A stretch of 64,000 bases of DNA, taken from Agromyces larvae (lineage in GTDB: Bacteria > Actinomycetota > Actinomycetes > Actinomycetales > Microbacteriaceae). Position numbers and translations under genes: made by a program. Positions within the stretch are counted from its first letter, which is position 1. Every line of letters begins with the position of its first letter. The stretch lies in assembly GCF_022811705.1 (NCBI RefSeq), contig NZ_CP094528.1, positions 930,001-994,000 of the forward strand. The letters are read 5' to 3'. The notes beneath the pieces were generated by a model that saw nothing but the letters and a program-made list of their open reading frames with translations, was not told where the DNA came from and ran no database searches. Shown here one piece after another: positions 1 to 64,000 of this stretch.

Positions 1-37
1 CGCGGACGGACCGGAGCACGGCCCCGGTCCGTCCGCG
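1..37 (-). terminator. Strong hairpin just downstream of acpP
   Basis: Positions 1-14 and 24-37 are perfect 14-bp inverted repeats (CGCGGACGGACCGG against its complement) around a 9-nt loop. The hairpin begins 6 nt after the acpP stop. No T-run follows, so it may be a terminator, an attenuator before the gene beyond the left edge (expected to be fabF), or a 3' stabiliser of acpP mRNA. Confidence 0.6.
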
Positions 38-43
38 AACCGA

Positions 44-292
44 CTAGGCCTGGGCCTTGACGATGAAGTCGACGGCGTCGCCGACGGTCTTGAGGTTCTT
101 GACCTCTTCGTCGGGGATCTTGACGTCGAACTTCTCCTCGGCGTTGACGACGATCGTCATCATCGAGATGGAGTCGATGTCGAGGTCATCGGTGAACGAC
201 TTGTCCAGCTCGACCGTGTCGGTCGCGATGCCGGTCTCGTCGTTGATGAGCTCGGCCAGGCCGGCCAGCACTTCTTCGGTGGACAGTGCCAT
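44..292 (-). CDS. acpP: Acyl carrier protein
   Basis: This 82-residue acidic protein carries the growing acyl chain in type II fatty acid synthesis. The phosphopantetheine attachment serine lies in the motif DIDSISMM near residue 40, and the helix II sequence is typical of bacterial ACP. It is the last fab gene visible on the minus strand, 63 nt after fabH. The family order fabD-fabH-acpP-fabF predicts a ketosynthase II gene beyond the left edge. An ATG start is preceded by AGGAGAAAC. The separating hairpins and gaps could allow ACP to be made in excess over the enzymes. Confidence 0.96.
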   Translation of the reverse strand: MALSTEEVLAGLAELINDETGIATDTVELDKSFTDDLDIDSISMMTIVVNAEEKFDVKIPDEEVKNLKTVGDAVDFIVKAQA

Positions 293-355
293 GTTGTTTC
301 TCCTCAGGGGTGTCGTATGACCGTTGGACAGTCTAGATGGACGGGTGTCGGCGGT

Positions 356-1360
356 TCAGGGCAGAACCACCACTTGGGCGCCGAACACGAGTCCGGCGCC
401 GAAGCCGATCTGGAGGGCGAGCCCTCCGGAGAGTTCGGGGTGCTCTTCGAGCAGACGGTGGGTCGCCAGGGGGATGGAGGCGGCCGAGGTGTTGCCGGTC
501 GTGACGATGTCGCGTGCGATCACGACGGACTCGGGCAGTCGCAGCTGCTTGGCGAACTCGTCGATGATGCGCAGGTTCGCCTGGTGGGGGATGAACGCGG
601 CGAGGTCGCCGGGGCCGATGCCGGCCTCTTCGAGCGCCTGCTTGGCGACCTTCGCCATCTCCCAGACGGCCCAGCGGAAGACGGTCTGCCCCTCCTGGCG
701 GAGGGTCGGCCACTCGGCGGCGCCGTCGCGGAACTCGGTGAGGGTGTGGTTCATGCCCACGGCGCCGGCCTTGGACCCGTCGGACCCCCATACCGTGCCC
801 GAGATGCCGGGCGTCTCGCTCGCGCCGATGACGACGGCGCCCGCGCCGTCGCCGAGCAGGAACGAGATCGAGCGATCGGTCGGGTCGACGACGTCCGACA
901 GCTTCTCGGCGCCGACGACGAGCGCATTGCGGGCGACGCCCGCGCGGATGAGGGCGTCGGCCTGGGCGACCGCGTAGGTGTACCCGGCGCACGCCGCGTT
1001 CACGTCGTAGGCGGCGGCCGGGTTGGCGCCGACCCGGTCGGCCACCACCGCGGCCATCGACGGGGTCTGCTGCACGTTCGAGATGGTCGCGATGATCACG
1101 AGGTCGATCTCGTCGGGTGCCACGCCCGACTTCGCGATCGCCTCGCGGGATGCCTCGGTGGCCAGGTCGAGCGCGGCGACGTCGGCGCCGGCGCGGGTGC
1201 GGGTGACGATGCCGGTGCGCTGCTGGATCCACTCGTCGGAGGAGTCGATGGGGCCGACGAGGTCGTCGTTCGGCACGACGTTCGCGCCGCGCGCGGCACC
1301 GACGGCGTAGATGCGGGTGTGCGCGACACCCTGCGACTGGCGGAGCGTGGGTTCGGTCAT
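356..1360 (-). CDS. fabH: Beta-ketoacyl-ACP synthase III (KAS III)
   Basis: This enzyme condenses an acyl-CoA primer with malonyl-ACP to start fatty acid synthesis. The 334-residue product has the full catalytic triad: Cys124 (NAACAGYTYA), His259 (FIPHQANLRI) and Asn290 (TTGNTSAAS). The start was set at 1360, where the ATG follows GAGAAAG and the thiolase fold begins. Longer in-frame extensions are Arg/Pro-rich and do not look like protein. It sits between fabD and acpP on the same strand, so it is very probably in one operon. The primer (acetyl or branched acyl-CoA) cannot be read from the sequence. Confidence 0.95.
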   Translation of the reverse strand: MTEPTLRQSQGVAHTRIYAVGAARGANVVPNDDLVGPIDSSDEWIQQRTGIVTRTRAGADVAALDLATEASREAIAKSGVAPDEIDLVIIATISNVQQTPSMAAVVADRVGANPAAAYDVNAACAGYTYAVAQADALIRAGVARNALVVGAEKLSDVVDPTDRSISFLLGDGAGAVVIGASETPGISGTVWGSDGSKAGAVGMNHTLTEFRDGAAEWPTLRQEGQTVFRWAVWEMAKVAKQALEEAGIGPGDLAAFIPHQANLRIIDEFAKQLRLPESVVIARDIVTTGNTSAASIPLATHRLLEEHPELSGGLALQIGFGAGLVFGAQVVVLP

Positions 1361-1427
1361 GTCGGCTTTCTCTCGTGAGCGGATGTCTCGGGCCGGTCGA
1401 TGGCGGGCCGGATGCCTCGGGGCGGCG

Positions 1428-2351
1428 TCAGGCGGCGCGGTCGAGCAGCTCGAACGCGGCCGGAAGGTCGTCGGGGGTCTTGACCGCGACGGTCGGCACG
1501 CCCTTGAGCGCCCGCTTGGCGAGACCGACGAGCGCACCGGCCGGAGCCAGTTCGATGATGCCGGTGACTCCGCCGTCGGCGAAGGAGGTCATGCAGCGGT
1601 CCCAGCGCACGGGCGACGAGACCTGGCCCACGATCAGCTCGAGGTACTCGGTGCCGCTCGCGACTCGCGACCCGTCGCGGTTCGTCCAGAGCGGGAGCGC
1701 GGGGTCGGCGGGCGCGAGCGCGGCCGCCTTCGCGGCGAGCCGCTCGACGGCCGGCGCCATGTACCGGGTGTGGAAGGCGCCCGCGACCTGGAGCGGGATG
1801 ACCCGGGCGCCGGCCGGCGGTTCGGCGCGCAGCGCCTCGAGGGCGTCGACGGCGCCGGCGACCACGATCTGGCCGCCGCCGTTGAAGTTCGCCGGCTCGA
1901 GCCCGAGCGCGTCGAGCCGGGCGAGGAGCTCGGCCTCGTCGCCGCCGACCACGGCGCTCATGCCGGTCGCGGCGAGGACCGCGGCATCCGCCATCGCCCG
2001 GCCGCGCTCGGCGACCAGGTCGACCGCGTCGGTGCCCGAGAGGATGCCGGTCGCAGCGGCCGCGGTGATCTCGCCGACCGAGTGGCCGGCGACGCCGCCG
2101 ATGCGGTCGCGGCGGCCGTCGGCGGCGAGCGCGTCGAACGAGAGGATCCCGGCGGCCACGATGAGCGGCTGGGCCACGGCCGTGTCGCGGATGGTGTCGG
2201 CGTCGCTCTCGGTGCCGTGCCGGACGAGATCGACGCCCGCGGCGTCGGACAGTTCGGCGAGGCGGTCGGCGAAGCCGGGCTCGGCGAGCCACGGGGAGAG
2301 GAAGCCGGGGGTCTGGGAGCCCTGACCTGGGCACACGACGACGATCACCAT
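1428..2351 (-). CDS. fabD: Malonyl-CoA:ACP transacylase
   Basis: This enzyme transfers malonyl from CoA to ACP to supply the extender unit. The product of about 308 residues starts with the family N-terminus VVVCPGQGSQTPGF. It has the nucleophile elbow GHSVGE (Ser91) and the later AFHTRYM histidine motif. The chosen start is ATG 2351, immediately before the conserved strand. An upstream ATG at 2399 would add 16 residues with no family support, and neither start has a clear Shine-Dalgarno. It is followed by fabH after 67 nt. Confidence 0.93.
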   Translation of the reverse strand: MVIVVVCPGQGSQTPGFLSPWLAEPGFADRLAELSDAAGVDLVRHGTESDADTIRDTAVAQPLIVAAGILSFDALAADGRRDRIGGVAGHSVGEITAAAATGILSGTDAVDLVAERGRAMADAAVLAATGMSAVVGGDEAELLARLDALGLEPANFNGGGQIVVAGAVDALEALRAEPPAGARVIPLQVAGAFHTRYMAPAVERLAAKAAALAPADPALPLWTNRDGSRVASGTEYLELIVGQVSSPVRWDRCMTSFADGGVTGIIELAPAGALVGLAKRALKGVPTVAVKTPDDLPAAFELLDRAA

Positions 2352-2448
2352 CCCAGTCTTGCCAACCGGCTCAGGCGAGCGTGTGTGCATGGATGACAAG
2401 CATCCGGCTGAAGGCTTGTGCGATCGGCACAGGCGCGGTGAGATCGAC

Positions 2449-3663
2449 TCAGCTCTGCGGGCGTCGCCGCGGCGAGATCTCGTGGTCGTTCATCGACCCC
2501 ACGATGAGCGCGGTCTGCAGGATCAGCGCTTCGCGGGCGCCGGTCGCGTCCCACCCGATCACGTCGGAGACCCGCTTCAGCCGGTACCGCACCGTGTTCG
2601 GGTGCACGAACAGCTCGCGCGCCGTCGCCTCGAGCGAACGGCCGTTGTCGAGGTAGCTCCACAGCGTGGAGAGCAGTTCGGTCGAGTGCGCCTGCAGCGG
2701 CCGGTAGATGCGGTGCACCAGCGTCGCCTTCGCGAGCGCATCGCCCGCGAGCGCGCGCTCGGGCAGCAGGTCGTCGGCGTGCACCGGGCGGGGTGCGTTG
2801 CGCCACGACCGTGCCACCGCGAAACCCGCGAGCGCCGCACGCGCGCTCTTCGAGGCATCCACCAGGTTCGAGACCTCGTGGCCGAGCACGAGGTGACCCG
2901 ACCCGAAATACGGCTCCAGCTGCGAGGCGATCTCCATGAAGGTGTTCGCCGGTGCGGTGCCGATCGCGTCCTCGCCCTCGACGGAGCGCGGCTCGGCGCG
3001 ACCGATCACGACCACGAGCCGGTTGCCCTGCACCCCGACGAGCACATCGGCGTGCATGTGCCGGGCGGCACGGCGCACCTGATCGACGTCGAACTGCTTG
3101 GGCGCGGTGCCGACCAGTACCGCGACCTCCCCGTGGCCGTGCCAGCCGAGCGCGGCGATGCGGCTGGGCAGCTCGTCGTCGGCCTCACCCGTGAGGATCG
3201 AGTCGACGACGAGCGCCTCGAGTCGCGCATCCCAGAGCCCGCGGGCCTCGGCGGCGCGCGCGTACACATCGGCCGCGGCGAACGCGATCTCGCGCGAGTA
3301 CAGCAGGATCGCCTCGCGCAGCGGCTCACCGCCGTCCTTGATGCGCTCCTCGACGACCTCGACCGTGACCCGGATGAGCTGCAGCGTCTGCTGCAGGCTC
3401 ACCGAACGGAGCAGTTCCCGCGGTGCGGCCCCGAACACGTCGGCGGCGATCCAGGGGGTCGATTTGGGGTCGTCGAACCAGGCGATGAACGAGCTGATGC
3501 CGGCCTGCGCGACCAGCCCGACGGCCGATCGGCGACTCGGGGGCATGTCGCCGTACCACGGCAGCGTGTCCTCGAGTCGCTTCAGCGTCCGCGTGGCGAG
3601 TTCGCCCGCGATGGTGCGCAACCATGCGAGCGTCTCCGCTTTCGTCCTCGGCTTCGTCGCCAC
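2449..3663 (-). CDS. PucR/CdaR-type helix-turn-helix regulator (FasR-like)
   Basis: This 404-residue cytoplasmic protein has a C-terminal PucR-type HTH at about residues 355-390 (the SLEATARELFVHPNTVRYRL region). Its N-terminal half resembles the sensor part of CdaR/PucR regulators. It starts with GTG at 3663. In streptomycetes a regulator of this type directly upstream of fabD activates the fab operon, and the position here is the same: 97 nt before fabD and 13 nt after aceE. I infer that it controls fatty acid synthesis according to an acyl signal. The ligand is not evident. Confidence 0.85.
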   Translation of the reverse strand: MATKPRTKAETLAWLRTIAGELATRTLKRLEDTLPWYGDMPPSRRSAVGLVAQAGISSFIAWFDDPKSTPWIAADVFGAAPRELLRSVSLQQTLQLIRVTVEVVEERIKDGGEPLREAILLYSREIAFAAADVYARAAEARGLWDARLEALVVDSILTGEADDELPSRIAALGWHGHGEVAVLVGTAPKQFDVDQVRRAARHMHADVLVGVQGNRLVVVIGRAEPRSVEGEDAIGTAPANTFMEIASQLEPYFGSGHLVLGHEVSNLVDASKSARAALAGFAVARSWRNAPRPVHADDLLPERALAGDALAKATLVHRIYRPLQAHSTELLSTLWSYLDNGRSLEATARELFVHPNTVRYRLKRVSDVIGWDATGAREALILQTALIVGSMNDHEISPRRRPQS

Positions 3664-3676
3664 CCCGGTTCGCCCG

Positions 3677-6403
3677 TCAGCTCTCGCCGCCGGCCGTTCC
3701 CGTCGTGCCGGCGTTCACGTCGTGCAGACGGTACTTCTCGATCGCGCGAGCCGCGGCCGACGCGTCGACCTCGCCCCGCTCGGCGAGCACCTGCAGCGTG
3801 CGGACGACGACCGAGGGACCGTCGATCTTGAAGAACCGGCGCGCCGCGGGGCGGGTGTCGGAGAAGCCGAACCCGTCGGCGCCGAGCGTCGCGTAGCGGC
3901 CCGGCACGTACGCGCGGATCTGCTCCTGCACCGCGCGCATGTAGTCGGAGACCGCGACGAACGGGCCCTGCTCGCCGGCGAGCTTCTGCGTGAGGTACGC
4001 GTACTGCGGCGCCTCCTCGGGGTGCAGGAAGTTGTGCTCGTCGGCGCGCTGGCCGTCGCGGGCGAGCTCGGACCAGCTCGTCACGCTCCAGACATCGGCC
4101 GACACGCCCCAGTCCTGCGCCAGCAGCTGCTGGGCTTCGAGGATCCACGGCACGGCGACGCCCGACGCGAGGAGGTGCGCCTTCGGCCCCGCGACGGGCG
4201 ACGCGGAGATGCGGTGGATGCCGCGGACGATGCCCTCGACGTCCACGCCCTCGGGCTCGGCCGGCTGCACGAGCGGCTCGTTGTACACCGTCAGGTAGTA
4301 CATGACGTTCGGGTCGGGGTGGCTGCCGCCGTACATGCGGTCGAGGCCGGCGCGCACGATGTGCCCGATCTCGTACCCGTACGCGGGGTCGTACGCAACG
4401 GTCGCCGGGTTGGTCGCGGCGAGCAGCGGCGAGTGGCCGTCGGCGTGCTGGAGCCCCTCGCCGGTGAGCGTGGTGCGCCCTGCGGTGGCGCCGATCAGGA
4501 AGCCGCGCGCCATCTGGTCGCCGGCCGCCCACAGCGCGTCGCCGGTGCGCTGGTACCCGAACATCGAGTAGAAGACGTAGATCGGGATGAGCGGCTCGCC
4601 CTGCGTCGAGTACGACGTGCCGATCGCGGTGAACGCCGCGACGGCGCCGGCCTCGTTGATGCCGACGTGGACGAGCTGACCCTGCGGGCTCTCCTTGTAC
4701 GCGAGCAGGAGTTCGCGGTCGACCGACGTGTAGTGCTGGCCGTTCGGGTTGTAGATCTTCGCGTTCGGGAAGAACGCGTCCATGCCGAACGTGCGCGCCT
4801 CGTCGGGGATGATCGGCACCACCCGGTTGCCGAAGTCCTTCGAACGCATGAGGTCTTTCAGGAGCCGGACGAACGCCATGGTCGTCGCGATCTCCTGCGT
4901 GCCCGAGCCCTTCTTCGCGATCGCGTACGCCGAATCCTCGGGCAGCGAGATCGCGGTGTGCGTCGAGCGGCGGTCGGGCAGGTAGCCGCCGAGCGCGCGG
5001 CGACGCTCGTGCAGGTACTGGATCGCCTCGTCCTGATCGCCGGGGTGGAAGTACGGCGGGAGGTACGGGTTCTCCTCGAGCTGCGCGTCGCTGATCGGGA
5101 TGCGCATGGTGTCGCGGAACGTCTTCAGGTTGTCCAGCGTCATCTTCTTCATCTGGTGGGTCGCGTTGCGGCCCTCGAACGCCGGACCGAGGCCGTAGCC
5201 CTTGATGGTCTTGGCGAGGATGACGGTGGGCTGGCCCTGGTGCTCGACGGCGGCCTTGAACGCCGCGTAGACCTTGCGGTAGTCGTGGCCGCCGCGCTTC
5301 AGACCCCACACCTCGTCGTCGCTCAGGTGCTTGACGAGTTCGAGCGCGCGCGGGTCGCGGCCGAAGAAGTTCTCGCGCACGTAGGCGCCCGACTCGGCCT
5401 TGTAGGTCTGGTAGTCGCCGTCGGGCGTCACGTTCATGAGGTTGCGCAGCGCGCCGTCGTGGTCGCGGGCGAGCAGGTCGTCCCATTCCCGGCCCCAGAC
5501 GACCTTGATGACGTTCCAGCCGGCGCCGCGGAAGAAGCTCTCGAGCTCCTGGATGATCTTGCCGTTGCCGCGAACCGGGCCGTCGAGGCGCTGCAGATTG
5601 CAGTTGATCACGAAGGTGAGGTTGTCCAGGCCCTCGTTCGCGGCGACCTGGAGCTGGCCGCGGCTCTCGACCTCGTCCATCTCGCCGTCGCCGAGGAACG
5701 CCCACACGTGCTGGTCGGAGGCATCCTTGATGCCCCGGTTCGTGAGGTACTTGTTGAGCTGCGCCTGGTAGATCGCGTTGATCGGGCCGATGCCCATCGA
5801 CACGGTGGGGAACTCCCAGAAGTCGGGCATGAGCCGCGGGTGCGGGTAGCTCGACAGGCCGTTCGGCGCGTGCGACTTCTCCTGGCGGAAGCCGTCGAGC
5901 TGGTCCGTCGACAGCCGCCCCTCGAGGAAGGCGCGCGCGTACATGCCGGGGGAGGCGTGGCCCTGGAAGAAGACCTGGTCGCCGCCGCCGGGGTGGTCGG
6001 GGCCGCGGAAGAAGTGGTTGAAGCCGACCTCGTAGAGCGCGGCCGACGAGGCGTACGTCGAGATGTGGCCGCCGACGGCGATGCCGGGGCGCTGGGCACG
6101 GTGCACGAGCATCGCGGCGTTCCAGCGGATCCACGCGCGGTACCGGCGCTCGATCTCCTCGTCGCCGGGGAACTCGGGCTCGTTCTCGGGGGCGATCGTG
6201 TTGATGTAGTCGGTCGTGGGCACCATCGGCACCCCGAGGTGGAGCTCCTTCGACCGCTTCAGCAGGCTCAGCATGATCTCGCGACCGCGCTGGTGACCCT
6301 TCTCTCCGACGAGCGCGTCGAGGGACTCGTTCCACTCGGCCGTCTCATCGGGGTCGGCATCGTATGCTCCGACCGAGTACGGGTCCTGGTCGTTGACAGT
6401 CAC
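3677..6403 (-). CDS. aceE: Pyruvate dehydrogenase E1 component, homodimeric type
   Basis: This enzyme decarboxylates pyruvate with thiamine diphosphate and acetylates the lipoyl arm of E2. At 908 residues it has the length of the homodimeric AceE family. The ThDP/Mg motif ([14 protein letters not shown]) lies near residue 230, and the transketolase-type regions downstream are intact. The start is GTG 6403, preceded by AGAGG at suitable spacing. E2 (22619-24199) and E3 (24268-25641) lie about 18 kb away. Only 13 nt separate it from the regulator upstream of fabD, so acetyl-CoA production and fatty acid synthesis may be co-transcribed. Confidence 0.96.
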
Positions 6404-6550
6404 ACTCGACCTCTTTCTTCAGCAGGGTGTCTGCGCACACGGCGCGCGCCCGCGCGGACGGGTCCCGTCCGGGGCGACGACGCCATCCTAATGAGTCTAT
6501 GCCCGCCCGCGGTCGCACCTTCCGATGTCGGGCAGGTCGCCGGGCGACCG

Positions 6551-6556
6551 TAGGCT
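6551..6556 (+). promoter_or_regulatory. -10 hexamer of a leaderless promoter
   Basis: TAGGCT ends 7 nt before the GTG at 6564, the geometry of a leaderless transcript. No Shine-Dalgarno is present. Similar hexamers precede about twenty other starts in the window. Confidence 0.6.
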
Positions 6557-6563
6557 GACCGAC

Positions 6564-7028
6564 GTGATCCTCCAGGCCGGTGCCGTCGCACCCGAGTTCG
6601 AACTGCCCGACGCGTTCGGCGCGCCGACGTCGTTGCGCCGCCTGCTCGATCGCGGGCCGGTCGCGCTGGTGTTCTTCCCGTTCGCGTTCTCGCGGACGTG
6701 TCACGGCGAGCTGTGCGAACTGCGGGATCGGATCGAGCTGTTCGAGGCCGACGGCGTGCAGCTCGTGGGCGTCTCGGTCGACGCGAAGTACGCGCTGCGA
6801 GCCTGGGCCGAGCAGGAGGGGTTCGGATTCCCGCTGCTCAGCGACTTCTGGCCGCACGGCGCGGTCGCGCGGTCGTACGGCGCGTTCCTCGAGGAGGTCG
6901 GCTTCGCGACCCGGGCGACCTTCCTCATCGACGCATCCGGGTCGGTCCGCGCCTCGTTCGCCGCATCGCCGGGCGAGCCGCGCCCGTTCCAGGCGTATCG
7001 GGACGCGCTCGCGACGCTCCCGCGCTGA
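6564..7028 (+). CDS. AhpE-type peroxiredoxin
   Basis: This thiol peroxidase reduces peroxides. The thioredoxin fold contains the family motif PFAFSRTC with peroxidatic Cys46, and Cys51 five residues on (GELCELRD) could act as a resolving or extra cysteine. The protein has 154 residues from the GTG at 6564, which is favoured because a -10 hexamer lies 7 nt upstream. An ATG at 6525 would place that hexamer inside the gene. It is divergent from aceE. The closest named relatives are mycobacterial AhpE and Bcp-like one-Cys enzymes, and the reductant is unknown. Confidence 0.9.
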   Translation: MILQAGAVAPEFELPDAFGAPTSLRRLLDRGPVALVFFPFAFSRTCHGELCELRDRIELFEADGVQLVGVSVDAKYALRAWAEQEGFGFPLLSDFWPHGAVARSYGAFLEEVGFATRATFLIDASGSVRASFAASPGEPRPFQAYRDALATLPR

Positions 7029-7052
7029 GCGATCGCGGATGCCTCGCGGCAC

Positions 7053-7751
7053 TCACGCGAGGATGTTCACGCTCCTCGCGATCACGAGCGCCAGGATGAG
7101 GAATCCGCCGAACGCCTGCAGCGACCAGAGCAGCTTGAAGCGGGGCGACAGCGGCATCGCGTCCGTCGCGCTGAACGCCATCGAGTTCGCGAGCGTCGAG
7201 TAGAGGTAGTCGACGTAGCGGGGCGTCCAGTCGACCACCGCCGACGACCGCGCGGCGACCTCGGTCACGGCGTCGTCGTCCTCGTCCTGCGGGAACCGCA
7301 GGTCGGCGGGCGGCAGGTCGGCGCGCGCGAGCATCGTCCGCGCGACGGGGCCGCCGCGGTCGAGCTCCCAGTACAGCGTGGTGAACCCGATGACGTTCAC
7401 CGCCCAGACCTGCAGTGCGGCGACCAGCAGCCCCGGGGCATCCTGCTGCGGGTCGACGAGCGTTCCCAGCAGGAACAGCAGCGTCACCTGGTTGGTCGCC
7501 ACCAGCAGCGATGCGAACACGACCGACAGCCCGCGGGTCGACGGGGTCTGCCGGGTGAGCCGGCGCGGGTTGGCGACGACGAGCGGCACCAGCAGGGCCA
7601 GCCCGACGCCGACCACGATGTAGCGCTGCGGCCCGAGGATCGCGTTCGGCAGCAGCGCGTAGAGCGCGAGGGCCGCCGCGAGCGCGACGATCGCCGGCCA
7701 GCGATGCTCCGCGGTCGCGGTGCGGCTCGGATGCTGCCGCAGGGGCTCCAT
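7053..7751 (-). CDS. Integral membrane protein, DUF1345-like
   Basis: This 232-residue protein has about five hydrophobic segments: near residues 20-38, 42-60, 75-95, 115-135 and the C-terminus. The C-terminal block DYLYSTLANSMAFSATD followed by SPRFKLLWSLQA is typical of DUF1345 proteins, which resemble ion-channel pore regions. A TACACT hexamer (7759-7764, minus strand) lies 7 nt before the ATG, so the transcript is probably leaderless. It is convergent with the peroxiredoxin. Function is unknown, and a transport role is only suggested by the fold. Confidence 0.75.
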   Translation of the reverse strand: MEPLRQHPSRTATAEHRWPAIVALAAALALYALLPNAILGPQRYIVVGVGLALLVPLVVANPRRLTRQTPSTRGLSVVFASLLVATNQVTLLFLLGTLVDPQQDAPGLLVAALQVWAVNVIGFTTLYWELDRGGPVARTMLARADLPPADLRFPQDEDDDAVTEVAARSSAVVDWTPRYVDYLYSTLANSMAFSATDAMPLSPRFKLLWSLQAFGGFLILALVIARSVNILA

Positions 7752-7805
7752 GCCCGCGAGTGTAGGCGCGCTCGACTACCATGGGCGTGCGCCGCACCGG
7801 CGCGG

Positions 7806-7878
7806 GGGCCTGTAGCTCAGTTGGTAGAGCGCCACGTTTACACCGTGGATGTCGTCGGTTCGAGCCCGGCCGGGCCCA
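7806..7878 (+). tRNA. tRNA-Val (anticodon TAC)
   Basis: The cloverleaf is complete. The acceptor stem is GGGCCTG/CGGGCCC with one G-T pair, the D arm is GCTC...GAGC, the anticodon stem is CCACG/CGTGG with loop TTTACAC (anticodon at 7839-7841), and the T arm is GTCGG/CCGGC with loop TTCGAGC. The discriminator is A7878, and a full CCA is not encoded (ACCG follows). A TACCAT hexamer at 7777-7782 could be its -10. Confidence 0.95.
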
Positions 7879-7926
7879 CCGGCGTCGCACCGTCGCGAAC
7901 GGATGCCTCCCGGCTAGGCTGAACGG

Positions 7927-8745
7927 ATGCCAGTGCTGCTCGCCGAAGTGCTCGAGGTCGTCGACCGGTTGTGGCCGCTCTCGGGGGCCGAAGCCTGGGA
8001 TGCTCCGGGGCTCGTCACCGGTGACCCCGATGCCGAGGTGCGGCACGTGCTCTTCGCCGTCGACGCCGTCGCCGCGACGGTCGACGAGGCGATCGGGCAG
8101 GGCGCCGACCTGCTGATCGCGCACCATCCGCTGCTCCTGCGCGGGGTGACCAGCGTCGCCGAGGACCGGTACAAGGGCGCGCTGCTGGCGCGGCTCATCC
8201 GCGGCGGCTGCGCCCTCATCGGCGCGCACACGAACGCGGACGTGGTCGAGACCGGCACCTCCGCGGTGCTCGCCGAGCGTCTCGGCCTGCTGGATGCCTC
8301 GCCCATCGTGCCGTCCGCCGTCCCCGCGCGCGGGCTCGGCCGGGTGGGGCGGCTGCCGGCGCCCACGACCCTCGGCCGGCTCGCACGCACCCTGGCCGAC
8401 CTGCTGCCGCCGACCGCCGGCGGCGTGCGCGTCTCGGGCGGCTACGACGACCCCGTCGAAACGGTCGCCGTGTGCGGGGGAGCGGGCGACTCGCTGCTCG
8501 CCGACCCCGCCGTGCGGGCCGCCGACGTCTACATCACCGCCGACCTGCGGCACCACCCGGCCTCCGAGGCGCGCGAGCAGGCGCTGCTCGTCGGGGGTCC
8601 GGCGCTCATCGACGTGTCGCACTGGGCCAGCGAATGGCTCTGGCTCGATCGCGCCGCGGCCGAGCTGGCCGAGGCGCTCCCGGGGCTCGACATCCGGGTC
8701 TCCGAGCTCCGCACCGATCCGTGGGATTTCGCAGTCGTGCAATGA
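7927..8745 (+). CDS. NIF3/YbgI family dinuclear metal-centre protein
   Basis: This 272-residue protein has the metal-ligand motifs of the NIF3 (GTP cyclohydrolase I type 2-like) family: IAHHPLL near residue 73, IGAHTNAD near 98, and the C-terminal DVSHWASEW and ITADLRHH blocks. A TAGGCT hexamer (7915-7920) ends 6 nt before the ATG, indicating leaderless expression. It is followed after 34 nt by a zinc-ribbon protein, a pairing common in actinobacteria. The physiological reaction is not established for this family. Confidence 0.88.
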   Translation: MPVLLAEVLEVVDRLWPLSGAEAWDAPGLVTGDPDAEVRHVLFAVDAVAATVDEAIGQGADLLIAHHPLLLRGVTSVAEDRYKGALLARLIRGGCALIGAHTNADVVETGTSAVLAERLGLLDASPIVPSAVPARGLGRVGRLPAPTTLGRLARTLADLLPPTAGGVRVSGGYDDPVETVAVCGGAGDSLLADPAVRAADVYITADLRHHPASEAREQALLVGGPALIDVSHWASEWLWLDRAAAELAEALPGLDIRVSELRTDPWDFAVVQ

Positions 8746-8779
8746 TCGAACCCACCACGACCCCCACGAGGAGCACCAC

Positions 8780-9517
8780 GTGAAGGCCACCCCATCCGCC
8801 CAGCTCGACCTCCTCCGCGTGCAGGGACTCGACACCCGACTCGCCCAGCTCGCGCACCGGCTGAACGCCCTGCCCCAGACAGCCGCCATCGCCGAGCTCG
8901 ACGCCCGCGACGACGCCCAGCGCCGCGAACGCGCGACCGCCCTCGGCACCCTGGAGGACGTCCGCACCGAGCTGGGGCGCATCGAGTCCGACGTCCAGAT
9001 CGTCGAGGCGCGCATCACCCGTGACGGCGAACGGCTCACGCACACCTCGTCGATGAAGGACGTCACCGCGCTCGAGGCCGAGCTCGTCTCGCTGCGCAAG
9101 CGGCTCGCCGACCTCGAAGACCAGGAGCTCATCGTCATGCAGCGCGTCGAGGACGCCGAGCGCGTCGTCGCGACCATCGATGAGGAACGCGCCGCCATCG
9201 CCGCCGATCGGCTGCGTCTCGAGGGCGAACGCGGCGACGCGGCATCCGAGCTCGATGCCGAGCGCACCGCAGCCGAACGCGATCGCGAGGCCGTCGCCCG
9301 GCAGGTGCCCGACGACCTGCTCGCGTTCTACGAGCAGCGGCGCACCCGCGGCGGCGGTGTCGGGGCGGCCCTGCTGCGCCAGCGCACCTGCGGCGGCTGC
9401 ACCATCACGCTCACCGGGTCCGACCTCGAGCGGGTGCGCCGGGCCGCCGACGACGACGTGCTGCAGTGCCCGGAGTGCGACCGCATCCTGGTGCGCACCG
9501 ACGAGTCCGGCCTCTGA
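8780..9517 (+). CDS. Coiled-coil protein with C4 zinc ribbon (DUF164/CT398-like)
   Basis: The first 190 or so residues of this 245-residue protein are charged heptad-like helices, a long coiled coil. The C-terminus is a zinc ribbon with two CxxC knuckles (RTCGGCTITL and LQCPECDRIL). The start is GTG 8780, preceded by GAGGAG. In-frame extension upstream overlaps the NIF3 gene and was rejected. Members of this family are conserved next to NIF3 genes and rnpB in actinobacteria. A nucleic-acid or protein-scaffold role is suspected, but no activity is known. Confidence 0.88.
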   Translation: MKATPSAQLDLLRVQGLDTRLAQLAHRLNALPQTAAIAELDARDDAQRRERATALGTLEDVRTELGRIESDVQIVEARITRDGERLTHTSSMKDVTALEAELVSLRKRLADLEDQELIVMQRVEDAERVVATIDEERAAIAADRLRLEGERGDAASELDAERTAAERDREAVARQVPDDLLAFYEQRRTRGGGVGAALLRQRTCGGCTITLTGSDLERVRRAADDDVLQCPECDRILVRTDESGL

Positions 9518-9539
9518 GCTCGTGACGGGTTCGGCCCGG

Positions 9540-9545
9540 TAGGCT
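9540..9545 (+). promoter_or_regulatory. -10 hexamer of rnpB
   Basis: TAGGCT lies 7 nt before the predicted first base pair of the RNase P RNA P1 helix (9553), the expected -10 to transcription start distance. Confidence 0.6.
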
Positions 9546-9552
9546 TGCAGGG

Positions 9553-9932
<380 letters not shown>

Positions 9933-9957
9933 CCTCAGCCCCGACCGCGGGGGTGCG

Positions 9958-10716
9958 TCAGGGCACCGCGAGCGCCGCGGCACCGAGGATGCCCGCGTTG
10001 TTGCGATGCTCGGCCGGCACGATCGGCGTGCGCAGGTCGAGCAGCGGCGCGAACTCGTCCCAGTGCTTCGAGACGCCGCCGCCCACCACGAACAGGTCGG
10101 GCGAGAAGAGGAACTCGACGTGCGAGTAGTAGCGCTGCAGGCGCTTCGCCCAGTGCGCCCAGTCGAGCTTCTCGCGTTCCATCGCCGAGTACGCGGCGCG
10201 GCTCTCGGCATCGTGTCCGTCGATCTCGAGGTGCCCGAGCTCGGAGTTCGGGATGAGCACGCCGTCGTGGATGAGCGCCGACCCGATGCCGGTGCCGAGG
10301 GTGGTGAGGATGACCAGCCCCTCCTGGCCCGCGGCCGCGCCGAACCGGATCTCGGCGTAGCCGGCGGCATCCGCGTCGTTGACGAAGTGGATGTCCCGCT
10401 CGAGGACCTCTTCGAACCTGGTCTCGGCGTCCAGCCCGATCCACTTCTTGGAGATGTTCGCCGCCGACAGGGTGCGGCCGCGCTTCACGATCGCGGGGAA
10501 GCACACCCCCACGGGCAGCTTCGCATCGACGCCCGCCACCGCGTCGAGGCGGTCGAGCAGCTCGCGGGCGGTCTCGAGGATGTCCTCGGGCTCACCGCCC
10601 TCGGGCGTGCGGATCTTGATGCGGTCGGAGACGAGTCGGCCGGTGTCGAGATCGACCACCGCCCCCTTGATCCCGGTGCCGCCGATGTCGATGCCGATCG
10701 CCTTCGTGCTCGCCAT
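9958..10716 (-). CDS. ppgK: Polyphosphate glucokinase
   Basis: This ROK-family enzyme phosphorylates glucose using polyphosphate (often also ATP), which is characteristic of actinobacteria. The 252-residue protein has the phosphate-binding motif GIDIGGTGIKGAVVD near residue 8, the NDADAA motif, and the TLGTGIGSALIHDG loop. The PNSELGHLEIDG block is typical of PpgK. A TAGTCT hexamer (10723-10728, minus strand) 6 nt before the ATG indicates a leaderless transcript. It converges on rnpB. Confidence 0.94.
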   Translation of the reverse strand: MASTKAIGIDIGGTGIKGAVVDLDTGRLVSDRIKIRTPEGGEPEDILETARELLDRLDAVAGVDAKLPVGVCFPAIVKRGRTLSAANISKKWIGLDAETRFEEVLERDIHFVNDADAAGYAEIRFGAAAGQEGLVILTTLGTGIGSALIHDGVLIPNSELGHLEIDGHDAESRAAYSAMEREKLDWAHWAKRLQRYYSHVEFLFSPDLFVVGGGVSKHWDEFAPLLDLRTPIVPAEHRNNAGILGAAALAVP

Positions 10717-10722
10717 GGCGCC

Positions 10723-10751
10723 AGACTATCGCGGGAGGTGCGGCGTAGGAT
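10723..10751. promoter_or_regulatory. Back-to-back leaderless promoters between ppgK and a small gene
   Basis: The minus-strand TAGTCT (10723-10728) serves ppgK, and the plus-strand TAGGAT (10746-10751) serves the gene at 10758. Each ends 6 nt from its start codon, so the whole control region between the two genes is only 41 bp. Confidence 0.55.
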
Positions 10752-10757
10752 CGGGCC

Positions 10758-10943
10758 ATGGTCGACGACATCGAACACGCCTACTGGTACAACATGCGCA
10801 CCGGCGAGGTCGAGCACGGTCTGCTGTCGCCCTCGGCCGAGCGGATCGGCCCGTTCCAGACCCGGCCCGAGGCCGAGCGCGCCCTCGAGAAGCTGCGGGA
10901 GAACAGCGCGAAGTGGGCCGAGGAGGACGCGGCCGACGACTGA
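10758..10943 (+). CDS. Small conserved-type actinobacterial protein, unknown function
   Basis: This 61-residue, acidic, soluble protein begins MVDDIEHAYWYNMRTGEVEHG. It contains a W-Y-N motif and an aligned helix (TRPEAERALEKLRENS) that resembles the short SPOR-like or methionine-aminopeptidase-adjacent proteins often annotated in actinobacteria. A TAGGAT hexamer 6 nt upstream supports the start. It ends 9 bp from the convergent panB stop. No function can be assigned. Confidence 0.75.
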   Translation: MVDDIEHAYWYNMRTGEVEHGLLSPSAERIGPFQTRPEAERALEKLRENSAKWAEEDAADD

Positions 10944-10952
10944 ACCGGCCGG

Positions 10953-11807
10953 TCACTCGTAGGAGTGCTCGGGCCCTGGGTAGACGCCGTTCGCGACGTC
11001 GTCGCGCCACTCCTGGGCCGCCGTCGAGAGCACGCCCGCGAGGTCGGCGTACTGCTTCACGAACTTCGGGATGCGCCCGGTCGTGAGCCCGGCCCAGTCG
11101 GTCCACACCAGGAGCTGGCCGTCGCAGTGCGGGCCGGCGCCGACCGAGATCGTCGGGATGTCGAGCGCCTCGGTCACCTGGCGGGCGGCGTCGGACGGAA
11201 CCATCTCCAGCACGACCGCGAACGCCCCGGCCGCCTGCACCGCCTTCGCGTCGGCGAGCAGCTGGGCGACCGCCTCGCCGCGGCCCTGGATGAGATGCCC
11301 GCCCAGCCCGTGCTCGCTCTGCGGGGTGAACCCGATGTGCCCCATCACGGGGATGCCCGACTGCACGATGCGGCGGATCTGCTTGTGGCTGCGCACGCCG
11401 CCCTCGAGCTTCACCGCGTGCGCGCCGGTCTCCTTCATGAACCGCACCGCGGTGTGCAGCGCTTCCTCGGCGCCCGACTCGTACGAGCCGAACGGCATGT
11501 CGGCGATCACGAAGGCTCGGCTCACCGCGCCGGCGACCGCACGGGTGAGGGGGATGAGCTCGTCGACCGTGACCGGCAGGGTGGTGTCGTACCCGAGCAC
11601 ATTGTTGCCCGCCGAGTCGCCGACCAGCAGGAAGTCCACGCCGGCCTCGTCGAAGATGCGGGCCGTGAGCTGGTCGTAGCTCGTCAGGCCGGTGATCTTG
11701 ATGCCGTCGCGTTTCGCGTTCTGGAAGTGTCTGGTTCGCACCCGCTTGACTCCGGCCGCCGCCTTGGCCGCACCGCCGTAAGGGTTCTGTTCGGACTGCT
11801 CTGGCAT
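10953..11807 (-). CDS. panB: 3-methyl-2-oxobutanoate hydroxymethyltransferase
   Basis: This enzyme adds a hydroxymethyl group from methylene-tetrahydrofolate to 2-oxoisovalerate, the first committed step of pantothenate synthesis. The 284-residue TIM-barrel protein has the family motifs LLVGDSAGNNVLGY, ADMPFGSYE, VKLEGG, MGHIGFTPQSEH and ISVGAGPHCDGQLLVW. A CAGACT hexamer (11814-11819, minus strand) lies 6 nt before the ATG. It stands alone here with no panC or panD nearby. Confidence 0.96.
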   Translation of the reverse strand: MPEQSEQNPYGGAAKAAAGVKRVRTRHFQNAKRDGIKITGLTSYDQLTARIFDEAGVDFLLVGDSAGNNVLGYDTTLPVTVDELIPLTRAVAGAVSRAFVIADMPFGSYESGAEEALHTAVRFMKETGAHAVKLEGGVRSHKQIRRIVQSGIPVMGHIGFTPQSEHGLGGHLIQGRGEAVAQLLADAKAVQAAGAFAVVLEMVPSDAARQVTEALDIPTISVGAGPHCDGQLLVWTDWAGLTTGRIPKFVKQYADLAGVLSTAAQEWRDDVANGVYPGPEHSYE

Positions 11808-11930
11808 GGGCTCAGTCTGGCACAGCGGCGAGGGCCGTCCGGCCGGGAACAGCCCGCGTCACGGGCCGCCGCATCACCCGCCGAGCGCTGGTGCGAGCCA
11901 CTACGCTGTGAGGAGCGAGGAAGGGTGTGG

Positions 11931-13268
11931 ATGGACAAGCAGCGGGACTTCGTGCTCCGGACCATCGAGGAGCGAGGCGTCAAGTTCGTGAGGCTCTGGT
12001 TCACCGACGTGGTGGGCACGCTGAAATCGGTCGCGATCGCTCCGGCCGAGGTCGAGGGGGCGTTCGCCGAGGGCATCGGCTTCGACGGCTCGGCGATCGA
12101 GGGGCTGAGCCGCACGTTCGAGTCCGATCTGCTCGCGTTCCCCGACCCGTCGACGTTCCAGATCCTGCCGTGGCGCGGTGAGATCGACCCCACGGCGCGC
12201 ATGTTCTGCGACATCACCACCCCCGACGGCGAGCCGGCCGTCGCGGATCCGCGCAATGTGCTGAAGCGCACGCTCGCGCGGGCGGCCGATCGCGGTTTCA
12301 CCTTCTACACGCACCCCGAGATCGAGTTCTACCTGCTGAAGTCCTCGAAGTACGGCGCCGAGGGCCCGATCCCGGTCGACTCGGCCGGGTACTTCGACAA
12401 CGTGCCCGGCGGCACGGCGCACGACTTCCGTCGTCGCAGCGTGCGGATGCTCGAAGACCTCGGCATCTCGGTCGAGTTCAGCCACCACGAGGCCGGCCCC
12501 GGTCAGAACGAGATCGACCTCCGCTACGCCGATGCGCTCGCGATGGCCGACAACATCATGACGTTCCGCACCGTCGTGAAAGAGGTGGCGATCGAGCAGG
12601 GCGTGTACGCCACGTTCATGCCGAAGCCGTTCTCCGAGCACCCGGGCAGCGGCATGCACACGCACCTGTCGCTGTTCGAGGGCGACCAGAACGCGTTCTA
12701 CGAGGCGGGCGCGCAGTACCAGCTCTCGAAGATCGGCCGGCAGTTCATCGCCGGTCTCCTGAAGCACGCGTGCGAGATCTCGGCGGTGACGAACCAGTTC
12801 GTGAACTCGTACAAGCGGCTCTGGGGCGGGGGAGAGGCGCCGAGCTTCGTGTGCTGGGGCCACAACAATCGCTCCGCGCTGGTTCGCGTGCCCTTGTACA
12901 AGCCGAGCAAGGGGCAGAGCCACCGCGTCGAGTACCGGGCGATCGACTCGGCCGCGAACCCCTACCTCGCGTTCTCGCTGCTGCTCGCGGCCGGCCTGAA
13001 GGGCATCGAAGAGGGCTACGAGCTGCCTCCCGAAGCGGAAGACAACGTCTGGACGCTGAGCGACAGCGAGCGCCGTGCACTCGGGTACAACCCGCTGCCC
13101 GCGAGCCTCGACCACGCGATCGAGTACGTGGAGGAATCCGACCTGGTCGCCGACACGCTCGGCGAGCAGGTGTTCAGCTACGTGCTCGCGAACAAGCGCG
13201 CCGAATGGCGCGACTACCGCTCGCAGGTCACCCCGTTCGAGCTCTCGCGCAATCTCGAGATCCTCTGA
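11931..13268 (+). CDS. glnA2: Glutamine synthetase, type I, GlnA2-like
   Basis: This ATP-dependent glutamate-ammonia ligase has 445 residues, with the beta-grasp N-terminal domain and catalytic motifs FDGSAIEGLSR, HPEIEFYL, HHEAGPGQNEID and PGSGMHTHLS. It lacks the YELP adenylylation Tyr context seen in glnA1 (here EGYELPPEAEDN is followed by an unrelated loop), so it is of the non-adenylylated GSI-alpha kind. A TACGCT hexamer at 11902-11907 and GAGGAAGGG upstream support ATG 11931. It precedes glnE by 10 nt and is probably co-transcribed. I see no GlnR box. Confidence 0.93.
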   Translation: MDKQRDFVLRTIEERGVKFVRLWFTDVVGTLKSVAIAPAEVEGAFAEGIGFDGSAIEGLSRTFESDLLAFPDPSTFQILPWRGEIDPTARMFCDITTPDGEPAVADPRNVLKRTLARAADRGFTFYTHPEIEFYLLKSSKYGAEGPIPVDSAGYFDNVPGGTAHDFRRRSVRMLEDLGISVEFSHHEAGPGQNEIDLRYADALAMADNIMTFRTVVKEVAIEQGVYATFMPKPFSEHPGSGMHTHLSLFEGDQNAFYEAGAQYQLSKIGRQFIAGLLKHACEISAVTNQFVNSYKRLWGGGEAPSFVCWGHNNRSALVRVPLYKPSKGQSHRVEYRAIDSAANPYLAFSLLLAAGLKGIEEGYELPPEAEDNVWTLSDSERRALGYNPLPASLDHAIEYVEESDLVADTLGEQVFSYVLANKRAEWRDYRSQVTPFELSRNLEIL

Positions 13269-13278
13269 CCGCGGCCGG

Positions 13279-16200
13279 ATGACTCGTCAGCTCCCGATGC
13301 TCGGTGCGCTCGTGCGTGCCGGGTTCTCGGAACTCGACCGCGCCGCCGACGAGATCTCGGGTCTGGCCGCCGAGGTCGATGTGCCCGTGGCGGCGCTGCT
13401 CGACGCGTTCGGACACGCCGCCGATCCCGACGAGGCGCTGCACGCAGTGCGTCGACTGCACGATCGGGCCGGCGACCGAGTGGCCGCGCTGCTCGCCGAG
13501 CCCGAGTCCGCCGCACGCACTGCGGCGCTCATCGGAGCATCCCGGGGCTTCGCCGACTTCTTCCAGCGCAACCCGTCCGAACTCGACCTGCTGCGCCGGG
13601 CGCCGGCCCGGCCGCTCACGCAGGCCGAGGCATCCGCCGTGCTCGGCGAAGCCGTCGACGCCGTATTCGCGGCGCCCGACGCGACCGACGAGCGCGCGGC
13701 CCGCGCGCTGCGCGTGCGGTACCGGCGGCTGCTCGCGGGCATCGCGGTGTGGGACCTCACCCGGGCGAACTCGATCGACGCCGTGGACACGGTCGCCGCC
13801 GGGCTGGCCGATCTCGCCGGCGCGGCGCTCGACGCGGCGATCGCCGTCGCCCGCCATTCGATCGCGGGCGGAGCATCCGAGCCGGCCGCACCCGGCAGGT
13901 TCCCCGCCGCCCACGTGGAGGCCACCCGGCTCGCCGTGATCGGCATGGGCAAGGCCGGTGCGCGCGAACTCAACTACGTGAGCGACGTCGACGTCATCTT
14001 CGTCGGCGAATCCCGCGACGACGAGGTCGTCTCCTCGGCGCGCGCCATCGAGATCGCCACCCGCCTGGCCATCGTCGCGATGCGCGCGATCGCCGAGCCC
14101 GGCATCGAGCCGCCGCTCTGGGAAGTCGACCCCAACCTGCGGCCCGAGGGCAAGGACGGCGCGCTCGTGCGCACGCTCGACTCTCACCTCCAGTACTACG
14201 ACCGGTGGGCCAAGAGCTGGGAGTTCCAGGCGCTGCTGAAGGCGCGTCCGCTCGCCGGCGACCGCGCGCTCGGCGAGGCGTACTGCGCCGGCGTCGCCCC
14301 GAAGGTCTGGTCGAGCTCGTCGCGCGACGGGTTCGTCGAGTCGGTGCAGCGCATGCGCGAACGCGTCACCGAGCACATCCCGCCCGCCGAGGTCGAGCGG
14401 CAGGTCAAGCTCGGGCCCGGCGGGCTGCGCGACATCGAGTTCACCGTGCAGCTGCTGCAGCTCGTGCACGGCGCGACCGACCCCGCCATCCGACAGGCCG
14501 GCACGCTGCCCGCGCTCGGCGCTCTCGCGGACGCCGGGTACGTGGGTCGCGAGGAGGCGGCCGAGTTCGCGCTCGACTACCGGCTGCTCCGGGTGCTCGA
14601 GCATCGGCTTCAGCTCGCCCGGCTGCGCCGGACGCACCTGATGCCGACGGATGACGCGGAGACGCGCTCGATCGCGCGCGCCAGCGGGCTCGCGCGCACC
14701 GCCGAAGAGTTGATCGAACGCTGGCAGGCGACCAAGCAGCGCGTCCGCGGGCTGCACGAACGCCTGTTCTACCGGCCGCTGCTGTCCGCGGTCGCCGCAC
14801 TGCCGGCCGGCGGCCTCGAACTCACGAGCGAGCAAGCCGAGGCCAGACTCGCCGCGATCGGGTTCCGCGACCCGCGCGGCGCCCTGGCGCACCTCGCCGC
14901 GCTCACCGCGGGGGTTTCGCGACGCGCGACGATACAACGGCACCTGCTGCCCGTGCTCATCTCATGGTTCGCCGACGGCGCCGACCCCGACTACGGGCTG
15001 CTCGCGTTCCGTCGCCTGAGCGACGCACTCGGCACAACGCACTGGTACCTTCGGCTGCTGCGCGATTCGTCGGATGCGGCGATGCGACTGACCCGAGTGC
15101 TCTCGGGCTCCAGATTCGCGGGCGAACTGCTGGAGCGCGCCCCCGAGGCGGTCGCCTGGCTCGAAGACCTCGACGAGCTGCGTCCCCGACCGCTCGCGGC
15201 GCTGCGCGACGAGACGCGCGCGGTGCTCACCCGCCACGCCGATGCGGATGCCGCGGCGAAGGTGCTGCGCGCCGTCCGCCGCCGGGAGGTGCTGCGGCTC
15301 GCCCTGTCGGCGATCCTCGACGTCTGCACGGTGGAGGAGCTCGGGCGCGGGCTGAGCGACGTGACCGAGAACCACATCGCGGGGCTCGTCGAGGCGATCC
15401 GGCGCGACGGCATCGGCGGGCTCGAGTTCGCGGTCATCGGCATGGGCCGGTTCGGCGGGCGGGAGCTCGGCATCAGCTCGGACGCCGACATCATCTACGT
15501 CTACCGCGCGGTGGAGGTCGACGGCGATGCCGCCGCACGCGAGGCGTTGCGCATCGTCGCCGAACTCGGTCGGCTCAGCACGGATGCGAGACTCCCGTTC
15601 GAACTCGACGCCGACCTCCGCCCCGAGGGCAAGAACGGGGTGGTCGCGCGGTCGCTCGAGGCGTACCGCGCCTACTATGCGCGGTGGTCGCTGACCTGGG
15701 AGGCGCAGGCGCTCCTCCGGGCACGCGGGGTCGCCGGTGATCACGCCCTCATCGCCGAGTTCACCGAGCTCGCCGACGAGATCCGCTACCCCGTCGCGAT
15801 CTCCGAACGCGACATCCGCGAGGTGAAACGCATCAAGGCCCGAGTCGAGAACGAGCGACTGCCGCAGGCGGCCGACCCGGCGCGGCATCTGAAACTCGGC
15901 CGCGGGTCGCTGAGCGACGTCGAGTGGTTCGTGCAGCTGCTGCAGCTCCAGCACGCGTCGCGGGTCCCCGAGCTGCGCACGACGTCGACGCTCGACGCAC
16001 TCGACCGGGCGCTCGAGGCCGGGCTCGTCACCGCAGCCGACGCGCGCGCACTCCGCGAGGCGTGGGTGTTCGCCTCGCGCGCGAGATCCGCGTTGACCCT
16101 CTGGCTCGACCGCACGACCGACGTGCTGCCGGTCGACCGGGTGCAGCTCGAGGGCGTCGCCCGCATCATGGGCTACCCGCCCGGATCCGCGTCGCAGCTC

Positions 16201-16290
16201 GAACACGACTACCTCGGCGTCACCCGGCGCGCGCGGGCGGTGTTCGAGCGGGAGTTCTACGGCACCACGCCGCGGCCGGCGCGCGGCTGA
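13279..16290 (+). CDS. glnE: Glutamine synthetase adenylyltransferase/deadenylylase
   Basis: This bifunctional enzyme adds AMP to, and removes it from, the regulatory tyrosine of adenylylated glutamine synthetase. The 1003-residue protein has two nucleotidyltransferase domains, each with G-x-G-x(2)-G-x(2)-E-L...S-D-x-D: IGMGKAGARELNYVSDVD near residue 220 (deadenylylation) and IGMGRFGGRELGISSDAD near 720 (adenylylation), with GlnD-type helical domains between. The start is 10 nt after glnA2. Its substrate is presumably GlnA1, encoded convergently right after it. Confidence 0.95.
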   Translation: MTRQLPMLGALVRAGFSELDRAADEISGLAAEVDVPVAALLDAFGHAADPDEALHAVRRLHDRAGDRVAALLAEPESAARTAALIGASRGFADFFQRNPSELDLLRRAPARPLTQAEASAVLGEAVDAVFAAPDATDERAARALRVRYRRLLAGIAVWDLTRANSIDAVDTVAAGLADLAGAALDAAIAVARHSIAGGASEPAAPGRFPAAHVEATRLAVIGMGKAGARELNYVSDVDVIFVGESRDDEVVSSARAIEIATRLAIVAMRAIAEPGIEPPLWEVDPNLRPEGKDGALVRTLDSHLQYYDRWAKSWEFQALLKARPLAGDRALGEAYCAGVAPKVWSSSSRDGFVESVQRMRERVTEHIPPAEVERQVKLGPGGLRDIEFTVQLLQLVHGATDPAIRQAGTLPALGALADAGYVGREEAAEFALDYRLLRVLEHRLQLARLRRTHLMPTDDAETRSIARASGLARTAEELIERWQATKQRVRGLHERLFYRPLLSAVAALPAGGLELTSEQAEARLAAIGFRDPRGALAHLAALTAGVSRRATIQRHLLPVLISWFADGADPDYGLLAFRRLSDALGTTHWYLRLLRDSSDAAMRLTRVLSGSRFAGELLERAPEAVAWLEDLDELRPRPLAALRDETRAVLTRHADADAAAKVLRAVRRREVLRLALSAILDVCTVEELGRGLSDVTENHIAGLVEAIRRDGIGGLEFAVIGMGRFGGRELGISSDADIIYVYRAVEVDGDAAAREALRIVAELGRLSTDARLPFELDADLRPEGKNGVVARSLEAYRAYYARWSLTWEAQALLRARGVAGDHALIAEFTELADEIRYPVAISERDIREVKRIKARVENERLPQAADPARHLKLGRGSLSDVEWFVQLLQLQHASRVPELRTTSTLDALDRALEAGLVTAADARALREAWVFASRARSALTLWLDRTTDVLPVDRVQLEGVARIMGYPPGSASQLEHDYLGVTRRARAVFEREFYGTTPRPARG

Positions 16291-16358
16291 CCCTGCGTTC
16301 CGCCGGCGGCCACGGGCATCGCGGGGCAGGAACGCGTGTTCGCCCGCCGGGAACGGGA

Positions 16359-16392
16359 GCGGGGCCGCACCGCCGAAGCGATGCGGCCCCGC
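16359..16392. terminator. Bidirectional terminator hairpin between glnE and glnA1
   Basis: GCGGGGCCGCA pairs perfectly with TGCGGCCCCGC (11 bp) around a 12-nt loop. It lies between the two convergent stop codons. No T-tract is present on either side. Confidence 0.75.
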
Positions 16393-16416
16393 GGGGGACT
16401 GCAGGGGGCAGCCGGG

Positions 16417-17841
<1,425 letters not shown>

Positions 17842-17917
17842 GTGACGACACTCTCCAGGGCGACGGGTTGTGGCGACGGGCGCTTTGCTCGGCCGCTACC
17901 GACCGTACTGAGGGGCG

Positions 17918-17955
17918 GTTTCCCGACCGTGACGCGATTGTTTCGACCGTGTTAC
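17918..17955 (-). promoter_or_regulatory. GlnR-type operator upstream of glnA1
   Basis: Read on the minus strand it is GTAAC-n6-GAAAC-n6-GTCAC-n6-GAAAC, all four half-sites matching the actinobacterial GlnR consensus (GTnAC-n6-GaAAC twice) with exact 6-nt spacers. Half-sites are at 17951-17955, 17940-17944, 17929-17933 and 17918-17922. A possible -10 (TACGGT) follows at 17902-17907. The upstream edge reaches the region of the divergent promoter at 17970. Confidence 0.85.
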
Positions 17956-17981
17956 GCCGCACCGGAACGTAGAATCATCGG

Positions 17982-18416
17982 GTGCCAGACTCCCCACCGA
18001 CCACCTTCGGCGATCTCGAACCCAGTCGTTGGCCGGGTGAGCGGCTCGGGCTTCCGAACACGGGGCGGGGTTCGGTGGGCCGCGTCGGCCGCCGGCTCGG
18101 CGCGATTCTCGTCGACTGGCTGATCGCGAACCTGATCGCGCTCTTCTTCGGCCCGTACACCTCGACCGCGCAGACCATCGCGACGTTGGCGATCTTCGCG
18201 CTGATGCAGGTGCTGTTCATCCCGACGATCGGCGGCAGCGTCGGTCACCGGCTGTTCGGGCTCCAGCTCGTGCCGCTGGCGGGCGGCTGGATCGGCCCGT
18301 GGCGGCCCGTCGTGCGCACCCTGCTGCTGGTCGTCGTGCTGCCGGCGCTCGTCTGGGATTCCGACCAGCGCGGCTTCCACGACAAGGTCGCCGGCACGGT
18401 GCTCATCCGGCGCTGA
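17982..18416 (+). CDS. RDD family membrane protein
   Basis: This 144-residue protein has the RDD-domain signature: GRRLGAILVDWLIANLIALFF as the first membrane helix with the R and D residues, a second helix near residue 60, and the end motif WDSDQRGFHDKVAGTVLI. Three hydrophobic segments are visible. A TAGAAT hexamer (17970-17975) ends 6 nt before the GTG, so it is probably leaderless. It is divergent from glnA1, and its control region abuts the GlnR operator. A transport role is suspected for the family but unproven. Confidence 0.85.
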   Translation: MPDSPPTTFGDLEPSRWPGERLGLPNTGRGSVGRVGRRLGAILVDWLIANLIALFFGPYTSTAQTIATLAIFALMQVLFIPTIGGSVGHRLFGLQLVPLAGGWIGPWRPVVRTLLLVVVLPALVWDSDQRGFHDKVAGTVLIRR

Positions 18417-18429
18417 CGAGCACACGAGA

Positions 18430-18455
18430 ACGGGACATCCGATGGGATGCCCCGT
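18430..18455. terminator. Hairpin between convergent RDD and DUF4191 genes
   Basis: ACGGGaCATCC pairs with GGATGcCCCGT (10 pairs, one mismatch) around a 4-nt loop. It starts 13 nt after the RDD gene stop. No T-tract is seen. Confidence 0.6.
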
Positions 18456-18485
18456 GCTCACGTGTTCGGAGGCTGCCCGCGCCGA

Positions 18486-19199
18486 TCAGCGCATGCGACC
18501 GCGCTGCGGGCGGGCCTTCATCGGGTCGATGCCCTTGGGGATCGGCAGCGACGACTGCAGCGAGTTCAGCCGATTGGACACGGCGAGGACCTCGGGCTTG
18601 GTCAGCGTGCGCTTGGTCTTGCGCAGCGTCGCGGCGAGACGGTGCAGTGCGACATCGCCCTCGTCGTGGCCCACCGAGAGCAGCGTGATCGGCACGTTCG
18701 GCAGCACGCGGGCGACCTTGCGCTGCTCGTCCTCGAGCATGCGACGGGTGCGCGACGCGGGGCCCTCGCTGATCAGCACGACGCCACCACGGCCGACCGC
18801 GCGGTAGACCGCGTCCTGCGTCTTGCCGTTGACGGCGACCGGCATCTCGTTGCCCATCCAGCCGCCGCGGAGCCCGCCGCGCAACACCGCCCCGACCGCG
18901 CCGGGCTGACCGTCGATCTGCGAGTACGCCGCACGCTCGGCACGGCGCCCGAGGATGATCATCGCGATGAGCAGGCCCGCCAGCACACCGGCGACCACCC
19001 AGAGGGTGATGGTGAGGCCGTTGCCGCTGCTCAGCCACAGTGCGAGGGCGAGCGCGACCGCGACCGGTGCGAGGAAGCCGAGCAGCATGAGCCAGGGCGC
19101 CGTCGTGTCGTAGCGGCGGGTCATCTGGAAGACCTGCCACATCTGCTTCAGGCGGCCGGGCTCCTTGGGGGCGGACGCGGAGTCCTTGGTGCGTGCCAT
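18486..19199 (-). CDS. DUF4191 family membrane protein
   Basis: This 237-residue protein has a basic N-terminus, two closely spaced membrane helices at about residues 32-52 and 56-80, and a long cytoplasmic C-terminal domain that ends in a basic tail (GIDPMKARPQRGRMR). This matches the actinobacterial DUF4191 family, usually located beside lipA/lipB as here. TATCCT (19207-19212, minus strand) lies 7 nt before the ATG, supporting this start over an upstream in-frame ATG. Function is unknown. Confidence 0.85.
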   Translation of the reverse strand: MARTKDSASAPKEPGRLKQMWQVFQMTRRYDTTAPWLMLLGFLAPVAVALALALWLSSGNGLTITLWVVAGVLAGLLIAMIILGRRAERAAYSQIDGQPGAVGAVLRGGLRGGWMGNEMPVAVNGKTQDAVYRAVGRGGVVLISEGPASRTRRMLEDEQRKVARVLPNVPITLLSVGHDEGDVALHRLAATLRKTKRTLTKPEVLAVSNRLNSLQSSLPIPKGIDPMKARPQRGRMR

Positions 19200-19269
19200 G
19201 CCGTCTAGGATACCGGCGGCCGGGACCGTCGCGGACCGCGGTGCGCGCCGCGGACGGCCCCGGCCCGGG

Positions 19270-20256
19270 TCATCCGACCGCCTGCGCGAACCCGCGCGAA
19301 TCCTCGGCGAGGTGTGCGAGTCCGGCGGGCAGTTCACGGCCCTTCGCGCGCATCGACTGCGCCCAGAGCCGTCCGGCCCGGTACGACGATCTGACCAGCG
19401 GCCCGGCGAGCACGCCGAGGAATCCGATCTGCTCGGCCTCGGCCTTCAGCTCGACGAACTCCTCGGGCCGAACCCAGCGTGCGACCGGCAGGTGCCGCGG
19501 GCTCGGACGCAGGTACTGCGTGATCGTGATGATGTCCGTGCCGGCGTCGTGCAGGTCGCGAAGGGCCTGCGAGATCTCGTGCCGCTCCTCGCCCATGCCG
19601 AGGATGAGGTTCGACTTCGTGATCAGACCGGCGTCCCGCCCGGCGGTCAGCACGCCGAGGGACCGGTCGTAGCGGAACGCCGGACGGATCCGCTTGAAGA
19701 TGCGCGGCACCGTCTCCACGTTGTGCGCGAAGACCTCGGGACGCGCGTCGAACACCTGAGCGAGGTGCTCGGGCCGGCCCGAGAAGTCGGGCACCAGGAT
19801 CTCCACCCCGGTGCCGGGGGACTGCCGGTGGATCTCCCGGATCGTCTCGGCGTACAGCCACGCGCCCTCGTCGGGCAGGTCGTCGCGCGCGACACCGGTC
19901 ACCGTCGAGTACCGCAGCCGCATGCGCACCACCGATTCGGCCACTCGGCGCGGCTCGTCGACGTCGTACTCGGCCGGCTTGCCGGTGTCGATCTGGCAGA
20001 AGTCGCACCGCCGCGTGCACTGCGAACCGCCGATCAGGAACGTCGCCTCGCGGTCCTCCCAGCACTCGTAGATGTTCGGGCAGCCGGCCTCCTGGCACAC
20101 CGTGTGGAGCTCCTCGCTCTTCACCAGCGCGTGCAGCTCGCGGAACTCGGGCCCCATCCTGGCGCGCGTCTTGATCCACTCGGGTTTGCGTTCGATCGGG
20201 GTCTGCGCGTTGCGGACCTCGAGGCGGAGCATCCGCCGTCCATCGGGTGCGCTCAT
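19270..20256 (-). CDS. lipA: Lipoyl synthase (radical SAM)
   Basis: This enzyme inserts two sulfur atoms into protein-bound octanoyl groups to form lipoate. The 328-residue protein has both cluster motifs: the auxiliary cluster [12 protein letters not shown] near residue 54 and the radical-[11 protein letters not shown] near residue 79. The ATG overlaps the lipB stop by 4 nt, so the two are translationally coupled. Its substrates encoded nearby include the lipoyl domain of the E2 acyltransferase at 22619-24199. Confidence 0.97.
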
Positions 20257-20909
20257 GCGGCGACCTCCGCACGCTGCGCGACCAGGTCTCCGAGCGCGGA
20301 GTCCAACCGCGCACGGACCGGGCCGGCGACATCGGCCGGGGTCACTTCCCGGCCGAGCACCCGCGAGATCGTCGTGACGCCCGCATCGCGGATGCCGCAG
20401 GCGACGATGCGGTTGTACGGTGCGAGGTCGTTCGAGCAGTTCAGGGCGAAACCGTGCATCGTGACGCCGCCCTCGACGCGGATGCCGATGGCGGCGATCT
20501 TCGCGTCGCGGCGCTCGCCCGTCCAGACGCCCGAGCGGCCCTCGACACGGTGCCCTTCGACGCCGAACTCGGCGAGCACGTCGATCAGCACGCCCTCGAG
20601 CAGCCGGACGTAGCCGACCACGTCGATCGGTTCGGGCAGGCGCACGATGGGGTAGCCGACGAGCTGCCCCGGCCCGTGCCAGGTGATCTTGCCGCCTCGG
20701 TCGACGTCGACGACGGGGGTGCCGTCGGTCGGTCGCTCGTCCGGGGCGGTGCGTTTGCCGGCGGTGTACACCGACTCGTGCTGGAGGAGGATGACGGTGT
20801 CGGGGCGTTCGCCCGCGACGACCGCGCGATGGACGGCGCGCTGGAGGGTGAGTCCCTCGAGATACGGCACGGAGTTGGCGCTTAGCCCCGTGTCGACGTA
20901 GTCGAGCAT
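20253..20909 (-). CDS. lipB: Lipoyl(octanoyl) transferase
   Basis: This enzyme transfers octanoate from ACP to lipoyl domains, the step before LipA. The 218-residue protein has the family motifs [28 protein letters not shown] (catalytic Lys) and [19 protein letters not shown] (catalytic Cys). TAGACT (20917-20922, minus strand) 7 nt before the ATG marks a leaderless start for the lipB-lipA transcript. The reading frame stays open far upstream in all-Arg/Ser sequence, which I ignore. Confidence 0.95.
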
Positions 20910-21017
20910 GGGGTCGAGTCTACGAGCAGTCCTCCCCAGATCCGGACGGCTCGGCGAACGTCGCCGGACGGGCACCGGATGCTCCGCGCTCGGGTGGGTA
21001 CGGGGCATCCTGACGGG

Positions 21018-22622
21018 GTGATGGGCGAGTGGCACGATCGATCCGACGGCGAGCAGGTGATCGCGGGGTACCGAGTGGTCCGGCGGGTGGCGACGGGGGA
21101 TCGCGCGGCGCTGTACCTCGCGGCCGCGGTCGTGGGCGGGGACGCGGGTTCCGGGGCCGACGACGGTGTTCGCGACGGGGCGTCCGACGATCCGGCCAGG
21201 CTCGTCGTCCTGCGCGTGTACCCCGCCACGGCCGACGCCGAACGGCTCGCACTCGATGTGGAGGCCATGACGGGCGATCCGCGTTCGGCGATTCCACGGC
21301 TGACGGATGTCGCGACGCTCGCCGACGGACAGGTCTGTCTCATCGTCGAACGGCTGGCCGGGCCGAGCCTCGCCGCGGTGCTGCAGGAGCGCACCCTGAG
21401 CGCGGGCGAGGCGGTGACCGTGCTCGCACCGATCGCGGCCGAGCTGGGCCGCCTCGAGCGGCGCGGACTCGCACCCACCCGGCTGAGCCCGGCCGACCTC
21501 GTCTTCGACGGCGCGGGTCGGCCGCGGCTCATCGGCACCGGTGCGATGGTGCGGCTCGCGGGCGAAGGGGTGGATGCCGCGACTCGCGTCGCACGGGTAC
21601 GCGAGTCGCACGCGGCCTTCGGGGGCCTGATCGCCGAGGTCGCCCGGGCGAGCCGTCCATCGGCGCCCATCGAGCGGGTCCGGCAGCTGGTGGAGGCCCA
21701 GCTCGCCGCGCGCCCGTTCGTCGCCGATTCCGAGTCGTACGAGCGCGCCCTCTTCGAGGCGGCGACGCCGTCGCCGGTGGCCGGCCGGTGGGACGGGCAC
21801 GTCGTCCGCCGGTCGGTCGCGCCGCCGCCGTCGGCGGCGCTGCTGCGGCCCGTGCTCTCCGCCGCGGGAGCCTCGCCGATCGCAGCTCGCGAGCCCGACA
21901 CGTCGGACGCGGTCGCGAGCGATCGCCGCCGGGTGCGGGCGGCGCGGAGCGGTCTCGTCCGGATCACGGCCGACCTGTTGGCGATTCCGCGCACGGACGG
22001 CCCGCGGGCCGAGCCGGCCGGCGCGGATCGCTCCGCTCGACTGGGCGAGCGGATCCGCCGCGGGATCCGACGGCGACGAGCCCCGCTCACGGTCGCTGCG
22101 CTCATCGGCGGGGCGACGCTCGTGCTCGCGCTGACCGTCGTGTCGCCGAGCGGCGGTTCGAGCGGGGCCGGCTCGGACACCGGGGCTCCGGCGACCGCCG
22201 GTGCTCCGGGCGGCTCGGCCGGTGCCGACGAGGCCGCAGCGGGGCCCGAGACGACCGGTGAGCGTGCAGGAGGTGCGGCGGCGGACTCGTCTCTGGTGGT
22301 GCAGGGAGACGATCCCGCCGCCGCGGTCGCCGAACTGCTCCGGGTGCGCGCCGGGTGCCTGGCCGACCTCGATACGGCGTGCGTCGAGGCGGTGGCGCAG
22401 CCCGGATCCGCGCTCGCGGCGGCCGACCGCGACGCGGTGCTGTCGGCCCGTGACGGGGGAACGATCGCGATCGACGTGTTCGACCTCGATCACGTCGCCG
22501 TCATCGGCTCGATGGGGGCGGCCTGGCTGGTGCAGGTGCCCCGCAGCGACGAACGCGAACCGGCCTCGGTGCTCGCGATGAGCACCGAGGCCGGGTGGCG
22601 TCTGCGGGAGATCTTCGACTAG
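21018..22622 (+). CDS. Membrane-anchored Ser/Thr pseudokinase-like protein
   Basis: This protein of about 534 residues has an N-terminal kinase-like fold, a Ser/Pro/Ala linker, one membrane helix at about residues 356-377 (preceded by basic residues) and an extracytoplasmic domain that contains a Cys pair ([15 protein letters not shown]). Kinase landmarks are degenerate. The glycine loop is VRRVATGD, the VAVK lysine is replaced (LVVLRVY), the catalytic loop reads [13 protein letters not shown] without HRD, and the DFG position reads LIGTG. It is therefore unlikely to phosphorylate and may be a scaffold or sensor. GTG 21018 lies 6 nt after CATCCT; ATG 21021 is the alternative. Confidence 0.75.
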
Positions 22623-24199
22623 ATGCCGAGATCGGCCTCGAAGTCGCCCTCCTCGAGGCGCGCCTTCACGGCCGTGAGGAACCGGGCCGCGTCGGCGCCG
22701 TCGATGATGCGGTGGTCGTACGAGAGCGCGAGGTAGACCATCGAGCGGATCGCGATCGCGTCGGAGCCGTCCTCCGAGATCACGACGGGGCGCTTGACGA
22801 CCACACCCGTGCCGAGGATCGCCGTCTGCGGGAGGAAGACCACCGGCGTGTCGAACAGCGCGCCGCGCGAACCCGTGTTGGTCAGCGTGAACGTGCCGCC
22901 CGAGAGCTCGTCGGGCTTCAGCTGGTTGTTGCGGGTGCGCTCGGCGAGGTCGGCGATCTGGCCCGCGAGACCGGCGATGTCGAGCTCGCCGGCGTCGCGC
23001 ACCACCGGAGTGAGCAGACCGCGCTCGGTGTCGACCGCGATCGACAGGTTCTCGCTCTCGGGGTAGACGATGGAGTCGCCGTCGACCGTCGAGTTGATGA
23101 TCGGGTAGGCGCGCAGCGCCTCGACCGCGGCGAGACCGAAGAACGGCAGGAAGCTGAGCTTGGTGCCCGTCTTCTCGAGGAACTCGCCCTTCACGCGGTC
23201 GCGCAGGCGGGCGACGCGGGTGACGTCGACCTCGACGACCGAGGTGAGCTGAGCCGTCGACTGCATCGACACGACCGCGCGCTCGGCGACGACCTTGCGC
23301 AGGCGCGTCATCGGCTGGGTCGTGCCCCGCAGCGGCGAGGTCTCGAGCTGCACCCGGGGCGCCACGGCCGCGGCCGGGGCGGTCTGGGCGCTGAGCACGT
23401 CCTGCTTGCGGATGCGACCGCCGACGCCGGTGCCGGTGACGCTGGCGAGGTCGACGCCCTGCTCGTTCGCGAGCTTGCGCACGATCGGGGTGACGTAGCC
23501 GGCCGTGCCGCTGTGCGCACCGCCCTGCGACGGTGCCGCAGCGGGCGCAGCCGGGGCGGCAGGCGCCTGAGCGGGAGCAGCGGGTGCGACCGGTGCCTGA
23601 GCGGGAGCAGCGGGTGCGACCGGTGCCTGAGCGGGCGCGGCAGGCGCCGCGGGCGCGGCAGGTGCGACCGGTGCCTGAGCGGGCGCCGCCGGTGCGACCG
23701 GTGCCTGAGCTGGCGCGGCGGGCGCCGCAGGGGCCTGAGCGGGTGCGGCCGGAGCTGCGGGGGCGGCCGGTGCCTCAGCCGGAGCAGCGGGCGCCTGCGC
23801 GGCAGGCGCGGCGGCCGGGGCTGCGGGCTCGGGTGCGGCGACGGGGGCCGCCGGCGCCTCGGGTGCGGCCGGAGCAGCAGGCTCGGGAGCGGCAGCGGGA
23901 GCCTCGGCGGCGGCCGGGGCCTCCGCGGCGGGCTCGGCAGGTGCCGCTGCGGCAGCGCCCGACCCATCGCCGATCGTCACCAGCGGCGTGCCGACCTCGA
24001 CGGTCTCGTCCTCCTGGACGAGGATCGCCTCGATCACCCCGGCGACGGGGGAGGGGATCTCGGTGTCGACCTTGTCGGTCGAGACCTCGAGCAGCGGCTC
24101 GTCGACCTCGACACGGTCGCCGACGTTCTTCAGCCATCGGGTGACCGTGCCCTCAGTGACACTCTCACCGAGTGCCGGGAGGCTGACGGATTCGCTCAT
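22619..24199 (-). CDS. sucB: Dihydrolipoamide acyltransferase (E2) of 2-oxoacid dehydrogenase
   Basis: This E2 core enzyme moves acetyl or succinyl groups from lipoyl-lysine to CoA. The 526-residue protein has one lipoyl domain (residues 3-78, lipoylation motif [12 protein letters not shown]), a very Ala/Pro-rich linker (about 80-220), a peripheral subunit-binding domain ([17 protein letters not shown]...GRIRKQDVL) and the catalytic domain ending with [12 protein letters not shown] 24199 follows AAGGAGAC. In actinobacteria one such E2 serves mixed pyruvate/2-oxoglutarate complexes, so partners may include AceE. lpdA lies 68 nt upstream. Confidence 0.94.
23571..23708 (-). repeat. 30-bp tandem repeats encoding the Ala/Pro linker of E2
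   Basis: Two identical 30-bp units stand at 23571-23600 and 23601-23630, followed by a 48-bp and another 30-bp variant. The 17-base core ending GACCGGTGCCTGA recurs at 23584, 23614, 23662 and 23692. Each unit encodes a 10-residue Ala/Pro/Gln/Val segment, so length changes stay in frame. Confidence 0.85.
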
Positions 24200-24267
24200 G
24201 CGCTTGTCTCCTTCACAGCGTGGGACGCATTGTCCAGCATATTGCAGTCGTCTGGGGTGGGTTCGGG

Positions 24268-25641
24268 TCAGAGCGCGTGGAGCGGCTTGCCCGCGAGCTT
24301 CAGGAAGGCTTCGCCCAGCGCCTCGTTCTGCGTCGGGTGGGCGTGGATGAACGGGGCGACGTCCTCGGGGTAGGCCTCCCAGTTCACGGCGAGCTGGGCT
24401 TCGCCGATGAGTTCGCCGACGCGGGCGCCGATCATGTGCACGCCGACGACGGGGCCGTCGTTGACGCGCACGACCTTGATCGAGCCGCTGGTCTCGAGGA
24501 TGTGGCTCTTGCCGTTGCCGGCGAGGTTGTACTCGTACGCCGACACCCGGTCGGCGCCGAACTTCTCGGCCGCCTTCGCCTCGGTGTAGCCGACCGAGGC
24601 GACCTCGGGCTCGCAGTACGTGACCTTGGGGATGTTCACGTCCTCGACGACGATCGGGGTCAGGCCCGCGATCTCCTCGGCGACGAAGATGCCCTGCTGG
24701 AACCCGCGGTGCGCCAGCTGCAGGCCGGGAACGATGTCGCCGACGGCGTAGACGCCGGGGACGCTGGTGCGGAGACGCTCGTCGGTGATGACGAACCCGC
24801 GGTCGACCGTGACGCCCGCCTCTTCGTAGCCGAGGCCCTGGGTCGCCGGGCCGCGGCCGACGGCCACGAGCAGCAGTTCGGCTTCGACGGTCTCGCCGTT
24901 CTCGAGGGTGACGACCACGCCGTTCTCGTGCTGGGCGACGCTCTGGAACCGGACGCCGAGCTTGTAGTCGATGCCGCGCTTGCGGAACGCCCGCTCGAGC
25001 TGCTTCGAGATCGACTCCTCCTCGTTCGGCACGAGGTGGGGGAGCGCCTCGATGATCGTGACGTCGGCGCCGAACGACTTCCAGACGCTCGCGAACTCGA
25101 CGCCGATCACGCCGCCGCCGAGCACGGCGACCTTGCCGGGCACGAAGTCCAGCTGGAGGGCCTGATCGCTCGTGATGACGCGGCCGCCGATCTCGAGGCC
25201 GGGCAGCGAGCGCGAGTACGAACCGGTGGCGAGCACGACGTTCGCCCCGGTGTAGCGGTCGTCGCCGACCTGCACCGTCTTGGCGCCGACGAGACGCCCT
25301 TCGCCCTCGACGACGGTGATGCCGCGGGCCTTCACGAGACCCTGCAGGCCCTTCCACTTGCTGGTGATGATCGAGTCGCGGTAGCCGCCGACCTGCGTCA
25401 TGTCGACGCCGTCGAGCGTGGCGCGGATGCCGAACTTCGCCGATTCGCGAGCGCTGTCGGCCACCTCGGCGGCGTGCAGCAGCGCCTTGGTGGGGATGCA
25501 GCCGCGGTGCAGGCAGGTGCCGCCGAGCTTGTCCTTCTCGATGAGGGCGACGGTCGACCCGAGTTCTGCGGCGCGCAGTGCGGCGGCGTACCCGCCGCTG
25601 CCGCCGCCGAGGACGACCAGGTCAAAGTTGTGCTCGGACAA
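24268..25641 (-). CDS. lpdA: Dihydrolipoyl dehydrogenase (E3)
   Basis: This enzyme reoxidises dihydrolipoyl groups with FAD and NAD+. The 457-residue protein has the FAD-binding [18 protein letters not shown], the redox disulfide [15 protein letters not shown] (residues around 41-46), the NAD-binding [13 protein letters not shown] and the C-terminal [10 protein letters not shown] with the catalytic His-Glu pair. It lies upstream of the E2 gene on the same strand and is probably co-transcribed. It is shared by all 2-oxoacid dehydrogenase complexes. Confidence 0.97.
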
Positions 25642-25738
25642 GCCGGTATCTCCCTTGCGCAGGTGGTGTGCGACACGGCTGCGCGGGGTCGTGCCCGGCG
25701 CAGGCTGCTCAGGCGACGTTCTCGCCCATAGAACTGTA

Positions 25739-27208
25739 CTACTCGGACGCGAGCGACTCGCCCAGCCGGATGAGCGTGCGCACGGCGACGGCGGTCGGCC
25801 CCGCGTCGGTGAACCCCCACGCCGGGCCGGTGTTGTTCGCCGGGCCGGCGATGTCGAGATGCGCCCACGGGATGCGCTCGCCGTCGCCGTCGCGCCGGCC
25901 GACGAACTCCTGCAGGAAGACGCCGGCCAGGAGCATCCCCGGTACGCCCTGACCGAGCTTGGAGTTCGTCAGGTCCGCGACATCCGACTTCAGCAGCCGC
26001 TTCAGGTCGGCCGGGAGCGGCATCGGCCAGACCGCCTCGTCGACCTCGTCCGCAGCCGCCCGCACGCGCGCGACGAGCGCGTCGTCGCCCATCAGCCCCG
26101 AGATGCGCCCGCCCAGGGCGACCTGCTGGGCGCCCGTGAGCGTGGCCACGTCGACGATCGCATCGGCCTGCTCGTCGGCGGCTGCGACCAGCCCGTCGGC
26201 CAGGACCAGCCGCCCTTCGGCATCGGTGTTCACCACTTCGACCGTGGTGCCGTTCTTCATGCGCAGCACGTCGTTCGGGCGGATCGCGTCGCCCGAGGGC
26301 ATGTTCTCGGCGAGGCAGAGCCAACCGGTGACCGCGATCGCAGCGCCGATCTCGGCGAGCGCGATGACGGCGCCGAGCACGGCCGCGGCGCCCGCCATGT
26401 CGGTCTTCATGCCCACCATCGACGCGGCCGGCTTCAGCGACAGCCCGCCGGAGTCGAACGTGATGCCCTTGCCGACCAGGGCGAGCCGGAACTGCGCCCC
26501 TGCGGGCGCGTACTCGAGCCGCACGAGCCGGGGACCGCGCACCGACCCCTGGCCGACGCCGAGGATGCCGCCGTAGCCGCCCTCGGCGAGGGCGGCCTCG
26601 TCGAGGATCCGCGCGTCGACGCCCGCGGCCGCCGCCTGGTCCGCCGCGATCGCGGCGAAGACCTCGGGCGAGAGATCGGACGGCGACGCGTTCACCAGGT
26701 CTTTGGTGCGGGCGACCGCACCGGCGACGGCGCGAACCCGGGCGAGGCCGACTTCGTCGGCGCCGAACGGCGTGTGCAGCGTGATGCGGGCGACGGTGCG
26801 CGTCGGCTCGGAGCGGTAGGCGTTGTAGCGATACGCGCCGAGCGCCGCGCCCTCGAGCGCCGCCGCGGCGACCGCGGGGTCGTCGGTCGAGATGCCGACG
26901 GCGACCTCGTCGATGTCGGCGAGTCGGCGCAGCGCGGCACCCGCGGCGAGCCGCACCGAGTCGGCGGTCGCGGTCGGGCCGGCACCGGCGACCGCGACCA
27001 CCGGCCCGCCGTCGCGCCCGGGCAGACGGACCAGTTCGTCTGCCGCACCGTTCGCGCGCAGCGCGCGCAGCGCCTCGGGCACCCAGTCGAAGCCGCCGTC
27101 GACGAGCACTGCGGGCCCGTCGTCTCCGGCGACCGCGAGAAGCAGGACGACGTCGGCTCGGGCGTCGGCCACGGGAGCCCTCTGGCTCAGCAGTTCCGGC
27201 ACGGACAT
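25739..27208 (-). CDS. pepA: Leucyl aminopeptidase (M17)
   Basis: This cytosolic di-zinc/manganese exopeptidase releases N-terminal residues. The 489-residue protein has the family metal and catalytic motifs KGITFDSGGLSLKP and NTDAEGRLVLADGL. TACCAT (27215-27220, minus strand) 6 nt before ATG 27208 indicates a leaderless transcript and argues against an upstream ATG at 27256. It is divergent from the PAC2 gene and lies upstream of lpdA with a 97-nt gap. Confidence 0.95.
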   Translation of the reverse strand: MSVPELLSQRAPVADARADVVLLLAVAGDDGPAVLVDGGFDWVPEALRALRANGAADELVRLPGRDGGPVVAVAGAGPTATADSVRLAAGAALRRLADIDEVAVGISTDDPAVAAAALEGAALGAYRYNAYRSEPTRTVARITLHTPFGADEVGLARVRAVAGAVARTKDLVNASPSDLSPEVFAAIAADQAAAAGVDARILDEAALAEGGYGGILGVGQGSVRGPRLVRLEYAPAGAQFRLALVGKGITFDSGGLSLKPAASMVGMKTDMAGAAAVLGAVIALAEIGAAIAVTGWLCLAENMPSGDAIRPNDVLRMKNGTTVEVVNTDAEGRLVLADGLVAAADEQADAIVDVATLTGAQQVALGGRISGLMGDDALVARVRAAADEVDEAVWPMPLPADLKRLLKSDVADLTNSKLGQGVPGMLLAGVFLQEFVGRRDGDGERIPWAHLDIAGPANNTGPAWGFTDAGPTAVAVRTLIRLGESLASE

Positions 27209-27294
27209 GCCTCGATGGTACGTGTTCGCTGTCGGCACACGGGGGGAGCGGGACATCCGGCCGGGTGGTCACCCGACGCAACTACGCTGGAATC

Positions 27295-28221
27295 ATGCGC
27301 GACCCTCGGAGCCTGTACGAGCTGAATGCGGATGTCTCGGTGCCCGCCGGCATCCCGCTCGTCGCCGGGTTGACGGGGTTCGCCGACGCCGGCTCGGCCG
27401 TGCAGCAGACCACCGACTACCTGCTCTCGACGCTCGAGAGCACGGTGGTGGCTGCGTTCGACGCCGACGAGCTGCTCGACTACCGTGCGCGTCGGCCGAT
27501 CATCCTGTTCGACGGCGACCACCTCACCGACTACCGTCCGGCGCGCCTCAGCCTCGACCTCGCCCGCGACGAGCTGGGCCGGCCGTTCCTGCTGCTCACC
27601 GGGTTCGAACCCGACTTCCAGTGGGAGCGCTTCTCGACCGCGGTGCTCGGCCTGATCGAAGAGCTCGGCGTCTCGTCGACCACGTGGCTCAACTCCATCC
27701 CGATGCCGGTGCCGCACACGCGGCCGATCGGGCTCACGGTGAGCGGCAACCGAGCCGAGCTCACCGAGGCGATGTCGGTGTGGCGGCCGACGACGCAGGT
27801 GCCGGCGAACGCGCTGCACCTGGTCGAGTACCGGCTGCAGGAGCTCGAGCACCCGACGGTCGGCTTCGTGCTGCTCGTTCCGCACTACCTGACCGATGCG
27901 GAGCATCCGGGCACCGCCCTCGCCGCGCTCGACGCGGTGTCGGCCGCGACCGGGCTCATCTTCCCGACCGACGCGCTGCGCGAGCAGTCTCGCGAGTTCC
28001 TCGCCCGCATCGATGAGCAGGTCGCCGAGAACCCCGAGCTCTCCAAGCTCGTCGGCACGCTCGAGGAGCGGCACGACGCCTACATGGAGGGCACGACGCT
28101 GCGTTCGCCGCTCACCGATGAAGACGGCGAGGTGCCCTCGGCCGATTCGATCGCCGCCGAGCTCGAGAAGTTCCTCGCCCGCCGTCGCGGGCGCGACGAC
28201 GAGTCGCCGCTCGGAGGCTGA
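27295..28221 (+). CDS. PAC2 family protein (proteasome-assembly-chaperone-like)
   Basis: This 308-residue soluble protein has the PAC2 fold motifs: a PLVAGLTGFADAGSA start, the RARRPIILFDGDHLTDY block and GIIVLL-type strands. TACGCT (27283-27288) ends 6 nt before ATG 27295, so the longer frame from 27265 is not used. Actinobacterial members are conserved single-copy genes. A link to proteasome or protein-quality functions is only by homology. Confidence 0.85.
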   Translation: MRDPRSLYELNADVSVPAGIPLVAGLTGFADAGSAVQQTTDYLLSTLESTVVAAFDADELLDYRARRPIILFDGDHLTDYRPARLSLDLARDELGRPFLLLTGFEPDFQWERFSTAVLGLIEELGVSSTTWLNSIPMPVPHTRPIGLTVSGNRAELTEAMSVWRPTTQVPANALHLVEYRLQELEHPTVGFVLLVPHYLTDAEHPGTALAALDAVSAATGLIFPTDALREQSREFLARIDEQVAENPELSKLVGTLEERHDAYMEGTTLRSPLTDEDGEVPSADSIAAELEKFLARRRGRDDESPLGG

Positions 28222-28568
28222 GCGCGCCGTCGCCCGGCGGCGCGGCCCGGCTGCGGGAATGCCGCACCGCCCGTCCGCGTTGCCATCAGGTGGAGATGAG
28301 CGCCCGGCGAGGCGGTCGACGACACGTCGAAGGCCCGCCGATTCGGGGCGCAGAGGCATGCGGCGGTATAATGGGGGCAGGACCCGTTCAGGTTCGACCG
28401 GCGCGATCATCGTCGCGCGATCACGGCGGACTTGACATGGGTCCTCATAGTGTCCGAAAACACCGCGACCCGATCGCGGTGCGAGCGGGCGGCGCGACTG
28501 CGTCGCGCGAGGAGCACGAGCCGTCGGCGACGGGTACGCCGGAGTGACGGCGAGGAGAGGTGCAGAGT
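28222..28568 (+). promoter_or_regulatory. 347-bp gene-free region with the sigA promoter
   Basis: A perfect TATAAT at 28367-28372, rare in this GC-rich sequence, is the best -10 and gives a leader of about 190 nt. A TTGACA at 28432-28437 also occurs, but no acceptable -10 lies 16-18 nt after it. The end of the region has GAGGAGAGG before sigA. I see no riboswitch and no small ORF with coding character. Confidence 0.65.
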
Positions 28569-29972
<1,404 letters not shown>

Positions 29973-29979
29973 GCCGTCG

Positions 29980-31248
29980 GTGCGCGCGGGCTCCCTGCGT
30001 TATGGGCCGGCGATCCTCGCCGGCAGACTCACCAGATTCGCCGCCCGGCTGCGCAAGCCGGGCGGCGGTTCGGCGGTTCCGGGCCTGGTCGTCAACCGCA
30101 TCGCCCCGGGCTATCTGAGGCGCACCCTGTCGGGGTTCCCGCAGGGGCTGATCGTCGTCTCCGGGTCGAGCGGCAAGTCGACCACGACGAAGATGCTGGT
30201 GGCGATCCTGCGCGCCCACGGCGTGGACGTGTTCACCAATCCGTCGACCGCGAACATCTCGCAAGGGCTCACCTCGGCGCTGCTCGAACGCGCCGACTGG
30301 CTCGGCCGGGTGCCCGGCGACCTCGCGGTGCTCGAGATGGACGAGGGTCACGGCGCGCTCGTCATGCAGGGCGTCGACGCACGCATCGTGGCGCTCACGA
30401 ACGTGATGGTCGACCAGATCGATCGCTTCCACGACTCCGACATGGTGGTCGGGATGCTGCGCCGCATCGCCGAGCGAGCGCATGAGGCGGTCGTGGTGAA
30501 CGCCGACGACGCGGCGCTCCAGCGGCTGGCATCGGAGCTGGGCGGGACGGTCGCGGTGCACCGGTACGGCGTCTCCGACGAGGTGCTCGCCTCGGCGCCG
30601 CGCGGCCTCGGCTACACCGAGACCGCGCCCGATCGGCTCCCACCCGACGCGGGGGTCGTCGTCGAGTCGGTCGACGGGCGCCGTGCGGTGCTCGCCGACG
30701 GCGAGGCATCCGTCGAGATCTCGTTGCCCGCGCGAGGCATCCACTACGCCGTCGACGCGGCGACCGCGTACGCGACCGCGCGCGCGGCGCTCGGCGCGCG
30801 CTTCGACCGCGGCATCGCGGCGCGCGCACTGAGCGAGATCCCAGCGGTCTTCGGCCGTGGCGAGCGCACCACCGTCCGCGGCCAGGAGGTCGAGTTCGTG
30901 CTGGTGCAGAACCCGGCGAGCTATCAGCTCAACGTCGACGGCATCGAGCCGGGTTGCGAGCAGATCCTCTTCGCGGTCGGCTCCGATGTGCGCGATCCCT
31001 CCTATTTCTGGCCGACGGATGCCTCGAGCCTGCGCCGTGTCGCGATCGTCAGCGGGTCCAAGGCGTACGAAGCCGCGCTCATGCTCGCCTACGACGGCGT
31101 CGAGATCGACCGCGTCGAGCCCGACCTGGCCCGGGCGATCGACGACTTCCTGGCGGCACCCGCTCCCGAGCACGGCGTCAAGACCATCGTCTTCACCGCG
31201 GACTCGATGCGTCGGACCCGCGCCCACCTCGGACTCACGGAGGCCTGA
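29980..31248 (+). CDS. MurT-like Mur ligase family protein without zinc ribbon
   Basis: Canonical MurT, with GatD, amidates the D-Glu alpha-carboxyl of lipid II. This 422-residue protein keeps the Mur ligase ATP site (SGSSGKSTTTKML near 59), TNPSTANISQGL and LEMDEGHG. The Cys4 zinc ribbon usually inserted after the NADD motif is missing, and the only cysteine is in PGCEQ. The DUF1727-type C-terminal motif is altered to RDPSYFWPTDAS. Its start (GTG 29980, no ATG nearby) is 7 nt after sigA, and its stop overlaps the next start (TGATG). It is probably a divergent ligase of a peptidoglycan precursor. Confidence 0.8.
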   Translation: MRAGSLRYGPAILAGRLTRFAARLRKPGGGSAVPGLVVNRIAPGYLRRTLSGFPQGLIVVSGSSGKSTTTKMLVAILRAHGVDVFTNPSTANISQGLTSALLERADWLGRVPGDLAVLEMDEGHGALVMQGVDARIVALTNVMVDQIDRFHDSDMVVGMLRRIAERAHEAVVVNADDAALQRLASELGGTVAVHRYGVSDEVLASAPRGLGYTETAPDRLPPDAGVVVESVDGRRAVLADGEASVEISLPARGIHYAVDAATAYATARAALGARFDRGIAARALSEIPAVFGRGERTTVRGQEVEFVLVQNPASYQLNVDGIEPGCEQILFAVGSDVRDPSYFWPTDASSLRRVAIVSGSKAYEAALMLAYDGVEIDRVEPDLARAIDDFLAAPAPEHGVKTIVFTADSMRRTRAHLGLTEA

Positions 31249-31985
31249 TGACCTTCACCATCGCGGCGCTGGTGCCGTCGCTGCTGAACACCAACGGCGA
31301 TGCCGAGAACGCGGCCGTGCTCGCCCAGCGTCTGCGCTGGGCGGGGCACGAGGCCCGCGTCGCGCGGGTGGAGCGCGTCGACGAGCTGCCCGACCGGGTC
31401 GACGCCGTCGTGGTCGGCTCGGGCAACGACTCGTCGCTCGAGCCTGCACGCGAGCGACTGCTCACCATGCACGACGAACTGCGCCGGTGGGGCACCGAGG
31501 GCGTCCCGATCCTCGCCGTCGGCACCGGCTGGGAGCTGCTCAGCTGGGGCGTCGAGACCGCCGACGGCCGCGTGGTCGAGGGCCTCGGCGTCCTGCCCGG
31601 CCGCGCCGTGCCCCGTGCCGAGGGCCGCGTCACCGGCGAGATCGTGCTGCGATCGCCGCGATTCGGGCATCTCGTCGGGTTCGAGAACCACGCGCGCGAC
31701 GCGGTGCAGGCCGAGGCGTCGCCGCTCGGGCGGCTGCTCGCCGGCGCCGGCAACGGGCGCGGCTCGGGCCAGGAGGGCGTGGTCATGGGCTGGGTGCTCG
31801 GCACGCACCTGCACGGGCCGGTGCTCGCGAAGAATCCGGCGTTCGCCGACGCGATCCTCACCGAGGTCGCCTCGCGTGCCGGCGCCGAGTACGCGCCGGG
31901 GGAGCAGGCCGCCGTGGTCGACCGCTACGCGGACGAAGCCCGTCGGCTGCTGCTCGAGGCCGCGAAGGTCACGCTCCCCGAGTGA
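31248..31985 (+). CDS. GatD-like class I amidotransferase homologue lacking the nucleophile Cys
   Basis: Canonical GatD is the glutaminase that feeds ammonia to MurT. This 245-residue protein aligns with GatD over its full length. The nucleophile elbow reads ILAVGTGWELL, with Gly92 (codon ggc at 31521-31523) where GatD has Cys in A-I-C-G-G-Y. The histidine of the LHGP motif is retained (GTHLHGPVLAKNP, His189). The family motif GGGQD..Q is changed to VGSGNDSS. Glutaminase activity is therefore unlikely. It is coupled to the MurT-like gene by a TGATG overlap and ends before a strong terminator. Confidence 0.8.
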   Translation: MTFTIAALVPSLLNTNGDAENAAVLAQRLRWAGHEARVARVERVDELPDRVDAVVVGSGNDSSLEPARERLLTMHDELRRWGTEGVPILAVGTGWELLSWGVETADGRVVEGLGVLPGRAVPRAEGRVTGEIVLRSPRFGHLVGFENHARDAVQAEASPLGRLLAGAGNGRGSGQEGVVMGWVLGTHLHGPVLAKNPAFADAILTEVASRAGAEYAPGEQAAVVDRYADEARRLLLEAAKVTLPE

Positions 31986-32048
31986 GCGGCAGGCGGGCCG
32001 CACCGCGACCGGGCGGGCGCGCTCCGCGGCATCCGTGTCCGGAGACGA

Positions 32049-32076
32049 CGAACGCCCCGCCGAAGCGGGGCGTTCG
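32049..32076. terminator. Bidirectional terminator after gatD-like gene
   Basis: CGAACGCCCCGC pairs perfectly with GCGGGGCGTTCG (12 bp) around a CGAA tetraloop. It lies between the convergent gatD-like and DUF7455 genes. Confidence 0.85.
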
Positions 32077-32088
32077 CCGAAGACCTGA

Positions 32089-32319
32089 TCAGTCGCGGGT
32101 GTCGACCATCAGCCGGCTCGACTCGTCGTGCCAGCTGTGCGCGATCTGCGACAGCTTCTCCTGGTGCTTGCGGCCGTGGTGCGCGCAGAACAGCAGCTCG
32201 CCGTTCGAGACGACCACGCGGATGTACGCCTGCGCACCGCAGGCGTCGCACCGGTCGAGCGCGGTGAGCTCGTAGGGGGCCTCGGCTTCGGTCGCAGTGG
32301 TCTCGGTGTACTGCGTCAT
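32089..32319 (-). CDS. DUF7455-type small zinc-binding protein
   Basis: This 76-residue protein has CDACGAQAYIRV followed by LLFCAHHGRKH, a CxxC...CxxH arrangement suited to one zinc. The ATG follows GGAGGAGG at good spacing. In actinobacteria this family sits between the primary sigma gene and parE, exactly as here. Function is unknown; a small nucleic-acid or RNA-polymerase partner is conceivable. Confidence 0.88.
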   Translation of the reverse strand: MTQYTETTATEAEAPYELTALDRCDACGAQAYIRVVVSNGELLFCAHHGRKHQEKLSQIAHSWHDESSRLMVDTRD

Positions 32320-32466
32320 GGCTCCTCCTCCAGTCGGTCACGCTCGCATTTCCGTTCCTCAATGTAAGCACGCGAAGAGCGGCATGCCCTCCACATGGGC
32401 TGGCATTTCGCTGAGCGCGTAGCGCCTGACGCGTGGTGTCGCCGGGCGTCAGTATCCTTGACCGTC

Positions 32467-34545
32467 GTGAGCTCCGACTATTCCGCCCGCCACCTCTCCG
32501 TGCTCGAAGGCCTCGAGGCCGTGCGCAAACGCCCGGGCATGTACATCGGCTCGACCGACTCGCGCGGTCTCATGCACTGCGTCTGGGAGATCATCGACAA
32601 CTCCGTCGACGAAGCGCTCGCGGGGCACGGCGACGACATCGAGGTCGTGCTGCACCGCGACGGCAGCGTCGAGGTGCGCGACCGGGCACGCGGCATCCCG
32701 GTCGACATCGAGCCGAAGACCGGGCTGAGCGGCGTCGAGGTCGTGTTCACCAAGCTGCACGCGGGCGGCAAGTTCGGGTCGGGGTCGTACTCCGCCTCGG
32801 GCGGCCTGCACGGCGTCGGCGCGTCGGTCGTGAACGCGCTGTCAGAGCGCCTCGACGTCGAGGTCGATCGGGGCGGCAAGACCTGGGCCATGTCGTTCCA
32901 CCGGGGCGAGCCCGGGCTGTTCGCCGACGGCGCCGACGGGCCGAGCCCCGCCTCGGCGTTCACGCCGTTCGAGGAGTCGAGCGAGCTCCGGGTCGTCGGC
33001 AAGGTCGCCAAGGGCGTCACCGGTACCCGCATCCGCTACTGGGCCGACTCGCAGATCTTCACCAAGGGCGCGGGCTTCCAGCTCGAGGAGCTCATCGGCC
33101 GGGCCCGCCAGACCGCGTTCCTCGTGCCGGGCCTCGGCCTCACCATCCTCGACCGGCGCGGCGACGAGCCCGAAGAGCACCGGTTCAAGTTCGACGGCGG
33201 CATCAGCGAGTTCGTCGAGCATCTCGCCACGGACGGTGCGGTGACCGACGTCTGGCGGCTCACCGGCGACGGCCGGTTCACCGAGACGGTGCCCGTGCTG
33301 AACTCGGGCGGTGCGATGGTGCCGACCGACGTCGAGCGCGAGTGCCATGTCGACATCGCGCTGCGCTGGGGCACCGGGTACGACACCGCGGTCCGTACCT
33401 TCGTCAACATCATCGCCACGCCGAAGGGCGGCACCCACCTCGCCGGGTTCGAGCAGGGGCTGCTGAAGTTCATCCGCGCGCAGGTCGAGCAGAACGCGCG
33501 CCGGCTCAAGGTCGGCAACGACAAGCTCGACAAGGACGACGTGCTCGCCGGCCTCACCGCGGTGCTCACCGTGCGGCTCGCCGAGCCGCAGTTCGAGGGC
33601 CAGACCAAAGAGGTGCTCGGCACGCCGGCGGTGCGGTCGATCGTGGCTTCGGTGGTGCAGAAGTCGCTGGCCGAGCGGTTCGCCTCGACGAAGCGCGACG
33701 ACAAGGCGCAGACCGCGCTGGTGCTCGACAAGGTCGTCGCCGAGATGAAGGCGCGCATCTCCGCGCGCACCCACAAAGAGACGCAGCGTCGCAAGAACGC
33801 GCTGGAGTCGTCGTCGCTTCCGGCGAAGCTCGCCGACTGCCGGTCGACGGATGTCGCGCACAGCGAACTGTTCATCGTCGAGGGCGACTCGGCGCTGGGC
33901 ACCGCAAAGCTCGCGCGCGACAGCGAACACCAGGCGCTGCTGCCGATCCGGGGCAAGATCCTCAACGTGCAGAAGGCGTCCATCGCCGACATGCTCGGCA
34001 ACGCCGAGTGCGCGGCCATCATCCAGACGATCGGCGCCGGGTCGGGTCGCACCTTCGACCTCTCGGCGGCACGGTACGGCAAGGTCATCATCATGAGCGA
34101 CGCCGACGTCGACGGCGCGCACATCCGCACGCTGCTGCTCACCCTGTTCTTCCGGTACATGCGGCCGATGATCGAAGAGGGCCGGGTCTTCGCGGCCGTG
34201 CCGCCGCTGCACCGCATCATCGTGCAGAACCCCGGCACGAAGCCGAACGAGACGATCTACACGTACTCCGAGGCGGAGTTCGCGGCCGTCACGAAAGACC
34301 TCACCCGGCGCGGCCGCAAGTTCGGCGAGCCGCAGCGCTACAAGGGTCTCGGCGAGATGGACGCGGATCAGCTCGCCGTCACGACGATGGACCCGAAGCA
34401 CCGGATGCTCCGCCGCGTGGGCGTCGCGGACGCCGAGCAGGCCGGCCGTGTCTTCGAACTGCTGATGGGCAACGACGTCGCGCCGCGCAAGGAGTTCATC
34501 ATCGACAGCGCCAACGGGCTGAGCCGGGATCGCATCGACGCCTGA
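32467..34545 (+). CDS. parE: DNA topoisomerase IV subunit B (type IIA ATPase subunit)
   Basis: This is the ATPase/TOPRIM subunit of the second type II topoisomerase, which decatenates chromosomes. The 692-residue protein has the GHKL motif IIDNSVDEALAG near residue 45, the ATP lid, and TOPRIM motifs IVEGDSALGTAKLARD near 475 and MSDADVDGAHIRTLLL near 545. The length and N-terminus fit ParE better than the longer GyrB. The GTG start at 32467 lies 8 nt after TATCCT (32453-32458). It is convergent with parC. The position close to sigA matches other actinobacteria. Confidence 0.9.
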   Translation: MSSDYSARHLSVLEGLEAVRKRPGMYIGSTDSRGLMHCVWEIIDNSVDEALAGHGDDIEVVLHRDGSVEVRDRARGIPVDIEPKTGLSGVEVVFTKLHAGGKFGSGSYSASGGLHGVGASVVNALSERLDVEVDRGGKTWAMSFHRGEPGLFADGADGPSPASAFTPFEESSELRVVGKVAKGVTGTRIRYWADSQIFTKGAGFQLEELIGRARQTAFLVPGLGLTILDRRGDEPEEHRFKFDGGISEFVEHLATDGAVTDVWRLTGDGRFTETVPVLNSGGAMVPTDVERECHVDIALRWGTGYDTAVRTFVNIIATPKGGTHLAGFEQGLLKFIRAQVEQNARRLKVGNDKLDKDDVLAGLTAVLTVRLAEPQFEGQTKEVLGTPAVRSIVASVVQKSLAERFASTKRDDKAQTALVLDKVVAEMKARISARTHKETQRRKNALESSSLPAKLADCRSTDVAHSELFIVEGDSALGTAKLARDSEHQALLPIRGKILNVQKASIADMLGNAECAAIIQTIGAGSGRTFDLSAARYGKVIIMSDADVDGAHIRTLLLTLFFRYMRPMIEEGRVFAAVPPLHRIIVQNPGTKPNETIYTYSEAEFAAVTKDLTRRGRKFGEPQRYKGLGEMDADQLAVTTMDPKHRMLRRVGVADAEQAGRVFELLMGNDVAPRKEFIIDSANGLSRDRIDA

Positions 34546-34620
34546 GCAGGTGCGCGGGCGCGGGGGAGCCGCGACCCCCGACGCCTGCGCGGACGATCGT
34601 GTCGGCGAGCGCGCCGGCCG

Positions 34621-37101
34621 TCAGCCGATGCGCCGGCCGATGACCGCGACGGGCGCGTCGAGCGGGGCCCCGGATGCGTCCCGCTTCGCGAGCGTCTCGG
34701 GGAGCTGACGCACGGCGCCGTCGGCGCCGAGCGCGTGTGCCGGGCCAGGGCCGGCCCAGGCGACCGACAGGGCGTCCTGGCCCTTCAGGAACCGCTGGGC
34801 GCGGACGCCGCCGGTCGCCCGCCCCTTGCCGGGGAACTCATCGAACGCCGACACCTTCACCGCGCCGGGGTCGGCGCCGAGGAGGGTGTCGCTGGTCGCC
34901 GCGATGGTCACCACGACCGTCTGCTCGAGCTCGCCGCGTGCGATCGCCGAGAACGCGACGACGCGCGCGCCGGAGGCGAGCTTGATGCCCGCCATGCCGC
35001 CGGCCGAGCACCCCTGCGGTCGTACGGACGACGCGGGGAAGTGCAGCAGCTGGGCGTCGCTGGCGATGAACACGAGCTCGTCGTCGTCGCCGCCCTGGGC
35101 CGCGCCGACGACCGAGTCGCCGGGCTTCAGCGCGATCACCTCGAAGTCGGGCCGGTTCGGATAGCCGCCCGGCTGGACCCGCTTCACGACGCCCTGCGCA
35201 GTGCCGAGCACGATCGGCCGGTCGGACGTGAGCGAGACGATCGCGAGCACCTGCTCGGAGCGGTCGGCGAGCCCGAGATACTCGCCGACGCGCACGCCGG
35301 CGCCGAGCTGCGGTGCGTTCGGCGGCAACTGCGGCAGGTCGAGCGGGGAGAACCGGATGAGCCGGCCGCGACTGGTGACCGCACCGATCTCGCTGCGGCT
35401 CGTGGTGTCGAGCACCGAGCGCACCGCGTCGTGCTTCGAACGGCGCGTCGGCACCGTCACGACCAGCTCGTCGGCGCCCTCGGGCCGGTCGATCCTGGCG
35501 ATGCGGCCGGTCGCACCGAGCAGCACCCGGCACGGGACATCCGCATGCTCGAGTGATGCCGCGGTCGCGGCCGCCGCGGCCCGCCGGGCCGACGGCGGCA
35601 GCGACTTGGCCATCGTGAGCAGGGTTCGCCGTGGCGTGCCGAACTGCTCGGCGACCTCGCCGAGCTCGTCGGAGACGAGCGCGCGGATGCGGTCGGTGCT
35701 CGCCAGCAGCTCTTCGAGCTGCGCGATGTCGGCGAGCAACTGGTCGCGCTCGGTTTCGAGCTCGATCCGCGAGAACTTCGTGAGCCGGCGCAGCCGCAGT
35801 TCGAGGATGTACTCGGCCTGCACCTGGCTGAGATCGAACACCTCTTGCAGGCGCACCCGTGCCCGCTCGGCGTCATCGCTCGAGCGGATGACCTGGATCA
35901 CCTCGTCGATGTCGAGGATCGCGATGAGCAGACCCTCGACGAGGTGGAGGCGTTCGCGCCGCCGGGCGAGCCGGTACTCGCTGCGACGTGTGACGACCCG
36001 CACGCGGTGGTCGATGTACACCTGCAGCAGTGCTTTCAGCCCGAGCGTCTGCGGCTGCCCGTCGACCAGGGCGACGTTGTTGATCGCGAAGCCGTCTTCG
36101 AGGGGGGTGAGCCGGTAGAGCTGCTCGAGCACCGCCTGCGGGTTGAACCCCGTCTTGATGCCGATCACGAGCCGCAGCCCGTGTTTGCGGTCGGTGAGGT
36201 CGGTGACGTCGGAGATGCCGGTGATCTTCTTCGCGTTGACGCCGTCTTTGATCTTCTCGATGACCTTCTCGGGGCCGACGAGGTAGGGGAGCTCGGTGAC
36301 GACGAGGCCGGTCTTGCGGGCCGTGAGCTGTTCGACGGCGACCTTCGCGCGCGTCTTGAACGAGCCGCGCCCGGTGGTGTACGCGTCGCGCACCCCGTCG
36401 AGGCCGACGATCGTGCCGCCCGAGGGGAAGTCGGGGCCGGGGACGAACTCCATCAGCTCGTCAAGCGTCGCCTCGGGGTTCGCGATCAGGTGGCGCGCGG
36501 CGTGCACGACCTCGAGCAGGTTGTGCGGGGCCATGTTCGTCGCCATGCCGACCGCGATGCCGCTCGCCCCGTTGACGAGCAGGTTGGGGAATGCCGACGG
36601 CATCACCTCGGGCTGCTGGAGCTTGCCGTCGTAGTTCGGGACGAAGTCGACGACGTCTTCATCGAGGCCTTCGGACATCGACACCGCGGGCGCCGCGAGC
36701 CGCGCCTCGGTGTAGCGCGACGCCGCCGGACCGTCGTCGAGCGAACCGAAGTTGCCGTGCCCGTCGACGAGCGGAACCCGCAGCGTGAACGGCTGCGCCA
36801 GGCGCACGAGCGCGTCGTAGATCGCCGAGTCGCCGTGCGGATGGTATTTGCCCATGACCTCGCCCACGACACGCGAGCTCTTCACGTGCGCTCGATCGGG
36901 CCGCAGGCCCATCTCGGTCATGCTGAACAGGATGCGACGCTGCACCGGCTTCAGGCCGTCGCGCGCGTCGGGCAGCGCACGGGAGTAGATCACCGAGTAC
37001 GCGTACTCGAGGAAGGAGCCCTGCATCTCGGTGGAGACATCGACATCCTCGATGCGCTCCGCGATCGGCGTGTCGGTGGGCTCGTCGGCTGCTCGGGTCA
37101 T
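34621..37101 (-). CDS. parC: DNA topoisomerase IV subunit A
   Basis: This is the breakage-reunion subunit partnering ParE. The 826-residue protein has the GyrA/ParC N-terminal domain: [25 protein letters not shown] and the catalytic tyrosine in [14 protein letters not shown]-terminal beta-pinwheel-like region follows. The GyrA-box QRRGGKG is not visible in the C-terminal half, which favours ParC over gyrase. The ATG at 37101 is preceded by GAGAGACGG. It is convergent with parE, with a 75-bp gap that contains a short G5/C5 hairpin. Confidence 0.88.
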
Positions 37102-37175
37102 CCGTCTCTCGGGGGCTCGGCGCGGTGGTCGCGCGATGGAACGGTTCGCGCCCGGCCTGTGCCAGACTGGGCGCG

Positions 37176-38333
37176 ATGCCTGCCATGCTACCGGTGCCCG
37201 ACGACACCGTTCCGCGGCCGGCCGCGATCCTCCCGAGCGTGTCGGCCGCCCTCGCCGGCGAGGCGAACCAGCTCGGGCTCCCCGCCGCCCGCAGCGCGAT
37301 CATCGTGCTCGTCGACGGCCTGGGTGCATCGAACCTCTCGGCGCGGGCGGGGCACGCCCGGCATCTGGTGGGCCGGATGTCGCGACGCGATGTTATCCGC
37401 ACCGTCTTCCCGTCGACGACCGCCGCCGCGATCACCTCGTTCGCCACGGGAGAGCCGCCGGGCGTGCACGGCATCGTCGGCTACCGGGTGCTCGAGCCGG
37501 AGTCCGACCGGGTCGTCAACCAGCTGAACGGCTGGGAGGCCGGGCTCCTGCCCGACGGCTGGCAGCGATCGACGACCTGGTTCGAGCACGCCGGGGCCCG
37601 AGACATCCGCACCGTCGCCGTCGGCGCCGCGCGCTACGCGACGTCCGGCTTCACCCGAGCCGTGCTGCGCGGTGCCGAGTACCGGGCGGCCGCGACCATC
37701 GCCGACCGGGTGGATGCGGCGCTCGACCTGATCTCGGGCGCCAAACCGACGATCGTCTACCTCTACATCCCCGAGCTCGATCAGCTCGCCCACTCCCACG
37801 GGTGGGAGTCCGAGCGCTGGCTCGCCGCCCTCGAGACCGTCGACGCCGAACTCGCCCGGCTCGATCGGCGCCTGCCCAACGGCGTCGGCCTGCTGGTCAC
37901 CGCCGATCACGGCGTGGTCGACGTGCCCGCGCACCGGCACGTGTTCGTCGACGACCGGCCCGATCTGCTCGACGGCATCCGGCACATCGCGGGGGAGCCG
38001 CGGTGCCTCGCGCTGCACCTGGACGCGTCGCTGCCGGATTCCGCGCGCGAGCGCCTGATCGACGGCTGGCGCGATGCCGAAGCCGGCCGATCATGGGTGC
38101 TGACGCGCGACGAGGCGCTCGACGCCGGCCTCTACGCGCCGGCCGGGCGGATCGCTCCCGAGGTGCGCGGGCGCATCGGCGACGTGCTCGTCGCGGCGCG
38201 TGCCGGCATCGCCTACTACGACCGGCGCGAAGCGAACCGCACGGCCGAGAAGATGATCGGCCAGCACGGGTCCTGGACCGACGAGGAGTCGCGGGTGCCG
38301 CTCATCCGCGGGGGCGCGTTCGGGCGCGACTGA
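37176..38333 (+). CDS. Alkaline phosphatase superfamily protein (nucleotide pyrophosphatase/phosphodiesterase type)
   Basis: This 385-residue metallo-enzyme has the metal/nucleophile block [34 protein letters not shown] with the nucleophilic Thr, [13 protein letters not shown] and [10 protein letters not shown]. This is the metal-ligand pattern of type I phosphodiesterases. CAGACT (37163-37168) 7 nt before ATG 37176 indicates a leaderless start. No signal peptide is seen, so it is probably cytoplasmic. Substrate is unknown. It is divergent from parC. Confidence 0.88.
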
Positions 38334-38395
38334 CGGGCGGCGCTCCCGGTGAGGGCGCGCCGGATCCCGATCGGGTGATCCCGACCCGGAACGGG

Positions 38396-38980
38396 TCAGA
38401 GCGTGGGGTAGTCGCGGCGCTTCACCTGCGGCTTCGGCAGGCGGAGGGGGCGCAGCTGCAGCGCGCGCATCGCGGCGTACCAGCGCACCCGGTCGGCGCG
38501 GTCGCCGTACTTCGAGCGGAGCTTGCGGGTGAGCACCTGCCCGAGGATGATCACGTCGATCACCGCGACGGCGAAGAACGCCCAGAGCAGCAGGATCGAG
38601 AGCGCCTGGATCTCGTAGTTCTGCACGAAGGTGAGGACGATCACGAGGAACATCACGGGGATGAGCAGTTCGCCGATGCTGAAACGCGCGTCGACGTAGT
38701 CGCGCACGAACTTCTTCTGCGGGCCGCGGTCGCGCATCGGCAGGTACTTCTCATCGCCGTTGGCCATGCCGATCCGGGCGCGCTCGCGCGCATCGGCGGC
38801 CTTGGCCTTCGCCTGGCGCGCGGCCTCCTTGCGGTCGTTCGGCACGAGCGGCCGCTTGCGGGCGGCCTCACGCTCGGCGCGGGTGGGCGTCGGGACGCCC
38901 TTGCCCGCCTTCAGACGCGCCTCGGTGTCGGCGAGCGTCTCGGGGGCGGGCTGGTCGGTGTTGTTCGCGTTCTTCGCCAC
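38396..38980 (-). CDS. DUF3043 family membrane protein
   Basis: This 194-residue protein has a polar N-terminal half rich in Lys/Arg/Ala helices and the family motif RPLVPNDRKEA. Two membrane helices follow (about 118-137 and 143-165), then a basic C-terminus. The start is GTG 38980, preceded by GAGGAA. It is divergent from the M20 dipeptidase, with a 36-bp gap. This is an actinobacteria-specific family of unknown function. Confidence 0.88.
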   Translation of the reverse strand: MAKNANNTDQPAPETLADTEARLKAGKGVPTPTRAEREAARKRPLVPNDRKEAARQAKAKAADARERARIGMANGDEKYLPMRDRGPQKKFVRDYVDARFSIGELLIPVMFLVIVLTFVQNYEIQALSILLLWAFFAVAVIDVIILGQVLTRKLRSKYGDRADRVRWYAAMRALQLRPLRLPKPQVKRRDYPTL

Positions 38981-39016
38981 GGGGTTCCTCGGATCGGTTC
39001 TCTTAAGATTACCGGC

Positions 39017-40423
39017 ATGACCGAGTCCCGTGATTCCTCCGCTCCCGACCGCGACGCCGCCGTCCGCGCCGCCGTGGACGCGGGCTTCCCATCCGCCGTC
39101 GCCGACCTCGGCGCGCTCGTGCGCATCCCGTCGGTGTCGTGGCCCGCGTTCGACCCGGCGCACGTCGCCGAGAGTGCGGAACGCGTCGCCGACCTGTTGC
39201 GCGCCACCGACCTGTTCGATCTCGTCGAGATCCACCGTGCGCCCGTGGAGGACGGCAGCGAGCTCGGGCAGCCCGCCGTGCTCGCGCACCGACCAGCGCG
39301 AGACGGGCGGCCGACCGTGCTGCTCTACGCCCACCACGACGTGCAGCCGCCCGGGCGCGACGAGGACTGGGAGACCCCGCCCTTCGAGCCGACGCAGCGC
39401 GGCGACCGACTCCACGGTCGCGGCGCGGCCGACGACAAGGCCGGCGTGATGGCCCACGTCGCGGCGCTGCGCGCCCTCGCCGAGGTCGTCGACGATCCCG
39501 CCCTCGGCATCTCGGTGTTCATCGAGGGCGAGGAGGAGTGGGCCTCCCGCTCGTTCGACAACTTCCTCCGCGAGCACCGCGACGTGCTCGCCGCGGACGC
39601 GATCATCGTGGCCGATTCGGGCAACTGGGATGTCTCGACTCCCGCCGTCACGGTCGCGCTCCGGGGTGCGGCGATGTTCAACCTGCGGATCGAGACGCTC
39701 GCGCACGCATCCCATTCCGGCATGTTCGGGGGAGCGGTGCCCGACGCGATGCTCGCCGCGATCCGGCTGCTCGACACGCTCTGGGCGCCCGACGGATCCG
39801 TCGCCGTGGCGGGGCTGGAGTCGGCGGACCTCGAGGTCCCCGAGTACGACGAGGCGACCCTGCGCCGCGAGGCCGCCGTCCTCGACGGGGTGCAGACGAT
39901 CGGGCGCGGCGACCTCCTCGCGCGCATCTGGGCCCAGCCCTCGATCACCGTCACCGGCATCGACGCGCCCGATGTCGCGAACGCGTCGAACACGCTGCTG
40001 CCGTCGGTCCGGGTGCGGATCAGCGGGCGGGTGGCGCCCGGGCAGTCCGCCGCCGACGCGTTCGCAGCGATCCGGAGCCACCTCGAAGCGCATGCGCCGT
40101 TCGGCGCGAAGCTGACGTTCGAGGAGCCCGACCTCGGCGAGGCGTTCCTCGTCGACACGTCGGGGTGGGCGGTCGCCGAGCTGCGCCGGGCCCTCGCCGA
40201 CGCCTGGGACGGCGCGGAGCCGGTCGACATGGGCGTGGGCGGCTCCATCCCGTTCATCGCCTCGCTCGCCGAGGAGTTCCCCGGCGCTCAGATCCTCGTG
40301 ACCGGCGTGGAGGATCCCGACAGCCGTGCTCACAGCCCGAACGAGTCGTTGCACCTCGGCGTGTTCAAGCGCGCTCAGCTCGCCGAGGCGCTGTTCCTGG
40401 CCCGACTCGACGATCGTCGGTGA
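39017..40423 (+). CDS. M20 family dipeptidase
   Basis: This 468-residue zinc metallopeptidase has the metal motifs VLLYAHHDVQPPG, GRGAADDKAGVMAHVAAL and EGEEEWAS (catalytic Glu), and a late His in EDPDSRAHSPNESL. The dimerisation domain follows the first metal half. TAAGAT (39004-39009) 7 nt upstream supports ATG 39017 and a leaderless transcript. It is the length of Xaa-His/carnosinase-like dipeptidases. The exact peptide substrate is not predictable. Confidence 0.92.
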   Translation: MTESRDSSAPDRDAAVRAAVDAGFPSAVADLGALVRIPSVSWPAFDPAHVAESAERVADLLRATDLFDLVEIHRAPVEDGSELGQPAVLAHRPARDGRPTVLLYAHHDVQPPGRDEDWETPPFEPTQRGDRLHGRGAADDKAGVMAHVAALRALAEVVDDPALGISVFIEGEEEWASRSFDNFLREHRDVLAADAIIVADSGNWDVSTPAVTVALRGAAMFNLRIETLAHASHSGMFGGAVPDAMLAAIRLLDTLWAPDGSVAVAGLESADLEVPEYDEATLRREAAVLDGVQTIGRGDLLARIWAQPSITVTGIDAPDVANASNTLLPSVRVRISGRVAPGQSAADAFAAIRSHLEAHAPFGAKLTFEEPDLGEAFLVDTSGWAVAELRRALADAWDGAEPVDMGVGGSIPFIASLAEEFPGAQILVTGVEDPDSRAHSPNESLHLGVFKRAQLAEALFLARLDDRR

Positions 40424-40498
40424 ACGCTCAGCCGTCATACGGCCGAACGGGCGTAGAATTCCGACGAACGTTCCCCGATCCAGAGTCCGAGGAGTGAG

Positions 40499-40849
40499 AT
40501 GGGCATCACGATCACCGACACCGGCCACGGCGTCCTGCTGAGCGACCCGGCCGCCGACAAGGTCCGCAGCCTGCTCGCCCAGGAGGGTCGCGACGACCTG
40601 CGCCTCCGGGTGGCCGTGCAGCCCGGAGGCTGTTCCGGCCTGATCTACCAGCTGTACTTCGACGAGCGGCTCCTCGACGGCGACGCCGTCGTCGACTTCG
40701 ACGGAGTCGAACTCGTGGTCGACAAGATGAGCGTCCCGTACCTCGACGGCGCCTCGATCGACTTCGAGGACTCGATCCAGAAGCAGGGCTTCACGATCGA
40801 CAACCCGAACGCGCAGGGCAGCTGCGCGTGCGGCGACTCGTTCCACTGA
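40499..40849 (+). CDS. erpA: A-type iron-sulfur cluster insertion protein
   Basis: This 116-residue HesB/IscA/ErpA family protein has the three conserved cysteines, in GGCSGLIY and the C-terminal GSCACGDSF. It delivers Fe-S clusters to apoproteins. The ATG follows GAGGAG. A TAGAAT at 40454-40459 gives a leader of about 35 nt. Its position before the cytochrome oxidase genes, and the presence of Fe-S proteins such as QcrA and LipA in the window, fit a cluster supply role. Confidence 0.94.
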   Translation: MGITITDTGHGVLLSDPAADKVRSLLAQEGRDDLRLRVAVQPGGCSGLIYQLYFDERLLDGDAVVDFDGVELVVDKMSVPYLDGASIDFEDSIQKQGFTIDNPNAQGSCACGDSFH

Positions 40850-40862
40850 TCGCCGAGCACCA

Positions 40863-40899
40863 GCAGAAGGGGAGCCGCATGATGCGGCTCCCCTTCTGC
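40863..40899. terminator. Very strong terminator after erpA
   Basis: An 18-bp perfect stem (GCAGAAGGGGAGCCGCAT and its complement) has a single central base, so the functional loop is CATGATG. It starts 13 nt after the erpA stop, and a short TTT follows. Confidence 0.88.
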
Positions 40900-40992
40900 G
40901 TTTCGGGCGATTCGGCAGGTCTGACCGCAAATCGCGCGCGGATGCTGCGCCGAAACCGCGCCGTGGTGCACATCCGCCCCGTCGAGTCGGAG

Positions 40993-40998
40993 TAGGCT
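40993..40998 (+). promoter_or_regulatory. -10 hexamer of the ctaC-ctaD-ctaF operon
   Basis: TAGGCT lies 56 nt before the ctaC GTG. The leader contains a small hairpin (CACTTC/GAAGTG, about 41013-41029) and then GAAAGG ahead of the start. Confidence 0.5.
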
Positions 40999-41054
40999 AG
41001 GCACGATCACGCACTTCGCTGAGAAGTGTCTTCGAGTCTCCCGAAAGGTCACCG

Positions 41055-41957
41055 GTGCGCCACAATCGCCGACTCCGATGGGCTGCTGTTCCGATCGCAG
41101 CGACACTCAGCCTGTTCCTCGCAGGGTGCACGCAGGCTCAGCTGCACGGCTTCCTCCCCGGCTTCCAGGAGGGCGAACCGCCCGTCACGAACCACACCGA
41201 GCGGATCGCCGGTCTCTGGGTCACGTCGTGGATCGTGCTGCTCGTCGTCGGCGTCATCACCTGGGGTCTGACGATCTGGGCCGTCATCGCCTACCGCCGT
41301 CGTCGCGGGCAGACCGGCCTGCCGGTGCAGCTGCGCTACAACATGCCGATCGAGGTCTTCTACACGATCGTGCCGCTCATCCTCGTGATCGGCTTCTTCG
41401 CCTTCACCGCGCGCGACCAGGCGGCGATCGAGGAGCGCTTCGCCGACGACGACATCGACGTCAAGGTCGAGGTCATCGCCAAGCAGTGGGCATGGGACTT
41501 CAACTACGTCAACGAAGACGTGTACTCGCCGGGCATCCAGGCTCAGCTCGACCCCGACGCCGGCGACGGCTCGGTGATCGAGTCCGAGCTCCCGACGCTG
41601 GTGCTCCCGGTCGACTCGAACATCGAGATCGCCCTCGAATCGCGCGATGTCATCCACTCGTTCTGGGTCGTCGACTTCCTCTACAAGAAGGACATGTTCC
41701 CGGGCAAGACCAACTACATGTCGATCACGACCGAGCGCGAGGGCACCTACGTCGGCAAGTGCGCCGAGCTGTGCGGCGAATACCACTCGCTCATGCTGTT
41801 CAACGTCGAGGTCGTCTCTCAGGCCGAGTACGAGGACTACATCCAGTCGCTCGAGGACGCCGGCCAGACCGGTCAGCTGTCCACCGAGTACGACCGCAAC
41901 CAGAACCTGCCCGGTACGGGCGCGCCCGAGTCGAATGAGGAGCACGACGCCGAATGA
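41055..41957 (+). CDS. ctaC: Cytochrome c oxidase subunit II (aa3 type), lipoprotein
   Basis: This CuA subunit takes electrons from the bc1 complex. The 300-residue protein has a lipoprotein signal with lipobox LAGC (Cys25), two membrane helices at about 52-78 and 100-118, and a periplasmic cupredoxin domain. The CuA ligands His201, Cys236, Glu238, Cys240, His244 and Met247 are all present ([12 protein letters not shown]). It starts with GTG after GAAAGG. Its stop overlaps the ctaD ATG by 4 nt. Confidence 0.96.
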
Positions 41958-43690
41958 GCACCACGACCGCACCGGCTCGGCCGCAGTCGAGCAGCCTGCC
42001 GTTCGGCGCCTCGAAGGTCGAACGCAAGGGCAACGTCCTCGTGCGGTGGATCACCTCCACCGACCACAAGGTCATCGGGTACCTCTACCTGATCACCTCG
42101 TTCATCTACTTCTGCATCGGCGGCGTGATGGCCCTCATCATCCGCGCGCAGCTCTTCGAGCCGGGTCTCGAGCTGGTGCCCACGCGTGAGCAGTACAACC
42201 AGCTGTTCACGATGCACGGCACGATCATGCTGCTGATGTTCGCGACACCGCTGTTCGCCGGCTTCGCGAACGTGCTGATGCCGCTGCAGATCGGCGCGCC
42301 CGACGTGGCGTTCCCCCGTCTGAACGCGTTCGCGTACTGGCTGTTCAACTTCGGTTCGCTGATGGCGGTCGCCGGGTTCTTCACGCCGCAGGGCGCGGCC
42401 TCGTTCGGCTGGTTCGCGTACCAACCACTCGCGTCCACGACGTTCTCGCCGGGTATCGGCGGCAACCTCTGGATGCTGGGCCTCGGCATGTCCGGTTTCG
42501 GCACCATCCTCGGTGCGGTGAACTTCATCACCACCATCGTCACCATGCGCGCGCCCGGCATGACCATGTTCCGCATGCCGATCTTCACCTGGAACACCCT
42601 GGTGACGTCGATCCTCGTCCTGATGGCGTTCCCGGTGCTGGCCGCCGCGATCCTCGCCGCCGGTGCCGACCGCATCTTCGGTGCGCACATCTACGATCCC
42701 GAGAACGGCGGGGTGATGCTCTGGCAGCACCTCTTCTGGTTCTTCGGGCATCCAGAGGTCTACATCATCGCGCTGCCGTTCTTCGGCATCGTCTCCGAGA
42801 TCTTCCCCGTCTTCAGCAGGAAGCCGATCTTCGGGTACAAGACTCTGATCTACGCCACGATCGCGATCGCCGCCCTCTCCGTCACCGTGTGGGCGCACCA
42901 CATGTACGTCACCGGGTCCGTCCTGCTGCCGTTCTTCTCGCTCATGACGATGCTCATCGCCGTCCCAACCGGTGTGAAGATCTTCAACTGGATCGGCACC
43001 ATGTGGCGAGGCTCGATCACGTTCGAGACGCCGCTGCTCTGGTCGCTCGGCTTCCTCATCACGTTCGTGTTCGGCGGGCTGACCGGCGTCATCCTGGCGT
43101 CGCCGCCGCTCGACTTCCACGTGTCCGACACCTACTTCGTCGTCGCCCACTTCCACTACGTGGTCTTCGGTACCGTCGTGTTCGCGATGTTCGCCGGCTT
43201 CTACTTCTGGTGGCCGAAGTGGACCGGCAAGATGCTGAACGAGACGCTCGGCAAGTGGCACTTCTGGCTGCTGTTCATCGGGTTCCATACGACGTTCCTG
43301 GTCCAGCACTGGCTCGGCGTCGTCGTCATGCCGCGCCGGTACTACTCGTACCTGCCCGAAGACAACATCACGTGGATGAACCAGCTGTCCACGATCGGCG
43401 CCTTCATCCTCGCGGTCTCGCTGATCCCGTTCTTCCTGAACGTCTACATCACGGCCCGACGCGCTCCGAAGGTCACCGTGAACGACCCGTGGGGCTACAG
43501 CCGCTCGCTCGAGTGGGCGACGAGCTGCCCGCCGCCGCGGCACAACTTCACCTCGATCCCGCGCATCCGCTCGGAGGCGCCGGCGTTCGACCTCAACCAC
43601 CCCGAGGCGGGCATCCCGGTCGGCATCGGCCCGGCGAAGGACGCCCCCGAGGCACCGGTGTACGACGTGGAAACGAAGGAAGTCAAGTAA
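41954..43690 (+). CDS. ctaD: Cytochrome c oxidase subunit I
   Basis: This is the heme a / heme a3-CuB catalytic subunit. The 578-residue protein has twelve membrane helices, [10 protein letters not shown] (heme a ligand), [11 protein letters not shown] (CuB His and the cross-linked Tyr region) and [14 protein letters not shown] (heme ligands). The start overlaps ctaC (ATGA). It forms the aa3 oxidase of the actinobacterial bc1-aa3 supercomplex with the qcrCAB products encoded at 45-48.6 kb. Confidence 0.98.
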
Positions 43691-44119
43691 ATGCGCGCCA
43701 ACGTCGTCGTCTTCTGGATTCTCGCCGTCTTCTTCGCGATCGTCGCGGCCGTCTACGGTGTCTGGACCGCCTTCGGCGGCGTCGAGCAGCACGACGGCCC
43801 CGAGTGGGCCGGTCTGGTCGCGTTGTCGCTGGCGGGCGTGCTGAGCGCGTTCATCGCCTTCTATCTCGGGCGGGTGCACAGCGCCCAGGGCGGCGCACTG
43901 CCCGAGGATCGCCTCGACGCCAACATCGACGACGGCGACCCCGAGCTGGGCTTCTTCAGCCCGTGGAGCTGGTGGCCCGTCGTCCTCGCGGGTGCGGCGG
44001 CACTCGGGTTCCTCGGGCTCGCGATCGGGTTCTGGCTCGCGTTCATCGCCGTCCCGCTCGTCCTCATCGCGCTGGTCGGCTGGGTCTACGAGTACTATCG
44101 CGGCAACTTCGCTCGCTGA
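43691..44119 (+). CDS. ctaF: Cytochrome c oxidase subunit IV, actinobacterial
   Basis: This 142-residue protein has four membrane helices in two hairpins (about 5-27, 38-57, 95-112, 115-135) and the conserved loop GFFSPWSWWP. It is the small actinobacteria-specific oxidase subunit. The ATG immediately abuts the ctaD stop codon, indicating translational coupling. A 21-bp terminator stem follows. Confidence 0.92.
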   Translation: MRANVVVFWILAVFFAIVAAVYGVWTAFGGVEQHDGPEWAGLVALSLAGVLSAFIAFYLGRVHSAQGGALPEDRLDANIDDGDPELGFFSPWSWWPVVLAGAAALGFLGLAIGFWLAFIAVPLVLIALVGWVYEYYRGNFAR

Positions 44120-44130
44120 GCGAATCAGCA

Positions 44131-44174
44131 CACGACGATGGCCCCGGCGGAAATCCGCCGGGGCCATCGTCGTG
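44131..44174. terminator. 21-bp perfect terminator stem after ctaF
   Basis: Positions 44131-44151 pair perfectly with 44154-44174 across a 2-nt centre (ATGGCCCCGGCGG core). No T-tract is present. It separates ctaF from the convergent rlmA remnant. Confidence 0.88.
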
Positions 44175-44212
44175 GCGGACCGGTGCATCCAGCCACCCCC
44201 ACCCGGTGTGTG

Positions 44213-45053
44213 TCACCGTCGATGCTGCGTGAACGCGAGCACTTCGACGGAAGCGGTGACCGTGCGTGCCTCGACCGGTTCACCCTCGGCGCGGTGATGC
44301 GCTGACGGCCCCATCGCCACGAGCTGCGCCAGCTGGTCCTCGGCCGCCGAGAAGGAGTGATCGACCGGGCGTCGCCCCGCGAGCGACAGCCCGGCGGCGG
44401 TGAACTGCTCGATCACCCGCTCGTCTTTGCCGTCGGGAATCTCGAGGAGCGAGCCCGCGGCCCGCAGCTCGGCGAGGTGGCGCGAGGTCGGGACGACCAC
44501 GATGACCGCGCCGGCGGGGGAGAGGATCCGTGCGTACTCGGGTGGGTTGCGCGGCGCGAACACGTCGAGGATGAGGTCGGCCGCACCGTCGACGATCGGC
44601 AGCGGGCGCCAGAGGTCGAGGACGACTCCGGTCGCCTCACGGCCGGTGACCTCGCGATGGTGGCGGCGGCTCCACCTGACCGCGTCGGGCGAGCGGTCGG
44701 CGACCAGCACGCGTTCGGCCCCCAGGTCGCGCGACACGACTGCGGAGTAGAACCCGGTACCGGAGCCGAGGTCGGCGATCGAGGGAGGGCGCGCTGACGG
44801 TCGCAGCGGCCGCGTCGCTCACCGCCAGTGCGATCGGGTCGTAGACCCCGGAGGCGAGCAGACTCGCGCGCGCCTCGAGCATCTGCCGGTCGTCGCCGAT
44901 CGTCTTCGGCGCGCGCGGCGGGAGGAGCGTGACGTATCCGTGCTTCGAACGGTCGAACCGGTGCCCGGTCGCGCATCCGTACACGCCGTCCACGATCGAC
45001 TGGAGCGGCAGGAAACAGTTCGGGCACCGGAACCAGGTCGTGTCGACCGTCAT
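44213..45053 (-). pseudogene. rlmA: Frameshifted 23S rRNA (guanine) methyltransferase, RlmA family
   Basis: The N-terminal frame from 45053 begins MTVDTTWFRCPNCFLPLQ with the RlmA zinc finger (CPNC...YGCATGHRF) and the HGYVTLL motif. The SAM-binding motif IADLGSGTGFYSAVVSR and the rest lie in another frame ending at 44213. The shift maps to 44781-44788, where GAGG is directly repeated (GAGGGAGG). Removing one 4-bp copy restores A-P-S-I-A-D-L-G-S-G in one frame. The gene would then encode about 279 residues. It is probably inactive unless reading is corrected. Confidence 0.85.
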
Positions 45054-45085
45054 CGTTCCGGTGCCCGAACTCGTCGGCTGCGTGC

Positions 45086-46711
45086 TCAGTGCGCGGAGTC
45101 CGTGTGCTCCGCGTGGTGGTGGGCCGCTTCGAGCTCGCCCTTCGAGACGGGCGCGATGCGGTCTTCGAAGAACCAGCGGGAGAGCGCGGCTCGGACGTGC
45201 TGGCCCGCGGTGATCTTGCCACGTGCGTTCGGGCGGATCATGAGGGGCGAGTAGCTCTCGTAGCTCACCAGACGCCAGCGCTCGTACTCGTCGAGCGGCT
45301 GGTGCACCTCGATGAACTCGCCACCCGGCAGCTTCACGATGCGGCCGGACTCGTACCCGTGCAGCACGATCTCACGATCCTTCTTCTGAAGGGCGATGCA
45401 GACGCGCTTCGTGACGAAGTAGGCGATGAACGGACCGATGATGACCACAGCCTGCAGGGCGTGGATCACACCCTCCATGGTGAGCGAGAAGTGCGTCGCG
45501 AGGATGTCGGAGCTCGCCGCGGCCCAGAGGCCGGCGTAGAACGTGACACCCGCGGCGCCGATCGCCGTACGGGTCGGCGCGTTGCGCGGACGGTCGGCGA
45601 TGTGGTGCTCGCGCTTGTCGCCGGTGACCCACGCCTCGATGAAGGGGTAGGCGACGACGAGCACGAGGAAGATGCCGATCGCGATGAGCGGGACGAGGAT
45701 GTTGAACGACCAGGTGCGGTCGAGCCAGACGAACTCCCAGCCCGGCGGGATGAGACGCAGCGCACCGTCGGCGAACCCGATGTACCAGTCGGGCTGGGTG
45801 CCCGCCGAAACCGGAGACGGGTCGTACGGGCCGTAGTTCCAGATCGGGTTGATGGTGAACATCGAGGCGATGAGCGCGAGCACACCGAAGACGATGAAGA
45901 AGAACCCGCCGGCCTTCGCCGCGTAGATCGGGAGGATGGGCGGACCGACGGCGTTCTGCTGGGTCTTGCCGGGGCCGGCGTACTGGGTGTGCTTGTGCAC
46001 GACCACGAGGACGAGGTGGATCGCGATGAGCGCGACGACCAGCGCCGGCAGCAGCAGGATGTGCAGCGTGTAGAGGCGCCCCACGATGTCGGTGCCGGGG
46101 AACTCGCCGCCGAAGATCAGGAACGACAGCCAGGTGCCGACGAGCGGGATGCCCTTGACCATGCCGTTGATGATCGCGAGGCCGTTGCCCGACAGCAGGT
46201 CGTCGGGGAGCGAGTACCCGGTGAAGCCCTCGGCCATCGCGAGGATGAACAGCGTGAACCCGATGATCCAGTTGAACTCACGCGGCTTGCGGAACGCACC
46301 CGTGAAGAAGATGCGCAGCATGTGCAGGCCGATCGCGGCCACGAAGAGCAGCGCTGCCCAGTGATGCATCTGCCGCACGAACAGGCCGCCGCGGATGTCG
46401 AAGGAGATGTCGAGCGTCGACGCCATCGCGACGGACATCTCGACGCCCTTCAGCGGCACGAACGAACCGGCGTAGTGCACCTCGGCCATCGAGGCCTGGA
46501 AGAAGAACGTCAGGAACGTGCCCGAGATGAGGACGACGACGAACGCGAAGAGCGCGACCTCGCCGAGCAGGAAGGACCAGTGATCGGGGAACGCCTTGCG
46601 CCCCAGCTCTTTGACGAACCCCGCGAGGCTCGTCCGTTCGTTCACGTAGACGGACGCCGCCGCGGTGAACGACCGCTTCTGCGGAGCGTTGGTGGAGGTT
46701 GCGGTGCTCAA
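45086..46711 (-). CDS. qcrB: Cytochrome bc1 complex cytochrome b subunit
   Basis: This is the menaquinol-oxidising b subunit. The 541-residue protein has membrane helices with the heme ligands (RQMHHWAALLF and LHILLLPALVVALIAIHL), the PEWY-like quinol motif QPDWYIGFADG, and the C-terminal extension typical of actinobacteria. The start is TTG at 46711, in the overlap TTGA with the qcrA stop and preceded by GGGAG. No in-frame ATG/GTG fits the conserved N-terminus STATSTNAPQKRSFTAAAS. It is the last gene of ctaE-qcrC-qcrA-qcrB. Confidence 0.95.
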   Translation of the reverse strand: MSTATSTNAPQKRSFTAAASVYVNERTSLAGFVKELGRKAFPDHWSFLLGEVALFAFVVVLISGTFLTFFFQASMAEVHYAGSFVPLKGVEMSVAMASTLDISFDIRGGLFVRQMHHWAALLFVAAIGLHMLRIFFTGAFRKPREFNWIIGFTLFILAMAEGFTGYSLPDDLLSGNGLAIINGMVKGIPLVGTWLSFLIFGGEFPGTDIVGRLYTLHILLLPALVVALIAIHLVLVVVHKHTQYAGPGKTQQNAVGPPILPIYAAKAGGFFFIVFGVLALIASMFTINPIWNYGPYDPSPVSAGTQPDWYIGFADGALRLIPPGWEFVWLDRTWSFNILVPLIAIGIFLVLVVAYPFIEAWVTGDKREHHIADRPRNAPTRTAIGAAGVTFYAGLWAAASSDILATHFSLTMEGVIHALQAVVIIGPFIAYFVTKRVCIALQKKDREIVLHGYESGRIVKLPGGEFIEVHQPLDEYERWRLVSYESYSPLMIRPNARGKITAGQHVRAALSRWFFEDRIAPVSKGELEAAHHHAEHTDSAH

Positions 46712-47781
46712 TGGCGCTCCCAGAAGCTCGGGCCGACGGGTTCGGTGAAGTCGCTCTGAGCGACGAGGTAGCCCTCGTCGTCGACGGTGATGGGCAGCTG
46801 GGGCAGCGGGCGGGCAGCCGGCCCGAAGATGACCTCGCAGTGGTTCGTGACGTCGAACTGCGACTGGTGGCACGGGCACAGCAGGTGGTGCGTGTGCTGC
46901 TCGTACAGCGCGACCGGGCATCCGACGTGGGTGCAGATCTTGGAGTACGCGACGATGCCGTCGTACGACCAGGACTCCCGCTCGGGCAGCTCGTTGAGCT
47001 CCTCGGGGTTCAGGCGCATGAGCAGCACCGCTGCCTTGGCCTTCGCTTCGAGTCGGCCGTGCTCCAAGTCCTGGAGGCCCTCGGGAATGACGTGGAACGC
47101 GCTGCCGATGGTGACGTCCGAGGCCTTGATCGGCACGCCCGACGGGTCGAGGGCGAGTCGCGTGCCCTTCTCCCACATGGTGTGGCTGAGGTTCTCGATG
47201 GGGTTCTCGTCCTGGGGGGCGAGCCCGCGGAACAGCACGACGGCGGGCAGCGGGAACGCCACGAGCGCGCCGATGAGGCTGTTGCGGATGACGGCCCGGC
47301 GAGTGAAGCCCGACTCGCGGTCGGCGTCGGCGAACACCTTCGCCGCGGCCGCCTGGGTGTCGGGGGAGCCGCCGATCGGGTGGCGCTCGTCGACGAGCTC
47401 GACGTCGGTCATGATCGACTTCGCCCAGTGCACGGCGCCGAACCCGATGCCGAGCAGGGCGAGGGCCGCGCCGAGGCCGATGAACATGTTGTTCAGCCGG
47501 ACGTCGCCGACGTTGTTCGACTCGATCGGGAAGAGCATGTACGCGGCGATCGCCCACACGCTGCCCAGGATCGAGAGGTAGAAGAGCGTGTAGATGGTGC
47601 GCTGGGCACGCTTCTCGCGCTTGGGGTCTTCGTCGGTGACGCGCGGGCGGTGCGGCGGGAAGCCGGGGTTCTCGAACGCGTCGGCGACGATGACGGCTGT
47701 GCCAGGTGACGCGGCCGGCTGCTCGGCATGCGACGAGTCGGCAGCGACGATCTCCGTGCTGCTGTGTTCGTCCTGGGCCAT
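46708..47781 (-). CDS. qcrA: Rieske iron-sulfur subunit of the bc1 complex
   Basis: This 357-residue actinobacterial-type Rieske protein has a long cytoplasmic N-terminus and three membrane helices (about 76-96, 108-128, 175-197). The C-terminal Rieske domain has CTHVGCPVALYE and CPCHQSQFD as [2Fe-2S] ligands. It passes electrons from quinol to the QcrC hemes. The ATG at 47781 follows AGGAGAACC. Its stop overlaps the qcrB TTG start. Confidence 0.96.
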   Translation of the reverse strand: MAQDEHSSTEIVAADSSHAEQPAASPGTAVIVADAFENPGFPPHRPRVTDEDPKREKRAQRTIYTLFYLSILGSVWAIAAYMLFPIESNNVGDVRLNNMFIGLGAALALLGIGFGAVHWAKSIMTDVELVDERHPIGGSPDTQAAAAKVFADADRESGFTRRAVIRNSLIGALVAFPLPAVVLFRGLAPQDENPIENLSHTMWEKGTRLALDPSGVPIKASDVTIGSAFHVIPEGLQDLEHGRLEAKAKAAVLLMRLNPEELNELPERESWSYDGIVAYSKICTHVGCPVALYEQHTHHLLCPCHQSQFDVTNHCEVIFGPAARPLPQLPITVDDEGYLVAQSDFTEPVGPSFWERH

Positions 47782-47816
47782 GGTTCTCCTTCTCGAGCTA
47801 ACTTCGTGCCGGTGCG

Positions 47817-48608
47817 CTAGTTGGACTTCGCCGTGATCCACACGGTGACCGCGACGATCGCGCCGAGACCGAAGATCCAGATGAACAGGCCCTCGGCCAC
47901 CGGGCCGAGCGCGCCGAGTTCGAAGCCGCCGGGGGAGCGGTTGTCCTGCACGTACTTGAGGTACGTGATGATGTCGCGCTTGTCTTCGGGGGTGATGTTC
48001 AGGTCGTTGAACACGGGCATGTTCTGCGGCCCGGTGACCATCGCCTCGTAGATGTGGACGCCGCTCGTCTCGGTGAGCGCGGGCGCGAACTTGCCTTCGG
48101 TGAGCGCGCCGCCGGCGCCGGCGACGTTGTGGCACATCGCGCAGTTGATGCGGAACAGTTCGGCACCGTTGGCCGCGTCGCCGCCGCCGTTCACGAGGTG
48201 GTCGGCGGGGATGTCGGGTCCGGGGCCGAGCGAGGCGACGTAGTAGGCCAGCTGCTTGACCTGTTCATCGGTGAACTGCACGGGCTTGACCTGGGCCTGC
48301 GGACCCTGCATCTGCATCGGCATGCGGCCGGTGCCGACCTGGAAGTCGACCGCCGCGGCGCCGACGCCGATGAGGCTCGGCCCGGCATCGGTGCCGTCGG
48401 CGCCGAGTCCGTGGCAGGTGGCGCAGTTCGCCTGGAAGAGCTTCTTGCCCTCGTCGATGGTCGACTGCGAGGTCGGGTCGACCTCGGCCTGGGCGGTGCC
48501 GGTGCTGAACGCCGCGTAGGCGCCACCGGTGAAGACCAGTCCGAGTGCGAGGAGCGCGACGGTCGCGAGCGGGTGCCGGCGGCCGGTGCGTCGCTTCGAT
48601 CGGTTCAT
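47817..48608 (-). CDS. qcrC: Diheme cytochrome c subunit of the bc1 complex
   Basis: The 263-residue protein carries two covalent c-type hemes: CATCH (Cys62, Cys65, His66) and CAMCH (Cys156, Cys159, His160). An N-terminal hydrophobic segment (about 14-33) and a C-terminal membrane anchor (about 235-258) flank the two cytochrome domains. It replaces soluble cytochrome c by handing electrons directly to CtaC. I prefer ATG 48608, preceded by AGGAAGAAG; an ATG at 48632 would add 8 residues. Confidence 0.94.
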   Translation of the reverse strand: MNRSKRRTGRRHPLATVALLALGLVFTGGAYAAFSTGTAQAEVDPTSQSTIDEGKKLFQANCATCHGLGADGTDAGPSLIGVGAAAVDFQVGTGRMPMQMQGPQAQVKPVQFTDEQVKQLAYYVASLGPGPDIPADHLVNGGGDAANGAELFRINCAMCHNVAGAGGALTEGKFAPALTETSGVHIYEAMVTGPQNMPVFNDLNITPEDKRDIITYLKYVQDNRSPGGFELGALGPVAEGLFIWIFGLGAIVAVTVWITAKSN

Positions 48609-48657
48609 GGGCTTCTTCCTGTTCACGGGCATGGGGTGCTGACGCTCCTGACGCGGA

Positions 48658-49287
48658 CTATCTGAGGATGTAGATGACGAAGAACAGGCCGATCCACACG
48701 ACGTCGACGAAGTGCCAGTAGTACGAGACGACGATGGCGCTGGTCGCTTCCTTGTGGCCGAAGTTCTTCACCGCGAACACGCGCCCGATGATGAGCAGGA
48801 AGGCGATGAGACCGCCCGTGACGTGCAGGCCGTGGAAGCCGGTCGTCAGATAGAAAGCCGAACCGTAGGAGTTCGAGTCGATCGCGATGCCCTCGGAGAC
48901 GAGGGAGGCGTACTCCCAGATCTGACCGGCGACGAAGACCGCGCCCATGATGTACGTGAGGAAGAACCACTCGACCATGCCCCACTGCGTCGGCTTCCAC
49001 CCGGTGGCGTACGGCTGCATCCGTTCGGCGGCGAACACGCCGAACTGGCAGGTGAAGCTCGACGCGACGAGGATGATCGTGTTCACGGTCGAGAACGGCA
49101 GGTTCAGTCGCTCGGTCTCGGCGGCCCACAGGTCGGGCGACATCGCCCGGAGGGTGAAGTAGATGGCGAACAGGCCGGCGAAGAACATGACCTCGCTGCC
49201 CAGCCAGACGATCGTTCCCACCGCGACGGTATTGGGGCGTTTGATCAGGGGCGCGCTCGCCTGATGCGTCAAAGAGGTGCTCGTCAC
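48658..49287 (-). CDS. ctaE: Cytochrome c oxidase subunit III
   Basis: This 209-residue protein has five membrane helices and the family motifs [26 protein letters not shown] and [18 protein letters not shown]. It belongs to the aa3 oxidase but is encoded at the head of the qcrCAB operon, the usual actinobacterial arrangement. The GTG start at 49287 lies 6 nt after CATAAT (49294-49299, minus strand), so it is probably leaderless. It is divergent from trpD. Confidence 0.96.
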
Positions 49288-49426
49288 CCTCCCATTATGG
49301 AGGAAACCGCGACTGAGTTTTCATCACACCTGCATGCTGTGTCGGAATGCCGCCTGCGACCGAGCCGGGATACACCTCCGGAACCGCCGTGAATCCGCCG
49401 AGAATCGCGCCGCTAGGATCGTCGCC

Positions 49427-50479
49427 ATGACGTCCTCACGCTCCTGGCCCGCCATGCTCACCACGCTGCTCGACGGCGAAGACCTGAGTGTGTCGGACGC
49501 CTCGTGGTGCATGGAGCAGATCGTGACGGGCACGGCGACGTCCGCGCAGATCGCCGGGTTCCTCATCGCGCTGCGGCGCAAGGGCGAGACCGTCGACGAG
49601 ATCGTCGGATTCCGGGACGCCATCCTCGAGCACGCGCAACCGCTGCCGGTCGATCCGATGGCGCTCGACATCGTGGGCACCGGCGGCGACCGATTCGGCA
49701 CCGTGAACGTCTCGACGATGGCGTCCGTGATCGCGGCGGCCTCCGGCGTTCCGGTGGTCAAGCACGGCAACAAGGCGGCGAGTTCCGCGTCCGGCTCGTC
49801 GGACGTGCTCGCCGCGCTGGGCATCGACCTGACGCTCGAGCCCGAGCGGGTGGCCGAGGTGTTCGAGCGCACCGGCGTGACATTCGCCTTCGCGAGCGCA
49901 TTCCACCCCGGTTTCCGGCACGCCGGTGCGGTGCGCTCGGACCTCGGCGTGCCGACCGTCTTCAACTTCCTGGGCCCCCTGTGCAATCCCGCCAGGCCCG
50001 AAGCGTCCGCCGTCGGCGTCGCCCACCTCGACCGGGTGCCGCTCATCGTCGGCGTGTTCCAGACCCGCGGCGCGACCGCGCTCGTCTTCCGCGGCGACGA
50101 CGGGCTCGACGAGCTCACCACCACGGGGCACAGCCACCTGTGGGAGGTCTCGCGGGGCACGGTGAAGGAGCACGATCTCGACCCCCGCGATCTGGGCATC
50201 GCACGCGCCTCGATCGAGGATCTCAAGGGTGGCGACGCAGCGCACAACGCCGGCATCGTCCACGAGGTCCTCGGGGGCGCGCGCGGGCCCGTGCGCGACA
50301 TCGTCGTGCTGAACGCGGCCGCCGGGCTCGTCTCGTACGAACTGGCGCGCGATCACGCACAGTTCGATCGCACCATCCTCGACCGCTTCCGCGACAAGAT
50401 GGCGGTCGCCGAAGAGGCGATCGACAGCGGTGCCGCGGCACGCAAGCTCGAGGAGTGGGTGGCGGCCACGCGCGCCTGA
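49427..50479 (+). CDS. trpD: Anthranilate phosphoribosyltransferase
   Basis: This enzyme joins anthranilate to PRPP, the second step of tryptophan synthesis. The 350-residue protein has the PRPP-binding motif VGTGGDRFGTVNVSTM, KHGNKAASSASGSSD, FAFASAFHPGFRHAG and FNFLGPLCNPA. TAGGAT (49414-49419) 7 nt before ATG 49427 suggests a leaderless transcript. It is isolated from other trp genes and sits opposite ctaE, as in many actinobacteria. Confidence 0.96.
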   Translation: MTSSRSWPAMLTTLLDGEDLSVSDASWCMEQIVTGTATSAQIAGFLIALRRKGETVDEIVGFRDAILEHAQPLPVDPMALDIVGTGGDRFGTVNVSTMASVIAAASGVPVVKHGNKAASSASGSSDVLAALGIDLTLEPERVAEVFERTGVTFAFASAFHPGFRHAGAVRSDLGVPTVFNFLGPLCNPARPEASAVGVAHLDRVPLIVGVFQTRGATALVFRGDDGLDELTTTGHSHLWEVSRGTVKEHDLDPRDLGIARASIEDLKGGDAAHNAGIVHEVLGGARGPVRDIVVLNAAAGLVSYELARDHAQFDRTILDRFRDKMAVAEEAIDSGAAARKLEEWVAATRA

Positions 50480-50507
50480 TCAGGTTCGCGCGCGGCGACC
50501 GCGCACA

Positions 50508-50564
50508 GACGGATGCCCCGGCCGACCCTTCGACGAACTCAGGGACCGGCACGGGGCATCCGTC
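50508..50564. repeat. REP-like palindromic element between trpD and glpK
   Basis: An outer 13-bp perfect stem, GACGGATGCCCCG (50508-50520) with its complement (50552-50564), encloses a 31-nt centre. The centre contains CCCTTCGACGAACTCAGGGA, an imperfect palindrome of a type I recall as dispersed in actinobacterial genomes. It may double as the terminator for both convergent genes. Only one copy is seen in this window. Confidence 0.6.
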
Positions 50565-50582
50565 CGCGTCAGCGCGACCGCG

Positions 50583-52097
50583 TCACTTGACGTCCTCGTC
50601 GACCCAGTCGAACGTCTTCTGGACGGCCTTCTTCCAGAGGCGAAGCTGGCGCTCCCGCTCTTCGGCGTCCATCTTCGGCTCCCAGCGCGAGTCCTCCTGC
50701 CAGTTGGCGCGGAGCTCGTCGAGGTCGGACCAGAACCCGACCGCGAGACCCGCCGCATACGCGGCGCCGAGCGCCGTCGTCTCGGCGACCACCGGCCGCA
50801 CGACCGGGACGCCGAGGATGTCGGCCTGGAACTGCATGAGCGTGTTGTTCGCGATCATGCCGCCGTCGACCTTCAGCTCGGTGAGATCGACCCCCGAGTC
50901 GGCGTTCACCGCATCCAGCACCTCGCGGGTCTGGAACGCGGTCGCCTCGAGCGCGGAGCGGGCGATGTGGCCTTTGTTCACGTACCGGGTGAGCCCGACC
51001 AGCGCACCGCGGGCATCCGGCCGCCAGTACGGTGCGAACAGTCCCGAGAACGCCGGCACGAAATACGCGCCGCCGTTGTCGTCGACCGTCTTCGCGAGGT
51101 CCTCGACCTCGGGAGCGCTGGAGATCAGCCCGAGGTTGTCGCGCAGCCACTGGATGAGCGACCCCGTCACCGCGATCGAGCCCTCCAGCGCGTAGTGCGC
51201 CGGCTGATCGCCCAGCTTGTAGCCGAGTGTGGTGAGCAGCCCGTTCTTCGAGTGCACGATCTCGGTGTCGGTGTTGAAGATCAGGAAGTTGCCCGTGCCG
51301 TACGTGTTCTTCGACTCGCCGGCGTCGAACGCCGCCTGGCCGAAGGTGGCCGCCTGCTGGTCGCCGAGGATGCCGGCGACCGGCACCTCGCGCAGCAGGC
51401 TCGACGACTCGACCGTGCCGTACACCTCGGACGAGGACCTGATCTCGGGGAGCATCGAGCGCGGGACGTCGAAGGCCGCGAGGATCTCGTCGTCCCACTG
51501 CAGCGTCTCGAGGTCCATGAAGAGCGTGCGGCTCGCGTTCGTGACATCCGTCGCGTGGACGCCGCCGTCAGGCCCGCCCGTGAGGTTCCAGAGCACCCAG
51601 CAGTCGGTCGTGCCGAACAGCAGGTCGCCCGCCTCGGCCCGCTCGCGCGCGCCGTCGACGTTCTCGAGGATCCACACGATCTTCGTGCCCGAGAAGTAGG
51701 TCGCCAGCGGCAAGCCCACTTGCTGCTTGAACCGCTCGACGCCGCCGTCGGCCGCGAGGCGGTCGACGATGGGCTGGGTGCGGGTGTCCTGCCAGACGAT
51801 CGCGTTGTAGACCGGCTCGCCCGTGTTCTTGTCCCAGACGACCGCGGTCTCGCGCTGGTTGGTGATGCCGACCGCTGCGATGTCGTGCCGGGTCAGGTCG
51901 GCCTTGCCGAGCGCCTGCCCGATCACCTCGCGGGTGTTGGTCCAGATCTCGGTCGGATCGTGCTCGACCCAGCCGGCCTTCGGGAAGATCTGCTCGTGCT
52001 CGAGCTGCCCGACCGAGACGATCGATCCCTTCTTGTCGAACACGATCGCGCGGGTGCTGGTGGTTCCCTGGTCGATGGCCAGGATGTAGTCGGCCAT
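50583..52097 (-). CDS. glpK: Glycerol kinase
   Basis: This enzyme phosphorylates glycerol to glycerol 3-phosphate. The 504-residue FGGY-family protein has [13 protein letters not shown] near residue 7, [27 protein letters not shown] and the [17 protein letters not shown] block. It lies downstream of glpF on the same strand (115-nt gap). The divergent dhaKLM genes complete a glycerol/dihydroxyacetone island. No glpD (glycerol-3-phosphate dehydrogenase) is in the window. Confidence 0.97.
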
Positions 52098-52178
52098 GCC
52101 GTCCTCTCATTTCTGTTGGTGCCGCCGACGAGTCCGACTCGCACGGCGACGATGCAGTGCGTTCCTCGGTGAGCAGGG

Positions 52179-52209
52179 GAGCGGGGCCGACCGGAGGCCG
52201 ACCCCGCTC
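52179..52209 (-). terminator. Hairpin between glpF and glpK
   Basis: GAGCGGGG pairs with CCCCGCTC (8 bp) around an internal CC/GG pair and loop, starting about 4 nt after the glpF stop. It could partly terminate the transcript and set the glpF:glpK ratio. Confidence 0.5.
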
Positions 52210-52212
52210 GCC

Positions 52213-52974
52213 TCAGGCGCCGAGCACCGGGAGCAGGCCGAGGGCCGCGACTCCGGCGAGGACTCCGCCGACGATCGGCCCGAAGACCGGCACCCACGAG
52301 TAGCCCCAGTCGCTGGACCCCTTGCCCTTGATCGGCAGGATGGCGTGCGCGATGCGGGGGCCGAGGTCACGTGCCGGGTTGATCGCGTAGCCGGTGGGAC
52401 CACCGAGCGAGGTGCCGATCACGATCACCAGGAAGGCGACGGGGATGGCGCCGAGCTCTGCGGGCGTGCCGCCGTAGCTGAACCCGAGGATGACGAACAC
52501 CAGCACGAACGTGCCGATGACCTCCGTCACGAAGTTCCACCCGTAGGAGCGGATCGCCGGGCCGGTCGAGAACACGCCGAGCTTGTTCGCGGGCTCGGGC
52601 TCCTCGTCGAAGTGCTGCTTGTAGGCCAGCCAGCAGAACACCGCACCGAGGATCGCACCGATCAGCTGCGCGCCGATGTAGGTCGCGACCGAAGCGGCGT
52701 CGATCGGGATGCCCGGGACGAACTCGCTCTTGCCCTCGGCGAGGTAGTTCGTCATCAGGCCGAGCGTGACCGCCGGATTGATGTGGGCGCCGGACGCGTA
52801 GGAGACGATCACACCGGCGAAGACCGCGAGGCCCCAGCCGATGTTCACCATCAGGAAGCCGCCGCCGTTGCCCTTCGTGCGGATCAGGGCGACGTTCGCG
52901 ACGACGCCGGTGCCCAGCAGCACCAGCATGGCCGTTCCGACCAGCTCCGAGATGAATATGACACCGAGATTCAC
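52213..52974 (-). CDS. glpF: Glycerol facilitator (aquaglyceroporin)
   Basis: This MIP-family channel for glycerol uptake has 253 residues, six membrane helices and both NPA boxes: GAHINPAVTLG and YAINPARDLGPR. The Asp after the second NPA (NPARD) is the residue that marks glycerol facilitators instead of water channels. GTG 52974 is preceded by AAGGGAG. A TAGGGT hexamer (53020-53025, minus strand) is the likely -10. Confidence 0.94.
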   Translation of the reverse strand: MNLGVIFISELVGTAMLVLLGTGVVANVALIRTKGNGGGFLMVNIGWGLAVFAGVIVSYASGAHINPAVTLGLMTNYLAEGKSEFVPGIPIDAASVATYIGAQLIGAILGAVFCWLAYKQHFDEEPEPANKLGVFSTGPAIRSYGWNFVTEVIGTFVLVFVILGFSYGGTPAELGAIPVAFLVIVIGTSLGGPTGYAINPARDLGPRIAHAILPIKGKGSSDWGYSWVPVFGPIVGGVLAGVAALGLLPVLGA

Positions 52975-53019
52975 TGATGGCTCCCTTCATCATGCGGGCC
53001 CCATCGCCCGCCTGTGCAC

Positions 53020-53108
53020 ACCCTAGCCCCGCCACTCCCGGGCGGGGAACGGCCGCGCCGGAATTCGGTGCGTCGGCCTTCCCGGCCGTCGGCCTCGGGG
53101 CGTAGGTT
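53020..53108. promoter_or_regulatory. Divergent promoters of glpFK and dhaKLM
   Basis: The 205-bp gap 52975-53179 holds TAGGGT (53020-53025, minus strand, for glpF) and TAGGTT (53103-53108, plus strand, for dhaK, leader of about 65 nt). I found no clear operator repeat in it. Confidence 0.5.
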
Positions 53109-53179
53109 GAGGGCAGGTGCTGCGTCGGAGCCGATGCAACGTCGCGCGGTGTCGCGCAGCCGAGGGGAAGGGATGTCCG

Positions 53180-54181
53180 TTGAAGAAGATCATCAACGAC
53201 CCGAAGCAGGTGGTCGACGAGTCCGTCGCGGGATTCGCCGCGGCTCATTCGGACCTCGTCCGGGCGGAGTACGACCCGATCTACGTCGTGCGCGCCGATG
53301 CGCCCGTGCAGGGCAAGGTCGCGCTCGTGAGCGGCGGCGGCAGCGGACACGAGCCGCTGCACGCGGGGTACGTCGGCTACGGCATGCTCGACGCCGCGGT
53401 GCCCGGCGCGGTGTTCACGTCCCCGACGCCCGACCCGATCCTCGCCGCGACCAAGGCCGTCGACGGCGGCGCCGGCGTGCTGCACATCGTGAAGAACTAC
53501 ACCGGCGACGTGCTCAACTTCGAGACGGCTGCGGACCTGGCCGCCGCCGACGGCATCGAGGTGCGCGCGGTCATCACGAACGACGACGTCGCCGTCAAGG
53601 ACTCTCTCTACACCGCCGGGCGTCGCGGCGTGGCGGGCACCGTGCTGGTCGAGAAGATCGCGGGGGCCGCGGCCCAGCGCGGGGACTCGCTCGACCAGGT
53701 CGCCGAGATCGCCGAACGGGTGAACGCGAACGCGCGATCCATGGGCATGGCGCTCACGCCGTGCATCGTGCCGCACGCCGGGGAGCCGAGCTTCACGCTC
53801 GCCGAAGACGAGTACGAGCTCGGCATCGGCATCCACGGTGAGCCGGGTCGCGAGCGGTTGAAGCTCGAACCCGCCGACGCGATCGTCGAACGGATGCTCG
53901 GCCCGATCCTCGAGGACCTGCCCTACTCGTCGGGCGACCGTGTGCTGCTGTTCGTGAACGGCATGGGCGGGACGCCCGAGATCGAACTGTTCATCGCGTA
54001 CAAGCACGCCGCCGACGTGCTGACCGCGAAGGGCATCGAGATCAGCCGCTCGCTGGTCGGCAACTACATCACCTCGCTCGAGATGCAGGGCTTCTCGCTC
54101 ACGCTGCTGAAGCTCGACGACGAGTTGCTCGAGCTGTGGGATGCCCCGGTGCAGACGCCGGCGCTGCGGTGGGGTCGCTGA
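53180..54181 (+). CDS. dhaK: Dihydroxyacetone kinase subunit DhaK (PTS-dependent)
   Basis: DhaK binds dihydroxyacetone covalently, and DhaL transfers phosphate to it. The 333-residue protein starts KKIINDP, the conserved family N-terminus, which makes TTG 53180 the start (RBS AAGGGA 8 nt upstream). Substrate-binding His219 is in [10 protein letters not shown], and [15 protein letters not shown] is near residue 52. It is followed by dhaL after a single base. The use of TTG is unusual. Confidence 0.95.
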
Positions 54182-54182
54182 G

Positions 54183-54821
54183 GTGGCGGGGCTCGGCAGA
54201 GACTGGGCGGTCGACTGGGTGCGGCGCAGCGCCGACGTCATCGGCGAGCACCGCATCGAGCTCATCACGCTCGACCGGGACATCGGCGACGGCGACCATG
54301 GCGAGAACATGGACCGCGGATTCCAGGCGGTGCTCGGCAAGCTGGACGGGCTCGCCGACGACGCGACACCGGGCGACGTGCTGAAGCTCGTCGCCACGAC
54401 GCTGATCTCGACGGTAGGCGGGGCCGCGGGGCCGCTCTACGGAACGGCCTACCTGAAGGGGGCGGTTGCGGCCGGAACCGCCTCCGAGCTCGACGGCGCA
54501 GCGGTCGCGGCGGTGCTCGCAGCCGCCCGCGACGGCATCGTCTCGCGTGGCAAGGCCGAGCTGGAGGACAAGACCATGGTCGATGCGTGGACTCCGGCGG
54601 TCGACGCCGCGGATGCCGCGGCAGCAGCCGGGGCCGAGCCGGCGGCCGTGCTGCGCGCAGCCGCCGAAGCCGCGGCAGCCGGTGCGGTGGCGACCGAACC
54701 GCTCGTGGCCCGCAAGGGACGCGCCAGCTACCTCGGCGAGCGCTCGGCGGGTCACCGCGACCCCGGTGCGCAGTCCACGGCGCTGCTCCTCGACGCGGCC
54801 GCGGCCGCAGCGGGAGCCTGA
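54183..54821 (+). CDS. dhaL: Dihydroxyacetone kinase ADP-binding subunit DhaL
   Basis: DhaL holds ADP permanently and relays phosphate from DhaM to dihydroxyacetone. The 212-residue protein has the Mg-ADP motif DRDIGDGDHGENM near residue 32, GGAAGPLYGTAYLKG, DKTMVDAW and the late RKGRASYLGERSAGHRDPG. GTG 54183 starts 1 nt after the dhaK stop. The next gene begins 1 nt after its own stop. Confidence 0.95.
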   Translation: MAGLGRDWAVDWVRRSADVIGEHRIELITLDRDIGDGDHGENMDRGFQAVLGKLDGLADDATPGDVLKLVATTLISTVGGAAGPLYGTAYLKGAVAAGTASELDGAAVAAVLAAARDGIVSRGKAELEDKTMVDAWTPAVDAADAAAAAGAEPAAVLRAAAEAAAAGAVATEPLVARKGRASYLGERSAGHRDPGAQSTALLLDAAAAAAGA

Positions 54822-54822
54822 C

Positions 54823-55551
54823 GTGGCGGGTCAGCGCGTCGGCGTGGTGTTCGTCTCGCACTCGGATTCGATCGCGCGCGGACTGGTCGAACTCGCCGGG
54901 CAGATGGCGCCGACGGCGACGCTGGTCGCCGCGGGCGGCACCGACGACGGTCGGATCGGGACGAGCTTCGAGAAGGTCAGCGCAGGCATCGCCGAGGCCG
55001 ACGCGGGTGCCGGGGTCGCCGTGCTCTGCGATCTGGGCTCGGCGATCCTCACCGCGGAGACCGCGCTCGACTTCCTCGACGACGAGCAGCGCGAGCGCGT
55101 GCGCATCGTGGACGCGCCGCTCGTCGAGGGCGGGGTCGCCGCGGCGGTCGCGGCCGAAGCCGGCGACGACCTCGACGCCGTCGTCGCGGCGGCCGAGTCC
55201 GCTCGCGGCGGCGAAGCGAGCCCCGCCGCGAGCGGGGCCCCGGCGCCCGCGCAGGGTTCGGATGCCGCGGACCGCGCCGGCTCCGAGGCATCCGCCGCCC
55301 TCAGCCGAACGGTGACCCTCGTGAACGCCGACGGCCTGCACGCCCGACCCGCCGCCGAACTGGTGAAGCTCGCCGCGACGTTCCCGCAGAAGGTGACCGT
55401 CAACGGGGTCGACGCGAAGAGCCTGCTGGCGATCATGGCGCTCGGGCTCACGAAGGGTGCCGAGCTCGTCATCGCGACCGAGGACCCGGGCGGCGACGAA
55501 GCCGTGCAGGCGATCGCTGCGTTGGCCGAGTCGGGGTTCGGCGAAGCCTGA
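54823..55551 (+). CDS. dhaM: Dihydroxyacetone kinase phosphotransfer subunit DhaM (EIIA-HPr fusion)
   Basis: DhaM passes phosphate from the PTS to the DhaL-bound ADP. The 242-residue protein has a mannose-type EIIA domain (residues 5-125, active His13 in VVFVSHSD), an Ala/Pro/Ser linker and an HPr domain (162-240, active His173 in NADGLHARPA). With its own HPr it needs only enzyme I, which is not in the window. The GTG start is 1 nt after dhaL. Confidence 0.93.
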   Translation: MAGQRVGVVFVSHSDSIARGLVELAGQMAPTATLVAAGGTDDGRIGTSFEKVSAGIAEADAGAGVAVLCDLGSAILTAETALDFLDDEQRERVRIVDAPLVEGGVAAAVAAEAGDDLDAVVAAAESARGGEASPAASGAPAPAQGSDAADRAGSEASAALSRTVTLVNADGLHARPAAELVKLAATFPQKVTVNGVDAKSLLAIMALGLTKGAELVIATEDPGGDEAVQAIAALAESGFGEA

Positions 55552-55564
55552 CGGGGTGGAACGG

Positions 55565-55595
55565 GGTCCGGTCGGAAGGGGGAACCGGCCGGACC
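55565..55595. terminator. Terminator between dhaM and the SDR gene
   Basis: GGTCCGGTCGG pairs with CCGGCCGGACC (11 bp, one G-U) around loop AAGGGGGAA. It is centred between convergent stop codons. Confidence 0.75.
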
Positions 55596-55600
55596 TCTCG

Positions 55601-56365
55601 TCAGTTGCCGCCCGTGATGCGGATATCCGTCCCGGTGGTGTACGACGCGTCGCTCGAAAGCAGGTACGCGACGGCGCCCGCGATCTCGTGCGGGTACCCG
55701 GCCCGGCCCATCGGGATGCGGGCGGCGCGCTCGGTCGGCGCGTCGGGCCGACCCGCGGCGGCGTGGATCTCGGTGAACGTGGTACCCGGCGAGACCGTGT
55801 TGACGCGCACGCCGTCGGCCGCGAACTCCTTGGCCGCGCCGATCGTGAGTACGTTGAGCGCCGCCTTGCTCATCGCATACGGGATGTACGTGTGCGGCGA
55901 GCCGTTCGTCGCCGCCCCCGAGGAGATGTTGACGATCGCGCCGCCCGCGCCGCCGCGATCGGTCGACATGTGCGCGATCGCCGCGCGGGTGAGCACGATC
56001 GGTGCGAGCACGTTGATGCGGAACACGAGCTCGGTCTCCTCGATCGGCGCGTCGAGGAACGGGCCGATCTTGCCGGTGATGCCGGCGTTGTTCACGAGCC
56101 CCGTGACGGTTCCGAACGCGTCGACCGCGGCAGGGACCACCGCCGCCGTCGCGTCGAGATCGGCGAACTCGACCCGGTGCAGTTCGACCCTGGACCCGGC
56201 CTCGCGGCACCGCTCGGCGACCGCCTCGGCATCGCCCACGCGGTCGCGATAGGTGAGGAACAGGTCGTGCCCGTCGGCGGCGAGCCGGTCGGCGATCGCT
56301 GCGCCGATGCCCCGGCCCCCGCCCGTGATGATCGTCACCGGTCGATTCGAGGCATCCGTCGTCAT
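55601..56365 (-). CDS. Short-chain dehydrogenase/reductase
   Basis: This 254-residue NAD(P)-dependent oxidoreductase has the Rossmann motif TGGGRGIG (residues 14-21), NNAG near 91, the catalytic Ser in NISSGAA and the YAMSK catalytic Tyr/Lys. TAGGCT (56373-56378, minus strand) 7 nt before the ATG indicates a leaderless transcript. The sequence resembles sugar or 3-oxoacyl-type SDRs, and the substrate cannot be told. It is not obviously part of the dha operon. Confidence 0.92.
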   Translation of the reverse strand: MTTDASNRPVTIITGGGRGIGAAIADRLAADGHDLFLTYRDRVGDAEAVAERCREAGSRVELHRVEFADLDATAAVVPAAVDAFGTVTGLVNNAGITGKIGPFLDAPIEETELVFRINVLAPIVLTRAAIAHMSTDRGGAGGAIVNISSGAATNGSPHTYIPYAMSKAALNVLTIGAAKEFAADGVRVNTVSPGTTFTEIHAAAGRPDAPTERAARIPMGRAGYPHEIAGAVAYLLSSDASYTTGTDIRITGGN

Positions 56366-56424
56366 GCTCGCCAGCCTAGGCGAACGGTGGCGATGCGACC
56401 CTCGGCGGGCGTACCATCGGCCCC

Positions 56425-56763
56425 ATGGCCAGCGACGCAGCGGGCCGCCCAGAGGACGGCAACGCGTTCACGAGGTTCTTCGATCGAGTCGACCATGCGC
56501 TCGAGCCGATTTTCGGCGCCCCACCCATCACCGAGGGATCCGAGCCCATCGACCCGGCCGAGTTGGCGGCCCGGCCGTGCCCCGTGTGCGGCCATCCGAT
56601 CTCGGAGCACACGTTCGCCGAGTCATCCGGCAATGTCCTGATGGAGTGCCCGACCGACGACCGGCTTCCCGAGCGAGCCGACGACGCACCGCTCAACGAG
56701 CTCGGCATGCCGTCGACGGGGGAGCGGCTCGAGAAGCAGCAGGCGCGACAGACCGGCGGTTGA
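56425..56763 (+). CDS. Hypothetical protein with a zinc-knuckle-like motif
   Basis: This 112-residue acidic protein has a central PCPVCGHPISEHTF followed by MECPTDD, a likely Cys/His metal site. The N-terminal helix contains FTRFFDRVDHALEPIFG. TACCAT (56412-56417) 7 nt before the ATG supports a leaderless start. I do not recognise a characterised family. Confidence 0.75.
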   Translation: MASDAAGRPEDGNAFTRFFDRVDHALEPIFGAPPITEGSEPIDPAELAARPCPVCGHPISEHTFAESSGNVLMECPTDDRLPERADDAPLNELGMPSTGERLEKQQARQTGG

Positions 56764-56782
56764 ACCTGCCTAGGCTGGAGAG

Positions 56783-57001
56783 GTGCTCACCCTCCTCGCC
56801 GTGCTGCTGCTCGTGAACGCTGCGTTCAACGCGATCGTCTGGCCGCGCTTCCTGAAGCGCATCGCCGACGACCCGCGCGCCCGCGACGCTGAGGGGCGAC
56901 GGACCCGGTTCTACGTCGTGCACGCGGTGCTCATCGCGGCCGCGCTCGTGATCGCGGCGGTGTCGGCCGTTGCGGCGATCGTCGCGCTCGTCGTCGGGTA
57001 G
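56783..57001 (+). CDS. Small membrane protein, SCO4848-like
   Basis: This 72-residue protein has two membrane helices (1-18 and 47-71) joined by a basic loop WPRFLKRIADDPRARDAEG and the segment TRFYVVHAVLI. The pattern resembles the SCO4848 family of actinobacterial membrane proteins. TAGGCT (56771-56776) ends 6 nt before the GTG start. Function is unknown. Confidence 0.75.
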   Translation: MLTLLAVLLLVNAAFNAIVWPRFLKRIADDPRARDAEGRRTRFYVVHAVLIAAALVIAAVSAVAAIVALVVG

Positions 57002-57095
57002 CGGCGGATCGCGGCGCGCGGCGCATCGCGCGGGCTGGCTCGCGCGGCCGGCCGGCTCGGTCGGGTCTCGGCCGGTTCTCGGCCGGTCGGATGCC

Positions 57096-57686
57096 TCAGC
57101 CGGCACCGTGCAGCGCCGCTTCGCGACTGAGCCAGAACGCGTAGCGCTGCCAGGGGTCGTCGATGCCGTCGGCGATCGCCGCGACGTGCGCGCTGAGCGC
57201 GTCGTTGGCCTCGAACCACTCGGTGCCGGGGATGCGGTGCGCGGCGAACTGCTCATGCCGGCGGCGTTCGAGGAGCCGACCGCCGAGCTCGAACGCGAGC
57301 ACTTCGTGATGCGGCAGCGCCGAGATGCGCTGACGCGGCCTCGACGAGGTGCCGATCTTCACCCGGTCGTCGTACCGCACGTAGTAGACGACCTCGACGC
57401 TCGGCAGGACGAGGTCGTCGTCGGGCACGTCGCCCACTCGCCACTCGCACGCGCCGCACAGCCATCCGCCGGGGTACCGCACACCGACGCGCGCACCGCA
57501 GAGCCGGCACGGGGAGGGCAGAAGGTCGGTGCTGCCCACCTCGCGAACCACCCAGTCGTGGGCGACCAGCAGGTGCCTCGTGCAGAGCGCGATGGGCGCC
57601 GCGTCGTCGGCGACGGGCGCGCCGCACGGGACGCCGTGCACCTGGAGATCGCACGTGCGCGCCGATGTCGGAGGAGGAGCGGACAC
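57096..57686 (-). CDS. T5orf172/GIY-YIG-like protein with two zinc knuckle regions
   Basis: This 196-residue protein has Cys residues at 12, 21 and 35 with His38, then a CxxC...CxxC ribbon (Cys60, 63, 77, 80). A T5orf172-type GIY-YIG domain follows (about 98-160: YYVRYDDRVKIGTSSRP, RRRHEQF, EWFEA). This suggests DNA binding or nicking. GTG 57686 lies 6 nt after TACGCT (57693-57698, minus strand). An SOS-box-like sequence overlaps its promoter at 57700-57715, so induction by DNA damage is likely. No partner genes are evident. Confidence 0.8.
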   Translation of the reverse strand: MSAPPPTSARTCDLQVHGVPCGAPVADDAAPIALCTRHLLVAHDWVVREVGSTDLLPSPCRLCGARVGVRYPGGWLCGACEWRVGDVPDDDLVLPSVEVVYYVRYDDRVKIGTSSRPRQRISALPHHEVLAFELGGRLLERRRHEQFAAHRIPGTEWFEANDALSAHVAAIADGIDDPWQRYAFWLSREAALHGAG

Positions 57687-57699
57687 GCGACCAGCGTAC

Positions 57700-57715
57700 T
57701 CGAAACTGTGTTCGA
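57700..57715. promoter_or_regulatory. LexA (SOS) box
   Basis: TCGAAACTGTGTTCGA matches the actinobacterial SOS box TCGAAC-n4-GTTCGA at 11 of 12 defined positions. It sits directly upstream of the -10 (TACGCT, 57693-57698) of the minus-strand GIY-YIG-like gene, between its -10 and -35 positions. Binding there would block transcription. The region 57687-57828 contains no other convincing feature. Confidence 0.75.
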
Positions 57716-57828
57716 ATCATCGATCATGGACGCCTGGCAGGTGGAGCGACTGCGCACCGGCGGCGCCGGCAAGGCGGGAGCCGAGTCGCCGTCAGCGTGT
57801 CCGGTTCGCGGTCGGGGAGCTCACCCCG

Positions 57829-58698
57829 TCAGGCACGCAGCGGCGGGGAGTCCACGACGCGGTCGGCGAGCCAGAGGGCGACGGCATCGTCATCGTTGCT
57901 CCCGATCACCCCCGTCGCGAGTTCGCGCACCGCGGGAACCGCGTTGGAGACCGCGTAGGACTCGTCGGCGATCTCGAACATGGGCACGTCGTTGTGATTG
58001 TCGCCGAAGACCACGAGGCGGTCGGCGCCGAGCTGGACCATCAGCCGCTGGACGGCTCTGGCCTTCGTTCCCTCTGCGTGGTGGAACTCGAGCCAGTCCA
58101 GACCGGGAGTGCCGTCGTCGATGCTGAGGAAGTGCGCCGCGTCGGTGAGCGACGGCCGCAGGGCGTCGCGCAAGGCGGCGAGCCCCGGACTGGCTCCGAT
58201 GATGCTGACGTAGAACACGGCAGTGCGGTCGAGCGGATCCTCCCGGGTGACGGGCCGCAATCGCGGGTCGCCGGTCCGGGCATCGAGGAACGAGCGTGCG
58301 CCCGCGGTCATCCGCTCGGGCCGCCAACGAATCCAGTCGCGCCCGTCCTCGTAGGTGAACAGGATCGGCTCGACCGACGCGTCGTGGTGCGCGCAGACGT
58401 GGAGCGCCGCTTCGACCGTGGCTGCGTCCAGCAGACGCAGGTCCCGATGCGCTCCGGTGCCGGGGTCGGCCGTCACCGTCCCGCCGTACGTGATGACCGG
58501 GAGCGTCAGATGAAGCCGCTCGGTGGACATCCTGGAACTCAGGAACGACCGCGCGGTCGCGTAGGTGAAGAGCGCTCCGGCATCGATCGCCGCATTCAGC
58601 GCGCGTGCCGATCCGGCGCTGACCGATCCGTCAGACCTCAGCAACGTCCCGTCGAGGTCCGATACGTAGAGCGTGCGCGATCCGGTCACCGAGGTCAT
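57829..58698 (-). CDS. HAD-superfamily phosphatase, Cof/IIB type
   Basis: This 289-residue protein has HAD motif I VSDLDGTLLRSDG, a IIB cap in the middle, a lysine in KARAVQRLM and motif IV VVFGDNHNDVPMFEIAD. Members dephosphorylate sugar phosphates or flavin/pyridoxal phosphates. ATG 58698 is preceded by GATGCT 7 nt upstream; an ATG at 58710 is also possible. It stands alone between the SOS-box region and the damaged RibD-like gene. Confidence 0.88.
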   Translation of the reverse strand: MTSVTGSRTLYVSDLDGTLLRSDGSVSAGSARALNAAIDAGALFTYATARSFLSSRMSTERLHLTLPVITYGGTVTADPGTGAHRDLRLLDAATVEAALHVCAHHDASVEPILFTYEDGRDWIRWRPERMTAGARSFLDARTGDPRLRPVTREDPLDRTAVFYVSIIGASPGLAALRDALRPSLTDAAHFLSIDDGTPGLDWLEFHHAEGTKARAVQRLMVQLGADRLVVFGDNHNDVPMFEIADESYAVSNAVPAVRELATGVIGSNDDDAVALWLADRVVDSPPLRA

Positions 58699-58984
58699 GA
58701 TCAGAAGCATCCCATCGGTGACGCACCGACGCCCCGATGCAGCGATGCGGGGGAGTGCGGTGGCGTCCGAGACGTTCGGTTCGTCACCTCGCCGCCGACG
58801 AACCCGGTCGTCGGCGGCTGCGGTCCTGGTCGACCCGGGAGATCGCTCACCTCGGCGTCGGGATCGAACCGGCGCGCGCTCGTCATGCGATTCCTCTGGC
58901 TTGTGTCGGATCTGGGCGATGCCGTTCGTTGAGTAGGTGAGTGGTGCCCAAAGCCGTGGGTGCCGAAGTCATGGAGAACAGCCA

Positions 58985-59608
58985 ATGAAACTCACGACGA
59001 TCACGCAACTCACGCTGGACGGAGTGACGCAAGGCAACGGCGGCCCAAGTGCCGAGGACCGCGAGGGAGGGTTCGAACGCGGTGGATGGGCGAGAGGCGC
59101 GGGTGACGACGCGACCCGGGATCACATCGCCGCGACGTTCCAGCGCGCCGACGCATTCCTCATCGGGCGCCGAACATACGACATCCTTCTCGATTTCTGG
59201 GGCACGATCGAGGATCTGAAGCGGCACCCGATCGGGGCGGCCCTGAATGCGAAGCCGAAGTACGTGGCATCCCGAACGCTGACGGTACCCGAGTGGGCGA
59301 ACACAACCGTCCTCGGAGAGGACCTCTTCGCCGCCGTCACGGAACTGAAGGCGAGCGGCGACGGCGAACTCCAAGTGCACGGAAGCAGTCGCCTCATCCA
59401 GTGGCTCCTCGAGCAGGACCTCGTCGACGAAATGGAACTCATCGTCATCCCCGTGGTCCTCGGATCTGATCGACTCTCGTTCCGATTCGAAGGGCGTGAT
59501 GATTCAGACGTATCGGCCCGCCGGTCAGCAAGACCGAGGGAGTGGGGTCGGTATCCGTTTCCTCGCCATCCGCAGGATCCGCGGATAGCGCAAAGTGATC
59601 CGACATAA
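58985..59608 (+). pseudogene. RibD/dihydrofolate reductase-like protein, damaged C-terminus
   Basis: The first 150 or so residues fit the RibD C-terminal/DHFR-like family: MKLTTITQLTLDGV, DAFLIGRRTYDILLDFW, KYVASRTL and LQVHGSSRLIQWLLEQDLVDEMELIVIPVVLGS. After VVLGS the usual GKRLF segment is scrambled to DRLSFRFEGRDD. The expected terminal motif GVMIQTYRPAG is encoded in another frame at about 59496-59530. A deletion of roughly 40 bases with loss of frame explains this. ATG 58985 follows GGAG. Confidence 0.75.
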
Positions 59609-59618
59609 TGTGCATTAT
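59605..59618. promoter_or_regulatory. 14-bp perfect AT-rich palindrome
   Basis: ATAATGTGCATTAT reads identically on both strands and is markedly AT-rich for this genome. It lies at the 3' end of the damaged RibD-like gene, at the head of a 280-bp region (59609-59889) without a gene. It could be an operator or a remnant. No adjacent gene decides its role. Confidence 0.4.
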
Positions 59619-59816
59619 CGGCGCACTGACGACAAGTCGGATCCGCTGGCAGAAATCGCGTTCACCAGCCATTTCACGAAGCCTTTCCTGCCGCTTCGCG
59701 CGCGTACCGTACCCCGCGGCCGCCTCGCGGCCGGCGCACTCGCGTTCGATCGACCGGGCGCGAAGCTCGATCCGACGCCGCGATTCACCCGTTCGCCTCG
59801 ACCACTGACTCCCGAA

Positions 59817-59878
59817 CGCAACTATTGGTTGCGGATACCGAGACCGCTCGCTACTCTGACACGCAACCAATAGTTGCG
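59817..59878. promoter_or_regulatory. Twin operators around the SRPBCC-ArsR operon promoter
   Basis: CGCAACTATTGGTTGCG (59817-59833) recurs exactly in reverse complement at 59862-59878. Each copy is an imperfect palindrome with CGCAAC/GTTGCG arms. The -10 TACTCT (59852-59857) lies between them, and the predicted transcription start falls inside the second. These are probably the binding sites of the ArsR-type regulator encoded at 60348. Confidence 0.75.
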
Positions 59879-59889
59879 AAAGGAACGAC

Positions 59890-60351
59890 ATGGAGTACGC
59901 GAGCATCGAACGGGAGTTGCATATCGACGCCACCCCCGAGATCGTCTTCGACGTCGTGAGCGATCCCGTCCACGTCCGCGAGTGGTGGCCCGACGAGGCC
60001 GAGTATCCTCCGGTGCCCGGTGAACGCGGGCGCATCGGGTTCCGCAATCCCGACGGCTCCCTCCTGTGGGTGCAGTTCAGCGTCGTCGAGGCCGAGCGTC
60101 CGCGGAGGTTCTCCTTCCGGTGGACGTACGACGAAGGCGAGAGCGCTCGACTCGGCAACTCGCTGCTGGTCGTGTTCGAGCTCGAACCCGATGCGACCGG
60201 CACCCGGCTTCGCATGACCGAGACGGGCTTCCGCGAGCGTGGATGGACCGAGGCGAAGGTCATCGAGGAGTACCGCTCGCACGTTGCCGGGTGGGACTTC
60301 TTCCTCGGCCGGCTCCCCGCGTACGCGGAGGGCGTTGGAGCGACCCGGTGA
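59890..60351 (+). CDS. SRPBCC (AHSA1/START-like) protein
   Basis: This 153-residue protein has the AHSA1-type fold signature: IERELHIDATPEIVFDVVSDPVHVREWWPDEAEY, a central beta region and a long C-terminal helix (VIEEYRSHVAGWDFFLGRL). It forms a hydrophobic ligand cavity in this family. The ATG follows GAAAGGAACG. It is the first gene of a three-gene operon with an ArsR regulator (4-nt overlap GTGA) and a second SRPBCC protein. The ligand is unknown. Confidence 0.9.
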   Translation: MEYASIERELHIDATPEIVFDVVSDPVHVREWWPDEAEYPPVPGERGRIGFRNPDGSLLWVQFSVVEAERPRRFSFRWTYDEGESARLGNSLLVVFELEPDATGTRLRMTETGFRERGWTEAKVIEEYRSHVAGWDFFLGRLPAYAEGVGATR

Positions 60352-60755
60352 CCACCGTGATCGACGACGACCTCTGGTCGGCGATCGGCGAGCCGACGAG
60401 GCGCCGCATGCTCGACCTGCTGCTCGCCGAGCAGGGAACCGCGACCACGCTGAGCGCCCGGCTTCCGGTCTCGCGACAGGCGATCGCGAAGCATCTCAGC
60501 GTGCTCGAGCGCGTCGGGCTCGTGACCGCCACCACCTCGGGTCGCGAGCGCCGGTACGACGTCGACGACGCACAACTCGCCCGGGCGAGCGCTCAGCTCG
60601 CACAGGTGGGAGCCGCATGGGATGCCCGTCTGCAGCGCATCCAGCGCATCGCAGAGCGCATCCAGCGCGAGCGCGACGCCGCTCCCCCGCACCCGGACGA
60701 GCGGGAGACCGACGAACACGAACAGGACGACAGCGAGGAGCAGAACGATGGTTGA
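60348..60755 (+). CDS. ArsR-family HTH regulator
   Basis: This 135-residue protein has a winged helix (residues 5-75: SAIGEPTRRRMLDLLLAEQG, LPVSRQAIAKHLSVLERVGLV) and a charged C-terminal helix. No metal-binding Cys motif is present, so it is of the non-metal, SRPBCC-associated group. GTG 60348 overlaps the upstream stop, and its own end overlaps the next ATG by 8 nt. It is likely to repress its own operon through the twin operators at 59817-59878. Confidence 0.92.
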   Translation: MTTVIDDDLWSAIGEPTRRRMLDLLLAEQGTATTLSARLPVSRQAIAKHLSVLERVGLVTATTSGRERRYDVDDAQLARASAQLAQVGAAWDARLQRIQRIAERIQRERDAAPPHPDERETDEHEQDDSEEQNDG

Positions 60756-61191
60756 CATCCTGCATCGAGTAGGAATGAAGGATGCGACGCCCGAACGCGT
60801 CTACGACGCGATCGCGACGATCGACGGCCTGTCGGGCTGGTGGGCCGAGCGCACGTCGGGTGATCCGTCGATCGGCGGCGTCATCGAGTTCCGGTTCGGG
60901 CCGGGCGGCATCGACATGGAGGTCGTCGAGCTCGAACCGGGGCGTCGAGTGCTCTGGAAGGTGTCGGATGGTCCGCAGGAGTGGATCGGCACGACGGTCG
61001 AATGGGACATCCGCACCGAGGGCGACTTCGTGATCGTCCTCTTCCGACACGCGGGCTGGCGCGAGCCGGTGGAGTTCATGCACCACTGCAGCACGAAGTG
61101 GGCGATCTACCTGCTCAGCCTGAAGGAGCTCGTCGAGAACGGCGCGGGCCGGCCCGACCCGGTCGACATCTGGATCAGCGACTGGCACTGA
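60748..61191 (+). CDS. SRPBCC (AHSA1-like) protein
   Basis: This 147-residue protein has the family pattern ILHRVGMKDATPERVYDAIATIDGLSGWWAERT, GGVIEFRFG and a C-terminal helix (CSTKWAIYLLSLKELVENG). The ATG follows GAGGAG inside the end of the ArsR gene. Together with the upstream SRPBCC protein it suggests a response to a small hydrophobic or lipophilic compound, though this is inference only. Confidence 0.9.
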   Translation: MVDILHRVGMKDATPERVYDAIATIDGLSGWWAERTSGDPSIGGVIEFRFGPGGIDMEVVELEPGRRVLWKVSDGPQEWIGTTVEWDIRTEGDFVIVLFRHAGWREPVEFMHHCSTKWAIYLLSLKELVENGAGRPDPVDIWISDWH

Positions 61192-61219
61192 ACACCCCGA
61201 CGTGCGCGTCGGATGCCGC

Positions 61220-61405
61220 TCAGAAGCCGCGGCCGACGTTGGCCGTGTGCGCTGCGGCGATCGCGTCACTGTGCTCGCGCGACCCGTACTCGGCGAAGTC
61301 ATCGTCGCCGGGGCGGCGGCGACTGCGCCGTTCCCGCACCGCGACGACCGCGATCCCGGCGAGCACCAGGGCGAGCAGGCCACCGATCCAGGCGATCAGT
61401 TCCAT
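61220..61405 (-). CDS. Small single-pass membrane protein
   Basis: This 61-residue protein has one N-terminal membrane helix (residues 3-23), a basic stop-transfer patch RERRSRRRPG and an acidic cytoplasmic tail ending GRGF. It is convergent with the SRPBCC gene (28-bp gap). I do not recognise a family. Coding character rests on the clean membrane/tail organisation and the absence of a competing frame. Confidence 0.6.
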   Translation of the reverse strand: MELIAWIGGLLALVLAGIAVVAVRERRSRRRPGDDDFAEYGSREHSDAIAAAHTANVGRGF

Positions 61406-61492
61406 CGCGTGCCTCCGGTCGTCGAGGTCAACGGTCGTGTCGCCAGGCTAGTGTCCACGGATTCACCGATCAACGGCTCGTCTTCGATCCCC

Positions 61493-61921
61493 TCACCACG
61501 GCATCGGCCGCCCGGGTCCGCGCTCCGAGTCATCCGGGAACTCGGGCAGTTCCGTACCGCCGGCGCGGATGCACACCCAGCGCAGCTCCCCCGGGCTCTC
61601 CGGCAGGCACCGCCAGGTGCGCCAGACGCCCTGACCGACGCGCACCACGCTGCCGGGCCCGACCTCGACGACCTCGTCGTCGAGGCCCATCTGCCCGCGG
61701 CCGCCGAGGAAGACGTACAGCTCCTCGATGCGCGCGTGCCGATGCCAGTATCCGGCCTGTTCACCGGGCTCGAGCGCGTTCGCGGTCATGCCGATGTACT
61801 GCATGGTCAGCTCGTGGTCGACGACGCGCCGCCCATCGCGTGAGCTGTCGGGTCGGAAGCCTCCGTAGTGCGCACGCCACTCGTCGAGCGCGCCGATCTC
61901 GAGCACCTGGTAGTCGGTCAT
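61493..61921 (-). CDS. Cupin-domain protein
   Basis: This 142-residue single-domain cupin has the motif AGYWHRHARIEELYVFLGGRGQMGLD (His, His and Glu metal ligands) and a second strand motif downstream. ATG 61921 is the start of recognisable homology; the in-frame upstream extension is almost entirely Arg. It resembles small sugar-isomerase/phosphomannose-like cupins. Function is unknown. It is separated by 111 nt from the UvrA-like gene on the same strand. Confidence 0.85.
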   Translation of the reverse strand: MTDYQVLEIGALDEWRAHYGGFRPDSSRDGRRVVDHELTMQYIGMTANALEPGEQAGYWHRHARIEELYVFLGGRGQMGLDDEVVEVGPGSVVRVGQGVWRTWRCLPESPGELRWVCIRAGGTELPEFPDDSERGPGRPMPW

Positions 61922-62032
61922 CCTCGTAGCCTTGCGCGCCGCGCGCCGTCGGCGCAAACGGGCGTCGAGTCGCCGGGCGCGGCGGCGGCGGGGCATCCGA
62001 TCGGGTGATGATCTCCGAAGTCGGGGTGAGTC

Positions 62033-64000
<1,968 letters not shown>

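Follow-up and report, generated by a model that had tools for sequence, protein, structure and literature searches.

A MurT/GatD-like pair without the catalytic cysteine, and a CofE-like ligase in the same chromosomal slot, as candidate enzymes for the D-Glu α-carboxyl step of type-B peptidoglycan

The Mur ligases MurC to MurF proceed through acyl-phosphate chemistry in which an amino acid serves as the nucleophile. For the MurT/GatD isoglutaminyl synthase of Staphylococcus aureus and Streptococcus pneumoniae, residue roles have been proposed. Asn85 of S. pneumoniae MurT is reported to face the acceptor carboxylate, and Arg135, according to one published model, shuts the gate for ammonia (PMC6085368), while Tyr30 of the same species has been likened to a plug of the ammonia channel (PMC6085368; PMC6113224). 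When Cys94 of S. aureus GatD is replaced by Gly, glutamine-dependent amidation is lost and ammonia-dependent amidation is kept at pH 8.5 (PMC3266927). A further ligase, CofE, converts a carboxylate to an acyl phosphate that is attacked by the amino group of glutamate (PMC10861534). The CofE family is unrelated to MurT.

Type-B cross-links, which run from position 2 to position 4 by way of the D-Glu α-carboxyl, have long been used to define the Microbacteriaceae. An ATP-dependent addition of glycine was reportedly described for Micrococcus in older work. The wall of Agromyces aureus is of type B2γ, with D-Glu-L-Dab (PMC5217419), D-Dab bridges D-Glu and D-Ala in Clavibacter (PMC9603630), and Intrasporangium carries Gly on the D-Glu α-carboxyl (PMC3035309). 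Clavibacter muropeptides have also been reported with amidation or hydroxylation of D-Glu (PMC9603630), and the assertion of an earlier note on this DNA, that the α-carboxyl in such walls cannot be amidated, was thus too strong. No enzyme assigned to the type-B D-Glu α-carboxyl step was found in the accessible literature on MurT/GatD, MurT in Clavibacter or Erysipelothrix, B-type peptidoglycan, CofE or ATP-grasp proteins in walls, a body of text that mostly excludes subscription journals.

The locus considered here was found in Agromyces larvae, in a window of 64,000 nucleotides (the whole stretch of DNA analysed; contig NZ_CP094528.1, positions 930,001 to 994,000 of the forward strand), where a MurT-like and a GatD-like open reading frame lie in tandem (Table 1), the stop codon of murT overlapping the start of gatD by one base. 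The 16S gene of this genome shows 97.9% identity to that of Agromyces binzhouensis, its closest match among the named genomes compared, in keeping with the genus Agromyces. In the Pfam scan, the window MurT matched Mur_ligase_M (46.5 bits, cut-off 24) and, barely above its cut-off of 25, MurT_C (25.3 bits), with no match to the N-terminal Mur ligase domain; the window GatD matched GATase_3 (61.2 bits, cut-off 27). The best solved chains in the Protein Data Bank were S. pneumoniae MurT for the former (E 4.5e-19), with S. aureus MurT also among its top matches, and S. aureus GatD for the latter (E 3.7e-26), and owing to these values the resemblance is not one of chance. The NCBIfam equivalogs NF045635 and NF045636 scored 75.5 and 84.6 bits for the pair, below their respective cut-offs of 800 and 400. 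A MurT/GatD-like pair without the catalytic Cys, as the earlier note had described it, is therefore real, as judged from the domains, the solved chains and the Gly at the position of Cys94. In the Agromyces genome (one contig, 4.0 Mb), the window gene is the single MurT_C match. The six Mur_ligase_M matches of this genome are read, from place and score, as MurE, MurF, MurD, MurC, FolC and the window MurT.

Table 1. Genes and residues of the A. larvae locus, in window coordinates; counts refer to the Cys-less clade
Feature	Position	Strand	Remark
Putative primary sigma factor gene	28560..29972	+	Left border of the slot; presumably sigA/rpoD, by family
MurT-like Mur ligase ORF	29980..31248	+	422 aa, starting with GTG; type I of the Cys-less clade
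P-loop GSSGKS	30163..30180	+	GTNGKT in canonical MurT
Asn, equivalent of S. pneumoniae MurT Asn85	30253..30255	+	Kept in 144/144
Val replacing the S. pneumoniae Arg135 equivalent	30409..30411	+	Arg lost in 144/144
HYAVD replacing the canonical xNxxN adenine-pocket motif	30742..30756	+	His in 144/144, Asp in 142/144
Asn and Asp specific to the clade, in the QLNVD motif that follows the QNP/KNP loop	30931..30939	+	Asn in 144/144, Asp in 134/144
Asp, equivalent of S. aureus MurT D349	30994..30996	+	Kept in 144/144
GatD-like class I glutaminase-fold ORF	31248..31985	+	245 aa, without catalytic Cys
Gly92 codon ggc at the position of catalytic Cys94	31521..31523	+	S. aureus GatD alignment
His codon, equivalent of S. 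aureus His189	31812..31814	+	Present in window GatD
Topoisomerase ATPase subunit ORF, parE-like	32395..34545	+	Right border of the slot; presumably parE-like, by family

A tree built from 226 concatenated pairs places 144 Cys-less pairs of types I to IV in one clade (local support 0.944; 0.999 in the MurT-only tree), which in the GatD-only tree also includes the very divergent, Cys-less type V (support 0.991). All 144 members fall within the Microbacteriaceae, and the Cys is present in 49 of the 49 non-Microbacteriaceae pairs of the tree, a comparison that covers the sample of the order and in which wall types are partly known. The window GatD has matches in 57 of 159 genomes of the order. When a profile built from 23 GatDs was run on the family, 168 of 199 genomes matched at E ≤ 0.001, weak matches included, and residues were read in 147 of these. 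A Cys-less pair of types I to IV occurs in 121 of the 199 genomes, four of which also hold a canonical pair; 18 have the canonical Cys pair only (22 have any canonical pair), eight have type V only, 27 have the CofE-like gene described below, and 25 have none of these systems. In seven of the 25, residues are unread at GatD matches with E values near 1e-19 to 1e-23. Among the 50 of 69 named Microbacteriaceae genomes that were searched, 33 carry the Cys-less pair, three the canonical pair only, two type V and 12 no pair. The Cys-less genera include Agromyces, Clavibacter (three genomes, each with one pair), Leifsonia, Cryobacterium, Curtobacterium and Rathayibacter, and canonical pairs were found in Agrococcus jejuensis, Pseudoclavibacter soli, P. 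caeni and, as a second copy, Leifsonia aquatica. Because both forms reside together in L. aquatica and in four sampled genomes, the canonical and Cys-less pairs are probably non-redundant.

Clade residues were mapped onto the published S. pneumoniae and S. aureus numbering by our own alignment. The catalytic Cys is found in none of the 144 Cys-less clade GatDs, its place being taken by Gly (110), Ala (22), Ser (7), Thr (3) or Asn (2), and the His189 equivalent is present in 95 and lost in 49. From these residues, the window GatD is predicted to have lost glutamine hydrolysis. The missing Cys alone leaves the nucleophile undecided, since the C94G form of S. aureus GatD keeps ammonia-dependent amidation. 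The equivalents of Cys94, Tyr30 (S. pneumoniae numbering) and S. pneumoniae Arg135 are all lost in 144 of 144 members, and those of Asn85, E108, R140, R304 and D349 are all kept in 144 of 144. Residues newly conserved in the clade comprise a His and an Asn (144 each), an Asp in place of the second adenine-pocket Asn (142), a Ser (142), a Lys (137), a Gln (135) and a further Asp (134). Additionally, the second position of the P-loop has changed from Thr to Ser in 141 of 144 MurTs, the loop before D349 is shortened, and the window MurT has no CxxC zinc-ribbon motif. This pattern is read as one in which the ammonia path was probably lost and a new conserved site gained, and not as decay. Over 36 pairs drawn from nine Agromyces sequences, the median dN/dS was low, at 0.27 for GatD (range 0.11-0.45) and 0.21 for MurT (range 0.13-0.27). 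The retained acceptor Asn, together with homology to MurT, favours the D-Glu α-carboxyl as the probable acceptor.

The order sigA, murT, gatD, then parE is repeated in six long Cys-less neighbourhoods, in which no CofE-like or ATP-grasp match was found. Where entries extend 60 bases or more upstream, MurT is directly preceded by the C-terminus of SigA in 138 of the 149 Cys-less entries, eight of nine of type V and none of 71 canonical ones, counts in which a genome reached by two routes may repeat; three of the 11 Cys-less entries without an adjoining SigA are second copies. Sequences following sigA were also read where the pair is missing: sigA was located in 30 genomes without a detected Cys-less pair, and 17 of the 20 slots read contain a CofE-like gene of the F420-0:γ-glutamyl ligase family (~232 aa). 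It stands directly after sigA, except in Gulosibacter hominis, where it follows an aminotransferase gene. Fourteen of these 17 slots also contain an ATP-grasp (ATPgrasp_ST) gene, and eight an alanine-racemase-fold gene, a type of gene that likewise adjoins several Cys-less pairs; the alanine racemase of the slot may be housekeeping. Two slots carry an EctB-like diaminobutyrate aminotransferase gene (NF006733, 626.9 bits against a cut-off of 438; one protein scanned), which ties the slot to wall amino acids. A ligase gene is absent from the slots read in two genomes (G177 and G209), and the slot of A. jejuensis has no CofE-like gene, its canonical pair being located elsewhere in the genome. For the named genomes without a pair, 11 of 12 slots were read and the CofE-like gene was present in all 11, among them that of Agromyces seonyuensis, a member of the same genus as the window.

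The slot CofE-like proteins match PF01996 (two scanned, at 50.2 and 56.7 bits against a cut-off of 25) and do not reach the CofE equivalog TIGR01916 (34.9 bits against 180.65; one protein). A profile built from 11 of them and run on the 199 Microbacteriaceae genomes identified the gene in 27 at E < 1e-100. None of the 199 holds both this gene and a Cys-less pair, and neither Cys-less, canonical nor type V pairs were found in the 27. Three more genomes gave weak profile matches (1e-36 to 1e-45), and one (G301) combines a Cys-less pair with a weak CofE homologue (E 6e-36). Fisher's test of exclusion, 27 against 121 of 199, gave P 4e-13, a value that ignores the kinship of the genomes and serves as a guide only, because they are related. 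Better evidence is provided by exclusion within genera, as nine hold both systems in separate genomes (Agromyces, Humibacter, g2, g71, g73, g77, g139, g141 and g147).

Known wall compositions were compared with these distributions. The type I pair occurs in Agromyces and Cryobacterium (both Dab), type II in Clavibacter (Dab), and type III in Frigoribacterium (D-Lys) and Frondihabitans (Orn); the CofE-like gene occurs in Homoserinimonas (D-Orn; the genome is a metagenome bin) and Salinibacterium (Lys, Orn), the diamino acids of the last four genera being those tabulated in PMC7033078. Neither the pair nor the CofE-like gene tracks the diamino acid one to one, and a simple code in which types I, II and III specify the bridge amino acid is unsupported. 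The pair was also rejected as the sole, universal type-B enzyme, since no more than 121 of the 199 Microbacteriaceae genomes were found to have it. Replacement of the missing pair by an extra Mur ligase was rejected from a search of 11 named pair-less genomes: Mur_ligase_M matched five times in seven genomes and six times in four, the sixth match being a split-match fragment (two genomes), a repeated FolC-like protein (one) or a weak extra match (Gulosibacter sediminis). Reading five neighbourhoods, centred on displaced murE genes and a cluster of wall genes, yielded nothing that bears on the D-Glu α-carboxyl step.

The reading that we consider probable, with some reserve, is that the pair functions as a carboxylate-amine ligase of the Mur type and adds an amino acid to the D-Glu α-carboxyl, with the CofE-like ligase as its equivalent elsewhere. 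MurT would use ATP to phosphorylate the D-Glu α-carboxyl of the lipid-linked precursor, and the activated carboxyl would then be attacked by an amino acid instead of ammonia; the likeliest candidate is the residue with which the type-B cross-bridge begins, either a diamino acid or glycine. GatD, no longer hydrolysing glutamine, would stay on in a structural role and complete the site. Where relatives lack the pair, the CofE-like slot ligase would perform the equivalent step, usually with its ATP-grasp partner, which may add a second residue. An amino acid is favoured over ammonia as the nucleophile because a family of CofE chemistry stands in for MurT/GatD; the residues and this swap together point to an amino-acid nucleophile. 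That two unrelated ligases share one slot suggests that both carry out a key cross-bridge step, and we infer a cross-bridge role for the pair, with the CofE-like system presumably doing the same step. An amino-acid ligase acting on the D-Glu α-carboxyl in type-B wall synthesis is thereby supported, and unproven. A broader proposition, on which we are evenly divided, is that the sigA-parE slot is the missing type-B cross-bridge locus, in which two non-homologous systems, the MurT/GatD with its dead glutaminase and the CofE-like ligase paired with ATP-grasp, swap repeatedly, both aminoacylating the D-Glu α-carboxyl, and in which the dead glutaminase is retained as a ligase subunit.

The earlier note had inferred a pair that uses the D-Glu carboxyl with an amino acid as nucleophile, and had predicted the Cys-less form in B-type and the Cys-containing form in A-type species. 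The prediction fails as stated, with the Cys-less pair in 121 of 199 family genomes (33 of 50 named) and canonical Cys pairs inside the Microbacteriaceae (22 of 199). The interpretation itself survives in part: the Cys-less clade is confined to Microbacteriaceae within the order sample, residues tied to the ammonia route have been lost and those for ATP and the acceptor carboxylate kept, and a CofE-family gene is swapped into the same slot. On the other side, the pair was not found in 78 of 199 genomes, and Cys pairs exist in the family. Against the amino-acid-ligase reading, too, are the 25 of 199 genomes in which none of the counted systems was found, the 18 of 199 with the canonical pair only, the weak CofE homologue in the Cys-less genome G301, and the poor match between system and diamino acid.

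The main rival to an amino-acid ligase is ammonia-dependent amidation, in which the pair still amidates D-Glu using free ammonia and GatD is a scaffold only. The retained activity of S. aureus C94G (PMC3266927) and the D-Glu amidation or hydroxylation of Clavibacter (PMC9603630), of which three genomes have only the Cys-less pair, speak for it, as do the ATP and acceptor residues that were kept. We nevertheless regard it as unlikely, since it leaves unexplained the newly conserved His, Asn, Asp and Lys of MurT, the co-occurrence with canonical pairs (four sampled genomes and L. aquatica), and the swap with the CofE family, whose characterised members use an amino acid. Ranking behind it, and likewise unlikely, is the possibility that the slot enzymes modify another precursor carboxyl, such as that at position 3 or that of a bridge residue, or else some non-peptidoglycan polymer of the wall. 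A CofE-like gene is indeed reported in a wall-modification operon of Streptococcus pyogenes (PMC13059722), and the family of the ATP-grasp partner is named as sugar-transfer-associated; however, the acceptor-facing Asn is invariant (144 of 144) in a ligase that is a MurT homologue, and two slots contain the diaminobutyrate aminotransferase.

It might also be supposed that the pair is a decaying or regulatory pseudo-amidotransferase without catalysis, given the five residues that replace Cys (Gly, Ala, Ser, Thr and Asn) and the 78 of 199 family genomes in which no pair was found. This is very improbable, as the ATP-site residues are conserved, dN/dS is about 0.2-0.3, and 17 of the 20 slots read contain another ligase-family gene rather than a plain loss. 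Returning to the amino-acid ligase, two candidate systems can now be named for the type-B D-Glu α-carboxyl step, and Agromyces species with either system offer a comparison. If the proposal is true, an amidotransferase became an amino-acid ligase through loss of its ammonia source, and two unrelated ligase families replace each other in one chromosomal slot.

Compared with the MurT/GatD isoglutaminyl synthase of S. aureus and S. pneumoniae, the window pair shares the operon order, the middle domain of Mur ligases, the C-terminal domain of MurT and the glutaminase-fold partner, along with the ATP-site residues, the acceptor-side Asn, D349 and, in the window, His189. It lacks the catalytic Cys, channel-plug Tyr, gate Arg and zinc-ribbon motif, and differs further in its changed adenine-pocket motif, the new QLNxD motif and the shorter loop before D349. 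The window MurT scores 48.1 bits against NCBIfam murF, far under the cut-offs of the MurC-MurF models, and unlike MurC-MurF it has a GatD partner and no match to the N-terminal Mur ligase domain. The slot CofE-like protein shares PF01996 with the F420-0:γ-glutamyl ligases CofE and FbiB, known enzymes of which are described as joining an amine to a carboxylate, but it falls below the CofE equivalog cut-off and is situated between sigA and parE. MurT relatives in a non-standard wall are also represented, in a different lineage, by the archaeal pseudomurein MurT and MurT-like ligases, the latter of which are reported to occur without GatD (PMC11915815).

The very divergent type V MurT/GatD pairs carry His at the place of the GatD catalytic Cys (Cys94 of Staphylococcus aureus) and lack the GatD His (S. 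aureus His189); their MurT proteins have Asn at the position of S. aureus D349, and the CxxC motif is present in those checked. sigA lies upstream of the pair in 8/9 entries, and an ATP-grasp gene adjoins it in Schumannella and in genome G333. Type V possibly represents a second, separate loss of glutaminase.

Genomes that hold both a canonical, Cys-containing pair and a Cys-less pair of the types I–IV clade offer natural material for telling amidation from the proposed ligation of an amino acid to the D-Glu alpha-carboxyl. Three genomes possess, in addition to one Cys-less pair, a second one without sigA upstream, and these second pairs may serve a second bridge residue.

Loci in relatives' genomes (L numbers; G numbers, sampled genomes)
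Feature	Locus	Organism or genome
Type V MurT/GatD	L394:5492-7611	Schumannella soli
Type V MurT/GatD	L344, L345, L119, L120 and others	
Canonical and Cys-less pairs together	L346 and L308	Leifsonia aquatica
Canonical and Cys-less pairs together	L111/L112, L113/L114, L109/L110, L117/L118	
Second Cys-less pair, no sigA upstream	L108, L116, L443	G277, G313, G268
EctB-type diaminobutyrate aminotransferase gene between sigA and parE	L530, L546	Humibacter, Gulosibacter hominis
Extra Mur ligase, weak score, usual murE place	L382:6550-8190	Gulosibacter sediminis

No ectoine neighbours of the EctB-type gene were evident among the ORFs called at its two loci. Gulosibacter sediminis has a full MurE-like gene elsewhere, and in Salinibacterium and Homoserinibacter (L378, L379) a gene with a strong resemblance to murE is found outside the wall-synthesis cluster, close to what are presumably penicillin-binding-protein and RidA genes. 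Genes in pieces (GatD, parE-like, Mur ligase) at L343 (Frondihabitans sucicola), L545 (G. sediminis) and L385 (Curtobacterium pusillum) look like assembly errors or decay.

Whereas a passage of PMC6085368 describes murTgatD as universally present in Actinobacteria, of the 159 genomes sampled from the order to which Agromyces larvae belongs, just 57 to 59 gave a match.
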